A DNA stretch of 64,000 nucleotides from Prevotella illustrans (GTDB lineage: Bacteria > Bacteroidota > Bacteroidia > Bacteroidales > Bacteroidaceae), in NCBI RefSeq assembly GCF_017426725.1, contig NZ_JAERMS010000001.1:1-64000 (forward strand). The letters are read 5' to 3'. Made by a program: the position numbers and the translations under genes. The notes under the pieces were generated by a model. The model searched no databases. It saw only the letters and a list, made by a program, of their open reading frames with translations, and was not told the DNA's origin. Of the stretch, positions 1-64,000 are shown piece by piece (within the stretch, counting starts at the first letter, position 1; each line of letters starts with the position of its first letter).

Positions 1-2
1 TT

Positions 3-431
3 GAGAAGGGAGAGATAAAACACGAGGCAAGACGAGTTGAACTTTGGAGTAATAAGTCAGTTGTCCTGCTGACCAATAACTTTGAACTTGATGTAACAGA
101 CCTTGAAGAGATTTACAAGCGTAGATGGGCTATTGAGTCTCTTTATAAGCAACTCAAACAGAACTTCCCTCTGCATTTCTTCTATGGTGACAGTGTAAAT
201 GCCATACAGATACAGACATGGGTGGTACTCATTGCCAATCTGCTATGTACAGTGATTGCCAGAATGATAAAAAGACATGTATCCTTCTCGCAATTGGTAA
301 CTATGCTAAGGCTTACACTGATGTACTACACCGATTTCATCTCGTTTATGGAAAATCCACAGAATGATGAACTCATAATAATGGCAGAAAGAGCAAATGC
401 ACCACCAAAAGAACTTGATTTATTTCATTAG
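3..431 (+). CDS. IS4-family transposase, C-terminal part (5' end outside window)
   Basis: The frame is open from the window edge to the stop at 431, so only the last 142 codons are present. The segment YKRRWAIESLYKQLK fits the IS4 signature Y-(2)-R-(3)-E-(6)-K exactly; the Glu is the last acidic residue of the DDE catalytic triad. The tail of hydrophobic and basic helices ending in KELDLFH resembles the end of Bacteroidota IS4 transposases of about 400 residues. No terminal inverted repeat could be paired because the other end is outside the window. Whether the full gene is intact cannot be told. It lies 85 bp before a copy of the dispersed repeat. Family assignment is from the motif; activity is unknown. 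Confidence 0.8.
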   Translation, partial: EKGEIKHEARRVELWSNKSVVLLTNNFELDVTDLEEIYKRRWAIESLYKQLKQNFPLHFFYGDSVNAIQIQTWVVLIANLLCTVIARMIKRHVSFSQLVTMLRLTLMYYTDFISFMENPQNDELIIMAERANAPPKELDLFH

Positions 432-515
432 GGGGGGCTTGGTTTTCAAAAAATAATGCGGAATTACCTATTTAAAGGCAATTCCGAAAGGATATCTATG
501 CTATTTAAGTTTTAC

Positions 516-1080
516 CGGACAGCAATATACAAGTATCAATCGATATCTGCTGAGCTATGAATTATCTTTACATATACCCTCAAAAAAGTAGCGTTATTCT
601 GAAAAAGAAAAGAGCCGGACGAAAATAAACGATTGTAGAGCAAGTTTATAAAACGCTGGCTATCAACGCATTGCGCTTTTCATAGTATTTCTCCTTCGTA
701 TTTTTACCATTAATAGCTATGCTTTTAGGCTGTAATCGTAGCCCTTTTAGTGGCTAAAAGCTATGGTTTAACGACGTAATCGCTGTGCTTTGAACCGATA
801 AAAGCATAGCTTTGGGCATAAAAGGATATGGAAATCGGCAAATCGAAGGATTTTTTTAGCGTGCCGGCAGCTAGATGAAGCGTTGCGGAAGTGTTAAAAT
901 CAAGTAGTTTTTTCTAACAAAATCATGGAAACACTGAATCAATATATTGAGCATGGGCTTACAAGTGATGAAAACAGCAGACTTCATCACCGACGCGGCT
1001 GTCCATCGCCCATAAACGATTGACAGATCTATATGACTTCAATACTTGCAGACTTGTCCTCGCAAATTATCAAGTGAGCC
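516..1080 (+). repeat. Dispersed intergenic element, copy 1 (contains 22-bp array 711-820)
   Basis: This fills the gene-free stretch between the transposase and fecR. From about 555 it matches copies at 17967, 38251, 44828 and 52905 nearly base for base: a left arm with TCAAAAAAGT and GAAAAAGAAAAGA, five 22-bp units at 711-732, 733-754, 755-776, 777-798 and 799-820, and a right arm with GCGGAAGTGTTAAAATCA. The left end is a decayed form of GGGGACAGGTTTACAAGTA (519-535) and the right end is its inverted counterpart (1043-1060), followed by GTGAGCC at 1074-1080. The right end runs into the fecR reading frame. No coding potential is seen. Confidence 0.85.
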
Positions 1081-2123
1081 ATAAAAACCATTATCGCTTG
1101 CCCGCAAAAATAAAAAACTTACCGCAAGCTGTCCCTCTTTCGATTGTCAATTGTATTATCAATAAAGCAACCCAAACTATCAACCACTTGAAAGACGAAC
1201 AGCAATCTCTCCGAACCGAGGAGCTATGGAACAAAGCCAAAGCCATAGCCGATGACATCATAGCTATTGAGGCCATTGATACGACCAAGGCTTACAATAA
1301 GTTGTGCGCGGAACTGCGGCGAAAGAAGCTACGCGTATGGCAGCAAAGGCTCACTAAATACGCGGCCATTCTCACGCTACCACTTCTCTTCAGCACCGCC
1401 ATTCTGGGCTACTTGCTGACTAATAGCTCCACGGATGACGACCGAATGACCGAGATTTATTCGGTAAATGGTGCCATCACGCGCTATGAATTGCCCGACA
1501 AGTCTGTCGTATGGCTCAATTCCGGCAGCCGACTGCGCTTTGCCAACCACTTCACCCAAGCCAATCGGCAGGTTGAGTTGGAAGGAGAAGGCTACTTTGA
1601 AGTCAAGGCCAATCCGCAGTCTCCTTTCTATGTCAATACCGTCCACGGCCTTCAGGTCTATGTCTACGGCACCCATTTCAACGTTGCCGCATACGAAGAA
1701 AGCGACTGTATAGAAACGGTTTTGGAAGAAGGGCACGTCAATGTCATCATACCCGGCAGGAAAACACAATACAGTATGGAGCAGGGCGAAATCCTTTCAT
1801 ACAACAAACAGACCGGACAGATTACCTCCAATCGGGTCGATACGGAAGAAAAACTGGCATGGAAAGACGGCAAGCTCGTTTTCAGAAACACGCCACTGGA
1901 AGAAATCTTCCAACATCTGGAACGCCATTTCAACATCCATATCACATTCGTCAATCATTCCGGAAAACAATATAGGTATCGTGCTACATTCTATAACGAG
2001 ACGCTTCCTCAGATCATGGACTACTTAGGGAAGTCGGCTTCTCTGTCATGGCATTTCGAAAAGAGCACGCTGACCACCGGCTCCAAATCTTCTAAACGCC
2101 ACATGCGGGTAGATCTATATTAA
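1020..2123 (+). CDS. FecR-type anti-sigma factor (5' end altered by repeat)
   Basis: An inner-membrane anti-sigma protein that would link the SusC at 2413 to an ECF sigma factor. One membrane helix lies at about residues 118-136 (AAILTLPLLFSTAILGYLL). The periplasmic FecR domain follows at about 150-250, with the typical LPDKSVVWLNSGS and EGEGYFEVKA. A DUF4974-type end starts near 285 (FRNTPLEEIFQHLERHF). The only start available is TTG at 1020; there is no in-frame ATG before the membrane helix. The first 20 or so codons are the right end of repeat copy 1, so the native start has been lost or replaced. No sigma gene lies upstream, as would be usual; one sits downstream at 9746. It may be functional with an altered N-terminus, or a decaying gene. 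Confidence 0.8.
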   Translation: MTDLYDFNTCRLVLANYQVSHKNHYRLPAKIKNLPQAVPLSIVNCIINKATQTINHLKDEQQSLRTEELWNKAKAIADDIIAIEAIDTTKAYNKLCAELRRKKLRVWQQRLTKYAAILTLPLLFSTAILGYLLTNSSTDDDRMTEIYSVNGAITRYELPDKSVVWLNSGSRLRFANHFTQANRQVELEGEGYFEVKANPQSPFYVNTVHGLQVYVYGTHFNVAAYEESDCIETVLEEGHVNVIIPGRKTQYSMEQGEILSYNKQTGQITSNRVDTEEKLAWKDGKLVFRNTPLEEIFQHLERHFNIHITFVNHSGKQYRYRATFYNETLPQIMDYLGKSASLSWHFEKSTLTTGSKSSKRHMRVDLY

Positions 2124-2412
2124 AAACTACCCGCATCTACACGCAACTCGAGTAAAATCATCATATTACCTTATTTTAAATATCAATTAACTCCTAAAAA
2201 TTATGACATAAAAAATCGACGCTCCAACCACAGACACGCCAAAGCCGCCATGCCGGCCGCGCCTGTCTTCAACCTTATTTCAACCTTTTCCCAACGAGAT
2301 GGGGAAAAAACTAACCGTAATATCCAATAATCAACCTAATTGCGCAACCCAAGAGGGTGGTCGGTAAGCATCGTCCTCGGCAAAGCGTGATTCTTTTAAA
2401 ACTTACAATCAG

Positions 2413-5400
2413 ATGAGGAACAGTATTATACTTTTCTGTATGATAGCATGCCTGTTGGTAGCTCCCAAGGCTTATTCCCAACGCATCGGGAAACCTATTA
2501 CAGCCTCCAATGTTTCCATTGAACAGGTGTTGAATCAGATAGAAAAGGCTTCAAGCTACGTCTTTCTCTACAACAACAAGACGATCGACACTCGGAGAAT
2601 TGTCAGTGTCAACAGCAAAAACGGCGACATAAAGGAAATATTGAGCCATATTTTCCGAGGAACGAATGTCACCTATACTATCGTTGACAACCAAATTATT
2701 CTCTCTACGAAAAATCAGAAGAAAAGTCCCGCCGACGCGTTCACGCTCAAGGGCACGGTCAAGGACAGTCAGGGTGAACCGCTCATTGGCGTCAGCGTCA
2801 AGCGGAAAGGTAGCACTACGGGCGTTATCAGCGACATCGACGGCAACTTCAACCTGCAGGTGAATGATGGATCGCTGCTCGAAGTGTCCTACATTGGCTA
2901 CGCCACCAAGACCGTAAAGGTGTCGGGCAACCAGCCTATCACCATCACCCTGCAGGAAGACGACCAACTGCTCAACGAAGTAGTGGTTACGGCATTGGGT
3001 ATCAAGCGCGAGACCAAGGCCCTCACCTATAATGTTCAGGAACTCAAGGCCAAGGACGTGACCGGCGTGAAAGACGCCAACTTCATCAACAGTCTGGCCG
3101 GTAAGGTGGCCGGTGTCACCATCAACCAGAGTTCATCCGGCGTCGGTGGTTCTTCACGTGTCATGATGCGTGGTACCAAATCGCTGTTCGGCGAGAACAA
3201 CGCGCTCTACGTTTTGGACGGCATCCCCATGCAAGGACTTCGCACCAAACAGTCTGACAACTTCTACGAGGCCGTTGAAGTGGCCGATGGAGACGGTATT
3301 TCAAACATCAATCCCGACGACATCGAAAGCATGTCAGTACTTACCGGTGCTTCGGCCGCGGCTCTTTACGGTAACAAGGGTGCCAACGGCGTCATCCTGA
3401 TAACGACCAAGAAGGGTGCCATCGGCAAGCCGCGCGTAGCTTACTCTCACAACACGAGCTTCATGAGTCCGTTCGTGACGCCTCAGTTTCAGAATACTTA
3501 TGGTCGCAAGGACGGCGATTTCGCAAGTTGGGGAGAGAAACTCGAGAAGCCTTCTTCCTACAATCCGCTCGACTTTTTCCAAACAGGTTTCAACGTTATG
3601 AACTCTGTTGCGCTGTCGACCGGCTCGGAAACCAACCAGACACACATCTCTTTCGGCAGTGTCAACTCACAAGGTGTTGTACCTAACAACAAGTACAACC
3701 GCTACAACTTTACGTTCCGCAACTCCTGGGATGTCATCAAAGACGTTCTGAGCATGGACATGGGACTCTTCTATATCAAGCAGAACAATCAGAATAGTGT
3801 AGGCCAGGGCATGTACTACAACCCGTTGGTTCCCGCATATCTGTTCCCTCCCAGCGACGATATCAACAAGTATGTGGTCTACGAAATGTACAACGGCAGC
3901 CGCAACTTCAAGACCCAGAATTGGCCTTATCACAACCTGGGCTTGGGCATGCAGAATCCTTACTGGATTGTTAACCGTAATATGTTCAACACCGACCGCA
4001 ACCGTAACATCATCACACTGTCGGTGAAATGGAACATCACCGACTGGATGAACGTCATTGTCCGCGGCCGAACCGACCATGCTTATATGGAGTTCGAGCG
4101 CAAACTCTATGCCTCGACCGACGGTCTCTTTGCCAAACCGCAAGGCCACTGGATGACACAGGACGACAAGAACACTTCCGTCTATCTCGATTTCCTTGTC
4201 AACATCGACAAGAAGTTCGGCGAAGATTTCCGTTTCCTTGCCAACATCGGCGGCAGCTATTATGACGAGAAATATAAATCTCACACTTTCGAAGGTAACT
4301 TGGTAAGAGTTCCCAACTTCTTCCACTCTTCCAATATGTCACCCGCCGAAACGAGAACAACCCATTCAAACCTGCATACTCAGACGCAGTCGTTCTACGG
4401 CAAGGCCGAAGTCAACTGGAAGAACTTCCTCTTCATCGACGCCACGGGCCGCATCGACTACTTCTCCACCCTCTTGGGAACAGACAAGAACTATGTCTTC
4501 TACCCTTCTACCGGTCTGTCGGTGTTGCTGTCAGAAGCACTTCCTTTGCCCAAGAACATCATTTCGTTCTGGAAGATACGCGGTTCATACGCTCAAGTAG
4601 GTAATCCCCCATCCGCTTATCTGCCCTATACAATGGTAACACTGGCCAACGGCAATGCCACCGGTTCCAGCTTCACGCCTGCCAGTCACCTGAAACCTGA
4701 AATGACCAAGGCTTTTGAATTTGGTATGGATCTGCGCTTGTTCCACAACAAGCTGAACATTGCCGCTACCTATTATAATTCTAACACTTATAACCAGCTC
4801 TTCCGCTACAACTTGCCGCCAAGCACGGGTTATTCATACGCGTTTGAAAATGCCGGAAAGGTCAACAACTGGGGTGTCGAACTGACAGTGGGTGTTAACC
4901 AGAAGATAGGTCCTGTAGACTGGAACGCCAACCTTATTTACTCGCTCAACCGCAACGAAATCAAGGAACTGCTGCCCGAATACGTCACCGACCGCAAGAC
5001 GAACACCACCGTCAAGGCGCCTACGGAGTTTGAAGTATCGAGCGCGGAGTCCTATAAGATGATACTCAAGAAAGGCGGTACCATGTCGGATATCTACGCC
5101 AGCAAGCTCAAGCAAGACCTTCATGGCGACATTCTCTGCTCGGGTGGCGTGTCTAAAGACGACAATAACTTCATTAAAGTAGGTTCGGCAGCTCCTAAAT
5201 ACAACGTGGGTTTCCGCAATAGCTTCGCTTGGAAAGGCCTTGAGCTCAACTTCCTCCTCGATGCCCGTGTAGGCGGCGTTGTCGTTTCGGCCACACAAGC
5301 CCTGATGGATCAGTTCGGCGTATCGAAGCAGACGGCTGACGCAAGAGACAACGGCGGTGTTCGTGTCAACAACGGAAAGCTCAACGCCGAGCAATATTAC

Positions 5401-5688
5401 AGTGTAGTGGCCGGTGGAAAGACCGGTCTGTTGGCCCATTACGCCTACAGTGCCACCAATGTTCGTCTGCGCGAACTGTCATTATCCTACGATCTGCCCG
5501 CTTCATGGTTCAGAGACAAACTCCGCATGGGCATTTCGCTCACGGCTCACAATCTGTTCATGATTTACAACAAGGCGCCGTTCGATCCGGAATTGACAGC
5601 CAATACCGGAACCTATTATCAAGGTTTCGACTACTTCATGCCTCCCAGCTTGCGTAGCCTTGGTTTTGGATTGAAAGTGAATTTCTAA
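2413..5688 (+). CDS. SusC-like TonB-dependent receptor with STN domain
   Basis: Outer-membrane glycan importer of 1091 residues. Order: Sec signal peptide (1-22, ending AYSQ), secretin/TonB N-terminal (STN) domain about 30-100, carboxypeptidase-regulatory-like domain about 112-188 (LKGTVKDSQGEPLIGVSV), plug from about 195 (NEVVVTALG) through LYGNKGANGVILITTKKG, then a long barrel ending in the C-terminal Phe (KVNF). The STN domain is the part that talks to FecR in trans-envelope signalling, which agrees with the fecR gene 289 bp upstream. That 2124-2412 gap holds no gene or clear TAnnTTTG box, as expected if an ECF sigma drives it. SusD follows after 22 bp. The substrate is inferred from the neighbours to be an N-linked glycan. 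Confidence 0.95.
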   Translation: MRNSIILFCMIACLLVAPKAYSQRIGKPITASNVSIEQVLNQIEKASSYVFLYNNKTIDTRRIVSVNSKNGDIKEILSHIFRGTNVTYTIVDNQIILSTKNQKKSPADAFTLKGTVKDSQGEPLIGVSVKRKGSTTGVISDIDGNFNLQVNDGSLLEVSYIGYATKTVKVSGNQPITITLQEDDQLLNEVVVTALGIKRETKALTYNVQELKAKDVTGVKDANFINSLAGKVAGVTINQSSSGVGGSSRVMMRGTKSLFGENNALYVLDGIPMQGLRTKQSDNFYEAVEVADGDGISNINPDDIESMSVLTGASAAALYGNKGANGVILITTKKGAIGKPRVAYSHNTSFMSPFVTPQFQNTYGRKDGDFASWGEKLEKPSSYNPLDFFQTGFNVMNSVALSTGSETNQTHISFGSVNSQGVVPNNKYNRYNFTFRNSWDVIKDVLSMDMGLFYIKQNNQNSVGQGMYYNPLVPAYLFPPSDDINKYVVYEMYNGSRNFKTQNWPYHNLGLGMQNPYWIVNRNMFNTDRNRNIITLSVKWNITDWMNVIVRGRTDHAYMEFERKLYASTDGLFAKPQGHWMTQDDKNTSVYLDFLVNIDKKFGEDFRFLANIGGSYYDEKYKSHTFEGNLVRVPNFFHSSNMSPAETRTTHSNLHTQTQSFYGKAEVNWKNFLFIDATGRIDYFSTLLGTDKNYVFYPSTGLSVLLSEALPLPKNIISFWKIRGSYAQVGNPPSAYLPYTMVTLANGNATGSSFTPASHLKPEMTKAFEFGMDLRLFHNKLNIAATYYNSNTYNQLFRYNLPPSTGYSYAFENAGKVNNWGVELTVGVNQKIGPVDWNANLIYSLNRNEIKELLPEYVTDRKTNTTVKAPTEFEVSSAESYKMILKKGGTMSDIYASKLKQDLHGDILCSGGVSKDDNNFIKVGSAAPKYNVGFRNSFAWKGLELNFLLDARVGGVVVSATQALMDQFGVSKQTADARDNGGVRVNNGKLNAEQYYSVVAGGKTGLLAHYAYSATNVRLRELSLSYDLPASWFRDKLRMGISLTAHNLFMIYNKAPFDPELTANTGTYYQGFDYFMPPSLRSLGFGLKVNF

Positions 5689-5710
5689 TACGTTTATTAC
5701 ACAAAGAATA

Positions 5711-7285
5711 ATGAAAAAGCATATATCATTCATCTCATGCCTCTCAATAGGCATGCTGGCCGCCTCCGTATCCTTGAGCAGCTGCATGTCGGATAGCCTC
5801 AATCTGGACCCCGACAAGATACAAGAGAGCGAACTCAATAAGGACAATCTTTGGGGCACTTACCTCACGACGATGGAACGCAGAGTCGTGCCCGAAGACC
5901 AAAACGACTATCAGCTTGCGGAAGATCTCGTGGGCAACATGTACGCAGGTTACTTCGCGGGCACACAGTCATGGGAGGGCGGCAACAACGGAACTACCTA
6001 CGCATTCCCCAGCGGATGGCTCAACCGCCCGTTCAAGGTGGCTTTTGTCGATTTCCTTTCATCATGGAACGTGCTGAGACAGAAAACTAATGAGTCTACG
6101 GTGCTCTACGCCGTGGCCGAAGTTGTAAAGGTTTTGGCCATGCACAAGACCACCGACATCTACGGTCCCATCCCCTATACTCGCTTCGGACGGGTTACTC
6201 CTGTTCCATACGATTCACAGGAAGAGGTCTACAAAGCATTCTTTAAGGAGTTGGATCACGCCATTGGCATCATGACAGAGTACGACGCGGCCAACCCCGA
6301 TACCAAACCATTAGAGAAATTCGACCTTATTTATAATGGTGAAATATCCAAATGGATTAAATTCGCCAACTCTCTGAAGTTGCGTTTGGCCATGCGTGTG
6401 AGCAAAGTATACCCCGAGGCACAGCAGATTGCCGAGGCAGCGGTTAACAACAAGTATGGTGTTATCGAAAACAACACCGATAATCCGGTAATGCAAAGCA
6501 ATTCCACCCTGTCGTTCACTTATTTCAATCCCTTCTACAATCTGTATAGCGAAGAGGGATATAACGAAGATCGCATGGGAGCTTCAATGGACGCTTATCT
6601 CAACGGATTCGAAGATCCGCGCCTGCCGGTATTCTTTACAAAAGCCAAAGATGGAAAATACCGCGGTCTGCGCAATGGTCTCAAGAACGGACTTAAATTC
6701 ATGGGCGACGCACGTCTGTCGCAACCGACCATCAAGCAATCCGATCCAACTCTTTGGATGAATGCCGCCGAGGTTTACTTCTTGCGTGCTGAGGGTGCGC
6801 TCAAGCAATGGAACATGAAGGGCGAAGCCCGCGGACTCTACGAAGAGGGTATCAGAAAATCGCTCGAACAGCACGGACTGGCCGCTCAAGCTGATGCCTA
6901 TATCAACAGCGATAACAAGCCGGCGAAATACGAAGGTTTCTCAAGCAGCCTGAGTATGCCTGCTCCGTCAGACATTACCGTGGCATGGGATGACGCCGAC
7001 AGCAAGGAACGACTGCTCGAAAGAATCATCACGCAGAAGTGGATCGCGCTCTATCCGATAGGCCAGGAAGCCTGGAGCGAGTTCCGTCGAACGGGTTATC
7101 CCAAGATATTCCCTATTGTCGACAACATGAGCGACGGCAAAGTCAACACACAGATACAAGTTCGCCGCCTGCCGTTCCCCGAGTCTGAATACTCCGGCAA
7201 CAACGCCGAAGTGCTCAAAGCAGTCACGCTCTTGGGCGGAGGTCCCGATACCGGAGGCACACGCCTATGGTGGGACAAGGAATAA
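5711..7285 (+). CDS. SusD/RagB-family glycan-binding lipoprotein
   Basis: Surface lipoprotein of 524 residues that caps the SusC barrel and binds the incoming glycan. The signal peptide ends in lipobox LSSC (Cys25). The body shows the SusD pattern of TPR-like helices: VLAMHKTTDIYGPIPYTRFG near 140, KFANSLKLRLAMRVSKVYPE near 215 and MNAAEVYFLRAEGAL near 355. The end has the family's QKWIALYPIGQEAWSEFRRTGYP stretch. It lies 22 bp after susC and 38 bp before the GH18 gene, so all are probably one transcript. Confidence 0.95.
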   Translation: MKKHISFISCLSIGMLAASVSLSSCMSDSLNLDPDKIQESELNKDNLWGTYLTTMERRVVPEDQNDYQLAEDLVGNMYAGYFAGTQSWEGGNNGTTYAFPSGWLNRPFKVAFVDFLSSWNVLRQKTNESTVLYAVAEVVKVLAMHKTTDIYGPIPYTRFGRVTPVPYDSQEEVYKAFFKELDHAIGIMTEYDAANPDTKPLEKFDLIYNGEISKWIKFANSLKLRLAMRVSKVYPEAQQIAEAAVNNKYGVIENNTDNPVMQSNSTLSFTYFNPFYNLYSEEGYNEDRMGASMDAYLNGFEDPRLPVFFTKAKDGKYRGLRNGLKNGLKFMGDARLSQPTIKQSDPTLWMNAAEVYFLRAEGALKQWNMKGEARGLYEEGIRKSLEQHGLAAQADAYINSDNKPAKYEGFSSSLSMPAPSDITVAWDDADSKERLLERIITQKWIALYPIGQEAWSEFRRTGYPKIFPIVDNMSDGKVNTQIQVRRLPFPESEYSGNNAEVLKAVTLLGGGPDTGGTRLWWDKE

Positions 7286-7323
7286 ACCGACAAACAACAA
7301 CATCAAATCTTTAGTATCGCAAT

Positions 7324-8343
7324 ATGAATAAGAATAAAATATTTGCTCTCGTGCTATCGGCTGTTTCACTGGCAAGCACGTTGACATCCTGCAACACCGA
7401 GATAGAAGCGCTCAACCTGGTCGTACCCGACCAGAAATCGGAACAATATTACGCCGACCTCCGTGCCTATAAGGCCCGTAACGACCACGAAGTATTCTTC
7501 GGTTGGTTCGGTAACTGGAATGCGGATTCACCAGATATGATCGGACTCTTGCGCAGTATTCCCGATAGTGTAGACATCGTTTCCATCTGGAGCGGCACCC
7601 CTAACAGAGAGGATTTGGAGTACGTACAGAAAGTGAAAGGTACACGTGTCACCTTTACCATCTTCGCCCATAAGATTCCGGAAGAATTCATGTCGGGCGA
7701 GAAAAAGGATCAAGTGACAAAGGAGGGCATAGAAGCCTATGCGGTATCGCTCGTGGAACGTATGAAGCGAGAAGGCTATCAGGGCATCGACCTCGACTAT
7801 GAGCCGGGCTTGCTCGAACCGGGTGGCGGCGTCTTCAATGGCCCGTTGGTCGGCCCCAACTACATGTGGCCGAACTATAAGGAGAACATGGCCATCTTCG
7901 TAAAGAAGCTCGGCGAGTTCATCGGCCCCAAATCGGGCACGTCCAACTTGCTGCTCATCGACGGAGTGCCTTACGATGTGAAGCCCGAACTGGTGGAATA
8001 CTTCAACTACGGCATTGTACAATCCTATAAATCCCGCGGTTTCTACGACCTGCAAGGCCGATTCAACCGAGCTGCGGCCAATGGTTGGACACCCGAGAAA
8101 TATATCTTTGCCGAAACCTTTGAAGGTGGAATGTATGAAAAAGGTGGCGTAAATCATCAGCTGCGAGAGGGAGAACACGTTCCTTCACTGCTGGGAATGG
8201 CTCATTTCCTGCCCGAATACAACGGCAAGATAGCCACACGCAAGGGTGGTTGTGGTACCTATCACATGGAAAATGACTACAACTCCACCCCCAACTATCG
8301 CTTCACCCGCGAAGCCATACAAATCATGTCAAAGCACAAATAA
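7324..8343 (+). CDS. GH18 endo-beta-N-acetylglucosaminidase-like lipoprotein
   Basis: A 339-residue lipoprotein (lipobox LTSC, Cys23) with a GH18 fold. The catalytic strand reads GYQGIDLDYEPG, so Asp156, Asp158 and Glu160 occupy the last three acidic positions of the DxxDxDxE motif, with Glu160 as the proton donor. Its size and place in a SusC/D operon resemble the EndoF/EndoH-like GH18 enzymes of Bacteroides that cut the GlcNAc-GlcNAc core of N-glycans at the cell surface. A chitinase role is possible but less likely, since the protein is short and has no chitin-binding module. Start ATG at 7324 follows the susD stop by 38 bp. The 12-bp gap to the next gene supports co-transcription. Confidence 0.88.
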   Translation: MNKNKIFALVLSAVSLASTLTSCNTEIEALNLVVPDQKSEQYYADLRAYKARNDHEVFFGWFGNWNADSPDMIGLLRSIPDSVDIVSIWSGTPNREDLEYVQKVKGTRVTFTIFAHKIPEEFMSGEKKDQVTKEGIEAYAVSLVERMKREGYQGIDLDYEPGLLEPGGGVFNGPLVGPNYMWPNYKENMAIFVKKLGEFIGPKSGTSNLLLIDGVPYDVKPELVEYFNYGIVQSYKSRGFYDLQGRFNRAAANGWTPEKYIFAETFEGGMYEKGGVNHQLREGEHVPSLLGMAHFLPEYNGKIATRKGGCGTYHMENDYNSTPNYRFTREAIQIMSKHK

Positions 8344-8355
8344 ATCCTATCGATT

Positions 8356-9534
8356 ATGAAAAAACTTATCTATCGAATAGCTACCGTGACCTTGCTGCTA
8401 AGTTTGGCGGCATGTCAGGAAAGCCAGAAATATTATGATGGTGTCTATATCATGGGCACAGAAGGTAAAGAGGTGACAGCCACGCTCACCGTAGACGACC
8501 TCCCCTCGGCCATCGCCGTAAACGTAGCATCGTCCGACATTACTCAAGATGACGTAACGGTCAGCATGAAGGAGAGCCCCGAACTGGTGGAATCCTTCAA
8601 CAAGAAGTTCCATAAGAACTACGTATTGTTGCCCAAGAACGCTTACAAACTGGAGAATACGGCCCTCAAGATCGAAGCGGGCAAACACGTTTCTTCGCAA
8701 GGAATGAAACTGAACATCACCAGCCGCGACGAACTGAAAGAAGGAACGACCTATCTGTTACCGGTCAGCATAGCCGACGTTTCCGACAAAAACCTGTCGG
8801 TCATCGAAGCTTCGCGCACGCTCTACATCGTGGTCAATCAGATCATCATTACCCGGGCAGCCAATTTGGAAGACAGTTACTGCTACTATCGGGTGAACTT
8901 CGGTTCACAGCCTGAAATCGACACGAAGGCCTGCAAACAAGTAACTTACGAGGCCCGTGTGCGCTTCCGCAGGATGACGAAGCACAGCCGCAAGTGGTGT
9001 TTCTCCGTGATGGGACTCGAAGAGAACTTCTGTCTGCGAACGGCCGGAAGCAATAAAGACGGCTGGAAGCTACAGCTTGCCGGCAACGGCCACGTAGACT
9101 CGCGCGATGTTCTGCCCAACGACAAATGGGTTCACTTGGCTTGCGTTTTCGATAGCGACAAGGGCAAGAAGTACATCTACATCAACGGCGAGCTGCAAGG
9201 CGAGATCGTCGACGCCCGAAAGTCAATCGACCTGACCAGTTTCTATGCTCAGAAAGCATTCTATATCGGCCAGACTGCTGCCGACGACCGCTATATGGAC
9301 GGCTGGGTAAGCGAAGTAAGAGTATGGACAACGGCCCGCACGGCCGCCGAACTCAAGAACAACGTTTGCTGGGTAGACCCAACGACGAAGGGACTCTTAG
9401 CCTACTGGCGCTTCAACGAGTCGTCTGCGGAAAACGAACGTGTGGTAACCGATATCACCGGTCATGGTTTCCATGCCACCTTCTCAGGATGGGGCAAACC
9501 GAAGTTCGTGGATGCCGTGCGCTGTCCGGAATAA
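8356..9534 (+). CDS. DUF1735/LamG-domain surface lipoprotein
   Basis: A 392-residue lipoprotein (lipobox LAAC, Cys20). Residues of about 25-165 look like the DUF1735 (BT_3987-type) beta domain. Residues of about 190-385 form a LamG/concanavalin-like jelly roll: the strand DKWVHLACVFDSDKGKKYIYINGE and the closing GLLAYWRFNE are typical. Proteins of this layout accompany GH18 endoglycosidases in Bacteroidota glycan loci and probably act as extra glycan-binding proteins; no catalytic residues are evident. It is the last gene of the operon, before the hairpin at 9613. Confidence 0.85.
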   Translation: MKKLIYRIATVTLLLSLAACQESQKYYDGVYIMGTEGKEVTATLTVDDLPSAIAVNVASSDITQDDVTVSMKESPELVESFNKKFHKNYVLLPKNAYKLENTALKIEAGKHVSSQGMKLNITSRDELKEGTTYLLPVSIADVSDKNLSVIEASRTLYIVVNQIIITRAANLEDSYCYYRVNFGSQPEIDTKACKQVTYEARVRFRRMTKHSRKWCFSVMGLEENFCLRTAGSNKDGWKLQLAGNGHVDSRDVLPNDKWVHLACVFDSDKGKKYIYINGELQGEIVDARKSIDLTSFYAQKAFYIGQTAADDRYMDGWVSEVRVWTTARTAAELKNNVCWVDPTTKGLLAYWRFNESSAENERVVTDITGHGFHATFSGWGKPKFVDAVRCPE

Positions 9535-9612
9535 GCGACGCCTCGCATTGAAAGCCAAAATTACAGAAATAAGATTTGGTTTTCAGTGAATAACATAGGT
9601 GTACTCTGTTAG

Positions 9613-9641
9613 GAAGCCCGGTCCGAACTGGATCGGGCTTC
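9613..9641 (+). terminator. Rho-independent terminator of the SusC/GH18 operon
   Basis: A 12-bp stem, GAAGCCCGGTCC (9613-9624) against GGATCGGGCTTC (9630-9641), with one G-T wobble and a 5-nt loop. It lies 79 bp after the LamG gene. The trailing sequence is only weakly T-rich. Confidence 0.7.
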
Positions 9642-9705
9642 ATTCAAAATATCGATTTCTACCTGTCGTTTTCTTATATTTTTCATTTTTCAGTAAAATA
9701 ATGCT

Positions 9706-9713
9706 TACTTTTG
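9706..9713 (+). promoter_or_regulatory. -7 box TACTTTTG of the ECF sigma gene
   Basis: Matches the Bacteroidota -7 consensus TAnnTTTG. It lies 33 bp before the ATG at 9746 and after the terminator, so the sigma gene has its own vegetative promoter. Confidence 0.6.
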
Positions 9714-9745
9714 CATGTTAGTCATTTCGTCGATTGTCCGCCTAT

Positions 9746-10312
9746 ATGGTACTGAACACCGAAAAGAAAGAAAAAGAGCAGTATTTCAAACAACTGTTTG
9801 AAGACTACTACGCGCCTTTCTGTATCTATGCCAAGCGATTCGTAGACAGCCGCCCGACATGCGAGGATCTCGTGTCGGAGGCTTTCGTCATCGTGTGGGA
9901 AAAACTGGAACGCGATCAACTGCAACGGGAAACCGTCGTGGAATATATCCGAAGGATTGTGACCAACCTGTGCCTGAACCATCTGAAACACCATGCTTTC
10001 GAACTGGATTATGCCGTTGCCGACAGGAACAAAGGGGCCGTCTACGCGGATTCGCCCCACGCGCTGTACACGCAAAAGGAACTCTACGAAATGCTGACCG
10101 ACGTACTGCGGCAGCTGCCCGAGCACCACCGCCGAGTCTTCATCGCGTCGTATATCGACGACAAAAACAACATTGAGATTGCCCGCGAATTGGAGATAAG
10201 CGTGAAGTCGGTTATCAGATACAAGCAGAAAACGATCAATCTGCTCCGGAAAAACCTTAAAAATTATATATCGGTCATGCTACTTCTCATGACTATCGGA
10301 CACGAAGGCTAA
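9746..10312 (+). CDS. ECF sigma-70 family RNA polymerase sigma factor
   Basis: A 188-residue ECF sigma factor. Region 2 is at about residues 8-75 (YYAPFCIYAKRFVDSRPTCE, then DLVSEAFVIVWEKL), and region 4 with its helix-turn-helix at about 105-165 (LRQLPEHHRRVFIASYID, then IARELEISVKSV). The frame is open from a TTG at 9734, but the ATG at 9746 is chosen because of its codon and its fit to the -7 box at 9706. The C-terminus has a hydrophobic stretch (ISVMLLLMTIG). It is the likely partner of the FecR at 1020, although Bacteroidota normally place sigma directly upstream of fecR. It could instead control the wrecked receptor gene at 11031. Confidence 0.9.
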   Translation: MVLNTEKKEKEQYFKQLFEDYYAPFCIYAKRFVDSRPTCEDLVSEAFVIVWEKLERDQLQRETVVEYIRRIVTNLCLNHLKHHAFELDYAVADRNKGAVYADSPHALYTQKELYEMLTDVLRQLPEHHRRVFIASYIDDKNNIEIARELEISVKSVIRYKQKTINLLRKNLKNYISVMLLLMTIGHEG

Positions 10313-10442
10313 TTTTCATCAGCTTTCATGCCGATTTTGTAAAGAAAACCAACTAAAAATACACACCTCTTTTTCACGCCATCCAGCGTGCCGAACGCCT
10401 TCCGACGCGCTTTTCAAACACTACAAAACAACTTACTCGCGC

Positions 10443-10574
10443 CCAAAACCATGCTTTCACACGCCAATATACCGACTTTCAGCTGCTCAAAGGGCTGCAA
10501 TTACAACATAAAAGGGCAGCTTTTGGCCGCTAATAGCTATGCTTTTACGGTCTCAAAGCATAGCTATTGCAAAG
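10443..10574 (+). repeat. Stand-alone 22-bp-period array (six units)
   Basis: Units start at 10443, 10465, 10487, 10509, 10531 and 10553. The fifth begins TAATAGCTATGCTTTT and the sixth TCAAAGCATAGCTATT, the same core as in the dispersed element but without its arms. The last two form a perfect 14-bp inverted repeat, AATAGCTATGCTTT (10532-10545) and AAAGCATAGCTATT (10555-10568), with a 9-nt loop. The rest of the gene-free stretch 10313-11030 shows only a candidate promoter box at 10819. Confidence 0.75.
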
Positions 10575-10818
10575 TACGCGCCCCTGTTTATCGCGTTAAA
10601 ATCCGTTAACTGTCTGATAATCAACTAATAATCCAAACATCATTTTCCTGCCGTTTTTTCGTCCACTTCCTTTTCTTTTTTGAAAACACGCACTTTTTTC
10701 GACCTGTTTGTCAATAAAATTCATAGTTATTTTCTATCAGTGGGGCTATCCGATGATTTTTACTCAATACCGCATCTAAATTCTTGCAAAACTCATCGAT
10801 TATACAAAAAAAACGCTT

Positions 10819-10826
10819 TAACTTTG
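10819..10826 (+). promoter_or_regulatory. Candidate -7 box TAACTTTG upstream of the broken receptor gene
   Basis: Matches TAnnTTTG in an AT-rich region about 205 bp before the ATG at 11031. No other gene could use it. There is no clear -33 TTTG at the right distance, so this is tentative. Confidence 0.35.
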
Positions 10827-11030
10827 TCAAATGTGTACGATAAAGATATGAATGTAGTTTGTTGATAAGCATGTCAAGTATTGCGCATGTCCAACCTGCT
10901 TTTAAATCCGTGCACTCGAAAAATCGTTTGAATCATTTCAAAGAACGCTTAGCGATTTTTAGTGAACAGCAATGATCAAATTCCATAAAAACGAAAGCAA
11001 AGAAAAATATTTATAATAGGAATATAGTTT

Positions 11031-12541
11031 ATGAAGCAAATATTAACTATATATGTATGCCTTTTACTTTTCCCACTCCAAATAAAGGCCTATAATATCC
11101 AAGGAAAAATAATTGATCAAATAGAAAATCAAACACTGACAGGTGCAAACGTGATAGTAAGAAAAGATTCCATAACCATTTTGAAAACCACTCAAACAAA
11201 TGAAAACGGACGATTTTTCATCAAGGATATCTCTGAGCCAAACATCAGTATTGAAATTTCGTATTTTGGTTATAAGGGCATCGTTAATAACTTCTACGGA
11301 AATTCATCCGATATAAACATGGGGTACTATCAGCCTGCTACCTGAAACGCAGGATTTGAAAGAAGTGACGGTTATCGGTAAACGGGTTATCCGGAAAGCT
11401 GATAAATATATAATCATACCCTCTACGGAGGAAATCAGCAGAGCTTCAGAATCTATGAGCCTACTTAACGAACTAAAGCTGAAGATGCCCGGCCTTAGAA
11501 TTAATGAGGCACTTCAATCCATTACAATAGATGACGCGACACCTATCTTAATGATAAATGGCAAAAAACAGCCACTTTCTAAAATTCAAGGGTTAGACCA
11601 TCACGATATTCTTTGAATAGAATATAGCAATACACCAGATATCCGATATATGGATGAGAGGAACGGGGGGATAATCAATTTCATTATGAAATCACCTTCA
11701 CAGGGTGGATTCATTCTAACCAATACGAATCAGGCTGTCACTACTTTGCGTAACAGGTCGCAGCTTACAGGATCATATTTCAAGAAAAAATCAGAATGGA
11801 GTATCCAATACAACACTACATGGCGGGATTCCAGGAAAGAGTACGACAACAAGGAAGAAAGGTTCATAGGCAGAGAGTATGACATCATACGCAACCAATA
11901 CGATTAGTTCTTCGTTGCAAACCAGCTATAGTATAACGACAAATCCACAGATAAACTCATACCAATATATGTCGGACGTGGCATCGCCCTACTATGGTTT
12001 ATTCATGAAAAAAACAGAAAACGGCAAAAACGACACACACTTTAATATCGAATACTCCTTTGGGATTCAGAACATATTTCATCATCTTTCATTCCAGCTT
12101 ACAACGGGCCGGAGCATATATTCCATGAAAGGAATCAACTATCAGCATCATGTCTCTAAGATGTATGCCACGGTTTCACTGAATGGATATTGGAAAACCT
12201 GGTCGGTTTTTGCCAATATTGATATTGCGCCGCAATATAGTATTTGGGGAACAAGTCTGTATAGTGGAACAAAATACAACTATATGGGTGTAAAGTATAA
12301 TTTAAAGAATTGGAATTTTGGCTTACGTCTCGATAATCCGCTGACGAGACGCGGTTTCATTCAATGTATAGAAAATATATCAAGCGTAGCTCCCTCTCGC
12401 ACCGAATACTATATTTCAGACATGGCCAATATGGTAGAACTATCAGTACAATATCGCCTTCAGTTTGGGAAAGAGTATAAAAAGACAAATAGAACCCTGA
12501 AAAATCGGAATTTTGATGCAGGGGTTAACAATGAATATTAA
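11031..12541 (+). pseudogene. Outer-membrane beta-barrel (TonB receptor-like) gene, frameshifted
   Basis: The start is intact: signal peptide MKQILTIYVCLLLFPLQIKA, then a carboxypeptidase-regulatory-like domain (IQGKIIDQIENQTLTGANVI). The frame breaks near 11335, where the sequence continues in the +1 frame as QDLKEVTVIGKRVIRKADKY. An in-frame TGA at 11614 interrupts it, and it continues in that frame to a stop at 11907. The barrel end continues in a third frame (about 11893-12541, ending LSVQYRLQFGKEYKK). Together the pieces make about 500 codons, against the 700-800 usual for this family, so part of the barrel is also missing. It is AT-rich compared with both neighbours, which suggests transfer followed by decay. 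Confidence 0.85.
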
Positions 12542-12830
12542 AAACAATGGAGTTTATACATCTATTGTCATGACGGAGAGGTCAGCGTAGGAGCGTGATT
12601 CATCATGTTCCGCATTGGCAATCAAGCATGAAACACGGCTGATTTTAGAAAACTCATTCCGAACCGGCCTTTACTTATCTTCTTCGGATTCGTTCCAAAG
12701 CATAATATCTATGCTATAGGATGGGATGAAAAGAGGAAAACTGACGGAATATAACTTGTTAATTCTTTTTTCTTTTCAAGTTTATTTCATAAAAATATTT
12801 AATTAGAATTCCGAATTAACAAGAAATATT

Positions 12831-12860
12831 TTTGTTAATTAAAATGCTTTTTTATATTTG
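12831..12860 (+). promoter_or_regulatory. Promoter of second susC: TTTG and TATATTTG
   Basis: A -33 TTTG (12831-12834) and -7 TATATTTG (12853-12860) are separated by 18 bp, a good fit to the Bacteroidota vegetative promoter. The leader to the ATG at 12915 is about 50 nt. The stretch 12542-12830 before it shows no gene; it may be leftover coding sequence. Confidence 0.7.
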
Positions 12861-12914
12861 CAACGGTTTATCATAAAGACTATTTACCACTATTTACCAA
12901 ATCTTTTATTTATT

Positions 12915-15900
12915 ATGTACAAAACATTAATTTTTAGTGTGTGTTCAATACTGACGTGTTCGACAACGAATGTATTGGCGCATCCTGGCAATTCTGTGCA
13001 GATTGTTCAACAACAAAATGATTGTCGTGGCTCTGTGAAAGACGCGAACGGCGAGCCGATTATCGGAGCTACAGTTCTTGTTAAAGGTTCCAAAAATGGC
13101 ACGGTGACAGACTTGGAGGGCAACTTTACCTTATCCAAGGTTGCCAAAGGCGCTGTCATTCAAGTGTCTTATATCGGCTACGACGCGGCAGAAAAATCAT
13201 GGATGGGGGGGGGTATTACCTTTACCCTTCGAGAGGGCTCTACGGCGCTTAACGAGGTTATAGTAACGGGTTATAGTGGCTCTATCACCCGCTCCAAACT
13301 AACCAACTCCATCTCGAAAGTCAAGAACTCGAACCTCACTACGGGTATGTTCTCCAACCCCGCCCAGGCCCTAAGCGGTAGCGTGGCCGGCTTGCGTGTC
13401 ATCCAAAGTTCGGGTAACCCGACATCAGCCCCTACTATTATCCTGCGTGGTGGTACCGATTATAACGGCAGCGGTTCGCCACTGATCGTGGTCGACGGTA
13501 TGATTCGCGGCAGCATGGACGACATCAACCCCAACGACATCGAGTCGATGGAAGTAATGAAGGACGCCGGCGCCACAGCCATCTATGGTTCACGTGCCAA
13601 TAATGGTGTTATCCTCATTACTACGAAACAAGGCAAGAGCGGTACGTCGGCAATCAACTTCAACGCCAAGCTGTCGTGGAACTACTTCAACAATCCTTAC
13701 GAGTTCTTAAACGCCGGCGACTACCTTTATTATATGCGTCGTGCCTATCTCTACGCTTCACAGCGAGGCTCGACCACTCTGAACTCGCTGACGGGCAACC
13801 AGCCCTACGGAACGGGCAACGACTATAACGCCGACGGTAACAAGAGTTCGCGCGGTATCTGGGGCGTCTATGCCAAGGACGACTTGACGACGGAACTCTA
13901 CAACGAGCTTTTGACCAAGGGATACAAGACGATGACCGATCCCGTAACGGGCAAGGAACTGGTCTACATCGACAACAAGATGGAAGACTGGAACATCAAG
14001 AGTCCCAGCTTCTCGCAGGACTACAACCTCAGCTTCAGTGGCGGTAACGACCGTGGGCACTACTATGCCGGTCTGGGTTACAACAAGAGCGAGGGTAACG
14101 CCATCAACAATTTCAGCCGTCGCCTGTCGGGATTGCTCAATGTCGACTACAAAATCAGACCATGGTTCATGTCGATCAGCAATGTGAATATCTCTACCTC
14201 TAAAGAACAGGACATTTCTCCGTTCTCAGGAGAAGCCAACTACTTCTCGCGCAACTTCTCTTATCCTCCGACATTCCGCACCCACAACAAGGATGGCGAA
14301 CTGCTTTTGGGTAAGAACTCGGGTGATGGCAATCAGCAGTTTCTTCAGAACGCCCTATGGCAGGACAACAACTGGCAGAAGTTCAACTTCGCGCAGGACT
14401 TCAGAATCACGCCGGTAAAGAACTTAGATGTCGACTTCAAGGGCAACTGGTACTATGAATACTACACCAACGAGTATATGTACCACACCTTCCTGCAGTC
14501 ACCGGGTAACTACAACACCAGACACACTTCTTCATCGCAGACACGGAAGCAGCTGACACAGACCTACAACATCCTCGCCAATTACCACACGAGTTTCGGA
14601 CTGCACAACGTGTCGGCTCTGGCAGGCTGGGAATACTTCCACCAGAAGTACAACATGTTGAGCGGTTCCGGCTACAATCCGAACAACAACTACTTCCCCG
14701 ACCTGGAATATACCATTAAGGATGAGGGCGCACGCACGATAGACTCCGCGCACAGCAAGTTCATCACCGAGTCGTACTTCGCCCGTGCCAACTATGATTA
14801 CGACGGCAAGTACCTGGCCAGCTTCACCATCCGTCGCGACGGAATCTCCAAACTGAGCAAAGACAACCGCTGGGGTACTTTCCCGGGTCTGTCTTTGGGT
14901 TGGGTGTTCTCGAAAGAAGACTTCATGAAGAGCACTGCTTCATGGCTGAACTTTGCCAAACTCCGTACCTCGTATGGTAAGAATGGTAATGTGAATAAGG
15001 ACTGGGTAGGCAATTACACCGTACAGGGCAACTACCTGCAGACCACTTACAACGGCCGTCAGGGTTTCTATCTGAACAATATACCCAATTCCTATCTGAC
15101 TTGGGAAACCTCTCGTACATTCGAAGCCGGCCTCGACCTGGCGTTTCTCGACAACAAAGTGCAGGCCAACTTCACATGGTACAACCGCCGCACGATAGAC
15201 AAATATGCCAGCATCACCGTACCGGCTTCATCGGGTTGGACTACGATTACTTCAAACAACGGTAGCTTCCAGAACACAGGTATTGAACTCGAAATCAACT
15301 ATCACGCCATCAAGACCAAAGACTGGCGTCTCGACATGGGCCTGAACCTGGCTCGGAACACCAACAAAGTGATTAAGCTACCCGCCAACGGCAATGAGAA
15401 AAACCGGCAGGGAGGCTTCCAGGTCTACACCGGCAATGGCAATGAAAAGAAGTGGGTAGGCGGTTATGCCGAAGGCGAGCGCCCTGGTGATGTCTGGGTT
15501 TTCGAAGCCGAAGGCATCTATAAGACTGCCGATGAGATTCCCGGCAACCTGATTGACAGGTCAACGGCAGACGGTTATTATGGTGGCAGCAACAGGGTGC
15601 TCTACGGACCTGCTGTCTATGAGTCTAAAGGAAAGGCCGCCGGCGGCATGGCCATTCGACCCGGTGACGTGAAATGGAAAGATGTGAACGGCGATGGTGT
15701 CATCGACAACTACGACTTAGTGAAGAAAGGCAACTCTACTCCCAAATGGATAGGTGGTTTCAATCTGGCCGCTTCATGGAAGGGACTTACCCTCGCCGCC
15801 CGTCTCGACTTCGCGCTTGGTTTCGTACAGTACGACTACCGCACGCCATGGTTCATGGGCAACGCGCAGGGAACTTACAACACGCTGACCAATGTGAAGG

Positions 15901-16226
15901 ACACCTGGTCGGAAGACAACATCAACGCCAAGTATCCCACCTACGTATGGGCTGACCAGCAGAATGCCCGCAACTACTCGCGCCGCAGCTCTATGTTCTG
16001 TTATAAGGGCGACTACCTGTCATTCCGTGAAGTGACATTAGCCTACGACCTGCCCAAGTTGTGGATCGCGCCGTTGCGTCTCGAAGCCGTTAAGGTTTCC
16101 GTGACAGGCCAGAACCTTGGGTATCTATGCGAAGCGCCATTCATGGCTTCACCCGAAGTGTCTACCACCTATGGCAACTATCCATTGCCTCGCATGCTCG
16201 TACTCAGTCTGAACGTAACGTTCTAA
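12915..16226 (+). CDS. SusC-like TonB-dependent receptor
   Basis: 1103 residues from the ATG at 12915. An upstream TTG at 12858 keeps the frame open but falls inside the -7 box, so it is rejected. Order: signal peptide (MYKTLIFSVCSILTC to VLAHP), carboxypeptidase-regulatory-like domain (RGSVKDANGEPIIGATVLVK), plug (NEVIVTGYSG to IYGSRANNGVILITTKQG), barrel ending LSLNVTF. There is no STN domain, so unlike the receptor at 2413 it is not wired to a FecR. It lies 54 bp before its susD. No enzyme gene accompanies the pair, so the substrate cannot be guessed. Confidence 0.95.
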   Translation: MYKTLIFSVCSILTCSTTNVLAHPGNSVQIVQQQNDCRGSVKDANGEPIIGATVLVKGSKNGTVTDLEGNFTLSKVAKGAVIQVSYIGYDAAEKSWMGGGITFTLREGSTALNEVIVTGYSGSITRSKLTNSISKVKNSNLTTGMFSNPAQALSGSVAGLRVIQSSGNPTSAPTIILRGGTDYNGSGSPLIVVDGMIRGSMDDINPNDIESMEVMKDAGATAIYGSRANNGVILITTKQGKSGTSAINFNAKLSWNYFNNPYEFLNAGDYLYYMRRAYLYASQRGSTTLNSLTGNQPYGTGNDYNADGNKSSRGIWGVYAKDDLTTELYNELLTKGYKTMTDPVTGKELVYIDNKMEDWNIKSPSFSQDYNLSFSGGNDRGHYYAGLGYNKSEGNAINNFSRRLSGLLNVDYKIRPWFMSISNVNISTSKEQDISPFSGEANYFSRNFSYPPTFRTHNKDGELLLGKNSGDGNQQFLQNALWQDNNWQKFNFAQDFRITPVKNLDVDFKGNWYYEYYTNEYMYHTFLQSPGNYNTRHTSSSQTRKQLTQTYNILANYHTSFGLHNVSALAGWEYFHQKYNMLSGSGYNPNNNYFPDLEYTIKDEGARTIDSAHSKFITESYFARANYDYDGKYLASFTIRRDGISKLSKDNRWGTFPGLSLGWVFSKEDFMKSTASWLNFAKLRTSYGKNGNVNKDWVGNYTVQGNYLQTTYNGRQGFYLNNIPNSYLTWETSRTFEAGLDLAFLDNKVQANFTWYNRRTIDKYASITVPASSGWTTITSNNGSFQNTGIELEINYHAIKTKDWRLDMGLNLARNTNKVIKLPANGNEKNRQGGFQVYTGNGNEKKWVGGYAEGERPGDVWVFEAEGIYKTADEIPGNLIDRSTADGYYGGSNRVLYGPAVYESKGKAAGGMAIRPGDVKWKDVNGDGVIDNYDLVKKGNSTPKWIGGFNLAASWKGLTLAARLDFALGFVQYDYRTPWFMGNAQGTYNTLTNVKDTWSEDNINAKYPTYVWADQQNARNYSRRSSMFCYKGDYLSFREVTLAYDLPKLWIAPLRLEAVKVSVTGQNLGYLCEAPFMASPEVSTTYGNYPLPRMLVLSLNVTF

Positions 16227-16280
16227 CCCTTTTCAACTATTTCTCAATTATGTATCATTTACTATAAATAGACAGTACAA

Positions 16281-17912
16281 ATGAAAAAGAATAAGATATT
16301 GACTTTCATTCTATGCCTCGGCATGATGACAGGTTTCAGCGCTTGCGAATCGCTCGATCTGGCACCGGAAGATTACTTTGGCAGCGGCAACTTCTGGAAA
16401 GACCAGACTCAGGCTTCCGGCTATATGGTTGGATTGAACAGTTATCTGCGTAGTTCCTATAGTAGCCTGTTTGTCATGGGCGAACTTCGCAACGGATTGC
16501 TGGGCGACGGCGACGACGGTATGGGTACATCCGTAATGGGTGAGTCGCTCGACAATCAAAATATCATCAAGCAAGACCTTACCGCCGACAAGGCCGGTAT
16601 GAGCAACTGGAATGGCCTTTACTCAATCATCGTGCGCATAAACTTAGGAATACAGGAAATAGAGAACACGTCGGTACTAACCGAAGCGCAGAAGAATCTC
16701 TACTTGGCCCAGGCCTATGGTATGCGTGCTTATTATTATTACCTGCTCTATGCCACATGGGGCGGTGTGCCATTGGTGACCGATGTGGCCATCATCAAAG
16801 GGCAGGTGTCGGCCGAAGCGCTGAAACGTCCACGTGCCAAGGCTTCGGAAATCATGGCTCTGATGAAACAGGATATCGACAAATCAGAGAAAGCCTACGC
16901 CGCTTACGGGGCTGATGGCTTCAGCGACAAATATACCTGGAGCAAATATGCCACCCTCATGCTTAAAGCCAACGTCTACGCATGGGCAGCCAACGTCACT
17001 ACCGACGACCAGAAGGCAACGGGCGAGGCCGACCTGAGAACCGCCAAGGCTGCTTTGGAGGAGGTTATTGGCAGCAACAAGTTTGCGTTGACGTCAGATT
17101 TTGTCAAGGCTTTCAGAACCGACGCCAAGACAACGAGCAAGGAATCGATTCTGGCCGTGCCTTACAATAAAGTGGAAAACGTCTACATGCCTTACATCGC
17201 GAATTGTGTGGCACAGGAAGCCCTGCTCACCGCAGCCTTCGATAAGGACGGCAAGCCCATTACGCTGGACAACGAAGCCTACGGCAAGCGCACGCTGGTC
17301 AACGGATTGCTGCGCTATCAGTATAAGGAAACGCTCTGGAAAGCTTTCGACGAAACCGACTCACGACGCGACGCCACGTTCTTCGTTGTTTGCAACAACG
17401 CTAATAAACCGAAGACAGGCAGCAATTTTGGTGTTCTGCTCAAGAAATTCTCGGGCACTTATTACGCCAGTGAGGGCGTCCATCGCTTCGACTGCGACGG
17501 TCCTATCTTCCGCTATGCCGAAGCTTTGCTGCTGATGGCAGAAATAGAGAACGATTTAGGCGGTGATCCTACACCTTATCTCAATAAGGTTCGTGAACGT
17601 GCCTATGGTAATACGACTCACAACTTTAGCAACGGAAGCAAGTATCAGAACACGCTCAACATCCTCAGCGAGGTCGACAAGGAGTTTGTTTTCGAAGGCA
17701 AGAGGTGGTTCGCGCTGCAACGCATGAAGGACAATGCGGGCAAAGCGCTGGTCTTCAATGCCGACGTAAACTACGCGTTCATCCCCGGTGATGCTAAGAA
17801 GCCCATTCTGTCGGAGGCGGAAGCCTACAAAACGTTGTGGCCTATCTCGATAAGTACCCACGCGAACGACGCTTCTATCGAACAGAATCCCGGTTACGAA
17901 CAGTTCAAGTAA
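16281..17912 (+). CDS. SusD/RagB-family lipoprotein
   Basis: 543 residues, lipobox FSAC (Cys22). SusD features: LAQAYGMRAYYYYLLYATWGGVPLVTD near 145 (TPR helix and the PLV turn), IFRYAEALLLMAEIENDL near 410 and a C-terminal FEGKRWFALQRMKD stretch. It partners the SusC at 12915 and is the last gene before the terminator at 17925. Confidence 0.95.
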   Translation: MKKNKILTFILCLGMMTGFSACESLDLAPEDYFGSGNFWKDQTQASGYMVGLNSYLRSSYSSLFVMGELRNGLLGDGDDGMGTSVMGESLDNQNIIKQDLTADKAGMSNWNGLYSIIVRINLGIQEIENTSVLTEAQKNLYLAQAYGMRAYYYYLLYATWGGVPLVTDVAIIKGQVSAEALKRPRAKASEIMALMKQDIDKSEKAYAAYGADGFSDKYTWSKYATLMLKANVYAWAANVTTDDQKATGEADLRTAKAALEEVIGSNKFALTSDFVKAFRTDAKTTSKESILAVPYNKVENVYMPYIANCVAQEALLTAAFDKDGKPITLDNEAYGKRTLVNGLLRYQYKETLWKAFDETDSRRDATFFVVCNNANKPKTGSNFGVLLKKFSGTYYASEGVHRFDCDGPIFRYAEALLLMAEIENDLGGDPTPYLNKVRERAYGNTTHNFSNGSKYQNTLNILSEVDKEFVFEGKRWFALQRMKDNAGKALVFNADVNYAFIPGDAKKPILSEAEAYKTLWPISISTHANDASIEQNPGYEQFK

Positions 17913-17924
17913 ATCGTTAATTCA

Positions 17925-17948
17925 CAAGAGGGTGTGCACACCCTCTTG
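17925..17948 (+). terminator. Perfect 24-nt palindromic terminator after susD
   Basis: CAAGAGGGTGTG is followed directly by its reverse complement CACACCCTCTTG, then TTTTC. It lies 12 bp after the susD stop. Being a perfect palindrome, it could also stop transcripts coming from the other side. Confidence 0.8.
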
Positions 17949-17966
17949 TTTTCTTATGTCTTTACC

Positions 17967-18358
17967 CTGAATAATCTTTACATATACCATCAAAAAAGTG
18001 GCGTTATTTTGAAAAAGAAAAGACTTGGGCGCAAATAAGCGATTTTAGAGCAAGTTTATAAGCCACTGGTTATCAACGCATTGCGTTTTTTATAGCATTT
18101 CTTCCTCACTTTTTTACCCTTAATCGCTATGCTTTCAGGCCGTAATCGCGGCCCTTTCGCCGACTAAAAGCTATGCTTTGAGCGTGTAATCGCTATGCTT
18201 TGAGCCGATAAAAGGATAACTTTGAGCATAAAAAGGTTTCAAAATCGGCAAAGCGAAGGACTTTTTCGGCGTGCCGGCAGTTAGATAGCGTGTTGCGGAA
18301 GTGTTAAAATCAGGTAGTTTTTTCTGACAAAAATCACGGATTCGCTGAATCAATATAC
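17967..18358 (+). repeat. Dispersed intergenic element, copy 2 (22-bp array 18121-18230)
   Basis: Fills the gap between susD and the end of recO. The left arm starts AATAATCTTTACATATACCA, units begin at 18121, 18143, 18165, 18187 and 18209, and the right arm ends at TGACAAAAATCACGGATTCG. Both GGGGACA-type ends are missing, so this copy is the core only. It has the same orientation as copy 1, so the two form direct repeats around the 1.0-17.9 kb glycan loci. Confidence 0.85.
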
Positions 18359-18418
18359 ATACGATAGAAATACCTTAATATAGATTGATTGAAAGACAAA
18401 AGCCACAGGCACACGGCT

Positions 18419-19144
18419 TCATTCAAACAAAGACTTCAGCACCTCCAAGCTCTTTAACTGCGGGAATCCCGGGATATGAAGCCGGTAATATTTCAGAATC
18501 ATTTCCGTGAACCAATTACGATACGCGTGTGACATACGAAACAGGTGCATATTTTCATACGTCATGCGCATGGCCCGCTGTAAACGAGCCGCCTCTTCGG
18601 GCCAAAGGTAGTCACTATGCAGCGGAGCAACCGAGTCGAAAGCTCCTTCGCGCAGGTCGAAGAAGTCGCCTTCTACGTAATCGTCCAGATTGGGGAAGAA
18701 GCCCACGAACACGGAAAAGCGCAGCATGAATACCAAATGAAAGTTGGCATAGCGTTCGGAGCGCCTGTCGAGCCACAGCAAACTCTGCACGATATAGTCG
18801 AACAGGGGCCGGTTGGCCTGTTCCCCACGTGTGGCGTGATTCAGAAATTCGGCCAGGAACATGCAGATTGCCGTTTTTTCCATCTCGGTCTGCGTCGTCG
18901 TATAGGGGCGTTCTACTTGAAAATCGCGCATGCGCAAGAGGTTCTGACCGGGCCGGTCGTCAAACTCCAGATGAAGTAAGGTGAGTGGTTGGAAATACAA
19001 ACGCTTATGTTGACTGCGTGGTGAACTGGAAATCGTCGTGATAAAAGAGAGCCTCCCTTTCACTTCTGTGAACAGGTCGACAATCATTTTTCGCTCGCCA
19101 TACTTCACGGTTCCTATTACAATAGCCCTTGTTTTTGTCAACAT
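18419..19144 (-). CDS. recO: DNA repair protein RecO
   Basis: 241 residues. RecO works with RecF and RecR to load RecA on gaps coated by SSB. The N-terminal OB fold is recognisable from MLTKTRAIVIGTVKYGERKM and the following IVDLFTEVKGRLSFI. The helical C-terminal part contains FLAEFLNHATRGEQANRPLF. The zinc-finger cysteines seen in some RecO proteins are absent, as is common in Bacteroidota. The family's first residues match this start, and a -7 box lies only 7-14 bp before it, so the mRNA leader must be extremely short. It is divergent from the tRNA-Glu/rpsT unit. Confidence 0.93.
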   Translation of the reverse strand: MLTKTRAIVIGTVKYGERKMIVDLFTEVKGRLSFITTISSSPRSQHKRLYFQPLTLLHLEFDDRPGQNLLRMRDFQVERPYTTTQTEMEKTAICMFLAEFLNHATRGEQANRPLFDYIVQSLLWLDRRSERYANFHLVFMLRFSVFVGFFPNLDDYVEGDFFDLREGAFDSVAPLHSDYLWPEEAARLQRAMRMTYENMHLFRMSHAYRNWFTEMILKYYRLHIPGFPQLKSLEVLKSLFE

Positions 19145-19150
19145 ACACTA

Positions 19151-19158
19151 CAAAGTTA
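19151..19158 (-). promoter_or_regulatory. -7 box TAACTTTG of recO
   Basis: The plus strand reads CAAAGTTA at 19151-19158. With normal spacing, transcription would start within a few bases of the recO ATG (19144), giving a leaderless or nearly leaderless mRNA. Confidence 0.55.
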
Positions 19159-19209
19159 GGTAAAAAAGCACGAAAAAATCAATCATTTATAAAAATAATT
19201 ACAAGAAAG

Positions 19210-19241
19210 TTTGGCCATAATGAAAAAAAGCTATAACTTTG
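19210..19241 (+). promoter_or_regulatory. Promoter of tRNA-Glu and rpsT: TTTG and TAACTTTG
   Basis: A -33 TTTG (19210-19213) and -7 TAACTTTG (19234-19241) are 20 bp apart and lie 23 bp before the tRNA. Confidence 0.7.
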
Positions 19242-19264
19242 CACCCGCTTAAAATAAGTCACGG

Positions 19265-19336
19265 GGTCCCTTCGTCTATCGGTTAGGACGAGAGATTTTC
19301 ATTCTCTAAAGAGCAGTTCGACTCTGCTAGGGACTA
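19265..19336 (+). tRNA. tRNA-Glu (anticodon TTC)
   Basis: 72 nt without encoded CCA. The acceptor stem GGTCCCT pairs with AGGGACT (first pair G-T). The anticodon stem AGAGA/TCTCT encloses the loop TTTTCAT with anticodon TTC. The T-arm contains the GTTCGA loop. It is 30 bp before rpsT and probably on the same transcript. Confidence 0.95.
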
Positions 19337-19366
19337 CAAATTATAAAGAAAAGATTCATAACAAAG

Positions 19367-19621
19367 ATGGCAAATCACAAATCAGCATTAAAGAGAATAC
19401 GTCAGACAAAGACAAGGACGCTGCATAATAAGTATTATGCGAAGACGATGCGCAACGCTGTTCGTAAGTTGCGTGCTCTCAAAGACAAGGATGAGGCTAT
19501 CAAGCTGTATCCTGCAGTTCAGAAGATGTTGGACAAATTGGTTAAGACAAACATCATTCACAAGAATAAAGCCGCCAACTTGAAGTCAAGTTTGGCTCTT
19601 CATATCAACAAACTCGGCTGA
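19367..19621 (+). CDS. rpsT: 30S ribosomal protein S20
   Basis: 84 residues, very basic, starting [20 protein letters not shown], which is the typical S20 N-terminus. S20 binds 16S rRNA early in assembly of the small subunit. A Lys-rich helix ([20 protein letters not shown]) ends it. It shares the promoter upstream of tRNA-Glu and is closed by the hairpin at 19646. Confidence 0.97.
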
Positions 19622-19645
19622 TCCCCGGGATTTGTTAGCCCCATA

Positions 19646-19675
19646 TAGGTCGATATTCGCACGAATATCGGCCTA
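19646..19675 (+). terminator. Terminator of rpsT
   Basis: A 14-bp stem, TAGGTCGATATTCG (19646-19659) with CGAATATCGGCCTA (19662-19675), one G-T wobble and a 2-nt gap in the loop, followed by ATTTTGTTTT. Confidence 0.8.
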
Positions 19676-19718
19676 ATTTTGTTTTCATTATACGCTTAGG
19701 TTCAAACAATATAAACGG

Positions 19719-19829
19719 GGCCGGACCGACAAATGACACTGTCCGCAGGCTTGTATTGCCTTTCAGGTCCGGCCACGACGCGAATTGTTTCGCGAATGAT
19801 GGTGCCTACACCATACATTAATGTATTTT
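19719..19829 (+). ncRNA. Candidate structured RNA between rpsT and gyrB
   Basis: Several inverted repeats follow each other in 110 bp. The outer stem is GGCCGGACC (19719-19727) with GGTCCGGCC (19766-19774), perfect over 9 bp. It encloses two small stems (GACA/TGTC and AGGC/GCCT), giving a three-way-junction shape. Then come CGCGAA/TTCGCG (19779-19794), ATGGTG/CACCAT (19799-19814) and the palindrome ACATTAATGT (19815-19824), followed by TTTTA. It lies after the rpsT terminator and before the gyrB promoter, so it belongs to neither mRNA. A possible -7 box, TAATTTTG (19674-19681), overlaps the terminator. I do not recognise the RNA family; it could also be DNA-level structure. Confidence 0.4.
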
Positions 19830-19865
19830 AGCGTCTTTTCCTATCGTAATCTCTTTCTTTTTTCG

Positions 19866-19873
19866 TATCTTTG
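19866..19873 (+). promoter_or_regulatory. -7 box TATCTTTG of gyrB
   Basis: Matches TAnnTTTG and lies 26 bp before the chosen gyrB ATG (19899). It rules out the more upstream ATG at 19821. Confidence 0.65.
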
Positions 19874-19898
19874 CATGAAAATATTACTAATCAAGGAA

Positions 19899-21869
19899 AT
19901 GGCAGAAAATCAAAACACCGAGGCAAATTATTCAGCCTCGAACATCCAGGTTCTGGAGGGTCTGGAAGCCGTGCGTAAGCGTCCCGCTATGTACATTGGC
20001 GATATCAGCGAGAAAGGTTTGCACCATTTGGTAAACGAAACCGTCGACAACTCCATCGACGAGGCAATGGCCGGATATTGCACCGATATTGAAGTTACCA
20101 TCAACGAAGATAATTCCATCACGGTTCAGGACAACGGCCGTGGCATTCCCGTAGACGAGCACAAGAAACTCCATAAGTCGGCTCTCGAGGTTGTTATGAC
20201 CGTGCTCCACGCCGGTGGTAAGTTCGACAAGGGGTCCTACAAAGTCAGCGGCGGTCTCCATGGTGTGGGTGTCAGTTGTGTAAATGCCCTTTCCAGCCAC
20301 ATGAAGTCGCAGGTGTTCCGCGACGGTAAGATCTACCAACAGGAGTATGAGAAAGGTAAACCGCTCTACCCCGTAAAGGTGATGGGCGAGACCGAACTCC
20401 GTGGAACGCGGCAGCAATTCTGGCCCGATCCCACGGTTTTCACCACCACTACCTACCGTTGGGACATTATCGCCAACCGCATGCGTGAGTTGGCTTTCCT
20501 CAATGCCGGCATCAGAATCACGCTTACCGACCTGCGTCCTGACGAGGACGGCAAAACCAAACAGGAAGTGTTTCATGCCAAGGATGGCTTGAAAGAGTTC
20601 GTTCGCTACGTCGACCGCCATCGCACCCATCTTTTCGACGATGTGATCTATCTGAAAACCGAGAAACAGGGCATACCCATTGAGGTGGCCATCATGTATA
20701 ACACCGACTATAGCGAGAACATCCACTCTTACGTTAACAACATCAACACCATAGAAGGCGGCACACACCTCACCGGTTTCCGCATGGCGCTCACCCGCAC
20801 GCTCAAGTCTTACGCCGAGTCCGACGCCACGATCTCCAAGCAAATAGAAAAAGCCAAGGTCGAAATCGCGCCCGAGGACTTCCGCGAAGGCCTCACTGCC
20901 GTCATCTCCATCAAGGTGGCTGAGCCCCAATTCGAAGGTCAAACCAAGACGAAGCTGGGCAACAGCGAGGTACAAGGGGCCGTTCAGCAGGCCGTGAACG
21001 AGGCGTTGGCCAACTATCTGGAGGAACATCCCGACGAAGCCAAGAAGATATGCGAGAAGGTTGTCTTAGCCGCCACGGCACGTATTGCCGCCCGCAAAGC
21101 CCGTGAAAGCGTGCAACGCAAGAACTTTATGACCGGTGGCGGGCTGCCGGGTAAGCTGGCCGACTGCTCCAACAAGGACCCTAAGGAGTGCGAAATCTTC
21201 CTCGTCGAGGGCGACTCGGCCGGTGGTTCGGCCAAGCAAGGCCGCGACCGCTTCCATCAGGCCATCCTGCCGCTCCGCGGTAAGATTCTGAACGTGGAGA
21301 AAGTACAGTGGCATAAGGTGTTTGAAGCCGAATCGGTCATGAACATTATCCAGAGTATCGGCGTGCGCTTCGGCATTGACAGCGAAGACAGCAAGGAGGC
21401 CAATACCGACAAATTGCGCTACGACAAAATCATCATCATGACCGACGCCGACGTCGACGGCTCACACATCGACACGCTCATCATGACTTTATTTTATCGT
21501 TTCATGCCGAAAGTCATTCAGGAAGGGCACCTCTACATCGCTACACCGCCCCTCTATAAGTGTACTTACAAGAAGATGAGCGAATACTGCTACACCGAGC
21601 AGCAGCGACAGGCCTTCATCGACAAGTACTGCGAGGGCAAGGACGACGACAAAGCGCTCCACACGCAGCGTTATAAAGGTTTGGGAGAGATGAATCCCGA
21701 ACAGCTTTGGGAAACCACCATGGACCCCAAGACGCGTCTTCTGAAGCAGGTGACCATCGATAACGCGGCCGACGCCGACGAGATTTTCTCCATGCTGATG
21801 GGCGATGACGTAGAACCACGCCGCGAATTTATCGAGAAAAACGCCACTTACGCCAACATCGACGCGTAG
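19899..21869 (+). CDS. gyrB: DNA gyrase subunit B
   Basis: 656 residues; the ATPase subunit of gyrase, which with GyrA introduces negative supercoils. GHKL ATPase domain about 1-225 (NETVDNSIDEA, DNGRGIPV and GGLHGVGVSCVNALS), transducer domain about 230-400, TOPRIM domain with EIFLVEGDSAGGSA (catalytic Glu) and TDADVDGSHI (metal Asp residues), and a C-terminal part with QRYKGLGEMNPEQLWETTMD, a gyrase-type motif. The frame is open from an ATG at 19821, but the promoter box at 19866 and the AAGGA ribosome site before 19899 support the later start. The hairpin at 21890 ends the unit. Confidence 0.97.
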   Translation: MAENQNTEANYSASNIQVLEGLEAVRKRPAMYIGDISEKGLHHLVNETVDNSIDEAMAGYCTDIEVTINEDNSITVQDNGRGIPVDEHKKLHKSALEVVMTVLHAGGKFDKGSYKVSGGLHGVGVSCVNALSSHMKSQVFRDGKIYQQEYEKGKPLYPVKVMGETELRGTRQQFWPDPTVFTTTTYRWDIIANRMRELAFLNAGIRITLTDLRPDEDGKTKQEVFHAKDGLKEFVRYVDRHRTHLFDDVIYLKTEKQGIPIEVAIMYNTDYSENIHSYVNNINTIEGGTHLTGFRMALTRTLKSYAESDATISKQIEKAKVEIAPEDFREGLTAVISIKVAEPQFEGQTKTKLGNSEVQGAVQQAVNEALANYLEEHPDEAKKICEKVVLAATARIAARKARESVQRKNFMTGGGLPGKLADCSNKDPKECEIFLVEGDSAGGSAKQGRDRFHQAILPLRGKILNVEKVQWHKVFEAESVMNIIQSIGVRFGIDSEDSKEANTDKLRYDKIIIMTDADVDGSHIDTLIMTLFYRFMPKVIQEGHLYIATPPLYKCTYKKMSEYCYTEQQRQAFIDKYCEGKDDDKALHTQRYKGLGEMNPEQLWETTMDPKTRLLKQVTIDNAADADEIFSMLMGDDVEPRREFIEKNATYANIDA

Positions 21870-21889
21870 TTTTTTATACGACATACCTT

Positions 21890-21924
21890 GCAAGGCATAC
21901 TTACACCGCGTGAGTATGCCTTGC
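21890..21924 (+). terminator. Terminator of gyrB
   Basis: A perfect 12-bp stem, GCAAGGCATACT (21890-21901) and AGTATGCCTTGC (21913-21924), then CTGTTTT. It lies 20 bp after the stop. Confidence 0.8.
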
Positions 21925-22029
21925 CTGTTTTATGGACAAGCGACTCTCATCATCTATCCACAAGTCTGCCTTTTCGCCATTCACCGCCACGTAGCCTCAA
22001 AAATATTTGGCAGGCCGACGCGAAATGAT

Positions 22030-22037
22030 TATTTTTG
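22030..22037 (+). promoter_or_regulatory. -7 box TATTTTTG of the GH95 gene
   Basis: Matches TAnnTTTG and lies 27 bp before the ATG at 22064. Confidence 0.6.
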
Positions 22038-22063
22038 CAGCGTATCTTAATTCCTAATGACTT

Positions 22064-24526
22064 ATGCGTTTCTCACCATCTTTTTGTTTCTCGTGCCTTG
22101 CCATGATGCTAAGCATATTGTCTGTCAGCGCCAAGCCACAACCGCGCAAAGCGCTTCCACTACGGCTGTGGTATCAGACGCCGGCCCGCTATTTCGAAGA
22201 AGCGCTGCCCATCGGTAACGGAAAACTCGGCGCTATGGTCTACGGCGGCGAGACGACTGACTCGCTGCAGCTTAATGACATCACGCTTTGGAGCGGGAAG
22301 CCCGTCGACCACAACGAAGACAAGGACACTTGGAAGTGGATCGAACCTATCAGAAAAGCGCTTTTCAAAGAAGATTACGCCAAGGCCGACTCGCTGCAGC
22401 TGCACGTTCAGGGGCACAACAGCGCCTATTACATGCCGTTGGGCACGCTATATATAGAGGACCTTAACGTCACGGCCCCCATGACGCGCTACCGTCGCCA
22501 ATTAGATATCGACAGCGCGCTCTGCCGGGTGAGCTATCGGCGAGGCGATGTAGGCTTCGAGCGCGAGTACCTGGCTTCGAATCCCGACAAGTGCATTGCC
22601 GTCAGAATGCGAAGCACGCAACCGGGGAAGCTGTATCTATGTCTTCGCCTGCAATCGCCACTCAACCACACCGTGAAAGCCACCGACCATCAGCTCACCA
22701 TGCTGAGCCACGCCACCGGCGACCCGCAACAAACCGTTCATTCCTGCACGATCGTCCGTGCGACAACCACCGACGGACACGTATTGACGTCGAATGGCAA
22801 CCTGCTGATTGAGGGCGCGACCGAGGCCACCGTCTTTTTAGTGAACGAAACTTCATTCAACGGCTACAACCGCCATCCCGTGAGCCAGGGAAAACCTTAT
22901 ATCGACCTGGCCGCCGATGACATTTGGCACACTTACAACACTGATTTCACGGCCATCAAGCAACGTCATACGGCCGACTACCGGCAGTTCTTCGGTCGCC
23001 TTTCGCTGCAAATAGACGGCGCGAAGTTCGACACGCTGCGTACTACCGCCGCGCAACTGAAGGCTTATACCGACCAAAAGGAAGCCAACCCCTATCTTGA
23101 AACGCTCTATATGCAGTACGGTCGGTACCTGCTGATCAGTTGTTCACGCACCCCGGGCGTACCCGCCAACCTGCAAGGACTGTGGAATCCCTATCTCAAA
23201 GCACCGTGGCGCAGCAATTATACAATGAACATCAACCTCGAAGAGAACTATTGGCCGGCGGAAGTGGCCAATCTCAGCGAAATGGCCATGCCGCTATGGG
23301 ACTTCATGAAAGCCTTGGCCGACAACGGCCGCTACGCCAGCCGCAACTACTATGGTATCGATGAGGGATGGAGCGCCAGTCACAACAGCGACATCTGGGC
23401 CATGACCAATCCCGTGGGTGAGAAACGCGAGAGTCCCGAATGGAGCAACTGGAACATGGGGGGAGCCTGGTTGACGCAAGCCGCGTGGGAACATTTCGCC
23501 TTCACGCAGGACAAACGGTTTCTGAAAACGCAGGCCCTGCCGTTGCTCCAAGGCGCCACCGACTTCATGCTGCGCTGGCTCACGCGTCATCCCGACAAGC
23601 CCAACGAATGGATTACGGCTCCCAGCACGTCGCCCGAGAACGAATACGTGACCCCCGAGGGCTATCACGGCACCACCTGTTATGGCGGAACAGCCGACCT
23701 GGCCATCATCCGCGAACTGCTCACCAACACCGCCGGCGCGCTTGCAATCAGCCACTCCACAGCCCCGAAAGATACCGACAACATGAATCCTAAGATTCTC
23801 CAAATCCATCAAACCATCGCCCGGCTCCACCCCTATACCGTCGGACACATGGGCGACCTGAACGAATGGTATCACGACTGGGACGATTTCGACTTCCGAC
23901 ATCGCCACCAAAGTCATCTCATCGGTCTCTTCCCGGGGCATCAGATTACACCCGACCGCACGCCGCAACTGGCTCAAGCCGCGACGAGAAGCTTGGAAAT
24001 CAAGGGCGACGAGACCACCGGCTGGTCTACGGGATGGCGCATCAATCTCTGGGCACGGCTCCGACGGGCCGACAAAGCCTATCAACTATTCCGGAAACTC
24101 CTCACTTATGTCACGCCCGACGGCTACCACGGCCCCGACCGACGCCACCGTGGCGGCACCTATCCCAATCTTTTCGACGCCCATCCGCCTTTCCAGATCG
24201 ACGGAAACTTCGGCGGCACGGCCGGCGTCTGCGAGATGTTGCTGCAAAGTGAGTATGCTGTCGACACTTCTTCAACGGCTAACGCCAAGCTGCCCGCGGT
24301 CTCTCTCCACCTGCTGCCAGCCCTTCCGTCGGCTTGGAACACCGGTAGCGTGAGCGGACTCTGTGCCCGTGGCGGCCTGGAGGTCAGCATGAAGTGGCAG
24401 GAGGGTCGCGTCGTCAGCGCCACCATCAGTAACAAGCACGGCTACAAGGGAAAAATCAGCATCAGCTATAACGGCCAAGAACGCGTCGTCAGCGTGCGAC
24501 CGGGCCACAGCAAGACCTTCCGATGA
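22064..24526 (+). CDS. GH95 alpha-L-fucosidase, secreted
   Basis: 820 residues; hydrolyses terminal alpha-fucose (typically alpha-1,2) by inversion. Signal peptide 1-23 (ends VSAKP). The N-terminal GH95 domain starts LWYQTPARYFEEALPIGNGK. The (alpha/alpha)6 catalytic domain has NLQGLWNPYLKAPW, NYTMNINLEENYW (the paired Asn of the family), PSTSPENEY (general acid Glu region) and FQIDGNFGGTAG with the conserved Asp. HRHQSHLIGLFPGHQ is also typical. Length is normal for the family. Its stop overlaps the next start (ATGA at 24523), so the two are translationally coupled. Likely targets are fucosylated host or plant glycans; GH95 also includes galactosidases. Confidence 0.93.
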   Translation: MRFSPSFCFSCLAMMLSILSVSAKPQPRKALPLRLWYQTPARYFEEALPIGNGKLGAMVYGGETTDSLQLNDITLWSGKPVDHNEDKDTWKWIEPIRKALFKEDYAKADSLQLHVQGHNSAYYMPLGTLYIEDLNVTAPMTRYRRQLDIDSALCRVSYRRGDVGFEREYLASNPDKCIAVRMRSTQPGKLYLCLRLQSPLNHTVKATDHQLTMLSHATGDPQQTVHSCTIVRATTTDGHVLTSNGNLLIEGATEATVFLVNETSFNGYNRHPVSQGKPYIDLAADDIWHTYNTDFTAIKQRHTADYRQFFGRLSLQIDGAKFDTLRTTAAQLKAYTDQKEANPYLETLYMQYGRYLLISCSRTPGVPANLQGLWNPYLKAPWRSNYTMNINLEENYWPAEVANLSEMAMPLWDFMKALADNGRYASRNYYGIDEGWSASHNSDIWAMTNPVGEKRESPEWSNWNMGGAWLTQAAWEHFAFTQDKRFLKTQALPLLQGATDFMLRWLTRHPDKPNEWITAPSTSPENEYVTPEGYHGTTCYGGTADLAIIRELLTNTAGALAISHSTAPKDTDNMNPKILQIHQTIARLHPYTVGHMGDLNEWYHDWDDFDFRHRHQSHLIGLFPGHQITPDRTPQLAQAATRSLEIKGDETTGWSTGWRINLWARLRRADKAYQLFRKLLTYVTPDGYHGPDRRHRGGTYPNLFDAHPPFQIDGNFGGTAGVCEMLLQSEYAVDTSSTANAKLPAVSLHLLPALPSAWNTGSVSGLCARGGLEVSMKWQEGRVVSATISNKHGYKGKISISYNGQERVVSVRPGHSKTFR

Positions 24527-25440
24527 AATTATTGATCGCTTTTGGATTGTTCCTGATAAGTATTGCGCCCGCCCAAGCCCAGTCTTTCGGCACGCATTGG
24601 ATAGCCAGTCCGCAGGTCGACTCCACGTCACAGGTGTGGTTCAAGCAGTCGTTTGTTATGCCCCGGCGTCCTCATCGAGCCGCGCTGACCGTGATTTCAA
24701 CAGGCTATTTCGCCGTTTACGTGAACAAATGGAAAGTCGATTTGGCTACCATCGCTCCCTATCGGGCATACGGCGACACGCTGACCAAGGGCATTTGCTA
24801 CGACGTGACACGCTTCATGCGTCGCGACACCAATGTCATAGCGGTGTGGTACAGCCCCGTTTTTCCGCATATCGAACGCCGCCAGCTATCGGTTTCGCTC
24901 GTCACGACCGACTCACAAGGTCATACCGCCGTACTCAATTCAGACTCAGGTTGGCTCTGTCATCGTGCCACCCGCAGCCTCAACGCCGACGGAGGCGAAA
25001 CGATCAACGGCCGGGGTTACCCCTTAAAATGGTATGACACGTTTACCGACCTGGCCCTTTGGCAACCGGTCGTCAACATAAAGGCATCGCCCCTGCAAGG
25101 ATATACTATCGAAGAGAACTTCCGACCACAAATGAAAGTCCATTATATAAGGAATCAGAATTACTTCGATTTAGTTGGCGACACTGTTTATTACGAGTTT
25201 GGCCTGGGCTTCTATGGCAACCTGCGCCTCACTATTCGTGACGCCCAACCCGGACAGGTCTTCCACATCGGCAATCTCACCTACACTTGTAATGGAAAAA
25301 CCGATGAGCAAGCTATCTCTCGCTTCGCTCCTGCCTATTACCGGCGTGTTCCCATCTGGGGCGACAAGCTCTTCAAACACAAACAAATACAGAATTTCGA
25401 AGCCATTGAGCTGGCCCCTGTATGGCCCGGTTTCCAATAA
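24523..25440 (+). CDS. Secreted rhamnosidase-N-like beta-sandwich protein, no catalytic domain
   Basis: 305 residues, signal peptide 1-19 (ends AQAQS). The body resembles the N-terminal beta domain of bacterial alpha-L-rhamnosidases: HWIASPQ at the start, then VWFKQSFVMP, AALTVISTGYFAVYVN and NVIAVWYSP. The second half (about 190-300) continues with beta strands (VYYEFGLGFYGNLRLTIRDA), but the (alpha/alpha)6 catalytic barrel is missing. It overlaps the fucosidase gene by 4 bp, so it is made together with it, perhaps as a sugar-binding helper. It could be a truncated GH78-like enzyme that survived, but the frame is clean. Confidence 0.65.
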   Translation: MKLLIAFGLFLISIAPAQAQSFGTHWIASPQVDSTSQVWFKQSFVMPRRPHRAALTVISTGYFAVYVNKWKVDLATIAPYRAYGDTLTKGICYDVTRFMRRDTNVIAVWYSPVFPHIERRQLSVSLVTTDSQGHTAVLNSDSGWLCHRATRSLNADGGETINGRGYPLKWYDTFTDLALWQPVVNIKASPLQGYTIEENFRPQMKVHYIRNQNYFDLVGDTVYYEFGLGFYGNLRLTIRDAQPGQVFHIGNLTYTCNGKTDEQAISRFAPAYYRRVPIWGDKLFKHKQIQNFEAIELAPVWPGFQ

Positions 25441-25467
25441 TCATTTTACGACGACAGAACATTCAGC

Positions 25468-26346
25468 ATGAACAGCAACGACATTGAGACCATCGACATT
25501 GAGTCCGCACTACGGTTATACCGAGGCAGCCATATCGACAACGACCTTTTGCTCATCGACGAAGTGGCCGATATCCCCCTACCCGGCGAATCACGCCGCA
25601 TGAAAAGCCTACTGATAGCGCTCTGCCTCAAGGGCAAAGCTCAATATACCGTCGACACCATCGAGTATAAGGTGAAGCCTAACGACATCATGATCATCAG
25701 TAACGGTCAGGTGGTAGACGACTATCTACTGAGCCGCGACTGTAGCGGCATAGCCATCATGGTGTCGTATGACTTCTATCGTGAGATTGTTTCCGACGTG
25801 CACGAGCTCTCTTCGCTCTTCATCTTTTCACGCAACCATCCCGTCGTAACCCTATCGCAGGACGAGTCAGACATGATTCAGGAATACTACCGGTCACTTA
25901 AAAGCAAGGTAGAAGACCAAAGCCATCACTTCCGGCGCGAAGTAGCACGCTCTCTTCTCTCCACGGTCATCTATGATATCAGCAATTCGCTCTATCATAT
26001 CATGAATACCGAAAACGTGAAGCAGACTCGGGCAGACAAAATTTTCAAAGAGTTCATCCAGTTGGTCGAAGCCAACTATCATGAGAAAAGGCGGGTCGGC
26101 TGGTATGGAGGGCAACTCTGCATTTCGCCCAAATATCTTTCCGAAACCATCAAAGCTATCAGCCATCAGACGCCTAACGAATGGATCGACCGTTATGTGG
26201 TGCTCGAAATATGCAATCTGCTGCGCAATACGACTAAAAGCATTAAGGAAATTGCCCAAGACCTGCACTTTCCCACTCAGAGTTTCTTGGGAAAATACTT
26301 TAAGGAACACGTCGGCGTGAGTCCCACAGAATACCGGCGAGGATAA
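25468..26346 (+). CDS. AraC-family transcriptional regulator
   Basis: 292 residues. The N-terminal part (about 30-150) looks like a cupin-type sensing domain (GKAQYTVDTIEYKVKPNDIMIISNGQ). The C-terminal AraC domain is at about 195-290, with two helix-turn-helix units: CISPKYLSETIKAISHQTPN, and SIKEIAQDLHFPTQSFLGKY followed by FKEHVGVSPTEYR. It lies 27 bp after the rhamnosidase-like gene and 29 bp before the ECF sigma gene, so it may control the fucosidase unit it belongs to. The inducer is unknown. Confidence 0.9.
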   Translation: MNSNDIETIDIESALRLYRGSHIDNDLLLIDEVADIPLPGESRRMKSLLIALCLKGKAQYTVDTIEYKVKPNDIMIISNGQVVDDYLLSRDCSGIAIMVSYDFYREIVSDVHELSSLFIFSRNHPVVTLSQDESDMIQEYYRSLKSKVEDQSHHFRREVARSLLSTVIYDISNSLYHIMNTENVKQTRADKIFKEFIQLVEANYHEKRRVGWYGGQLCISPKYLSETIKAISHQTPNEWIDRYVVLEICNLLRNTTKSIKEIAQDLHFPTQSFLGKYFKEHVGVSPTEYRRG

Positions 26347-26375
26347 TTTCTTACAGGTTTCGTAATTTTAACAAA

Positions 26376-26954
26376 ATGCAAATCGCGGAAGAAAAGCTGA
26401 TCGAAGCCTTGAGTCAAGATTCCCACGAGGCTTTCGACCTTATATATAATATGTATGCCAAGCGCCTTTATGCCTACTGCATGCAATATTCCAAAACGAC
26501 AGAAGACACCGAAGACATCTTGCAAGGGGTATTTTGCAAGCTATGGGTCAACCGCCGGCATATCAAGAAAAGGCAATCGCTCAAGTCGCTTTTGTTCACC
26601 ATCGCCCATCATGCGGTCATCGACACCTACCGACGCCGGCTTCTCTCACCCACCTACCGGGAATATGTCGAATACAAAGCGGCTTCGGAAACCGACAGCA
26701 GCACACGGATCGAATACGAAGAGTTTGTCAACAGACTCAACGCCATCCTGAAATCAATGTCCGAAACACAGCGAAACGTCATCCAAAGGGCCAAGTTCCA
26801 AGGTATGCGCAACGCGGACATTGCCGCGGAACTTCATCTCAGTGAGCAGACTGTCAAAAACGCGCTGTCTGCCGGCATGAAGACGCTACGCGACAAACTC
26901 GCTTCCATTACGATCTTACTGCTGCAATCGCTGTTACTGATTATTAACAAATAA
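26376..26954 (+). CDS. ECF sigma factor (Bacteroidota type)
   Basis: 192 residues. Region 2 at about 12-80 (DLIYNMYAKRLYAYCMQYSK and DILQGVFCKLWVNRRHI), region 4 at about 120-175 (SETQRNVIQRAKFQGMRNAD and IAAELHLSEQTVKNALSAGM). The C-terminal hydrophobic stretch ITILLLQSLLLI is common in this group. It is followed after 49 bp by its FecR partner. Such pairs normally switch on a SusC/SusD operon in response to a bound glycan, but no susC follows here. Confidence 0.92.
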   Translation: MQIAEEKLIEALSQDSHEAFDLIYNMYAKRLYAYCMQYSKTTEDTEDILQGVFCKLWVNRRHIKKRQSLKSLLFTIAHHAVIDTYRRRLLSPTYREYVEYKAASETDSSTRIEYEEFVNRLNAILKSMSETQRNVIQRAKFQGMRNADIAAELHLSEQTVKNALSAGMKTLRDKLASITILLLQSLLLIINK

Positions 26955-27003
26955 CGATGGTATCTTTTCAAGATGTCGACGTCTATACAATAAAAATAGA
27001 ACC

Positions 27004-27984
27004 ATGGACAATCAATTGAACGACAAATATAGACACGACTGGCTGAATCCTGACGAATTGAAGGAATGGAAACGGCAGGTGACACGCATGGACAACCATG
27101 AGATGGAACAGCTGATAGCGCCCGCATGGTTCGACGAAGAGCTGAGCGCGGCAAACGTTTCCGATGACCGTCTGAAAGCGTTGAAGGAACGTATCGACCG
27201 CAACCTCCCCGCAAACGACGGCAAACCGTCGATATCCCTTGTCAAGCGGATAGCCTTGGTTGCCGCCTCTCTCTTGCTTCCTATCCTGCTTGTGTCTACC
27301 TATTACTTTTATCACGAAAGCCAACAAGCCTTCGACAGCAGGACGACCATCGTCACGAAGAAAGGCGAGCAAGCCACCGTTGTTCTGCCCGACGGCTCTG
27401 TGGCCACCCTCAACTACAACAGCCGCCTGTCCTATTGCGCCCGGGATTTCAACCGCAAGGAACGTGATGTCGCTTTCGACGGACATGCCCGCTTCGAAGT
27501 GGCCAAGATACACGACTGCCCTTTCAACGTTTACACCCACGGTCTGAAGGTACATGTGTTGGGAACGAAATTCTATCTGGACGCCAGAAAAGACCGCGAC
27601 ATAGCCCAACTGACCTTGGAAGAGGGACTTGTGAAGCTCACCTCCCTGAAAACCGACGCGGAAGCTTTCGTACATCCGGGCGAAACGGCTACGCTCCGCT
27701 ATGCCACGGGCGAGATAACGGTAAGCCGACAGCACACGGAAAGCACGCTACAGGCTTTACAAAACAACCTGTTGGTATGCAACGGACAACCCCTGCCCCA
27801 CGTTCTGCGCGAGCTGGAAAACGCCTATCGGACGCGCTTCTTCGTCCATGCCAACAAGCCGCTTGGCACATTTACAGGCAAGTTGCCCCTCGATAATCTG
27901 ATGGAAACCGTCAAAATCATCGCGGCCACCTATCGGTTCGGTTATACGATAGAAGGCAAGGATGTCCATTTCAGGAGCCGTTGA
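27004..27984 (+). CDS. FecR-type anti-sigma factor
   Basis: 326 residues. Cytoplasmic sigma-binding segment 1-80, membrane helix about 82-102 (IALVAASLLLPILLVSTYYF), periplasmic FecR domain about 115-215 (GEQATVVLPDGSVATLNYNS and VAFDGHARFEVAK), and a DUF4974-type end from about 255 (LPHVLRELENAYRTRFFV). It holds the sigma factor encoded just upstream. It is followed by a sulfatase rather than a receptor, so the outer-membrane partner must be elsewhere or lost. Confidence 0.92.
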   Translation: MDNQLNDKYRHDWLNPDELKEWKRQVTRMDNHEMEQLIAPAWFDEELSAANVSDDRLKALKERIDRNLPANDGKPSISLVKRIALVAASLLLPILLVSTYYFYHESQQAFDSRTTIVTKKGEQATVVLPDGSVATLNYNSRLSYCARDFNRKERDVAFDGHARFEVAKIHDCPFNVYTHGLKVHVLGTKFYLDARKDRDIAQLTLEEGLVKLTSLKTDAEAFVHPGETATLRYATGEITVSRQHTESTLQALQNNLLVCNGQPLPHVLRELENAYRTRFFVHANKPLGTFTGKLPLDNLMETVKIIAATYRFGYTIEGKDVHFRSR

Positions 27985-28105
27985 CAAGACAAAACGTTAT
28001 TATTCTCATAAGTGTATTACGCCACAGGACTACACATGGCCCATCCCCTTGTCGGAACAGAATATCAATCCGAATCTTAGAGAATCCGATAAATAAAGGT
28101 AACAA

Positions 28106-29662
28106 ATGAACAACAAACTATTGACGTTGGCTCTTTTGGCGCCCGCCGTCGCTCCGATGACAGGCTCAGCCAAGAGTGCCAAGAAACCGAACAACGGGCG
28201 GAAGACGCCCAACGTGATTATCATCCTGGCCGATGACCTGGGCTACGGCGACCTGCAATGCTACGGCGCCAAGAATGTGGAGACGCCCAACGTAGACCGG
28301 TTGGCCCGCAACGGCATTCGCTTCACCAACGGACATGCCGTCGCCGCCACGAGCACGCCGTCGCGCTACTCACTGCTGACGGGCGAATATGCCTGGCGAC
28401 GCCCCGACACCGACATCGCCGCGGGCAACGCGGGCATGATCATCAAGCCCGCGCAGTTCACCATGGCCGATATGTTCAAGAGCGTGGGCTACGCCACCTG
28501 TACCATCGGCAAGTGGCACTTGGGGCTGGGCGACCAAACCGGACGGCAGGACTGGAACGCCCCGTTGCCCGAGGGACTCGGCGACCTGGGCTTCGACCGA
28601 CACTATATCATGGCGGCTACGGCCGACCGGGTGCCTTGTGTCTTCATTCAGGACGGGCGCGTGGCCAACTACGACGCCGAACATCCCATCGAGGTGAGCT
28701 ATAAGGCCAACTTTCCCGGTGAGCCGACGGGAGCCGACCATCCGGAATTGCTCTACAATCAGAGGTCAAGCCACGGTCACGACATGTCAATCGTGAACGG
28801 TATCGGCCGTATCGGCTATATGAGAGGAGGCGGCAAGGCCCTGTGGAAAGACGAGAACATCGCCGACTCGCTCGTCGCGCACGCCGTCGGCTTCATCAAG
28901 GCACACAAGGACAACCCCTTTTTCATGTACTTTGCCACAAACGACGTGCACGTACCCCGCTTCCCACACCCACGCTTCCGGGGCAAGAGCGGCATGGGAC
29001 TGCGCGGCGACGCGATCGCGCAGTTCGACTGGTCGGTGGGAGAAATCATGAAAACGCTGGAACAGCTGAAGATTGCCGACAACACGCTTGTGATTCTGAC
29101 GAGTGACAACGGCCCCGTGGTCGACGACGGCTACGACGACCGCGCCGAGGAACTGCTCAACGGTCACAGTCCCGCCGGCCCGTTTCGTGGCAACAAGTAC
29201 AGCGCTTTCGAGGGCGGCACGGCCATCCCCTTCATCGTCAGCTGGCCCGCGCGTGTCGCCGCCGGCGACACTTCCGACGCCCTCCTCAGCCAGATAGACC
29301 TCATGGCGTCGCTCGGCAGCCTTATCAACGCACGCCTGCCCCGTGGAAGCGCGCCCGACAGCCGCGACTATCTCGCCACCCTTATCGGCACCGACAGGCA
29401 AGGACGCGACTACGTACTCGGGCAGTCCAACACGCACGTGCTTTCGGTTCAGACGGCCGACTGGCGATACATCGAGCCGAACGACGGTCCGAAGATGATT
29501 ACCTGGGGACCCAAGATAGAAACGGGCAACCTGCCGCTGCCGCAACTTTACGACCGCGCCAAGCACCTATACGAGCGTGACAACGTGGCCGAAACCCATC
29601 CCGAAGTGGTCTTCCGCATGCAAAACATCCTACGAAGAGAACGTGCCGGCAAGGCGAAATAA
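28106..29662 (+). CDS. Secreted S1-family sulfatase, Ser-type
   Basis: 518 residues with a signal peptide (1-22). The sulfatase start NVIIILADDLGYGDLQCYG supplies metal-binding Asp43/Asp44. The active-site signature is S83-T-P-S-R87 followed by SLLTGEY, so the formylglycine is made from serine and needs an anaerobic sulfatase-maturing enzyme, which is not in this window. GKWHLGLG and LVILTSDNGPV are further family motifs. Substrate is unknown; next to a fucosidase, a sulfated and fucosylated glycan such as mucin or an algal polymer is plausible. It starts 121 bp after fecR with no TAnnTTTG box seen, so it may be sigma-dependent or co-transcribed. Confidence 0.92.
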   Translation: MNNKLLTLALLAPAVAPMTGSAKSAKKPNNGRKTPNVIIILADDLGYGDLQCYGAKNVETPNVDRLARNGIRFTNGHAVAATSTPSRYSLLTGEYAWRRPDTDIAAGNAGMIIKPAQFTMADMFKSVGYATCTIGKWHLGLGDQTGRQDWNAPLPEGLGDLGFDRHYIMAATADRVPCVFIQDGRVANYDAEHPIEVSYKANFPGEPTGADHPELLYNQRSSHGHDMSIVNGIGRIGYMRGGGKALWKDENIADSLVAHAVGFIKAHKDNPFFMYFATNDVHVPRFPHPRFRGKSGMGLRGDAIAQFDWSVGEIMKTLEQLKIADNTLVILTSDNGPVVDDGYDDRAEELLNGHSPAGPFRGNKYSAFEGGTAIPFIVSWPARVAAGDTSDALLSQIDLMASLGSLINARLPRGSAPDSRDYLATLIGTDRQGRDYVLGQSNTHVLSVQTADWRYIEPNDGPKMITWGPKIETGNLPLPQLYDRAKHLYERDNVAETHPEVVFRMQNILRRERAGKAK

Positions 29663-29694
29663 ACCCAACGGCGCAGTCGTTCTACAATGAAAAC

Positions 29695-29740
29695 AGGCTT
29701 GCAAGAATGAAAACACTCCGATTTCATTTCTTGCAAGCCT
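29695..29740 (+). terminator. Terminator of the sulfatase unit
   Basis: A long hairpin: AGGCTTGCAAGAATGAAA (29695-29712) with TTTCATTTCTTGCAAGCCT (29722-29740), nearly perfect, followed by ATTTTT. The other strand also has a T-run after it, so it may serve the convergent LRR operon too. Confidence 0.8.
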
Positions 29741-29760
29741 ATTTTTCGTAAGCAATAACG

Positions 29761-29791
29761 TCCGCAATGCCCGTTCATGGAACATTGCGGA
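29761..29791 (-). terminator. Inverted repeat at the end of the LRR operon
   Basis: TCCGCAATG (29761-29769) pairs perfectly with CATTGCGGA (29783-29791). It lies 41 bp beyond the small ORF stop. No clear T-run follows on the minus strand, so the terminator role is tentative. Confidence 0.45.
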
Positions 29792-29831
29792 TATTTATAT
29801 CCGTCTGATTGCTGAAAGACAATCAGTCTTC

Positions 29832-30032
29832 CTAATCTTCCCAGAAACCTCCCTGTTTGGCACTGTTGATATTGGGAATTTCACCGTCTGCATCAGACTT
29901 GATACCTCCCGACTCACCATTTTCCTGTCCGGGCTTCCCCAAGTCATACTCACTTTTCGAGGCTGCACATAAATGAGATTCAAATTGAGCCGCGAAAATT
30001 TCTATACATGGCGCTATATAAGTCTTTTTCAT
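29832..30032 (-). CDS. Small Bacteroidota protein of unknown function
   Basis: 66 residues starting MKKTYIAPCIEIFAAQFESH. Short proteins with an MKKTYI-P start and a Gly/Asp-rich tail (here ending GGFWED) are common beside secreted proteins in Prevotella. No domain or function is known to me. It lies 13 bp after the LRR gene on the same transcript. The N-terminus is not a good signal peptide. The regular placement argues that it is translated. Confidence 0.65.
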   Translation of the reverse strand: MKKTYIAPCIEIFAAQFESHLCAASKSEYDLGKPGQENGESGGIKSDADGEIPNINSAKQGGFWED

Positions 30033-30045
30033 TTCTTTCTGCTAA

Positions 30046-32010
30046 TTAACGTACAACAAATTTCTTTCCATTCACGATGTAAATGCCCTTTGGCAGACCT
30101 TCAAGCGAACTGCCATTGCGCATAACCTGTCCATTCAGATTGATTACCTTATCGGCCATCTTTCCGCCCAACCGCTTGGTACCGGCACCTTCAGAAGTAA
30201 TATTGTTTATGCCGGTTGTCTCATGGTCAATCGAACTCGTGAAGAAATTCGTAAACGCCTTCGCCTTCACGCCATCTGTAGCAGAAGCCAACACCAAGGC
30301 CGTGTACTTGCCCCATGTGCCACCTTCCTTGGTTCGCTTATAGAAACCGGAATCAAAACTGCCGTTTGTAGCCCCTTTGCCGTTATAATAGAAATAGCTG
30401 TTGGCAGGCATGGCCTTGCCTTGCGCATAGTTACCGATGAACTTATAGCTAATGCCATCGGTAGTCGTCAATGTCACATTTTCAAGAGATGATTCGTTTT
30501 CAGGCTGCTTGTTGACGCCTATAATCGTCACTTTCATACCGGTAGCGCTACCCGCGTGAAGCGCCGGGCGAATCATGTAAGGATGGTGTGCCTTGGTCTC
30601 CGTAACAGGAGTTTTAAATGCCAACGTAAGATAATTGGTACCTCCCTTAGAAGTAATGGTCGCGCCCGAGAATTCCACAACCTCAACCGTGGAGCCATAA
30701 GCGCTCTTCAGCTGCGCTTCCGTCAAATCGAAAGGCAGACACATGGAATACCATACATCGTCGACACGAGTTTCGTCTACCCAAGTCTCATCATCTTTGA
30801 TTTTAGTCGTAATCGCAAAGTTCTTCCAACCCGCATAGTCACCCGTTGTTACTGTGTACTTACCGTTCTCTTTCGTAGGCCAAATATTGCCATCTTCCGC
30901 CGCGACATTCTCCGTATCACCACCTAACCCGGAAGAACTTGGATTTACGTATTTACTTCTGGCCGATTCCGGAAAATGAAGCAATGCAAGAAAGCTTTTC
31001 CCGTCACCGCGTTTATAGCAGTCTCTCGTCACGGGGGTGATATGGGTAGGATTAGAATATTGAAAGTTGCTGACCGCATTTTCGTCAAAAGCCTGAGTGC
31101 CGGCTTTCGTGTTCTCACCCAACACATACACATCCTTCAGCGCATAGTTTTCCTGAAAAGCCTGACTCTCAATTTCTTCTACACTTGCCGGAATCGTAAT
31201 CGATTGTAAATAATGACACCTGAAAGCCGTGGCCTCAATCTTTTTCAATGTATTCGGCAAATGAATCGCTTCAATGGCACAACCTGAAAAGGCTCCATTC
31301 TTGATCGTTTCAAGACCTTCAGGCAAAGTAACGTATTTCAGCGCAGAACAATCGAAGAAAGCCTGTTGTCCTATCGTCTTCCAGCCAAAATAAAAATCAA
31401 CAGATGTCAACGCGGTACATCCCATGAAAGCATGTTGTCTAATCTCACTATTTCCGTTAGGATCGACCTCACCCAGCTTCACCGTTTTCAAAGCAGAACC
31501 GAAAGCCTGCGCCCCTATGGTCACGCTTCGCCCGCTGTTATTTGGAATGACGACATTCTCGATTTGGCAACTGCCATTTGCAAGACAATAAGCCGGAATC
31601 GTGGTTGTCGTCCGCGGAAAGGTAACGGTCTTCAAATGGTCCATGAATTTTAGGTTTGTGAGCTCATTATCATTTGCGATCGCTGCATTCTCCAAGTCGA
31701 GCGTCTGAAGTTGAGGAAAATTATTTTCCTCGTCCGCCATACCACAGATTCTCTTCAAATCGTCACTCGTCATCGTAACTCCACCTTTGGTTACCACTTT
31801 CAGCTTGAGCGTGTTCAAGCAAGGCTGCACAAGTGAAGACGGCGTGTATTTCGCCCATTCGCCGGACACAGGCGTAAATTCATTCGCGATGTCGCCAGAG
31901 GCTTCCAGTGTAAACACAACCGTGCCATCGCTTTCTTTGGCCACTGTCAATTTAGCGTTTGCCAAACCCACGGTCAGCAAACACGACATAAATAGTAAAA
32001 GTCTTTTCAT
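30046..32010 (-). CDS. BspA-like leucine-rich-repeat surface protein
   Basis: 654 residues. Signal peptide 1-19 (ends GLANA). LRR_5/BspA-type repeats run from about 100 to 300 (ALKYVTLPEGLETIKNGAFS and AIEAIHLPNTLKKIEATAFR). A beta-rich middle follows (WYSMCLPFDLTEAQL). The tail resembles Prevotella secreted-protein ends: VINLNGQVMRNGSSLEGLPK and GIYIVNGKKFVVR, a Por-secretion-like sorting signal. BspA-type proteins bind host matrix proteins or other bacteria; that role is inferred. It has a promoter box at 32192 and a leader of about 180 nt. The small ORF downstream is co-transcribed. Confidence 0.88.
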   Translation of the reverse strand: MKRLLLFMSCLLTVGLANAKLTVAKESDGTVVFTLEASGDIANEFTPVSGEWAKYTPSSLVQPCLNTLKLKVVTKGGVTMTSDDLKRICGMADEENNFPQLQTLDLENAAIANDNELTNLKFMDHLKTVTFPRTTTTIPAYCLANGSCQIENVVIPNNSGRSVTIGAQAFGSALKTVKLGEVDPNGNSEIRQHAFMGCTALTSVDFYFGWKTIGQQAFFDCSALKYVTLPEGLETIKNGAFSGCAIEAIHLPNTLKKIEATAFRCHYLQSITIPASVEEIESQAFQENYALKDVYVLGENTKAGTQAFDENAVSNFQYSNPTHITPVTRDCYKRGDGKSFLALLHFPESARSKYVNPSSSGLGGDTENVAAEDGNIWPTKENGKYTVTTGDYAGWKNFAITTKIKDDETWVDETRVDDVWYSMCLPFDLTEAQLKSAYGSTVEVVEFSGATITSKGGTNYLTLAFKTPVTETKAHHPYMIRPALHAGSATGMKVTIIGVNKQPENESSLENVTLTTTDGISYKFIGNYAQGKAMPANSYFYYNGKGATNGSFDSGFYKRTKEGGTWGKYTALVLASATDGVKAKAFTNFFTSSIDHETTGINNITSEGAGTKRLGGKMADKVINLNGQVMRNGSSLEGLPKGIYIVNGKKFVVR

Positions 32011-32191
32011 TTCTTTATTTTAAATCATATTTTTGCAACTTTTCTAACTTCTTAAACTAACGGAACAGAAGAATCCGGTAAACCGTTCAATCTTTGCCTT
32101 CTCACAGTATCAGTTTAAGCAACTCTATTCAGTAGATAGGGCCTACGTACAGGCGTTAATTTTGCTCAAAAAAATGATTATTAATGTTCGG

Positions 32192-32199
32192 CAAAGGTA
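32192..32199 (-). promoter_or_regulatory. -7 box TACCTTTG of the LRR gene
   Basis: The plus strand reads CAAAGGTA. It implies a 5' leader of about 180 nt (32011-32187), in which no gene or strong hairpin is seen. Confidence 0.55.
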
Positions 32200-32387
32200 G
32201 GCATTATTTCTTATCACAACAAATTTATCTCCTAACATTTAAGTACTATTCACAATAAGCAAGGAGGGTACATATCAAGAATTGTCAAGAATTTTAACGA
32301 AAAAACAGCTCTGCTTTTTTGGTCCTTTTAGAGCGAAACGGACATGAAAATGGAGCGATTAGGGATGAATATTTTGCTTAAATTTCT

Positions 32388-32519
32388 CATTATATATGCT
32401 TTCGACTCATCAAAGCTATGCTTTGAGGCGCCAAAAGCTATGCTTTTAGCGTGCAAAAGGGCTGCGATGAGGGGCTAAAAGCATATACGGTAAGGGGCAA
32501 AAGGAAGCCGAAAAGCTGT
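32388..32519 (+). repeat. Stand-alone 22-bp-period array (six units)
   Basis: Units start at 32388, 32410, 32432, 32454, 32476 and 32498. The second reads TCAAAGCTATGCTTTGAG and the third CAAAAGCTATGCTTTTAG; later units drift (TAAAAGCATATACGG) but keep the 22-bp register and the leading CAAAAG/TAAAAG. The arms of the dispersed element are absent. It sits in the gene-free 32200-32703 stretch between the LRR promoter and the end of the DUF3109 gene; the rest of that stretch shows nothing. Confidence 0.75.
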
Positions 32520-32703
32520 AAAGAAAAGAGAAGTCGTTGATTATCAGATAAATACAAACACGCGAAATTCTCGCGTATTTGGACGCGAAAGAAAAATTTT
32601 TCAGAATAACACAAGCAGCAAAGGGCTATTGTAAAAAAAACTGACGTTTATTCAGTATCCCACCACCTACCCGTCTTTCGAGCTATCTACCGCGCAGATT
32701 CTG

Positions 32704-33336
32704 TTAAATTTGGTTCATAGTACGAATTTCTTCGGCCACTTCGCACAACTCCCGATACCAGGCTTCGCCGAACCGACGCTTCAAGGGACCGGCCAAAAAC
32801 TTATAGACAGGCATGCCAATGGCACGGCCTTTAGCCACGGCGTCCTTGCAGATGTCCCACCGATGATAGTTGATTCCCGTGAGGCCGTGGCCGAACTCCT
32901 TCACGCGGATGGGATAAAGGGCGCACGAAGCGGGTTTCACGAACTGTGTCTTGCCCTCACGAAAAGCGCATTCCAAGGCACAGAGGCAGCAATCCTTCAC
33001 CTCGGTTCCGTCATCGAGCGTCAGATCCTTATACTCGGTGAAGGCACAATCCTTGCCCCCCACGATACTCGTCACAAGGTCGCCCTCACGGTCTACATAG
33101 GCCACGCCCTGCCGGTCGACCACGGCCTGAGCCGAAGCGCTCATCCGTGGCCACACGGCGTCGAGCGACTCTTCGATGCTTCCTATCTCATCGAGCGTCA
33201 CGGGAGCCCCCGCGTCGCCCTCGACGCAGCACTTACCTTTGCATTTGGCCAGGTCGCAGCAAAACATTTCGGTGATAATATCGGGCGAAACCAATACGTC
33301 GCCCACTTGCAAAATACGCAATTCGTCTTGATTCAT
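32704..33336 (-). CDS. DUF3109 family protein, cysteine-rich
   Basis: 210 residues from the ATG at 33336. The frame is open further upstream to a TTG at 33405, but that would read through the 8-bp repeat array, and family members start close to the LRILQVGDVLVSPDI segment. The cluster FCCDLAKCKGKCCVEGDAGA near residue 25 and the later KDCCLCALECAF suggest bound metal or an iron-sulfur centre. Function is unknown; it is a conserved Bacteroidota protein. It follows ung after 134 bp and probably shares its transcript. Confidence 0.85.
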   Translation of the reverse strand: MNQDELRILQVGDVLVSPDIITEMFCCDLAKCKGKCCVEGDAGAPVTLDEIGSIEESLDAVWPRMSASAQAVVDRQGVAYVDREGDLVTSIVGGKDCAFTEYKDLTLDDGTEVKDCCLCALECAFREGKTQFVKPASCALYPIRVKEFGHGLTGINYHRWDICKDAVAKGRAIGMPVYKFLAGPLKRRFGEAWYRELCEVAEEIRTMNQI

Positions 33337-33402
33337 GTTGATTTTACAGTTTGAGCATGGACTGCCATCCATATTGCCATCAACGAACAATTCGCCAACA
33401 AA

Positions 33403-33463
33403 CAACTCGTCAACTCGTCAACTAACAACTCGTCAACTTGTCAACTCGTTTACTCGTCAACTT
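33403..33463. repeat. Tandem 8-bp repeat CAACTCGT
   Basis: Units CAACTCGT at 33403, 33411, 33426, 33442, with variants CAACTAA (33419), CAACTTGT (33434) and TTACTCGT (33450), ending CAACTT (33458-33463). It lies between ung and the DUF3109 gene, so it would be in their shared mRNA. Looser forms of the motif extend upstream to about 33386. Confidence 0.8.
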
Positions 33464-33470
33464 AAAAAAG

Positions 33471-34136
33471 CTACCACTCGATGGGTGCCAGCCCCTTACT
33501 CTCTAAGAAAGCGTTGCAGCGGGAGAACTGGTGATTGCCGAACCAGCCGCCATGGTTGGCCGACAAGGGCGAGGGGTGGACGCTTTCCAGAACGTAATGG
33601 CGATGGGTGTCGATGAGATACTTCTTGCCACGGGCGAAACCGCCCCACAGCATGAAGACCAAGTTGTCGCGGTGATCGCTCAGGGCCTTGATGGCCGCGT
33701 CGGTAAACGTGGTCCAGCCCAGCCGCTGATGGCTGTTGGCCTCATGTGCCCGCACGGTGAGCGTGGCGTTGAGCAGCAAAACGCCCTGGTCGGCCCAGCG
33801 AGTCAGGTCGCCGTTGCGGGGCATAGGCTTGCCCAAATCCATTTCTATTTCCTTGAAAATGTTGATGAGCGACGGAGGTGCCGGCACACCATCGGGCACC
33901 GAGAAGCTCAATCCCATGGCCTGACCGGGCTCGTGGTAAGGGTCTTGGCCGATGATAACGACTTTCACTCGGTCGAAAGGACAGAGGTTGAAAGCATTAA
34001 AAATGAACTGTCCCGGCGGATAACAGGCATGATTTTGATACTCCTCACGCACCAATCGGGTGAGATTCACAAAGTAAGACTTCTCAAACTCGGCACCCAG
34101 ATGCTGCCGCCACGATTCTTCTATCTTTACGTTCAT
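33471..34136 (-). CDS. ung: Uracil-DNA glycosylase, family 1
   Basis: 221 residues, close to the 229 of E. coli Ung. It removes uracil from DNA to start base excision repair. Motifs: GQDPYH at 63-68 (catalytic Asp65), GLSFSVPDGVPAPPSL, LLLNATLTVR, and the leucine-loop HPSPLSA followed by FGNHQFSRCN. The frame extends upstream to an ATG at 34196, but the -7 box at 34158-34165 would then lie inside the coding region, so the ATG at 34136 (MNVKIEESW) is chosen. Confidence 0.96.
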   Translation of the reverse strand: MNVKIEESWRQHLGAEFEKSYFVNLTRLVREEYQNHACYPPGQFIFNAFNLCPFDRVKVVIIGQDPYHEPGQAMGLSFSVPDGVPAPPSLINIFKEIEMDLGKPMPRNGDLTRWADQGVLLLNATLTVRAHEANSHQRLGWTTFTDAAIKALSDHRDNLVFMLWGGFARGKKYLIDTHRHYVLESVHPSPLSANHGGWFGNHQFSRCNAFLESKGLAPIEW

Positions 34137-34157
34137 ACAGACAGTTAATAATGATTG

Positions 34158-34165
34158 CAAAGATA
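34158..34165 (-). promoter_or_regulatory. -7 box TATCTTTG of ung
   Basis: The plus strand reads CAAAGATA, 22 bp before the chosen ATG. Confidence 0.6.
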
Positions 34166-34304
34166 ATGATAAACTACGAAAAGTAAGTCTTTTCACAAAA
34201 CATTATCATAAGCGACTGTTCTGCCTGCTCATTCTAAGGTGCTTAACGGGCAGAACTGGGTCTTCGGGGTTATCAGATGATAGCGCAGGACACCTAAAAC
34301 AAAA

Positions 34305-34336
34305 AATCGGAAGCTACGAATGCGTAACTTCCGATT
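34305..34336 (-). terminator. Terminator of gpmI
   Basis: AATCGGAAG (34305-34313) pairs with CTTCCGATT (34328-34336), with a further TACG/CGTA inside. On the minus strand the hairpin is followed by a T-run (AAAAAA on plus at 34301-34306). It lies 21 bp after the gpmI stop. Confidence 0.75.
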
Positions 34337-34357
34337 CTATTTAGTTTGTTTAATTGC

Positions 34358-35881
34358 TTATTTATCTTCAATCAGACACTCGCCCGTCATGTCTGTCGGC
34401 TGTTCCAAACCCATGATATGGAGCAGAGAAGGGGCCACGTCGGCCAACCGACCGTTCTTTACCTTGGCCGAATTGTTATCCGTTACATAGATAAAAGGCA
34501 CCGGATTCAGCGAGTGAGCCGTGTTGGGCGTACCGTCTTCGTTGATCGCATTGTCGGCATTGCCATGGTCGGCGATGATGATAGCTTCATAACCGGTGGC
34601 CTTGGCAGCCTCGATTACCTCCTTCACGCACTGATCTATCGCCCAAACAGCTTTGGCAATGGCGTTGTAAATGCCCGTATGGCCCACCATATCGCCATTT
34701 GCGAAGTTCACAACAATGAAGTCGTACTTGTCTTCCTTGATAGCGGCCACGAGCTTATCCTTCACCTCGTAAGCGCTCATCTCAGGCTTCAGGTCGTAGG
34801 TTGCTACCTTAGGCGAAGGCACAAGGATGCGGTCTTCGCCCTCGAAAGGAGCCTCACGACCTCCGTTAAAGAAGAAGGTCACGTGGGCATACTTCTCTGT
34901 TTCGGCCGTATGAAGCTGCTTCTTGCCCAGTTTCGACAGGTATTCGCCGAGCGTATCTTGCACGTTTTCTTTCGGGAAGAGTACGTTTACGTTCTTGAAA
35001 TTGGGGTCGTAGGGCGTCATGCTGTAGTATTGCAGGCCCTTAACCGTGTGCATTCCCTCTTCAGGAAGATCCTGTTGCGTGAGTACAGCGGTGATTTCTT
35101 TAGCACGGTCGTTACGGAAGTTGAGGAAGATTACTACGTCGTCTTCCTGGATTGTGCCATCAATCTTGGCATTGTTGATGGCCTTGATAAACTCGTCCGT
35201 CACGCCCTCATCATAGCTTTCCTGCATGGCCTGCACCATATCGGTGGCCTGTTTGCCCTTTCCTTCAACGAGAAGGTCGTACGCTTCTTTCACACGATCC
35301 CAGCGTTTGTCGCGATCCATGGCGTAGAAACGACCGATAATGCCGGCAATGTGGGCGTCATTCTTGTCGCAGCAAGCCTGTACTTGCTCGATGAAACCCT
35401 TACCGCTACGTGGGTCGGTGTCGCGTCCGTCCATGAAACAGTGAACAAACACCTGATCTTTGAGACCATATTCCTTACCGATTTCAATAAACTTGAAGAG
35501 GTGATCGAGTGAAGAGTGAACGCCACCGTCAGACGTCAGACCCATGAGATGGAGCTTCTTGCCCTTCTCTTTGGCGTAGGTATAAGCCGCAACGACGCCT
35601 TCGTTCTTCAAGATAGAACCGTCGGCGCACGCACGATTAATCTTAACGAGATCCTGATAAACCACACGACCGGCGCCGATATTGAGGTGTCCCACCTCTG
35701 AGTTACCCATCTGGCCGTCGGGCAAGCCTACGTTTTCGCCGCTGGCCTGAAGCTCTGAATGCGCTGAAACAGCTGTCAAATAATCTAAATATGGAGTTGG
35801 CGTGTTGTAAATAACGTCACCTTTACCGTGTTTTCCGATTCCCCAACCATCGAGAATCATCAGAAGTGCTTTCTTTGCCAT
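34358..35881 (-). CDS. gpmI: 2,3-bisphosphoglycerate-independent phosphoglycerate mutase
   Basis: 507 residues, the usual length. It interconverts 3- and 2-phosphoglycerate in glycolysis through a phosphoserine intermediate and needs two divalent metals. DGWG at 11-14 gives a metal-binding Asp; GNSEVGH at 59-65 carries the catalytic Ser61. Also [27 protein letters not shown], and the metal-binding GDMVGHTG and IADHGNADN. It has its own promoter at 35918 and terminator at 34305, so it is monocistronic. Confidence 0.97.
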
Positions 35882-35917
35882 AATAAAACTAATATCTAAT
35901 TATTGTTATATTTCCTG

Positions 35918-35948
35918 CAAAAGTACGATGAATCAATGAGATAGCAAA
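35918..35948 (-). promoter_or_regulatory. Promoter of gpmI
   Basis: On the minus strand, -7 TACTTTTG (35918-35925) and -33 TTTG (35945-35948) are 19 bp apart, which is close to ideal spacing. The leader is about 33 nt. Confidence 0.7.
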
Positions 35949-36009
35949 AAAATGATTTTATTTTTAATAATCTTTACTGCAGCAATAGACGCAAGATTTG
36001 GCGCGATTC

Positions 36010-36738
36010 TTACAGCTCGGCAGCAGGCTGCGTTGCGTCGGCAATATCGAAATAGGCTTCGAGTTCGGTCATGGCACGACCCTCCACGTTCGCCAAATCT
36101 TTGATAATAAGGCCTTTCTCCAACAAGAGAATGCGGGTGGATATATCGGATACGAAGTTGAGATTGTGACTGGAGAGGATGACCGTGGTGCCTCGTTCCC
36201 GGCATTCGCGTTCTATCATCTTGGAGATGAGAATCTGCGACGACGGATCGAGGTAGTTGAAAGGTTCATCGAGGATGAGTACGCGCGGCTGAATGAGCAT
36301 GGCTCCGATGATACCGACCTTCTGTCGGTTGCCTTCGGAGAAGTCGCGCAGGTATTTCTTTGTACCGAGAATCTCGCCATTCATCAACGCCTCGAAGCCC
36401 GCGAGCCGTTGATGGATGGTCGTTTCGTCTAAACCATAGACCTTACCGATGAACGCGAAATACTCTTCGGGCGTGAAAAAGTCGATTAGAAAGCGCCCGT
36501 CGATGAACGAACCGGTAAATGTTTTCCAGTCATCACTCTCATGAACGAGCTTTCCTTCGTTCTCCACACTGCCTTCATCGGCCTTGATGAGGTCGAGAAT
36601 AAGGCGCATCAGCGTGGTCTTGCCTGCGCCATTGTTACCCACAAGACCGATCAGCTGGCCATCACGGATGGTCAGTTCCGGAATATCAATCACAGTTTTG
36701 TCACGGTAAACCTTTTTAAGATTGGATATTTGTATCAT
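36010..36738 (-). CDS. ABC transporter ATP-binding protein
   Basis: 242 residues. Walker A GNNGAGKTT (34-42), signature FSEGNRQK (133-140, in place of the usual LSGGQ), Walker B VLILDEP (153-159) and the switch His191 (SSHNL). The short single nucleotide-binding domain is of the exporter type that pairs with a separate permease. That permease is encoded 15 bp upstream in the same operon. The substrate is unknown. Confidence 0.93.
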   Translation of the reverse strand: MIQISNLKKVYRDKTVIDIPELTIRDGQLIGLVGNNGAGKTTLMRLILDLIKADEGSVENEGKLVHESDDWKTFTGSFIDGRFLIDFFTPEEYFAFIGKVYGLDETTIHQRLAGFEALMNGEILGTKKYLRDFSEGNRQKVGIIGAMLIQPRVLILDEPFNYLDPSSQILISKMIERECRERGTTVILSSHNLNFVSDISTRILLLEKGLIIKDLANVEGRAMTELEAYFDIADATQPAAEL

Positions 36739-36753
36739 AAGAAAAATGTTTCA

Positions 36754-38139
36754 TTACTCTCCTAACTTCTCCATTCGTTCATATCGCCGGGCCATAAACA
36801 TATCGGCCACACGCTTGATGATGGGTCGATGAGCCGCAATTAGGCCAATACCTACAAGCGAAGTAATCCATTCGGCCACCACGGGAGGCAGCCACGCGAA
36901 AGCAAAGGCAAAGCCAATCATCGGCACCAACGGCACAAAAGAATACACATTGATAGACATATTGGCTCCCTGATAATTGAAGAAAGCCGACGAGAAGACG
37001 TCGAGACGGGTGGAAAAAAGGCAGGTTGGCAGCAGCAACAGATTGGTACCGATGGCCAACAACGCGGCACTGCACAGGAACCCGAGGCTCCATTTGCCCA
37101 TCAACAGGCCCGGCACGAGCAATAAAAAGACCACCAGATTGATGAGCATATAGAAATAATACTTATTGAGCAGCAGGCGATAAACCGACACGGGTTTAGT
37201 CATCAGACCGTGAAAGAAGTTGGCTTCCACACCGAATACCCACTGTCCCAGAATGATAGACGGAAAAGCAACGGAGAAATACATAAAGAATGCCATGAAA
37301 CCATGGTCGATTCCGCTGTCGCCACCGAATGTGGAGGACTGCGCATAGATTTGCGGAACAATAATAACGAGGCCGAATATCAAGCTCTGGCGCAGGCGCT
37401 TGGCTCGTATCAGGCAGAGGTATTCCAAACTCAGAAGCGACACTCGCCCCATGCTGCGCACAGAAGAGGCTTGGTCTTTGTGGTCGTTGTAGACCCGCAT
37501 GGCACAGAGATAGCGGTAGAGCACATAGATGGCAAGGCCCGACAGGGCCATCATACCCAGTATATGAGCCACGGCGCCAAGGCCGATGAAGCAGAACGCG
37601 TAAAGGGTCAGGATAAAAAGGTAGAACAACAGGCCTACCCAGACGGCCAACTTGCGGGCCCAATCGTCAGCCTTGTGCAAACAGGTGATGGCCAAACCGT
37701 CGGCCACCGACAGCACATAGGTCATCAGCGTGGCCAGCAACGCGTAGCCGACCGGCATGAAGATGAAATAAATCAGTGCCATAACGAGCGGCACCATGTA
37801 ATTCCAGTAATCAAGTAGATTGGAAAGAATAAGGAATTTGTTCCACGTGCGTTCCGTAACAGGCTTTGCTTTCAGGTAGTCGTCCATGATAGCGGCGTCC
37901 TGCTTCATCGTGAGTTTCAACAGAAAGTCAGGCAAAACGAAGGCCAGTCCCATCACCGTGGCAACGCGTTCAAATGGCAAATCGCCCATCTGTTCCATCA
38001 CGGAGCTGCCTCCACCCACGTAAAAACTTATCAGGAAAGAAGCCATGATGAAGAGAATATAAATAAAAATGCCCATTTTCTTCCAATTGAAAGTGCGCCG
38101 TGTTTCTATCCACCATAGTTTAAGAAGTATCTTCAGCAT
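36754..38139 (-). CDS. DUF5687-type ABC transporter permease
   Basis: 461 residues with about ten hydrophobic membrane segments, such as GIFIYILFIMASFLISFYV near 28 and VAFPSIILGQWVFGVEANF near 285. The N-terminus MLKILLKLWWIETRRTFNWK is typical of DUF5687 proteins, which in Bacteroidota sit next to an ABC ATPase and are taken to be its membrane subunit. It is the first gene of a two-gene operon with the ATPase; a promoter lies at 38169. The cargo cannot be inferred. Confidence 0.85.
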   Translation of the reverse strand: MLKILLKLWWIETRRTFNWKKMGIFIYILFIMASFLISFYVGGGSSVMEQMGDLPFERVATVMGLAFVLPDFLLKLTMKQDAAIMDDYLKAKPVTERTWNKFLILSNLLDYWNYMVPLVMALIYFIFMPVGYALLATLMTYVLSVADGLAITCLHKADDWARKLAVWVGLLFYLFILTLYAFCFIGLGAVAHILGMMALSGLAIYVLYRYLCAMRVYNDHKDQASSVRSMGRVSLLSLEYLCLIRAKRLRQSLIFGLVIIVPQIYAQSSTFGGDSGIDHGFMAFFMYFSVAFPSIILGQWVFGVEANFFHGLMTKPVSVYRLLLNKYYFYMLINLVVFLLLVPGLLMGKWSLGFLCSAALLAIGTNLLLLPTCLFSTRLDVFSSAFFNYQGANMSINVYSFVPLVPMIGFAFAFAWLPPVVAEWITSLVGIGLIAAHRPIIKRVADMFMARRYERMEKLGE

Positions 38140-38168
38140 AAATTTTACTTCATGATTTTAGAATATTA

Positions 38169-38176
38169 CAAAAATA
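38169..38176 (-). promoter_or_regulatory. -7 box TATTTTTG of the ABC operon
   Basis: The plus strand reads CAAAAATA, 30 bp before the permease ATG, and lies 75 bp before repeat copy 3. Confidence 0.55.
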
Positions 38177-38250
38177 ATATATTCTTTTGAAAACGACAAC
38201 GCCTGCACATCTTTTAACCCAAACATATATAAAACCACTTTTACACCGGT

Positions 38251-38768
38251 AAAATAAAATTAGCGGGGACAGGTTTACAAGTATCAACGATATCTGCCAC
38301 GCCCTGAATTATTTTTACATATACCATCAAAAAAGTGGCATTATTCTGAAAAAGAAAAGACTTGGGCGCAAATAAGCGATTGTAGAGCGAGTTTATAAAA
38401 CGCTGGCTATCAGCATATTGCGATTTTTAAGGTGCTTTCCTGTCGCTTTTTCACCTTTAATCGCTATGCTTTCAGGCCGTAATCGCGGCCTTTTTACCGA
38501 CTAAAAGCTATGCTTTGGCCGTGTAATCGCTGTGCTTTGAACCGATAAAAGCATAGCTTTGAGCATAAAAGAGCATCAAAATCGGCAAATCGAAGGACTT
38601 TTTCGGCACGCCGGCACTTAGATGACGTGTTGCGGAAGTGTTAAAATCTGGTAGCTTTTTCTGACAAAATCACTTGTAGGCTTGCACTAATGAGAAAGGG
38701 CTTACAAATGATGAGGCCGGAGATTTCGTCACTTGCAAACTTGTCCCCCACAAATGATCAGGTGAGCC
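38251..38768 (+). repeat. Dispersed intergenic element, copy 3 (best-preserved ends)
   Basis: The most complete copy. Left end GGGGACAGGTTTACAAGTA (38265-38283); right end, inverted, ACTTGCAAACTTGTCCCCC (38731-38749), followed by GTGAGCC (38762-38768). Units at 38458, 38480, 38502, 38524 and 38546 (array 38458-38567). The right arm holds GCGGAAGTGTTAAAATCT and TTTTTCTGACAAAATCAC. The paired ends look like terminal inverted repeats of a non-autonomous mobile element. No reading frame of note lies inside. Confidence 0.85.
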
Positions 38769-38806
38769 GTTTAACGAGTGAGGACTCGATAGGCTATCAT
38801 TAAAAT

Positions 38807-38836
38807 AGGGAAGCCTGCTTCACAGCTGACTTCCCT
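38807..38836 (-). terminator. Terminator of the 38.9-44.5 kb operon
   Basis: AGGGAAG (38807-38813) pairs with CTTCCCT (38830-38836), with partial pairing inside. On the minus strand TTTTAAT follows. It lies 74 bp after the last gene. Confidence 0.55.
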
Positions 38837-38910
38837 GAAATAGAGAGAGAATTTAAGATTAGCCCTTGATGGAACTAATCCTTTATTCTATAATGTCCAT
38901 CATTTGCGCC

Positions 38911-39702
38911 TCAGGGCAATGTGATAACTTCATCAACAACACCAAATGAATAATTACCTGCTCCGACAAGGATATGCTCCAGCGAAAGGGTCAACTGCTT
39001 GCCGACTCTTACACCGGTACCGTTGACATAGACTTCTCCATATTGGCTGTTATACTTCCAACCGGCTTGTTTATCTATAACAAACTTGGTGGCGTCGGCG
39101 TCGGTAGCCTTGGCGATCACGCTATAGCCTTGGGCAAAGATGTCTTGGAACTTATAAACTTTGAGACCTTCGGCCGTTTCTGATTCGTAAACGTGTACCT
39201 TTTTTGTCGCTCCATCGTCGAACCCTGACACGTTGACCAGTTCGCCCAGGTCTTTCCAAGCGTAGTCGCAGGTTATTGTAATCTCTATTGTTTTCACCGG
39301 TTTACCCACGATTGTATCGGCTGTAGCTATGTCAGCGTCGCTCAAGGTAAGGGTTGCGGTATAAGTTGTCCCCGCCTTCATGTTGGCAGCCTTAATGGTT
39401 ACAGTCGTCGTCGTCTGCCCGTTGGCATAAACGGCCGCGCCATTACCGGCGTCGGTGAAAACTCCCGCGTCATCACTGCTGAGTGTATAGTGAGCGGTGT
39501 ACTCACCTGAGCCGCCAAAACGACTCAGGCTGACAACGATGTCGGCGGATGAATTGTTGGTGAGCGCGGTCACTGTCTTGTCTATGAACGAAATGTTCGC
39601 GCCCGTCGGAGAATAGACAGCAGACTCATTATCCTTATCGCAAGATGTAAACAGCGCAACGGCTACTGCAGCTACACCTAATATATACTTACTAATTTTC
39701 AT
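38911..39702 (-). CDS. Surface lipoprotein of a SusC/D locus, unknown family
   Basis: 263 residues from the ATG at 39702; the frame also opens at a TTG three codons earlier. Lipobox FTSC near residue 21. The body is all beta: an Ig-like or Calx-beta-like first half (NISFIDKTVTALTNNSSADI, then GTTYTATLTLSDADI) and a second half with GELVNVSGFDDGATKKVHVY and ITCDYAW before it. It is the third gene after susC and susD, where a glycan- or peptide-binding lipoprotein (SusE-like position) is expected. I do not recognise a named family. Confidence 0.7.
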   Translation of the reverse strand: MKISKYILGVAAVAVALFTSCDKDNESAVYSPTGANISFIDKTVTALTNNSSADIVVSLSRFGGSGEYTAHYTLSSDDAGVFTDAGNGAAVYANGQTTTTVTIKAANMKAGTTYTATLTLSDADIATADTIVGKPVKTIEITITCDYAWKDLGELVNVSGFDDGATKKVHVYESETAEGLKVYKFQDIFAQGYSVIAKATDADATKFVIDKQAGWKYNSQYGEVYVNGTGVRVGKQLTLSLEHILVGAGNYSFGVVDEVITLP

Positions 39703-39738
39703 TGTAATCAATATTTATGAATTAAGAAAAAGATGGGA

Positions 39739-41280
39739 TTAGTCCATCGGGTTCTGATCCTTTGCAGGATCAAGTGCCGAGTTTCCATCGAATTCGGACT
39801 GCGGAATGGTCAACACCCACTTATAGCTGTCCTTATTGTCAATGCCCTTTACTAACGCGGATGACGGATGGCCCTGATCGCTTGAACGGTAAACACCCTG
39901 GTGCAAACGGCGAAGATCGAAGATACGGCCAAACTCGCCCCACAGCTCAATACGACGCTGATCGATGATTTCCTCACGAAGCGAGCCTGTCTTGATAAGC
40001 GGATTGGTTGTAACGGCCAATTCCTTGCCACTCTTCGAGCACGTATAACCCGAATCACGCTGTTTCATCACTTCCATCAATGTCTTTATCGCGCCGCTAT
40101 CGTTGCCTTGCATACACTGTGCCTCGGCCTTGGTGAGATACATTTCCTCGATACGCATCAGGATATAGTCGCCTTCGAATGTAGCTTGATTGGAGAATTT
40201 AAACTTCTCCTGCTGATAACCGTTAGTCTTGTTGTTCTTGTCATTCGGATTCCACCATTCGCGACGCTCATCTTTTTCGCCCATCAGCGCGTAGAGCGTC
40301 TTGCTTACTTGAATACGTGCTCTGGCGCCATACTTACCCATGTCAGCGTCCATGTGGTTGAAGAAACTGGCATATTGTGTTGACTGGTCAGACACGATCT
40401 TCATTCCCCACATCACATTCTTGTAGTCTACCTTGTTCAAACCGAGGAAATTGCTGACTGCAGCGATGGCTATTCCTTCCTTACCGGCTTCGGCGATAGC
40501 ATTGTCAGCATAGGTTTCGGCGTCCTGCCACTTCTCTTCAACCAAAGCAATGCGGGCTGCCAAACCATAAACCTCGCCCAAACCTAAGTGCGACTTACTG
40601 TCGCGAGTGGTCTTGGCAGCTTTCAATTTGTCGATGGCAGCCTTGATATCGCTGTCAATTTGCTTGTAGACATCAGCCGTTGTAGCACGTGGTTTGCCCT
40701 TTGTTCCCTTCACGGTTGGCTCCGTATAAATAGGTACACAGGGGTCTGTAGGATGGTCTATGTAGTTGCGGGCATAGAACTGTGACAGATAGAAGTAGCC
40801 CAAAGCACGCAAGGCATAAGCCTGGCCCACAATATAGTTCTTCTCTTTCTCGTCACCTTCCATCGTTGCGTCGGCCGCAATCAGGTAGTTAGCGTTTGCA
40901 ATGATCGTATAGAAGAAGTTCCAGGTTCCGTAAGGACGGCCGTAATTATGGGTATAGTCACCCTTAACGTCGAATCGATAGTCATACCAGAACCAGCCGC
41001 TACCGGCCGCCTGCTGAATCATATCCTCGCCTTCGAGGTCAGCTACGTGGTTGAAAGCGGTGATACCGAATTCCTCATGCTGCCAGCCGGTGGTATAACC
41101 GGTGGTATAAAAGAAACGATAGATACCATTCAAGGCACCAATGGCCTTCGAAGTGCTCCTCATCAACTGACCTGTATCAACAGAAGTGGTAGGTGACGTC
41201 TCTAATTGGTCGTCTGAGCAAGAAGACATAGTGCCCAAAGCGAGCAGTCCCAGAAACGCAAATTTATATATTGATTTCAT
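39739..41280 (-). CDS. SusD/RagB-family lipoprotein
   Basis: 513 residues, lipobox MSSC (Cys21). SusD hallmarks: YIVGQAYALRALGYFYLSQF near 150, followed by YARNYIDHPTDPCVPIYTEP; ILMRIEEMYLTKAEAQCMQG near 375; and an end with IDQRRIELWGEFGRIFDLRR. It lies 24 bp after its susC and 36 bp before the lipoprotein gene. Confidence 0.95.
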   Translation of the reverse strand: MKSIYKFAFLGLLALGTMSSCSDDQLETSPTTSVDTGQLMRSTSKAIGALNGIYRFFYTTGYTTGWQHEEFGITAFNHVADLEGEDMIQQAAGSGWFWYDYRFDVKGDYTHNYGRPYGTWNFFYTIIANANYLIAADATMEGDEKEKNYIVGQAYALRALGYFYLSQFYARNYIDHPTDPCVPIYTEPTVKGTKGKPRATTADVYKQIDSDIKAAIDKLKAAKTTRDSKSHLGLGEVYGLAARIALVEEKWQDAETYADNAIAEAGKEGIAIAAVSNFLGLNKVDYKNVMWGMKIVSDQSTQYASFFNHMDADMGKYGARARIQVSKTLYALMGEKDERREWWNPNDKNNKTNGYQQEKFKFSNQATFEGDYILMRIEEMYLTKAEAQCMQGNDSGAIKTLMEVMKQRDSGYTCSKSGKELAVTTNPLIKTGSLREEIIDQRRIELWGEFGRIFDLRRLHQGVYRSSDQGHPSSALVKGIDNKDSYKWVLTIPQSEFDGNSALDPAKDQNPMD

Positions 41281-41304
41281 AGTTATATCCTTTCTTTAAT
41301 TCTA

Positions 41305-44300
41305 TTAGAAATTAACTTCCAGACCCAAGGTCCATGTCTTGTTGCTTGGATAGGTATAGCTTGTACCACCACGGAAGTTGTACTGTGGATCCATACCGTC
41401 AAGATGCGAGAAGAGAGCGACGTTGTCGGCCGAACAGAAAACGCGAACGTTGCTAAGACCGGCCTTCCTTGTCAGCGACTTCGGTAAGGTATAGGTGAGC
41501 GTGATGTTCTTAATGGCGAAGTAAGAAGCATCGATCAGATAGCGATCGAGTACAATCGTAGTCTCCTTGATGGCCATACGGGGAACATCGGTAATGTCGC
41601 CCGGCTTCTGCCAACGACGCAACGCGTTCTTGTGAAGGCTATTGTTGATATACTGGAGGTTCATGTCCTGGTAATAAAGGCCGTCGAGCACCTTGCCACC
41701 AATAGAATAGGTAGTCAACACAGACAAATCGAAATTCTTGTAGGTAAGGTTTGTACCGATACTGCCATAGAGATCAGGAATACGTGAGCCCATCTCGTAA
41801 CGGCTGTTGGTAGCCTTGGAACGGTTGGAAGTAATGTATTCCTTCGTGATATTGCCGTTTTCATCCTTGTCATAAGCCCAGTAGAGCTGTGTACCCGTTG
41901 CAGGATCAACGCCGGCACTCCTGCTTATGTAGAAGGTATAGATGGGCAACCCCTTCTTGATGATATAGTTACCGGTAAGAATCTGATCGGTTTCCTCTGT
42001 CAGCTTGGTCACCTTGTTGCTGATGGTAGACCCCATCCAGGTAAGTGACCAACTGAAATCTTTCGTGCGGATTGGCGTGCCTGACAATTCTATTTCAACA
42101 CCGGTGTTGCGCATATTACCTACGTTGGCGTCATACCCGTCGAAACCAGTTGATACAGCCATCGGGTAGTTGAGCAACATGTCAGTGGTCTTGCGATAGT
42201 AGTATTCTACACTCGCTTTCAGACGCCCATCCAGGAACGAGCCTTCAACACCCGTATTGAAGTTGCCGTTCTTCTCCCATGACACTCCCGCGTTCTCCAA
42301 TGTAGAGAGCAGAGAGCCGGTTGTATTGGCATTAGCGTAGTTGACGCTCGACAAACCCTGCCACAGATAATAACGGGGATCGCCGTCAGAGTCAAGAATA
42401 TTGTCATTACCCTGCTCGCCATAGCTCACTTTATAAGAGAGGTTGTCAATCCACTTCACGTCCTTGAGGAATTTCTCGTGCGACAAACGCCAGTTGGCGC
42501 CCAACGACCAGAACGTACCTCTGCGATGATTCTTCTCGAAACGTGAAGAAGCATCCCGACGAACAGAAGCCGACACATAATACTTGTCATCGTAATCGTA
42601 GTTGAAACGGCTCAGATAAGAGTCGATGCGATAGTCCAAAGAGTAAGAGTCACCATCCTTCAGAGTAGCGCCCGGACGAAGCTCGATAATACCACTCATC
42701 AAACCTGAGCGCCGTGCCATCAAGTATTTCAAGTTATAAGCATAAAACTCATGACCCGCAAGGATATCGAAAGTATTCTTGCCGAACGAACGGTTCCAGC
42801 TGAGCAACTGGTTGAGGGTATAGCTCTGGGTACGACTCTCGTACTTAGTGAGCAGACCGCCTGACGTAGCCTGGTTGCCATGCTCCATGTTCATCAGGTC
42901 AGAATTGTTGCGGTTGTTATAGTCAAAACCGAAGTTCAACGCGAGTTTCACACCCTTGAGCCAGCCGAAGCTGTCCTTATCGCCACCGAATACGAGACCG
43001 CTGCGCATACCGGCAATGTCGCGAAGGGCGGTTGTCTTGTCAAGCAACAGCATACCGAGCGAACTAAAGTCCGCCAAAGAACCCGGGCGCTGGTCGCCGT
43101 TAGAATAAGGCTCACCCCAGTCATACTCTGCTTTACCATTCTTATATACGGTCTTGCCGTCGGCGTCTTTCAGATAGACGGGGAACAAGGGGTTCACAAA
43201 CTGAGCGGTATACCACACGTTTGAGGAAGAGCTTCCCGAATAGTTGCTAAAGTTAGAGATGGAGTGACCTACGTTCAGTCCTACATTGGCACTGAACCAG
43301 TCGTTTACCTTGGAGTCTACATTCACACGGGCCGTATAGCGCTGAAAGTTAGTAGTCTTCAGCGTACCATCCTCATTGACATAGCCCAATGACATCATAT
43401 ACTTTGTCCTGTCGGTACCACCGTTGAGGGAGAGCTGATGCTCATGACGGAAAGCATTCTTCTGCTCTACCGCGTCCATCCAGTTTTCATCCCAGGCAGC
43501 CTGCGCGTCGGCCTGCACCCGTCCGGTCTCGGGGTTGATGATGGTAGCCCAAGTGTAGTTCTTGAACGGATTATAATATTCACCGCCCAAGGTTTCAGAC
43601 ATCTGAGCACGCCCCGCGGCTTCTGCGTCGGCCCATGAAGCGCCACCGGCAAAAGCTTCATTGCGCAGTGCCTCATAGATCAGTTGCACATATTCTTTCT
43701 GATTGACGTTGTCATAACGCTTGATAGCACGGTTCGACCAACCCATGGTTGAACGCCATGTCACCTGTGTCTTGCCCTCAAGTCCCTTCTTCGTGGTAAT
43801 CATCACGACACCATTGGCACCACGGGCGCCGTAAAGCGCGCCGGCACTGGCGTCCTTCAACACGGTCATCGCCTCAATATCCGAAGGGTTGATGCTGCTC
43901 AACGTACCGTCGTAAGGAATACCGTCGACAACAATCAGCGGGCTGTTGGAAGCGTTGATAGAACCATAGCCGCGAATGTGAATGGAAGGCGACGAGCCCG
44001 GCTGCCCTGAACCCGAAGTAAGCTGAACACCACTGGCATTACCTTCGAGGGCTTTGGTAACAGTCGTTACGGGGCGCAGCTCGAGCTTTTTGCTGTCGAT
44101 GTTCTCGGCAGAACCTGTGAATGATGATTTTTTCGATGTACCATAAGCCACAACCATCACTTCATCCAATGTCTGGTTGTCAACTTCCAGTACTACTTTC
44201 ATGTTACTTCTGGCAGCCATCACCTTTGTCTTCATACCGATATATGAGAACTGAAGTTTTGAACCGGCCGGAGCAGACAATGAGAAATGACCGTTAACAT

Positions 44301-44463
44301 CAGTCACCGTACCCGTGTTAGTGCCTACGACTTTAATCGCCGCTCCAATAATGGGACTGCCATTATCAGCGGAGGTTACGGTACCACTAACTTGGGTCTG
44401 TGCCATTGCTATTCCAAAACTGAGGAACAAGCAGGCGAGAAACATACTTAGTCTCTTTTCCAT
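41305..44463 (-). CDS. SusC-like TonB-dependent receptor
   Basis: 1052 residues. Signal peptide MEKRLSMFLACLFLSFGIAM to AQ, carboxypeptidase-regulatory-like domain (VSGTVTSADNGSPIIGAAIK), plug (DEVMVVAYGTSKKSSFTGSA to LYGARGANGVVMITTKKG), barrel ending LGLEVNF. There is no STN domain. The first 70 or so residues and the mRNA leader closely resemble those of the receptor at 49208, pointing to a tandem duplication. The promoter box at 44576 gives a leader of about 110 nt. Confidence 0.95.
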   Translation of the reverse strand: MEKRLSMFLACLFLSFGIAMAQTQVSGTVTSADNGSPIIGAAIKVVGTNTGTVTDVNGHFSLSAPAGSKLQFSYIGMKTKVMAARSNMKVVLEVDNQTLDEVMVVAYGTSKKSSFTGSAENIDSKKLELRPVTTVTKALEGNASGVQLTSGSGQPGSSPSIHIRGYGSINASNSPLIVVDGIPYDGTLSSINPSDIEAMTVLKDASAGALYGARGANGVVMITTKKGLEGKTQVTWRSTMGWSNRAIKRYDNVNQKEYVQLIYEALRNEAFAGGASWADAEAAGRAQMSETLGGEYYNPFKNYTWATIINPETGRVQADAQAAWDENWMDAVEQKNAFRHEHQLSLNGGTDRTKYMMSLGYVNEDGTLKTTNFQRYTARVNVDSKVNDWFSANVGLNVGHSISNFSNYSGSSSSNVWYTAQFVNPLFPVYLKDADGKTVYKNGKAEYDWGEPYSNGDQRPGSLADFSSLGMLLLDKTTALRDIAGMRSGLVFGGDKDSFGWLKGVKLALNFGFDYNNRNNSDLMNMEHGNQATSGGLLTKYESRTQSYTLNQLLSWNRSFGKNTFDILAGHEFYAYNLKYLMARRSGLMSGIIELRPGATLKDGDSYSLDYRIDSYLSRFNYDYDDKYYVSASVRRDASSRFEKNHRRGTFWSLGANWRLSHEKFLKDVKWIDNLSYKVSYGEQGNDNILDSDGDPRYYLWQGLSSVNYANANTTGSLLSTLENAGVSWEKNGNFNTGVEGSFLDGRLKASVEYYYRKTTDMLLNYPMAVSTGFDGYDANVGNMRNTGVEIELSGTPIRTKDFSWSLTWMGSTISNKVTKLTEETDQILTGNYIIKKGLPIYTFYISRSAGVDPATGTQLYWAYDKDENGNITKEYITSNRSKATNSRYEMGSRIPDLYGSIGTNLTYKNFDLSVLTTYSIGGKVLDGLYYQDMNLQYINNSLHKNALRRWQKPGDITDVPRMAIKETTIVLDRYLIDASYFAIKNITLTYTLPKSLTRKAGLSNVRVFCSADNVALFSHLDGMDPQYNFRGGTSYTYPSNKTWTLGLEVNF

Positions 44464-44575
44464 AAAATCTCTCTCGTTAATAAATTTATAATATTAATTC
44501 TCTCGCTACAGTTTGTTATTAGATTGCATAACTATACAAATACCCTCTGTATATTATCATTACTTAACTGTTCTG

Positions 44576-44583
44576 CAAAAATA
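44576..44583 (-). promoter_or_regulatory. -7 box TATTTTTG of susC
   Basis: The plus strand reads CAAAAATA, 113 bp before the ATG. The long leader is AT-rich and contains two GAGAGA stretches. Nothing else is seen between here and the repeat at 44828. Confidence 0.5.
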
Positions 44584-44827
44584 ACAATTATAAACGTAAC
44601 TTCCAATTATTTTTTAATATTTCTTTCTTTTTGACGCAAAAAAGCCATAATTTTATCAATTATTGATTTAAAAACGGATATTTATATGCTATTTTAAAAA
44701 AAATGAATTATCAGAAAAAGGACAAAAAACAACGGATAACAAGCATAAAGTTAATGAACATTTCGCATATTTATAAAAGAAATAGGGCCGAAGGACTGAT
44801 TTAAGAGGGTAAAGTCAAAATAGACCT

Positions 44828-45292
44828 CTTGTAAGCCCATCCCAATTATATTGATTCAGCGGATCCGTGATTTTGTCAGAAAAAACTACCTGATTTTAAC
44901 ACTTCCACAACATGTCATCTAAGTGCCGGCACGCCGAAAAAGGCCTTCGATTTGCCGATTTTGATACCCTTTTATGCCTAAAGTTATCCTTTTATCGGCT
45001 CAAAGCACAGCGATTACACGGCCAAAGCATAGCTTTCAGCCGATAAAAGGGCCACGATTACGGCCTAAAAGCATAGCAATTAAAGGCGAAAAAGTGAAGA
45101 GAAAGCACCTTGAAAATCGCAATATGTTGATAGCCAGCGTTTTATAAACTTGCTCTACAATCGCTTATTTTCGTCCTTCTCTTTTCTTTTTCAGAATAAT
45201 GCCACTTTTTTGATGGTATATGTAAAGATAATTCAGGGCGCGGTAGATATCATCGATACTTGTAAACCTGTCCCCACTAATTTTCTACTCAC
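44828..45292 (-). repeat. Dispersed intergenic element, copy 4, inverted (22-bp array 44973-45082)
   Basis: Reverse orientation relative to copies 1-3. The left end reads TACTTGTAAACCTGTCCCC on plus (45257-45275). The five units occupy 45061-45082, 45039-45060, 45017-45038, 44995-45016 and 44973-44994. The right arm runs to about 44828, where the sequence departs from copy 3 and the GGGGACA right end is missing. It separates two SusC/SusD loci. Confidence 0.85.
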
Positions 45293-45342
45293 CCCATAAC
45301 AGGCTTACGACCCCATTAAGCAAAGACCTTACAAAACCGATC

Positions 45343-45368
45343 GCGGGTCGGCATTGATACCGACCCGC
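45343..45368 (-). terminator. Terminator of the peptidase SusC/D operon
   Basis: GCGGGTCGG (45343-45351) pairs perfectly with CCGACCCGC (45360-45368). On the minus strand it is followed by GGTTTTGT. It lies 41 bp after the DUF4302 stop. Confidence 0.65.
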
Positions 45369-45408
45369 TCTGTTTGACACCTTATTAATATATAAGGATT
45401 ACGATTCT

Positions 45409-46656
45409 TTAGAAAGATATCTTGACATCGCCCTTATCGCAGACAAAGACGATAGACGGATCTTCTACGCAAGTAAGCGTGATTCTTGTAGGAAGTTTAG
45501 TCTTGTTCGCCTTCAACTTATAAGTACCGGGCTTGCCGTTAGGCGTCAACATTTCGATAATCTTATCCCAATGGAAATTCTTTGTAAAGTAGTCTCCATT
45601 GGCATCGGCTGTGGTCTTACCGGAAATGACGATGGTTTCATCATCAACCTGCTCCACACCCAACACAATCTGTCCCCAATACTTGCTCATTTTGATGGAG
45701 ATACCAAACTGCGATCCTAAACTGATGCTTTCCGTACCGAAGTAAGCATAACTCAGAGGGAATTTGGTATTAGCCTTGGCCGCGGCCTGGAACAACTGAA
45801 CCACCTTTGCCGAGCTTTTCTTCATATTAGGAGTCCACCAACCATTGATAAACAACTCTGCCGTAGAAGCCGGAACCAACTTAATCGTTTTATCTACTTT
45901 GTCGAGCCAATTATCATCTTCGGTATAGGTAAAACCGGATATAACCTTTCCGTTCAGCGTAACAGGCGTCAAGACATCCAATCCCGCGGGTGTATAGATG
46001 ACAGGAATATCATGAACCGTTCCTTCGGCGTCGGTAGCCTTCAGCACGTTGTAAGACATCGTACACGGATAAGTGACGTCTCCCACAATCAACTTATAGC
46101 GATCGGTCTTCATGTTTTGCTTCACCGTGTTTACCTGACTTACAAAATCGGCCCATTTCTGATTAGCAGCCATAGGGGTCATCACAATACGTGCGTTGTG
46201 TTTCTTACCCGCCATAATCACACTGTCGGCCGTTGCCTTGAGCACACGAAATTCAAAGTCGCCTTCATATCCTTTACCGTTTGTACCTACGTTGGCCACC
46301 GGATCTGAATAGATATGGAAAGCCTTATTGAAAGAGTCGAAACTTAGCAAGACGCCCTGACTTTGCTCTACCGAATAGTGAGAAGTATCTTCTGTTTGAG
46401 TTGTCACATCCAGACAGTGAACGCCATTATCTTTATCAAACTGACAAATAAGATTGTAACCTCCATAGAGCGATGAGCCCTGGTAAGCCACTCTCCAGCC
46501 ATTGGGTGCCGAAACAAGCACCTGCTTTGTATTCTCAATACTCTCCATGATACGCGTCGCGGCAGGCTTGTCAAACACATCCTTTATTTCGGGCGTGCAT
46601 GATGAAGCCATTGCCAAAGCGCCCACCATAAACAGCAAGCTATATAGTTTATTCAT
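45409..46656 (-). CDS. DUF4302 lipoprotein
   Basis: 415 residues, lipobox ASSC (Cys20). The segments RIMESIENTKQVLVSAPNGW and GGYNLICQFDKDNGV match my memory of DUF4302, a beta-rich family coded next to SusC/SusD pairs and zinc peptidase lipoproteins. The role is unknown; a surface substrate-binding role is a guess from context. It is the last gene of the operon, 9 bp after the peptidase gene. Confidence 0.82.
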   Translation of the reverse strand: MNKLYSLLFMVGALAMASSCTPEIKDVFDKPAATRIMESIENTKQVLVSAPNGWRVAYQGSSLYGGYNLICQFDKDNGVHCLDVTTQTEDTSHYSVEQSQGVLLSFDSFNKAFHIYSDPVANVGTNGKGYEGDFEFRVLKATADSVIMAGKKHNARIVMTPMAANQKWADFVSQVNTVKQNMKTDRYKLIVGDVTYPCTMSYNVLKATDAEGTVHDIPVIYTPAGLDVLTPVTLNGKVISGFTYTEDDNWLDKVDKTIKLVPASTAELFINGWWTPNMKKSSAKVVQLFQAAAKANTKFPLSYAYFGTESISLGSQFGISIKMSKYWGQIVLGVEQVDDETIVISGKTTADANGDYFTKNFHWDKIIEMLTPNGKPGTYKLKANKTKLPTRITLTCVEDPSIVFVCDKGDVKISF

Positions 46657-46665
46657 ATCTCAATC

Positions 46666-47604
46666 TTAATTTAATGTTTTCAAATCCAGTTTTTCCACTT
46701 CTCCCGATCGACGCAATACGATTTCACGCAGCTTGTCGATGTCAACACCCCATGAATTCATCAGATAGCTCCTGATCATATCAAGCTTGGTGAGGATGGC
46801 ATTGACACCGTCCCTGCTACCCGTTTCGGGATCAATGGCTTGCTCCAAACGGGTATTCCACATCTCGTCGGTATCCGTCACGTAACAAGAGAATACTTCG
46901 GCAAAGTCTTCGTTATACTCACTGCTGGCATAACCCGTCACAAAACCGTCACGACCGGAAACCGTATCGTTCACGTTGATCCAGTCATTCGAATGGAACT
47001 TACCGGCCGACACCGTACGGAAGTCCGTAGAGTAATCTTTCAGCTGCGTAAGGATATGGGCAAACTCGTGGTGCATGGTATGGAAGTAGGCACGGTTCAG
47101 GTCGAGCTTCAACGGACGCTTAGGCTTGTCCCTGAAAGGGTATTTCCGCTCGATAAAGATATCGTTGATATCTAAATGGTTTATCTGAAACAGGTTGACA
47201 CGTATACCTCCTTCGGCAAAACCCAAAACGACAGAACCTTGACTTGTATACTGGGCCGAACCTATCAGTTGGAACTCACGGAAACAATGCTGCTTCAGAA
47301 AATCCGGTCCCATCAATTCGGTATAAGCGTCAAGCCACACGTGCTTCACGATCTTGGCCAACGCAATGGAATTGGTGATGGAAGCCGGTGTCACATTGTA
47401 GCTCAAATCAGAATTCTGGTCTACATAAAGATAGTTGAAGCGGATGTTATACGGGTCGGTATAATTCTTCTTCAGCCACTCGTCAAACTCCGAACGCTGC
47501 GGCGCCTTGGTATCAAAGATCGACTCCGAACTCAAGTTGTCGCTCGTACAGGCTGTGGTCAAAGCCAGGACAGCCATCATCAAAAACAATTTTATATTTT
47601 TCAT
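46666..47604 (-). CDS. SusC/D-associated zinc metallohydrolase lipoprotein
   Basis: 312 residues, lipobox TTAC (Cys19). The zinc-peptidase motif H179-E-F-A-H183 lies in YFHTMHHEFAHILTQ; a Glu further on (YNEDFAEVFSCYV) is a candidate third ligand. It belongs to the lipoprotein HExxH group known as substrate-import-associated zinc metallohydrolases. The setting suggests that this locus captures protein or peptide, with surface trimming before import. The gap to susD is 19 bp. Confidence 0.88.
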   Translation of the reverse strand: MKNIKLFLMMAVLALTTACTSDNLSSESIFDTKAPQRSEFDEWLKKNYTDPYNIRFNYLYVDQNSDLSYNVTPASITNSIALAKIVKHVWLDAYTELMGPDFLKQHCFREFQLIGSAQYTSQGSVVLGFAEGGIRVNLFQINHLDINDIFIERKYPFRDKPKRPLKLDLNRAYFHTMHHEFAHILTQLKDYSTDFRTVSAGKFHSNDWINVNDTVSGRDGFVTGYASSEYNEDFAEVFSCYVTDTDEMWNTRLEQAIDPETGSRDGVNAILTKLDMIRSYLMNSWGVDIDKLREIVLRRSGEVEKLDLKTLN

Positions 47605-47623
47605 TTGCTAATCCTTTCTATAT

Positions 47624-49186
47624 TTATTTTTCACGTGGGTTGGCCTCCAATCCTGCTTCGATAACTTCGGCCGGCAACTGCAACGCGCCACGGAGATCGC
47701 CTGCCTTGAAATAAATGTTATCCTCGCCATCGAGAAGATGCGTAATCTCGATACCATAACGCTTGATATCCTGGAAACGGAGCCCCTGCATGTAGGTTTC
47801 GATACGGCGCAACTGCAATATCATGTAAATAAAGTTGGTCTGCGTACCCTGCTCAATAGTGAATCCCTGCGGATGAATAGGCTTCTTGATTCCCATCTGG
47901 CTTTCTGATTCAATCTTGGCAGGCACCTCGGTCAAGCTATTAAAGAACGAGTTCACCAACTCCGTTGTCATGACCGGACGTACTGCCGTTCCGGCTTTGC
48001 CAGCCGTATGGGCGGCTATCCATGTGTTCATATCGGCCAACGACTCCTCGTATTTACCTGAACGGGCATAGGCTTCGGCGCGCACCAGTAAGGTTTCTTC
48101 AGCCGTAAACACGGCATCCACGATACGGTAATAAACCGACGTCTTGGTCGCGTTAGTATATTGCCGCTGTTCCATCATCTTAGGATAATAATTGTAACCA
48201 CTACCTCCATAAAGCAAACGCGACTCATAGAGCACATTATTGGTAGAACCCGAACCCCAAGGCATACGAGCCCAGAATGTTTCGCCGATGGCTATCGACC
48301 GTGCGTGGATATAACGACGCCAGCTGGAATACCTGGCGGCATAGCCATGATGCGAGATTGCCGTCTGCAACATGAAGTTGGCGTTCTCGCCCGAGTTGAT
48401 ATAGGCGTTTCCTATATCTACCACACCGGCCAACTTCTTGTAAGTTGATACGGAACGCATCATCGAAGCCGGATTGGATCCCAAGGCTTTTGTAGCATAC
48501 TCGATGGCCTTGTCCGGCTTGTTATAATACAAATTAAAACGGGCCGCAAAAGCATAGGCCGCACGGGTGTTGAAGTGATACTTCGGCACATCGTAATGAT
48601 CGTCCGAAATCTTTGGCAAAGCCTCTTCGATATCGGCATTGATGTAGGCATAGAGCTCTTCGAGCGTGCCACGATTATTGACCGACACGCCGGCCGTCTT
48701 CGGATAAGGCAAGCCCAGATACTTGTCAGCCTTCGTAGCATCGTAGGCCATACAGAAAATATTAGACAGGCGGAAAAGCGCCCACGCACGGCAAAGCAAC
48801 GCCTCTGCGCGCAGGGGCGCCACGTCGCGATCGGTCACTTTGCTCAGGTCGGCCAACACTTGGTTGGCTGTACCCACGGCAACATAGAAGCCGCTCCATA
48901 ATCTACGGGGAGAGTCGTTGGTAGTCACGTCGATCTCTTTCCAACGATAAGCCTCATCCTGAACAATCTGATAGGTGTACTGACGCCCCAGGTCGGTCAC
49001 GTTGTCACTGCTCAGATCGAGCAGGAGGTTCGGCGCGTTATCGCTATAGGCCGTAGACAACAGCTGCTTGGCTTTCTCAAAGGTATTGACCTCAGCACGG
49101 TCGTCGGGCAGTTTGTCCAGATAGCTGTCGCACGAAGAAAATGCCAACGTGCTCAAAACCAAAAGGAATATATTTATTTTTTTCAT
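47624..49186 (-). CDS. SusD/RagB-family lipoprotein
   Basis: 520 residues, lipobox FSSC (Cys19). SusD features: LRAEALLCRAWALFRLSNIF near 130, ALPKISDDHYDVPKYHFNTR, then AAYAFAARFNLYYNKPDKAI near 215; VFTAEETLLVRAEAYARSGK near 360. The end (LQLRRIETYMQGLRFQDIKR) is typical. It partners the SusC 21 bp upstream. Confidence 0.95.
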   Translation of the reverse strand: MKKINIFLLVLSTLAFSSCDSYLDKLPDDRAEVNTFEKAKQLLSTAYSDNAPNLLLDLSSDNVTDLGRQYTYQIVQDEAYRWKEIDVTTNDSPRRLWSGFYVAVGTANQVLADLSKVTDRDVAPLRAEALLCRAWALFRLSNIFCMAYDATKADKYLGLPYPKTAGVSVNNRGTLEELYAYINADIEEALPKISDDHYDVPKYHFNTRAAYAFAARFNLYYNKPDKAIEYATKALGSNPASMMRSVSTYKKLAGVVDIGNAYINSGENANFMLQTAISHHGYAARYSSWRRYIHARSIAIGETFWARMPWGSGSTNNVLYESRLLYGGSGYNYYPKMMEQRQYTNATKTSVYYRIVDAVFTAEETLLVRAEAYARSGKYEESLADMNTWIAAHTAGKAGTAVRPVMTTELVNSFFNSLTEVPAKIESESQMGIKKPIHPQGFTIEQGTQTNFIYMILQLRRIETYMQGLRFQDIKRYGIEITHLLDGEDNIYFKAGDLRGALQLPAEVIEAGLEANPREK

Positions 49187-49207
49187 TTTGTTTGCTTCTT
49201 TAATTGA

Positions 49208-52200
49208 TTAAATACCCAATCTAACGGTCAAAGTGAACTGACGGGCCATCGGCAGAGCCACACCACCTGAATTGTAGAACTCCGGATCTTGTCCGTTCAA
49301 CTTCTTGTCGGCATAGATAAGGAAGAGGTTGGTGGCCTGAAGCTTTACGCTGGCCGAGTTCAAAGTAAGATGGCGGACAAAGCGCCGCGGCAGATCATAA
49401 GAAAGCGAAATTTCCTTCATACGGATGAAATCACCCTTGGCCACCCGCTCGGTAGAATAATTATAGGCCGAGAAAGCACGACCGATATAGCCATCCTGCT
49501 GAATCGTACGCAGGTCGACGATAGCCGGAATCGTCGTGTGGGCCTCATCGCCGGCCTTTATCCAACGGTTCTTGAGCTCCTTGGGCATGGCCAACATATC
49601 GGAATAGCTCGTGCTGAAGAAAGGATCAAGACGCACTTTGTTGCCGAAAGCGTAAGTGGCGAATATGTTCAGGTGCCAACCTTTGTAAGAGAAAGTGTTG
49701 CCCAACGAACCGGTTATGGTAGGATCTGTCGGACCTTCATATTTCAAATAATCCAAGTCATAGCTTTGGAATTTGACATTGCTGGTAGTCAGTTCGCCCG
49801 CTTCGTTGATTACCTGTGGAATACCATGGTTGTTCAAGCCCTTGAAATCCCAGGAGAAGAGCGCTCGATAAGGATAGCCCACCTTAGTGAAACCGGTACC
49901 AGTGGTCATCGTGAGAATGCGTGAACGGCTATCAAGCGAAGTAACCTCTGTCTTCACATGCGAGAAGATAAAGTCGGTGTTCCACTGGAATTTCTTGTTC
50001 ACGATGTTCTTACTCGATATAGCCAGCTCTTCACCATGCGATTTCATGCTGGCCACGTTGGCATACTCTGTGATGGTACCCTTCGTTCCGTTGGTGGTGC
50101 GGGGACCGATGAGGTCGTAGTTGTTACGAGTATACCAGTCGAAAGTCACGTTAATGCGGTTGTTGAGGAATCCCAGATCCATACCGATATTAAACTCGTG
50201 CTTCTTCTCGTAAGTAAGATCAGGGTTGGCAAAGCTGTATATTTCCAGTGCCGACTCTTTGTCGACGGCAAACGGACGCCATATATTGGTACTCGTGATG
50301 ATCACCTGCGAGTTGGTTACGGCAGGCTTGTCACCCGTCAGCGAGTAAGAAGCACGGAGCGTGGCATGAGAGAGTGAGCTCTTGAATACCTTCTCAAACC
50401 ATGGCTCTTCATGGGCGTTCCACGCGCCCGATACATTCCAAGTGGGCAGCCAACGGGCACTGCGGGCCTTACCCAAGCGGTTGCTGCCTTCGTAACGCGA
50501 AGTCAGATTGACCGAGTAACGACCCTTCCAAGAGTAGTTAACCGTACCGAAGAACGACACGTCGCGGCCATAAGAGTTGGTCAAACTGTAATAGATATTG
50601 TCGTCTTCCACAGCCTGCTTGAAATAATGATAGTCGTAATTAGCCAAGTAACCCATTTCGTACTGCATACCTACGCCGTTGAAATAACTTCTCTTTCGTT
50701 CGGTATTGTTTACTTCCATACCGGCATAGAAGTTCACGATATGATCTTCGTTGTAAACATCATTGTAGCTGGCCGTGGCACGGAAGTCCCAACTGTTCAT
50801 GGTATACTTGTTTTCCTTATAGAAACCACCCTTGGGCAACACCGAGAACTTCTTGGTATTGGCTTGGTCGGGGTCCCGATAGAGCCATGGATTGGCGTCG
50901 CGGATGGTGGCGTCGTCCATGGCACGGAAGGCTAGAGCGTAGTTAGAGTTGTCGCGAATCTGCGTGGCCTGTGTCGTCGTAGAGAACTTATAAGCTCCCA
51001 GCACGGAGAGTTCTACCTTCGTGATAGGCTTATACTTCAATTCGGCCTGCGCCTTCATGTCAAGCACGTTGAATTCAATGAAGTTGTTGGCCAACTCATG
51101 GTGAATGTTGAACGGCGCATAGTTGCGGATGTAGTAAGTATTGGGATCGAGCGCACGCGAAGAGTTGATGGCGTAAGAATAGGGATTGATATCGAAATTG
51201 CGACTTACGACCCCCGTAGGACCATCGACTTCCTGAGAAGTGGAACCCGGTGCACGCTGCTTGCGATAGGCTGTGTTGCCAATAAGGTTGAACGACACCT
51301 TCTTGCTAAGGTTGTAGTTAGCATTGACCGAGTAGGTATAACGCTGCACTTTGCTCTGTTCGCTCCAGCCCGGATCGTTCATGAAAGAGAACGACGTGTA
51401 GTACTGGGCCTTATCGGTACCCGTCTGCATACTGATGGAGTGGTTCATGGAGATGGCGTTGCTGAAGAGTTCGTCAAACCAGTTGGTATTCCTCATTTCA
51501 GCCGCCTGCAGATACTTGCCCATGGCCTCGTCCGTATTAGCGATGACAAACGCGCCCGTCACAGGGTCGTAGGTATTCATCAGGCTATACATCTTGCCAT
51601 AGACACCACTGGTACCCGCACGCAGAGTTCTTGAAAAAGAGAGCAAACCGTCAGCGGCCATTTCCTTATACACCCCCATCTGCTCTTGCGAGTTCATGAT
51701 ATTGAACTGGCTGTAACTGGGTTTCAGGCGCATCGTGAACTCACCGGTATAGCTGATGCGTGAGCTTCCGGCCTTACCTTTTTTCGTGGTCACGACAATC
51801 ACACCTGACATGGCACGGGCACCGTAGATAGATGTGGCCGAACCGTCTTTCAGAATCTGGAAGCTCTCGATGTCATCGGCATTTAAACCGGCGATGGCCG
51901 ACGAAATCAAAGTTGTAGCGTCGCCCGAGGAAAGGGCGTCGGCGTCGACCTCAGTCACGTCTTCCATGATCACGCCGTCAACCACCCACAGCGGTTTTGA
52001 CGAACCATAGATTGACGTGGCGCCACGCACGCGGATCTTAGGTGCCGTACCGAAGGTGCCACTGACATTCTGCACCGACACGCCGGCCACACGCCCTTCG
52101 AGGGCACGGCTCACATCGGGCACACCGTCGAGTTTCGACTTGGCCGCGTCGAGCTTGGAGGCCGCGCCCGAGAAAAGACGCTTGTCCATCTTCTGCATAC

Positions 52201-52519
52201 CCGTGACGACGACTTCACCAAGCGTCTGGTCATCGGGATGCAGCACGACACGCATCTTGCCGGCTTTCGCGGCAACTTCCTGCGTCTTCATGCCAACGTA
52301 CGAAATGACGAGGCGGGCATTGGCAGGAACAGAAAACTGAAACTCTCCGTTCACATTGGTGATCGTACCGGAAGAAGTACCTTTCACTTTGACAGAGGCT
52401 CCGATAATGGGTTCATTGTCTTCAGATGAGACGACAACACCTGAGACTTGTGTTTGGGCCATGGCCATTCCTAAACCAAGGAACAGACATACCAGAAACA
52501 TAAATAGTCTTTTTTCCAT
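49208..52519 (-). CDS. SusC-like TonB-dependent receptor
   Basis: 1103 residues from the ATG at 52519. An in-frame ATG two codons earlier (52525) is possible, but 52519 has the same GAGAGA spacing as the related gene at 44463. Signal peptide to MAMAQ, carboxypeptidase-regulatory-like domain (VSGVVVSSEDNEPIIGASVK), plug (GEVVVTGMQK to IYGARAMSGVIVVTTKKG), barrel ending FTLTVRLGI. No STN domain. A weak -7 match, TAATTTTG, lies on the minus strand at 52755-52762. First gene of the operon with susD, the peptidase and DUF4302. Confidence 0.95.
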   Translation of the reverse strand: MEKRLFMFLVCLFLGLGMAMAQTQVSGVVVSSEDNEPIIGASVKVKGTSSGTITNVNGEFQFSVPANARLVISYVGMKTQEVAAKAGKMRVVLHPDDQTLGEVVVTGMQKMDKRLFSGAASKLDAAKSKLDGVPDVSRALEGRVAGVSVQNVSGTFGTAPKIRVRGATSIYGSSKPLWVVDGVIMEDVTEVDADALSSGDATTLISSAIAGLNADDIESFQILKDGSATSIYGARAMSGVIVVTTKKGKAGSSRISYTGEFTMRLKPSYSQFNIMNSQEQMGVYKEMAADGLLSFSRTLRAGTSGVYGKMYSLMNTYDPVTGAFVIANTDEAMGKYLQAAEMRNTNWFDELFSNAISMNHSISMQTGTDKAQYYTSFSFMNDPGWSEQSKVQRYTYSVNANYNLSKKVSFNLIGNTAYRKQRAPGSTSQEVDGPTGVVSRNFDINPYSYAINSSRALDPNTYYIRNYAPFNIHHELANNFIEFNVLDMKAQAELKYKPITKVELSVLGAYKFSTTTQATQIRDNSNYALAFRAMDDATIRDANPWLYRDPDQANTKKFSVLPKGGFYKENKYTMNSWDFRATASYNDVYNEDHIVNFYAGMEVNNTERKRSYFNGVGMQYEMGYLANYDYHYFKQAVEDDNIYYSLTNSYGRDVSFFGTVNYSWKGRYSVNLTSRYEGSNRLGKARSARWLPTWNVSGAWNAHEEPWFEKVFKSSLSHATLRASYSLTGDKPAVTNSQVIITSTNIWRPFAVDKESALEIYSFANPDLTYEKKHEFNIGMDLGFLNNRINVTFDWYTRNNYDLIGPRTTNGTKGTITEYANVASMKSHGEELAISSKNIVNKKFQWNTDFIFSHVKTEVTSLDSRSRILTMTTGTGFTKVGYPYRALFSWDFKGLNNHGIPQVINEAGELTTSNVKFQSYDLDYLKYEGPTDPTITGSLGNTFSYKGWHLNIFATYAFGNKVRLDPFFSTSYSDMLAMPKELKNRWIKAGDEAHTTIPAIVDLRTIQQDGYIGRAFSAYNYSTERVAKGDFIRMKEISLSYDLPRRFVRHLTLNSASVKLQATNLFLIYADKKLNGQDPEFYNSGGVALPMARQFTLTVRLGI

Positions 52520-52570
52520 AGACATTCTCTCTTGTTGTTAAAATGATTATATATAATGTAGAAAAATTGA

Positions 52571-52608
52571 TACTTGTAAACCTGTCCCCATTAATTTTCT
52601 ACTGAGCC
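52571..52608 (-). repeat. Isolated end of the dispersed element
   Basis: The plus strand reads TACTTGTAAACCTGTCCCC (52571-52589), then TTTTCTACTGAGCC (52595-52608), the same left end found in copy 4 at 45257-45291. The body of copy 5 does not join it: about 300 bp of unrelated AT-rich sequence lies between, and the end is on the wrong side for copy 5. It is 52 bp upstream of susC, so it falls in or next to its leader. Confidence 0.7.
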
Positions 52609-52904
52609 GAAAAATTCTCTCCAAAAGTGTCAAAGAAACAACTTACCTCTTTTCCCAAAGACAAGAACGACCATTTTATTATAATCAAGGATTTAAGTAA
52701 ATATTATACTACCTCTTTTTGACACGTCAGCAAATTCACAATAGCTGTTAATTACAAAATTAATTCAATTTTATTAATTTTCCAACTTTTTACCCCAAAA
52801 AGTATAAATTTATAGAATAAAGACTATTTTTGAATACAATAAATAAGCAATGTTATCTCAATGAATTATCAACTGTCATCTACCACGCCGCCGCCATAAT
52901 ATGG

Positions 52905-53320
52905 CGGAAGTCTCCTGATTCATCATTTGTAAGCCCTTCCTGACTCCGTGCTTTTGTCAGAAAAAACTACCTGATTTTAACACTTCCGCAACATGTCATC
53001 TAAGTGCCGCCACGCGGAAAAATCCCTTTGCTTTGCCGATTTTGATGCCCTTTTATGCTTAAAGTGATGCTTTTATCGGCTCAAAGCATAGCGATTACCC
53101 CGCCAAAGCATAACTTTTAGTCGGCGAAAGGGCCGCGATTATAGTCTAAAAGCATAGTTATTAAGGGTAAAAAAGCGAAGGGCAAACACTCCAAAAATTA
53201 CAAACCATTGATAACCAACGCTTTATAAATCCGCTCTAAAATCGTTTATTTTCGCCCGACTCTTTTCTTTTTCAGAATAATGCCACTTTTTTAAGGTTGT
53301 TTGTAAAGTAAATTCAGAGT
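52905..53320 (-). repeat. Dispersed intergenic element, copy 5, inverted (22-bp array 53054-53163)
   Basis: Same orientation as copy 4. Units at 53142-53163, 53120-53141, 53098-53119, 53076-53097 and 53054-53075. The left arm ends near 53320 without the GGGGACA end; the right arm includes GTAAGCCCTTCC on plus and reaches about 52905. Beside it is a perfect 17-nt palindrome, CCGCCATAATATGGCGG (52891-52907). The stretch 52609-52890 shows no gene. Confidence 0.85.
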
Positions 53321-53385
53321 GCTTTTATAAACGTGAACCATTGCAAACATAGTAACTACGACTGGCGCATGAATGCGATTACAAG

Positions 53386-53448
53386 CACCCCAGAGTCAAC
53401 TTATTGGCATGACTCTGGGGTGTGGAGTAATGAAGCCGGCGGCTTCAT
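53386..53448. other. Two strong hairpins in non-coding DNA
   Basis: CACCCCAGAGTCA (53386-53398) pairs perfectly with TGACTCTGGGGTG (53410-53422). Eight bases on, ATGAAGCC (53430-53437) pairs with GGCTTCAT (53441-53448). They lie in the gene-free stretch 53321-53644, downstream of the AT-rich lipoprotein gene. They could end its transcript, but there is no T-run. The rest of the stretch shows nothing clear. Confidence 0.55.
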
Positions 53449-53644
53449 GGCTTATATGCTTTTCTTTTTATAGAATTTAGTGATAAGTCGAATAGAAAGT
53501 TGTTATTTCAGATAACCTTCATATTAATCCCAGTCTTCTCCGCGTAGCGGAGTGACGAGTAAGAAACCATGCAGAAGGAAATGACTATAAAAGGGGCGTC
53601 TATAGGTCGTTTTATCTTTTTTGAGCGACTTTTCTATATTTTTT

Positions 53645-55168
53645 TTAATAGTCTTCTACTAAAGCTTGATAATCATATGAGGCACATAACCTTCCATCTG
53701 ATTCATATAAATTACAATAAATATTATAAAGGCCTCTTCTTGTAAAGTATGCTACCATGTAATTTTTCGAAGTTTGGGTAATGACAGCATGACCTAATTC
53801 TACTTCATCTTCGTCATCTTTAGCATTTGAAATAATGAATTCAGAATAAGCAACATCATCAGGATAACCATAAGAAGTGTCAACTCCAAAAGTTACAGTA
53901 GTATTTTTGCGAATAATTCCAGAGCCAGCCGAACAATTAAGTAGACCATCGTAAAATGTAGTAATGAATCTTTTATACGTTCCATATTCTGGGGGGACAT
54001 CGTTAGGTAGGTGCCTGATAAGAGGCCATGCTCCCCATTTGGATTCATAGTATCCCGCTACTTTTGATTTTATAGCAGAATGTGTGATAGCTCTATTGTT
54101 AAAACTATTGGAAGAATAATAGACTATTTTTTTTGCATGGGCACTATCGCTTGTTATTTGAAAAATTTTGCCTGCCCAAATTTGGGATAAATTATTTTCA
54201 TTATTGGGTACAACTGCGTTAAGCCAATAGGGTTGAGTTATACCTTCCTTTATCAACCATGCATAGTCATGGCAATTGTATGTTGATGACGCTTCTGAAA
54301 GTATTATTACGTTTGGATAAGATATCATACAAATATTATGTAGTTCTTGAATCTCATAATTGGATAGTTCTGGGGTTAGATGAACTAATACTTTTTTCCC
54401 ATTTCTTGTCGTTACATATTTAGATGGTATTGAAGTTAAATTAATTTCCCTAGAAAAACCACCACTTTTAATCAATTCTTGAAGATGATATTTGGTTAAC
54501 GAATCCAATCTTTCTACTTTAAGATTTATTTTCGAAGATATTAAAATGGGGGTACTTAATCCTATTTTCCCAAAGATTGGTTGTGCGATCTTTTGTTCAT
54601 AAACTCTTTTAGTTATTTGTTTCAAAAGATTTATATTGTCATTATTATAAATATCTGGTATCTCTTCGGATGCAATAATTAATTCTATAAAGTTTATATT
54701 AAGTCCTCTATATTCTTTACCTTCTTCTCCTTTTAAAGTTATAGGGTAAGGCTTTGATAAAGCTCTAGAGAAATCTATTGAGTTGTAGAAATTCAATAAG
54801 CACCTAGCCGCATCCGGTCGTTTCTTTAATTCCTGAAAGACGTTAAAATTATTCATCAGATATTTGGCCCCATTAATAGGATTATCATACGCATAGCATA
54901 TGCCAGCAAGTGGGTGTCGAGCGCATAATTCTACTAATTTCTTTGTAGGTAGTTGGGATAATATAGAATTTGGAACTTGACATGCCTCCATCTTCTCTGT
55001 AAATGTATTGAATCCATTTAGATTTGCTGTTATTAATGGAGAATTAGTTAATATGGATTCGGTAGAAGGATTTGATAGTTCTATTGTAGATTCTACATTC
55101 TCTTGGATATAGTTAGAACATGAGAAAAAAAATAGAGCAAAAAGGCTGATTGTTAGATAGTGTCTCAT
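53645..55168 (-). CDS. AT-rich lipoprotein with NCHDYAW cysteine-peptidase-like domain
   Basis: 507 residues, lipobox FFSC (Cys17). Residues 65-135 are helical (LSQLPTKKLVELCARHPLAG), a segment type I associate with other Firmicutes and Bacteroidota lipoproteins. The region 297-390 has YNCHDYAWLIKEG (Cys299-His300), then ITHSAI (His363) and ESKWGAWPLIRHLPNDVPPE. The NCHSYAW...HSA...KWG pattern recalls a group of NlpC/P60-like proteins, so Cys299 and His363 are the likely catalytic pair. A C-terminal beta domain follows. It is much richer in A+T than its neighbours and abuts a truncated susC, which suggests horizontal arrival. Peptidase activity is an inference. Confidence 0.6.
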   Translation of the reverse strand: MRHYLTISLFALFFFSCSNYIQENVESTIELSNPSTESILTNSPLITANLNGFNTFTEKMEACQVPNSILSQLPTKKLVELCARHPLAGICYAYDNPINGAKYLMNNFNVFQELKKRPDAARCLLNFYNSIDFSRALSKPYPITLKGEEGKEYRGLNINFIELIIASEEIPDIYNNDNINLLKQITKRVYEQKIAQPIFGKIGLSTPILISSKINLKVERLDSLTKYHLQELIKSGGFSREINLTSIPSKYVTTRNGKKVLVHLTPELSNYEIQELHNICMISYPNVIILSEASSTYNCHDYAWLIKEGITQPYWLNAVVPNNENNLSQIWAGKIFQITSDSAHAKKIVYYSSNSFNNRAITHSAIKSKVAGYYESKWGAWPLIRHLPNDVPPEYGTYKRFITTFYDGLLNCSAGSGIIRKNTTVTFGVDTSYGYPDDVAYSEFIISNAKDDEDEVELGHAVITQTSKNYMVAYFTRRGLYNIYCNLYESDGRLCASYDYQALVEDY

Positions 55169-55254
55169 AATGTTATGATATTAAATATAATGTTTAGTAT
55201 TATCTGATATTCGTGAGGTATTCTTTGTTAATACTCAGTTTGTTGTTACCTCCA

Positions 55255-55596
55255 TTAGTCATTGCTATTATAAATCATTGAATAGTTCACCACCGAATTA
55301 TAAGTTCCAAAGGAAACTCTGATAGAAAACATTACATATCTTAGTTTGTTATCCCAGCAGCCTTTCTGACTACCTTTCACCACTACGCTGGCGCCGATGA
55401 TAGGGTCGCCATTAGGGTCGAGGACTTTGCCTTTCACAACGTTTTTCTGTTGTTGCGTGATGGCGACGCGGGGACTGTTGTCAGGCCCTGCTGCTTTCAC
55501 AGAAGGCACACCGCTGCTTAAAAATAGCGCAGCTAAGAACATAGCAGTAAAGATTGTCTTTGCTGTTACGTTGTTTTCTTTGTGATTTCCATTCAT
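55255..55596 (-). pseudogene. Truncated SusC-like receptor (N-terminus only)
   Basis: From the ATG at 55596: MNGNHKENNVTAKTIFTAMF, a signal-peptide-like core, then QKNVVKGKVLDPNGDPIIGA and SVVVKGSQKG, the usual start of a SusC carboxypeptidase-like domain. After about residue 80 (position 55353) the match ends abruptly, and unrelated residues (CWDNKLRYVMF) run to a stop at 55255. Plug and barrel, about 900 residues, are absent. The break point is where the AT-rich segment with the lipoprotein gene begins. Confidence 0.8.
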
Positions 55597-55758
55597 AGCG
55601 ATGAAGTTTTTTATGATATGATAGGTTAGTAAAAACATCTTTCTAACCAAAAGATATTAGGTTTTTATTCGCGTTTCGGTTACAAATATGGGTAAAAAAT
55701 AAGATAAATGCAAGTGAAACGCCAAATTATTTTAACAAATAGCAAATTAATGCGTCTT

Positions 55759-56928
55759 TTATTCCTTATAAAGCAGGTATTTGCGGCGTTGCTTTTTGAA
55801 ATTCTCAACGTCGTTCCGCCACCTGGCTTTGATGTCGTCAGCGTCTTTTCCGGCCTCAATCATCTGCCGGACGTAATCCACGCCGATGAGTTTTTCGAAG
55901 AACGGGGTGAAGAACCGGTCGCCGACGTTCAGATTGCGGTAGGCTTCGATGAGATAACTCAGGTCGATTCCCTTGCTCCGGACGGCCGCTTCGTCGAGCG
56001 ACGACAGGTCGCGGCCGTAACAACGCTTGCCCAACTGGGGCGGATGCTTGGCTCCCGGGCGACTCTCGGGCGTGAAACTATAGTCATATCCCCGCATGTC
56101 GGGATGGCCGAACTGCTGAAACGGCTTGTCGGTGCCGCGTCCAAGGCTCACGTCGGTGGCCTCGAAATAGCAGAGAGACGGATAGAGATAGACGGAAAGC
56201 ATATCGGGCAGGTTGGGCGACGGCGCGATAGGCAGGCGGTAGAGGGTCCGGTGGGTGTAGTTGCAGCAGCGGATAACGGTCAGCCGGCAGCGTCGACTGC
56301 TCTCCAACCAGTGTTCGCCGTTGGCCATGAGGGCCAGTTCGCCGAGCGTCATGCCGTGGACGACGGGAATGGGCAGCGCGCCCACACCCGACTTGTACTT
56401 CATGTCGAGGATGGGGCCGTCTACGTAGAAGCCGTTCGGGTTGGGCCGGTCGAGTATCAACATGTGTTTGCCGTAGCGGGCGCACCGGTCCATGAGCTTC
56501 ACCATCGTAATATAATAGGTATAGTAGCGCAGTCCCACGTCCTGAATGTCGGTTACGATGAGGTCAATCTTCTGCATCGCAGCCTCGTCGGGCACCCCTC
56601 CTTTGGCGTCATAAAGCGAATGAATGGGCACGCCTGTTTTCCCGTCGACGCCGCTGCTTACCTTTTCGCCGGCATCGGCCTGGCCTCGGAAACCGTGTTC
56701 GGGCGAGAAGATCGTCACGACGTTTACGCCGTTTGCCAGCAGGATGTCGAGCGTGTGCCTGTCGCCCACCATGCCCGTTTGGTTGGAAAACAGCGCCACA
56801 CGCTGTCCTTTCAGATGTTTCAGATAACGTTCGGGCATGGCGGCACCTACGATAACGTCGCCCGCAAAACCCATCTGCGACCATAAGGCGCAGCAGACGG
56901 TTATGAATAATAAGGTGATTCTATTCAT
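55759..56928 (-). CDS. namZ: NamZ-type exo-beta-N-acetylmuramidase (DUF1343, GH171)
   Basis: 389 residues with a signal peptide (1-22, ends MGFAG). DUF1343 hallmarks: LKGQRVALFSNQTGMVGDRH, TIFSPEHGFRGQADAGEKV, DLIVTDIQDVGLRYYTYYIT and LILDRPNPNG. Enzymes of this family (NamZ) release MurNAc from the non-reducing end of peptidoglycan fragments. The tail (FFTPFFEKLIGVDYVRQMIE) is also typical. It is the last of six genes that together handle peptidoglycan fragments, 30 bp after the serine hydrolase gene. Specificity is inferred from the family. Confidence 0.88.
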   Translation of the reverse strand: MNRITLLFITVCCALWSQMGFAGDVIVGAAMPERYLKHLKGQRVALFSNQTGMVGDRHTLDILLANGVNVVTIFSPEHGFRGQADAGEKVSSGVDGKTGVPIHSLYDAKGGVPDEAAMQKIDLIVTDIQDVGLRYYTYYITMVKLMDRCARYGKHMLILDRPNPNGFYVDGPILDMKYKSGVGALPIPVVHGMTLGELALMANGEHWLESSRRCRLTVIRCCNYTHRTLYRLPIAPSPNLPDMLSVYLYPSLCYFEATDVSLGRGTDKPFQQFGHPDMRGYDYSFTPESRPGAKHPPQLGKRCYGRDLSSLDEAAVRSKGIDLSYLIEAYRNLNVGDRFFTPFFEKLIGVDYVRQMIEAGKDADDIKARWRNDVENFKKQRRKYLLYKE

Positions 56929-56958
56929 GTTTTTGGAGGTGTTCTTGTTCTTCAGCCG

Positions 56959-58149
56959 TCACTTTCTGATACTGCCCGCCACGGCGTTGGCCACGTACGA
57001 CCGCAGAGCCACACAGGCGCCGCCGTCGTCGGGGTGGACGCGGTTGGTGAGCAGGATAATGCTGATGTCATTCTCCGGGTCGATGACGACACTGGTGCCC
57101 GTGTAGCCCGTGTGTCCATAGGTGGAAGGGCTCAGCAGATCGCCGTTGTTGGTGGCATAGTCGGTGAAGATGTCCCAGCCGGGCGTGCGCCCCAGCGTCG
57201 ATACCTGGCGCGGAACGGTGCGCATGCACTTTACGGCCATCGGACTGAGAATGCGACGACCGTTCCATTCGCCGCCGTTTTGCAGGCAAGCACAGAGGAT
57301 GGCCACGTCTTCGGCCGACGAGAATACGCCCGCATTACCTGAGATACCGCCGTTGATAATGCGTGCGATGGGGTCGTGCACCACCCCTTGCAGGCATTTA
57401 CCGTCGGGCTGTTTCTCCGTCGGAGCGCAGCTTTTGGCCAAAGCGGTGTCGGGGCAGTAGTCGGTATGCTTCATACCGAGCGGGTCGAAGATATGCTGTT
57501 TGGCAAAGTCGCGCAGGTTCAGGCCCGAGATCGTTTCGATAATGCGCTGCAACGTGACGTAGTTCAGGCAGCTGTATTGGAAGTCGGTCTTCGGTTTGAA
57601 GTCACGACGGCAGTGCGAGATATAGTCGATGAGGCTGTCGGGGGTGGGCGTGCCGTATCTTTTCTTCAGCATATTGACGTCGGCATAGGGCGGCAACCCC
57701 GACGTATGGGTCATCAGGTCGACCACGCGAATGGTCTCCTTGTGCCCCAACGAGTCCTTCCAGTTCTCAAAACCGGGTATGTAGGTGGTCACGGCGTCGG
57801 TCAGTCGCAGCTTTCCCTGGTCGATGAGAATCATGGCGGATAGGGCCGTCGACATCGATTTGCTGCACGAGGCCATGTCGAACACGGTGCCGGTGGTCAT
57901 CGCCTCCGTGTAGGGAACGACCCGCTTGTTGCCATAGGCCTTCAGATAAGCCAGTTTGCCATGGCGCACCACGGCCAGCACCGCCCCCGGAATATCCTTG
58001 TGGGCAATGGCTTTTTCGATGGCTTTGTCAGCATATTTCAAGTGCTTGGCGTCGAGACCAACGGCCGCCGGCGTCACTAAGGGCAGTCCTTGTGCCATTG
58101 AGACAAGGGCCTGCGTAAGGAAAAGGAAGGAGAAAAAAAGCGTTTTCAT
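56959..58149 (-). CDS. Serine hydrolase of the beta-lactamase/PBP-like family
   Basis: 396 residues with signal peptide 1-19. The S94-C-S-K97 tetrad (FDMASCSKSMSTALSAM) supplies the nucleophile and general base. The second motif reads YSCLNY where YSN is usual, so its Asn is replaced by Cys. The third is HTG within YGHTGYTGTS. Family members include D-aminopeptidases, carboxypeptidases and esterases. In this operon a role in trimming muropeptides is likely, rather than antibiotic resistance. The gap to the symporter gene is 12 bp. Confidence 0.85.
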   Translation of the reverse strand: MKTLFFSFLFLTQALVSMAQGLPLVTPAAVGLDAKHLKYADKAIEKAIAHKDIPGAVLAVVRHGKLAYLKAYGNKRVVPYTEAMTTGTVFDMASCSKSMSTALSAMILIDQGKLRLTDAVTTYIPGFENWKDSLGHKETIRVVDLMTHTSGLPPYADVNMLKKRYGTPTPDSLIDYISHCRRDFKPKTDFQYSCLNYVTLQRIIETISGLNLRDFAKQHIFDPLGMKHTDYCPDTALAKSCAPTEKQPDGKCLQGVVHDPIARIINGGISGNAGVFSSAEDVAILCACLQNGGEWNGRRILSPMAVKCMRTVPRQVSTLGRTPGWDIFTDYATNNGDLLSPSTYGHTGYTGTSVVIDPENDISIILLTNRVHPDDGGACVALRSYVANAVAGSIRK

Positions 58150-58161
58150 GCGTATAGAGAT

Positions 58162-59613
58162 TTACTTTTTCTTTCTGATAAGCCACATACCCGTCATTGT
58201 AAAGAGAGCATTGAAGATGAGGAGTTCGTAACTGAACTTATAACCATTGAACCATGCCTCGGAGTTTTGAGCCAGAATGAAGCACAAAACGGGCGAAGCC
58301 ACGGCTACCAAGGGGATAAAGCGGTCGTGTACTTTGGTTTTGCAAAGAATGCCGAAGGCAAAAAGACCGAGGATGGGGCCGTAGGTGTAGCTGGCCAAAA
58401 TGTAGACCGCGTCGATGACGCTGGCGTTATTGAGCAGCCCAAAGACAAAGATAACGGCGGCCATGAGCAGTGCCATGCCTATATGCACTCGCTTACGGGT
58501 GGCTGTCAGTGAACTTTCGTCCTGTTGCTTGTCGGCATGTCCGTTGCCCAGAATGTCAATCGTGAACGACGTAGTGAGGGCTGTGAGGGCCGAACCTGCT
58601 GCCGAATAGGCCGAAGAAAATAGGCCCACGATGAACAGAACGCCCACAACACCGGGCAGATAATTGCTTGTGGCCACCGTCGGAAAGAGGCCATCGCCTT
58701 TAGCATCGATACCAACCTTCACGGCAAACATATAGAGTAGTACGCCTAACATGAGGAAAAGCAGGTTTATGAAGAACTGACAGACAATGCTGACCATCAT
58801 GTTTTTCTGCGAATCGCGGTAGTTTTGGCAGCTCAGGTTGCGCTGCATCATGTCTTGATCCAGGCCCGTTGTGGCAATCATTGTGAAGATACCGGCCAGG
58901 AATTGTTTGAAGAAATAGCGTTTGTCATTGATGTCATCGAAGAAGAAAACCTGACTCATGCTGCTGTCGTCAATCGCTTTGAGCATGCCGTTGAAGCTCA
59001 GATTGAGCTGGCCGGAGACGTAATAGATGCACAATCCCACCGAAAGGATTAGGCAGAGTGACTTTAAGACGTCGGTCCAGATGATTGATTTCACGCCACC
59101 TCGGAATGTATAGAGCCACACAAGGAACACTGTGAGAACGACATTGAGCAGGAATGGTAGTCCTAATGGGTCGAAAACGAGCAGCTGCAACGTCAGACAG
59201 ACGAGGAATAGACGTACCGACGCGCCTAACATCTTGGAAATGAAGAAGAACCAAGCCCCCGTTTTGTAGGATTTCAGGCCGAAACGATCTTCCAGATACT
59301 GATAAACCGACACAAGATTCATGCGGTAGAACAGCGGTATCAGGATGAAAGCGATGAGAAATTGGCCCACAACGAAGCCCATTACCATCTGTAAATAAGA
59401 GAATCCTTTCTCTGCTACCATTCCCGGAACACTCACGAAGGTGACGCCAGAGATGAACGAACCCATGGTGGCGAGGGCTACTACCCACCATTTTGATTTG
59501 CGATTGCCGACGAAGAAGCCGGCATTATCGGCCTTGCGGCCTGCTAAGTACGATACGGAGAATAGCAACAGAAAATAGGTTGCTACAGTAATGATGATTG
59601 TCAGTGTGTTCAT
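58162..59613 (-). CDS. Sodium:solute symporter (SSS family)
   Basis: 483 residues with about 13 membrane segments, the normal SSS layout. Characteristic stretches: NAGFFVGNRKSKWWVVALAT near 30, MGSFISGVTFVSVPGMVAEK, and AYSAAGSALTALTTSFTIDI near 335. Position within the peptidoglycan-salvage operon suggests uptake of an amino sugar such as MurNAc or GlcNAc, or of a peptide product. Similar symporters elsewhere carry sialic acid or sugars, so the substrate is not fixed. It lies 40 bp after the transglutaminase-like gene. Confidence 0.88.
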   Translation of the reverse strand: MNTLTIIITVATYFLLLFSVSYLAGRKADNAGFFVGNRKSKWWVVALATMGSFISGVTFVSVPGMVAEKGFSYLQMVMGFVVGQFLIAFILIPLFYRMNLVSVYQYLEDRFGLKSYKTGAWFFFISKMLGASVRLFLVCLTLQLLVFDPLGLPFLLNVVLTVFLVWLYTFRGGVKSIIWTDVLKSLCLILSVGLCIYYVSGQLNLSFNGMLKAIDDSSMSQVFFFDDINDKRYFFKQFLAGIFTMIATTGLDQDMMQRNLSCQNYRDSQKNMMVSIVCQFFINLLFLMLGVLLYMFAVKVGIDAKGDGLFPTVATSNYLPGVVGVLFIVGLFSSAYSAAGSALTALTTSFTIDILGNGHADKQQDESSLTATRKRVHIGMALLMAAVIFVFGLLNNASVIDAVYILASYTYGPILGLFAFGILCKTKVHDRFIPLVAVASPVLCFILAQNSEAWFNGYKFSYELLIFNALFTMTGMWLIRKKK

Positions 59614-59653
59614 ATAGGATTATAAGTATATGGAAGTTCGGGTAATTTATAGG

Positions 59654-61006
59654 TTATGGCAGATAGTCGATAGCGATATTCCACGACCATTGGTCGAAAT
59701 AAAGGTTACCACCACTCCATTCTACCTCGCCCCGTTGGAAGTCAACGGTCTCGCTGCGTGGGTATTTTTTCTGTCCGTTGATAGTTTTTCCCTCGGCATC
59801 CTTGCCCGAAGGGAAGAACGATTGGCCATAGTCGTTGTTCACAATCATACGCCATGAGTCGATGCCACCTAAGAAAAAGTAGCGTTCGGCGTCGTCTTTG
59901 GCATAGGAAGGAATGCCGAACGATTGGTCGACGGGCACCCAACCCACGCCTTCAAAGTATGCTTCGCACCAGTCGTGTAGGTTGTCGTGTCCGGGATGTG
60001 TCATGAAACCGCTCTGCCAGTGGGTGGGGATGCCGCTGAGACGGCACAGCGTCATGAAGAGCAACGTTACCTGACCGCAGTCTCCATGTCGGTTTTCTAC
60101 GACATAGGTAGGGATGTTCTCGATCGTCGAATACTCGCGTGCCGAGGCCCACGGATAGTTTTCGGCAATGTAAGTAAAGATGCGTCGGGCCTTCAGATAG
60201 GGATTCCGCACGCCCCGAGTCAGGCTGTCGGCCAGTTGACGCAGCCGTGGCGTAAAGACGACATGCCGTCCGTCCTCGCCCGTAAAACGCCTGTAGACGT
60301 CGCTTCGGCGGTCGTAAGGCTTCACGTCGGACGCCTTCAGCCCCCGGTATTCGCCGCCGGCGGTATATTCAAAGGTCTCCTGAAACACCGTCGGTTGTCC
60401 CGATCGCGCCACCTGTTCCATGTAAAGGGCCGAGTGGGGATCGGTCGGCGGACTGACGTGGGCAGACACTGTGGAGGCGATAAGTCTCACGTCGCGCTGG
60501 CGGTTGACGTCGCGTCGCGGAAACGGCAGCCAGCAACGCACCGTCTCTCCGGCCGGTACGGCGTCGGCCTTCACCGTCAGCGTGTAAGTCACCCGCACAC
60601 GTTTGGGCTCAGCCAGCCAGCCCGTGGCCTTGCGAGCCTGCCGCATGATGGCCGGCACATGCGTTCGGTCTACGTCTTCATAGCCCTCGCTAAAGGGCCC
60701 GTCCTTGATCTCCTTGACGTGTCGGCAATCCTCATCGACGCGAAACAGATTCGGCGCGGCGTTATGAAAATAGCGTTTCTCGCCATCGATCGTCAAGCAC
60801 TCCAAGACCCCCGTGCGCTCCCAGGCGTCCAACCGGTCGTCGGTCACGTCGGGAATATACCGCCGGATATACGCCTTCACCTCCTCCCTACTCTTGTTGA
60901 AGTCGAGCAGCAGGCGGTGGCGCAGCTCCTTCGCCCATCCGTCCGTTTGCGCCATCGCGCCCAGCGAAGCCATGATGGCCATGGATAAAATAATCTGTTT
61001 CTTCAT
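59654..61006 (-). CDS. Secreted transglutaminase-like domain protein
   Basis: 450 residues from the ATG at 61006 (MKKQIILSMAIMASLGAMAQ, a signal peptide); the frame opens 14 codons earlier without a signal-like start. The transglutaminase-like core near 300-370 has the full triad: Cys in RHGDCGQV, His in NLHDWCEAYF and Asp in WVPVDQSFG. The N-terminal half is beta-rich (VRVTYTLTVKADAVPAGETV). Bacterial members are usually peptidases or amidases; in this operon action on peptide stems is plausible. It lies 52 bp after the epimerase gene. Confidence 0.85.
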   Translation of the reverse strand: MKKQIILSMAIMASLGAMAQTDGWAKELRHRLLLDFNKSREEVKAYIRRYIPDVTDDRLDAWERTGVLECLTIDGEKRYFHNAAPNLFRVDEDCRHVKEIKDGPFSEGYEDVDRTHVPAIMRQARKATGWLAEPKRVRVTYTLTVKADAVPAGETVRCWLPFPRRDVNRQRDVRLIASTVSAHVSPPTDPHSALYMEQVARSGQPTVFQETFEYTAGGEYRGLKASDVKPYDRRSDVYRRFTGEDGRHVVFTPRLRQLADSLTRGVRNPYLKARRIFTYIAENYPWASAREYSTIENIPTYVVENRHGDCGQVTLLFMTLCRLSGIPTHWQSGFMTHPGHDNLHDWCEAYFEGVGWVPVDQSFGIPSYAKDDAERYFFLGGIDSWRMIVNNDYGQSFFPSGKDAEGKTINGQKKYPRSETVDFQRGEVEWSGGNLYFDQWSWNIAIDYLP

Positions 61007-61058
61007 GAATTTCGTAAGATAGCGGTACAAAACATTATTACCCTGCACCTAAGATCCA

Positions 61059-62213
61059 TCACCTAAGCACCACGCCGATCCCCGGTCGGTCGGGCAAAGT
61101 AATCTTTCCCTTCACTACCTCCATGCCCCGGAAACGGTCGTTGCTGATGAGCAGGTTGCCGTCGAGGTCGGCGAAGTCGACGGCCGGGGCCAGTTGGGCG
61201 GCGGCGCTCACGGCACACGACGTCTCGGTCATGCAGCCCACCATCACCTTCATGCCACGGGCGCGGGCATAGTTGACCATTTTCCAGGCCTCGCGCATGC
61301 CCGTGCATTTCATCAGCTTGATGTTAATGCCCGTATAGGCGCCCTCCACGTCCTTGATGTCGCTGAGCCGTTGAATGGCCTCGTCGGCGAAAACGGGCAG
61401 CGGACTGCGTTCCGTAATCCAGGCGATGTCGTCCTTGCGCTCCCGCGCCATGGGCTGTTCCACCATCACGACACCCCTTTCCTTGAGCCAGTGAATCATG
61501 TCGAGGGCCTGTTGGCGGTCTTTCCAGCCCTGGTTGGCGTCGACGGCTATCGGCAGATCGGTCACTTCACGGATGGCGTCGATCATTTCCTTGTCGTTGT
61601 CGCGTCCCACCTTCACCTTTAATATATTGAACTTGTCGGCGCACTCGCGCGTCTTCCGCCTGACCATCTCGGGCGTGTCGATGCCGATGGTGAAAGTAGT
61701 GGACGGCGCCTTGGCCTTGTTCAGTCCCCACAACTTGTACCACGGCGCGCCTAAGAGCTTGCCCGTCAGGTCGTGCAGGGCGATGTCGATGGCCGCCTTG
61801 GCTGCCGTGTCGCCCGGCGAGAGGCTGTCTACATAGGCCAGAATGTCCTCAAGTTGAAACGGATCATCGAACTGATTGAGGTCTACCTTGCTTAGAAACG
61901 CGCAGACACTCTCGACCGTCTGACCCAGATATGGCGGCATGGACGCCTCGCCGTAGCCCGTGACGCCCTCGTAGGTTATCTCCACCTGAACGTCGGGCGT
62001 GGTGGTACGGGAGTAAGTGGCCACGGTGAAGACGTGGCGCAGCTTCAGTTCGTAGGGGAAGAAGCGCAACTTCAGTCGTCCGGGACGACCTTCCTTGTTG
62101 ATATTGAACAGTGGTGTGGCAAAGCGAGTCAGGGCTTCGGCCTTGCCAACAGCCAGCGCCGAGCCTACGGCGGCCAGCGTGGCCTTCTTCAAAAAATCGC
62201 GTCGTGTGGTCAT
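61059..62213 (-). CDS. L-Ala-D/L-Glu-type dipeptide epimerase with Tat signal
   Basis: 384 residues, enolase superfamily. The N-terminus MTTRRDFLKKATLAAVGSAL has the twin-arginine motif TRRDFLK, so it is probably exported folded. The barrel shows the acid/base Lys pair (FNILKVKVGRD and INIKLMKCTG) and the metal ligands Asp, Glu and Asp in VDANQGW, MVEQPM and FADEAI. This set is typical of the epimerases that convert L-Ala-D-Glu from peptidoglycan to L-Ala-L-Glu. It lies 9 bp after the NlpC/P60 gene, whose family releases such dipeptides. Related epimerases are often cytoplasmic, so export is notable. Confidence 0.9.
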   Translation of the reverse strand: MTTRRDFLKKATLAAVGSALAVGKAEALTRFATPLFNINKEGRPGRLKLRFFPYELKLRHVFTVATYSRTTTPDVQVEITYEGVTGYGEASMPPYLGQTVESVCAFLSKVDLNQFDDPFQLEDILAYVDSLSPGDTAAKAAIDIALHDLTGKLLGAPWYKLWGLNKAKAPSTTFTIGIDTPEMVRRKTRECADKFNILKVKVGRDNDKEMIDAIREVTDLPIAVDANQGWKDRQQALDMIHWLKERGVVMVEQPMARERKDDIAWITERSPLPVFADEAIQRLSDIKDVEGAYTGINIKLMKCTGMREAWKMVNYARARGMKVMVGCMTETSCAVSAAAQLAPAVDFADLDGNLLISNDRFRGMEVVKGKITLPDRPGIGVVLR

Positions 62214-62222
62214 GGTTTCTCC

Positions 62223-63215
62223 TTATTTAAAGTAATCGTTGTTTTCTGTTGTCATGATGTCGCCGCCGTTGTTGACGGCGGGCAGGACACGCGTAGCCCA
62301 CAGCAGGCGGTTGAGGTTGTACTCGTCGTACTCCTTGTCGGCGGGATTGAAACTACTGACGTGCACCCGGCCCAGTGAATGGATGAATTTGCGATTGCCG
62401 ATGTACAAGCCTACATGCGACACGCGGGCCGGTTGACCGTCCGTGGCCTTGCGTCCGAAGAACACTAAGTCGCCGGGAATGAGGTTGCCGAAGTCGGCCG
62501 CTATCCCTAAGTGCTGTCCTACCAACGCCTGCTGCCGGGCATTGCGGGGCAAGATGATATCGTGCGCCAGCAAAACGTTGCTCACGAAGCCGCTGCAGTC
62601 GCAACCCTTGGTGCTGTTGGCCCCCCACATATAGGGAATACCGTTGTATTGCATGGCCGTGGCGATGAGGCTGCGTGCGTCGCGCTTCACGCTTTGGCGC
62701 CACCGGTGGAGCGGCATGGCGTCGGTCCGGAGCACGTAACCCTGTCGTCCGTCGGGATATTCCACCTTATAATATAGTCCCTTCCGCCCTTTGAGCAGCA
62801 GCCGGTTGTTGCGCACGAGGTCGCCCACGGGCAATGACCGGCTGTCGGGACGCTCGCGGACGAAGCCGTATTGCGTAGTGATGACGACCTGGGGCGAACG
62901 GTTCCAGCGCGTGAGCTGTTCGCGCGTCATCTTACGAAGCGAATTGCCGAGCACCCAGGCACGGTCGCCGTCGGGCGTCTGTACTTGTATCCACATGCTG
63001 TCTTTCAGTATTCTGACCGGCTCGCCGAGCCATCCTTGTGTCTCCATGCCCGCGTCGTAGTCGCCCGCGACGCGCATGTTGCACACCGAAACATTAACCA
63101 CGGCCCATTTATATGCCTCCGGTTTTTGGGCATGTAAAGTAAGATTGATTGCTAAAAAAGTGGAAAGCGCCAAGAAGAAACGAGCTTTCCTGATCAAAAA
63201 AACATCGTGTTTCAT
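62223..63215 (-). CDS. NlpC/P60 peptidoglycan endopeptidase with SH3 domains
   Basis: 330 residues from the ATG at 63215. The frame extends to 63272, but the promoter box at 63239-63246 makes the later start correct. Signal peptide 1-30 (ends LHAQ), two SH3-like domains about 35-190, then NlpC/P60 about 200-320: Cys in GCDCSGFVS, His in VSHVGLYIG and a third polar residue His in KFIHSLG. It belongs with YkfC-type gamma-D-Glu-diamino acid endopeptidases that cut the stem peptide to give L-Ala-D-Glu, the substrate of the next enzyme. First gene of the six-gene operon. Confidence 0.92.
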   Translation of the reverse strand: MKHDVFLIRKARFFLALSTFLAINLTLHAQKPEAYKWAVVNVSVCNMRVAGDYDAGMETQGWLGEPVRILKDSMWIQVQTPDGDRAWVLGNSLRKMTREQLTRWNRSPQVVITTQYGFVRERPDSRSLPVGDLVRNNRLLLKGRKGLYYKVEYPDGRQGYVLRTDAMPLHRWRQSVKRDARSLIATAMQYNGIPYMWGANSTKGCDCSGFVSNVLLAHDIILPRNARQQALVGQHLGIAADFGNLIPGDLVFFGRKATDGQPARVSHVGLYIGNRKFIHSLGRVHVSSFNPADKEYDEYNLNRLLWATRVLPAVNNGGDIMTTENNDYFK

Positions 63216-63238
63216 CCGTATTGAAAGTATGTCGATTA

Positions 63239-63246
63239 CAAAAGTA
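63239..63246 (-). promoter_or_regulatory. -7 box TACTTTTG of the peptidoglycan-salvage operon
   Basis: The plus strand reads CAAAAGTA, 24 bp before the NlpC/P60 ATG. No other promoter box was seen between the six genes, whose gaps are 9 to 52 bp. Confidence 0.6.
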
Positions 63247-63391
63247 AATAAAATTGCTGAAAAAGATTTCATTTTCTTTATTTTTATTTGCGACAGATGA
63301 AAATACGTGTTGCGACGTGCGATATTCCCTTGTCCATACCTATCTATTGGTATTGTTGGGCGTCGATAGACCCTTTCTCAAAGATAAATCG

Positions 63392-63399
63392 TATCTTTG
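63392..63399 (+). promoter_or_regulatory. -7 box TATCTTTG of the NRAMP gene
   Basis: Matches TAnnTTTG, 21 bp before the ATG at 63420. Confidence 0.6.
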
Positions 63400-63419
63400 C
63401 GGCAAATGAATGATCAAGT

Positions 63420-64000
63420 ATGAAAAATATTATTAAGGAATTGAAGCGCAAGGATCATCCGCATGTACTGGGTGCCTTTGACATTTTCAAATATATCGGC
63501 CCGGGCTTGCTCGTCACCGTTGGTTTTATTGATCCGGGCAACTGGGCCAGCAACTTTGCCGCCGGCTCCGAGTTTGGCTATGCTTTGCTGTGGGTGGTGA
63601 CGCTCTCTACGATCATGCTCATCGCCCTGCAGCACAATGTGGCCCACTTAGGTATTGTCACGGGGCTGTGTCTGAGCGAGGCTGCCGTAAAGTTTGCGCC
63701 CCGTTGGCTGGGCCGTCCTATTGTCGTGACAGCCATCTTGGCCAGTATCTCTACGTCGTTGGCCGAGATATTAGGCGGTGCCATCGCGCTGCAGATGCTT
63801 TTCGGAATCCCCATTCCTGCCGGTTCGGTGTTGACGACAGCCGCCGTGCTCATCATGCTCTTCACCAATAGCTATGCGAAAATGGAGCGGGCTATTATCG
63901 GTTTTGTGTCGATGATCGGCTTATCGTTTGTTTACGAGTTATTCTTGGTAGACATCGACTGGCCCGCGGCTATGCGCAGTGCCGTGGTTCCAAGCGTGCC
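63420..64000 (+). CDS. NRAMP-family divalent metal transporter (3' end outside window)
   Basis: The first 193 codons of an open frame running off the window. It starts MKNIIKELKRKDHPHVLGAF. The first membrane helix contains GFIDPGNWASNF, the NRAMP metal-binding DPGN motif. HNVAHLGIVTG follows, where the usual helix-6 metal site is further on and not visible. Further helices include IVVTAILASISTSLAEILGG. The family takes up Mn2+ or Fe2+ with protons. It is divergent from the salvage operon. Some NRAMP relatives carry other ions, so the cargo is not certain. Confidence 0.88.
   Translation, partial: MKNIIKELKRKDHPHVLGAFDIFKYIGPGLLVTVGFIDPGNWASNFAAGSEFGYALLWVVTLSTIMLIALQHNVAHLGIVTGLCLSEAAVKFAPRWLGRPIVVTAILASISTSLAEILGGAIALQMLFGIPIPAGSVLTTAAVLIMLFTNSYAKMERAIIGFVSMIGLSFVYELFLVDIDWPAAMRSAVVPSV

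Follow-up and report, generated by a model that had tools for sequence, protein, structure and literature searches.

Described repeat families and the present element

In the Bacteroidales, BrickBuilt of Porphyromonas gingivalis has been described as an intergenic MITE that is bounded by 12-nt ends of the GAGACCTTTGCA type, which are IS5-like, and that holds a 23-nt tandem array in its interior (PMC4596501). The family described here, from the draft genome of Prevotella illustrans, resembles it in being an intergenic MITE of the same order with internal short repeats and with many copies that miss one or both ends, and differs from it in its ends, which a by-eye comparison with Table 2 of that paper places outside the GAGACCTTTGCA type, and in its interior, where a few short units at a spacing of 22 or 44 nt are found instead of a 23-nt tandem array (PMC4596501). 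PINSR, a repeat of the Prevotella intermedia/nigrescens group, is described as 188 bp long, intergenic, without inverted ends and present in 177-184 copies (PMC4755523). It is likewise high-copy, lineage-restricted and non-coding, and it is distinguished from the present family, in a comparison by description and not by sequence, by the inverted ends that are present here (PMC4755523).

With bacterial MITEs more broadly the family shares a length of about 500 nt, the non-coding character, the inverted ends, the target duplication and the many intergenic copies, whereas it departs from them in the length of its ends (about 40 nt), in that no cognate insertion sequence was found, and in that its core, in diverged form, also occurs end-less. 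It is also unlike the REP/RAYT elements, as there was no match to the Y1 transposase (Y1_Tnp, PF01797) in the species' own draft genome among the 9 candidates scored.

The element in question, referred to below as copy 3, is very probably a decayed member of a high-copy MITE family that is seen in this species only and was spread by a transposase encoded elsewhere. The MITE is a well-known kind of element and the family is new: no published description of it was found among the literature matches listed, and PINSR is set apart from it by its description.

Ends, extent and erosion of copy 3

Copy 3 lies within the window (the whole stretch of 64,000 nt that was analysed), flanked by the end of one gene and by the start of a second, opposite-strand gene, and there is no ORF of at least 100 aa between 38139 and 38911, an interval that spans it. 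Its parts are as follows.

38235-38251, plus strand: short repeat CCACTTTTACACCGGTA, unrelated, in place of the outer left end (17-mer that recurs beside or near copies on other contigs)
38256-38768, plus strand: copy 3, the whole element as preserved, without the outer left 10 nt (own-genome DNA search; 29-copy alignment)
38256-38287, plus strand: left terminal inverted repeat, preserved inner part (32 nt, 94% complementary to 52567-52598; left-end scan)
38303-38673, plus strand: 371-nt core common to the copies (nhmmer 427.4 bits, copy 3 itself being among the copies used to build the core model)
38458-38538, plus strand: three TAAAAGCTATGCTTT-type units within the core, at a spacing of 44 and 22 nt (15-nt matches)
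38729-38768, minus strand: right terminal inverted repeat, closing ...GTGAGCC (end scan)

The sequence-only reading had proposed that this element has imperfect inverted ends like those of a MITE, and both of the ends that it quoted are present exactly, the left one at 38265 and the right one at 38731. The left 19-mer has, as had been said, two further occurrences (45257 and 52571), both on the minus strand, and no others within the window, and the recurrence of the right end near 1043 corresponds to a 43-nt match on the minus strand (1038-1080) with 5 mismatches. Between the two arms, 16 of 18 positions are paired; when the same geometry was placed at random in the window 3000 times, this level was never reached, and the best placement gave 15. 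The resemblance noticed between GTGAGCC and GGCTCA has a simple basis, in that both are the outermost bases of the element's two ends: the right end of copy 3 closes with ...GTGAGCC at 38768, and the left end at 52569-52608 opens with GGCTCA on the minus strand. The inverted ends therefore stand as proposed; their limits do not, since the ends of the family extend about 10 nt beyond those drawn earlier.

Against the family left end, copy 3 has mismatches at 8 of 40 positions, 7 of which fall within the first 10 (38246-38255), so that its outer left 10 nt have been replaced, beside the second short repeat CCACTTTTACACCGGTA (38235-38251). A CATATATAAAACCACTTTTACACCGGTAGAATAAAAAC-like form of this second repeat also lies beside or near MITE copies on contigs C59, C61, C69 and C116 of the same assembly. 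No target duplication is seen at copy 3, because its left tip is gone.

Terminal inverted repeats and target-site duplications of the family

The family ends were defined from an alignment of 29 copies and from 59 distinct end sites. The left end opens with GGGTCAGTAG, GGCTCAGTAG or near variants of these, and the right end, in inward reading, with GGCTCACTTGATC or near variants; the consensus sequences of the two agree at 30 of 40 positions, which none of 20000 shuffles equalled. With up to 3 mismatches allowed, the left pattern occurs 35 times and the right pattern 24 times, as compared with 0 for reversed control patterns, and within their first 70 nt the 59 end sites continue into ordinary core or known spacer, run into a contig end or are solo, the one promising exception being C41 (see below). 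In copy 3 and in the copies on C60, C96 and C59 an outer tip is lost and the inner parts of both ends are kept, and these four were excluded from the duplication test, which was made on the nine copies with both tips intact.

Perfect 8-bp duplications were found immediately outside the ends in three of these nine copies (C63, ATAAAGAA; C46, GTATATAC; C138, GAATGTAG), while 72 mismatched pairings used as a control gave 0 perfect duplications and a maximum agreement of 5 of 8. The check for target-site duplications that had been suggested along with the MITE reading is thus answered positively at the level of the family. In the remaining six copies the flanking 8-mers agree at 0 to 6 of 8 positions. 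Two of these, C62 and C84, both without a duplication, have the same flanks on both sides and are therefore not independent, which leaves eight independent sites. For seven long-form or one-ended places, copies 1 and 3 included, a duplication partner of the right-hand 8-mer was sought beside a left end and none convincing was found.

In several copies, among them those on C61, C62, C83, C84 and C93, an additional segment of about 45 nt precedes the right end and sets them apart as a right-end subtype. This segment is present in five of the six copies without a duplication (C61, C62, C83, C84, C93) and in none of the three with one, and the subtype may have spread by another route. Separately, two copies (C62:145.4-146.4k and C93:1.8-3.0k) have several hundred extra nucleotides, mutually similar and with GTAGGGGCGTGATTCATCACG-type repeats, between core and right end, and the one on C93 holds an additional partial core.

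At C62, C84 and C9 the MITE copy is itself enclosed by an outer element with ends CAATAGTGTCCTAAATA. Direct repeats of 9 bp lie outside this outer element at C62 (GTCAAAAAT, with one extra base intervening) and at C84 (AACTTTTTT) and are absent at C9; from the outer element and its flanking repeats, the MITE at C62 and C84 seems to have been moved as cargo within it. The left arm of the outer element also occurs next to an rve-type transposase gene on C116. On the same contig a MITE copy truncated on its right side directly abuts a truncated transposase gene of the rve type that belongs to another element, and the sequence on the far side of that copy resembles, by eye, an end of that same rve-type element.

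Copy number, distribution and age

The window holds further copies and pieces of the family, which vary in what they retain of the ends.

541-1080, plus strand: copy 1, right end kept (1038-1080), left end decayed
10333-10723, minus strand: highly diverged core without inverted ends (nhmmer 61.2 bits, model positions 3-369)
17966-18336, plus strand: copy 2, core whose left boundary is the alternative one of the long form, TATGTCTTTAC; inverted ends not seen
32395-32610, minus strand: diverged core fragment with short units (nhmmer 50.9 bits, model positions 38-253)
44867-45294, minus strand: copy 4, left end kept (45255-45294), right end lost
52569-52608, minus strand: solo left end, no core after it
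52948-53317, minus strand: copy 5, core with no adjoining inverted ends

In the 3.09 Mb draft assembly of 138 contigs, a 505-nt query gave at least 40 long matches and 3 short ones, a count that is a lower bound, as scoring was confined to 40 of the 205 first-look candidates. On the contig to which the window belongs (269,672 nt), the 371-nt core profile found 10 full copies (374-433 bits) and 4 diverged long ones (61-104 bits), plus fragments, with 0 matches on the reversed contig; by extrapolation from this one contig, the full copies in the whole genome would number about a hundred. All 10 full copies are intergenic with respect to predicted ORFs, with an overlap of at most 66 nt, at copy 1, and one of the 4 diverged long copies overlaps an ORF, by 13 nt.

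The tree built from 42 near-complete cores has the shape of a star: its terminal branches have a median length of 0.084 changes per site and 25 of its 39 inner branches are open (support under 80), and it is from this star-like shape that an old burst followed by drift is inferred. The end types are scattered over the same tree, requiring 13 changes against a shuffled mean of 16.5, and 4 of 200 shuffles were as low.

Search for the mobilising transposase

The sequence-only reading had taken copy 3 for a non-autonomous element moved by a transposase encoded elsewhere. The first part of this holds for the family as a whole; as to the second, the transposase was searched for and none was found in the draft assembly or the sampled genomes. 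No autonomous transposon with the same ends was found in the species' own draft assembly or, by its ends, in the sampled genomes. The draft genome gave 0 matches to each of the transposase families Y1, ISL3, IS256 and IS1595, in a search that covered these four families; as positive controls, matches were found for Y1 in 5, ISL3 in 4, IS256 in 6 and IS1595 in 1 of 14 named genomes.

Among 59 other genomes of the genus (up to 2 mismatches) and 392 others of the order (up to 3 mismatches), none contained the ends. In 84,980 species genomes, from which the own genome was possibly left out, a long exact end pattern had 0 matches and a degenerate 20-mer had a single one, located in an ORF of a MAG from the Pirellulaceae, which looks like chance. 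There were also 0 matches of the ends in viral contigs and 0 of the element in plasmids. A comparison of the whole element with 300 other genomes of the family, with two candidates scored per listed genome, gave short weak matches in four (G314, G222, G236 and G309).

One contig, C41, was considered as the autonomous partner: it opens inside a left end and continues into unfamiliar sequence, which was first read as an insertion sequence. That reading was dropped, as a similar interior on C59 leads via about 300 nt of filler into an ordinary core, and from this continuity C41 is taken as a long form of the MITE. The other side of C41, sought by its expected duplication, gave no match, and its end gave a single weak match of 27 nt (E 0.2) among plasmids.

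Given these negative searches, the partner would have been lost, would be unassembled, or would belong to a family with diverged ends; probably, the transposase has been lost from the genome or is missing from the draft assembly.

The core as a probable older repeat

On the window's contig, three diverged copies (10333-10723, 144758-145121 and 163397-163756) cover nearly the whole core model and have no inverted ends, and a fourth (67757-67999) covers two thirds of it. These diverged cores retain both borders as well as the GGAAGTGTTAAAAT block and the units of the AAAGC...GCTTT form. In the same-genus loci of G314, G222 and G236, the core profile gave partial matches, from 35.8 down to 10.9 bits, with 0 in reversed controls of the same-genus loci and 0 in the G309 locus. 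At the G314 locus, short units are followed by a GAAGTGTTAAAAT block, in the order seen in the MITE core, and the G236 match is weak enough that it may be due to chance.

From the diverged end-less copies on the same contig and the weak partial relatives in same-genus genomes, the core seems to be older than the ends; that it is genus-wide is a suggestion only. A more specific proposal, put forward tentatively and rather doubtful as it stands, is that the core, as an intergenic element as old as the genus and maintained on its own, was captured between transposon ends in this species and then amplified, so that the MITE would be a resident repeat turned mobile and not the product of an internal deletion in an insertion sequence.

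Some diverged cores have a direct repeat like TTTTCTTGACAAA at both borders (10333-10723; locus L086 of G314). As scored against 500 shuffles, the core-border direct repeats of two diverged copies were matched by 9 and 15 shuffles, those of a third by 411 and those of copy 3 by 452, and they are thus suggestive in two of the four copies tested and are not claimed as a feature of the core. Two loci of G222 (L087 and L091) hold elements that resemble each other, in which the large central hairpin is a different one and a module of about 60 nt, AATAAGCGATTTT...AAAACGCTGACAATCAGC, is shared.

Model of spread and alternative explanations

The family has terminal inverted repeats, a duplication of constant length (8 bp), a short body without a transposase gene and many dispersed copies, and it is the inverted ends, the 8-bp duplications and the dispersal that identify it as a MITE family. 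In the model proposed here, a transposase from outside the element would recognize the inverted ends of about 40 nt (GGGTCAGTAG.../GGCTCACTTG...) and join the element into target sites with an 8-bp stagger, mostly intergenic ones, and the family would have spread in this manner in an old burst. Afterwards, as is observed, copies drifted, lost ends and became joined to other repeats. The cargo between the ends would be an older intergenic repeat of the lineage, as suggested by the end-less copies in the own genome and, weakly, by those of the genus.

It has to be noted that one or both ends are missing from many copies, and that end-less diverged cores exist on the same contig and, weakly, in same-genus genomes, all of which would also be expected of a PINSR-like dispersed intergenic repeat that spreads by a route without transposase ends and has its inverted ends incidentally. 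This explanation is improbable, as it does not account for end patterns that were found 35 and 24 times or for the perfect duplications immediately outside the ends of three copies. The same three duplications argue against movement in single-stranded form by a Y1 (RAYT) transposase, as in a REP-like element, because Y1 enzymes would not be expected to leave target duplications. Such movement would fit the GTAG within the left end and the strong strand folding (z = -4.0), and is, as the own draft genome gave no match to Y1_Tnp, the least probable of the readings considered.

A further possibility is that the repeat is under selection as a regulatory leader or a small RNA ahead of SusC/SusD-type genes. 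Copies 4 and 5 do precede TonB-dependent receptor genes, and copy 1 precedes a long ORF (2413-5688), and the fold of a single copy, with the z of -4.0 given above, could be taken in the same sense. The consensus fold of 31 cores is, however, weak (-8.8 kcal/mol, with a covariation term of -0.9), and the Rfam matches in the window amount to one tRNA. The orientation relative to the neighbouring genes is mixed among the 10 full copies, copy 2 lying between convergent genes of the SusD and RecO types, and copy 3 has the end of one gene on one side and the start of an opposite-strand gene on the other. An RNA role is thus not supported, and the regulatory explanation is very unlikely.

Implications

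The MITE family set out above adds to the known ones a family that has target duplications of 8 bp and whose ends were not encountered in any of the other genomes sampled. Its copies are also seen to break draft assemblies, several contigs of the present one ending inside them. The core that it carries can be traced as an older, end-less repeat, and this bears on the origin of MITE interiors.
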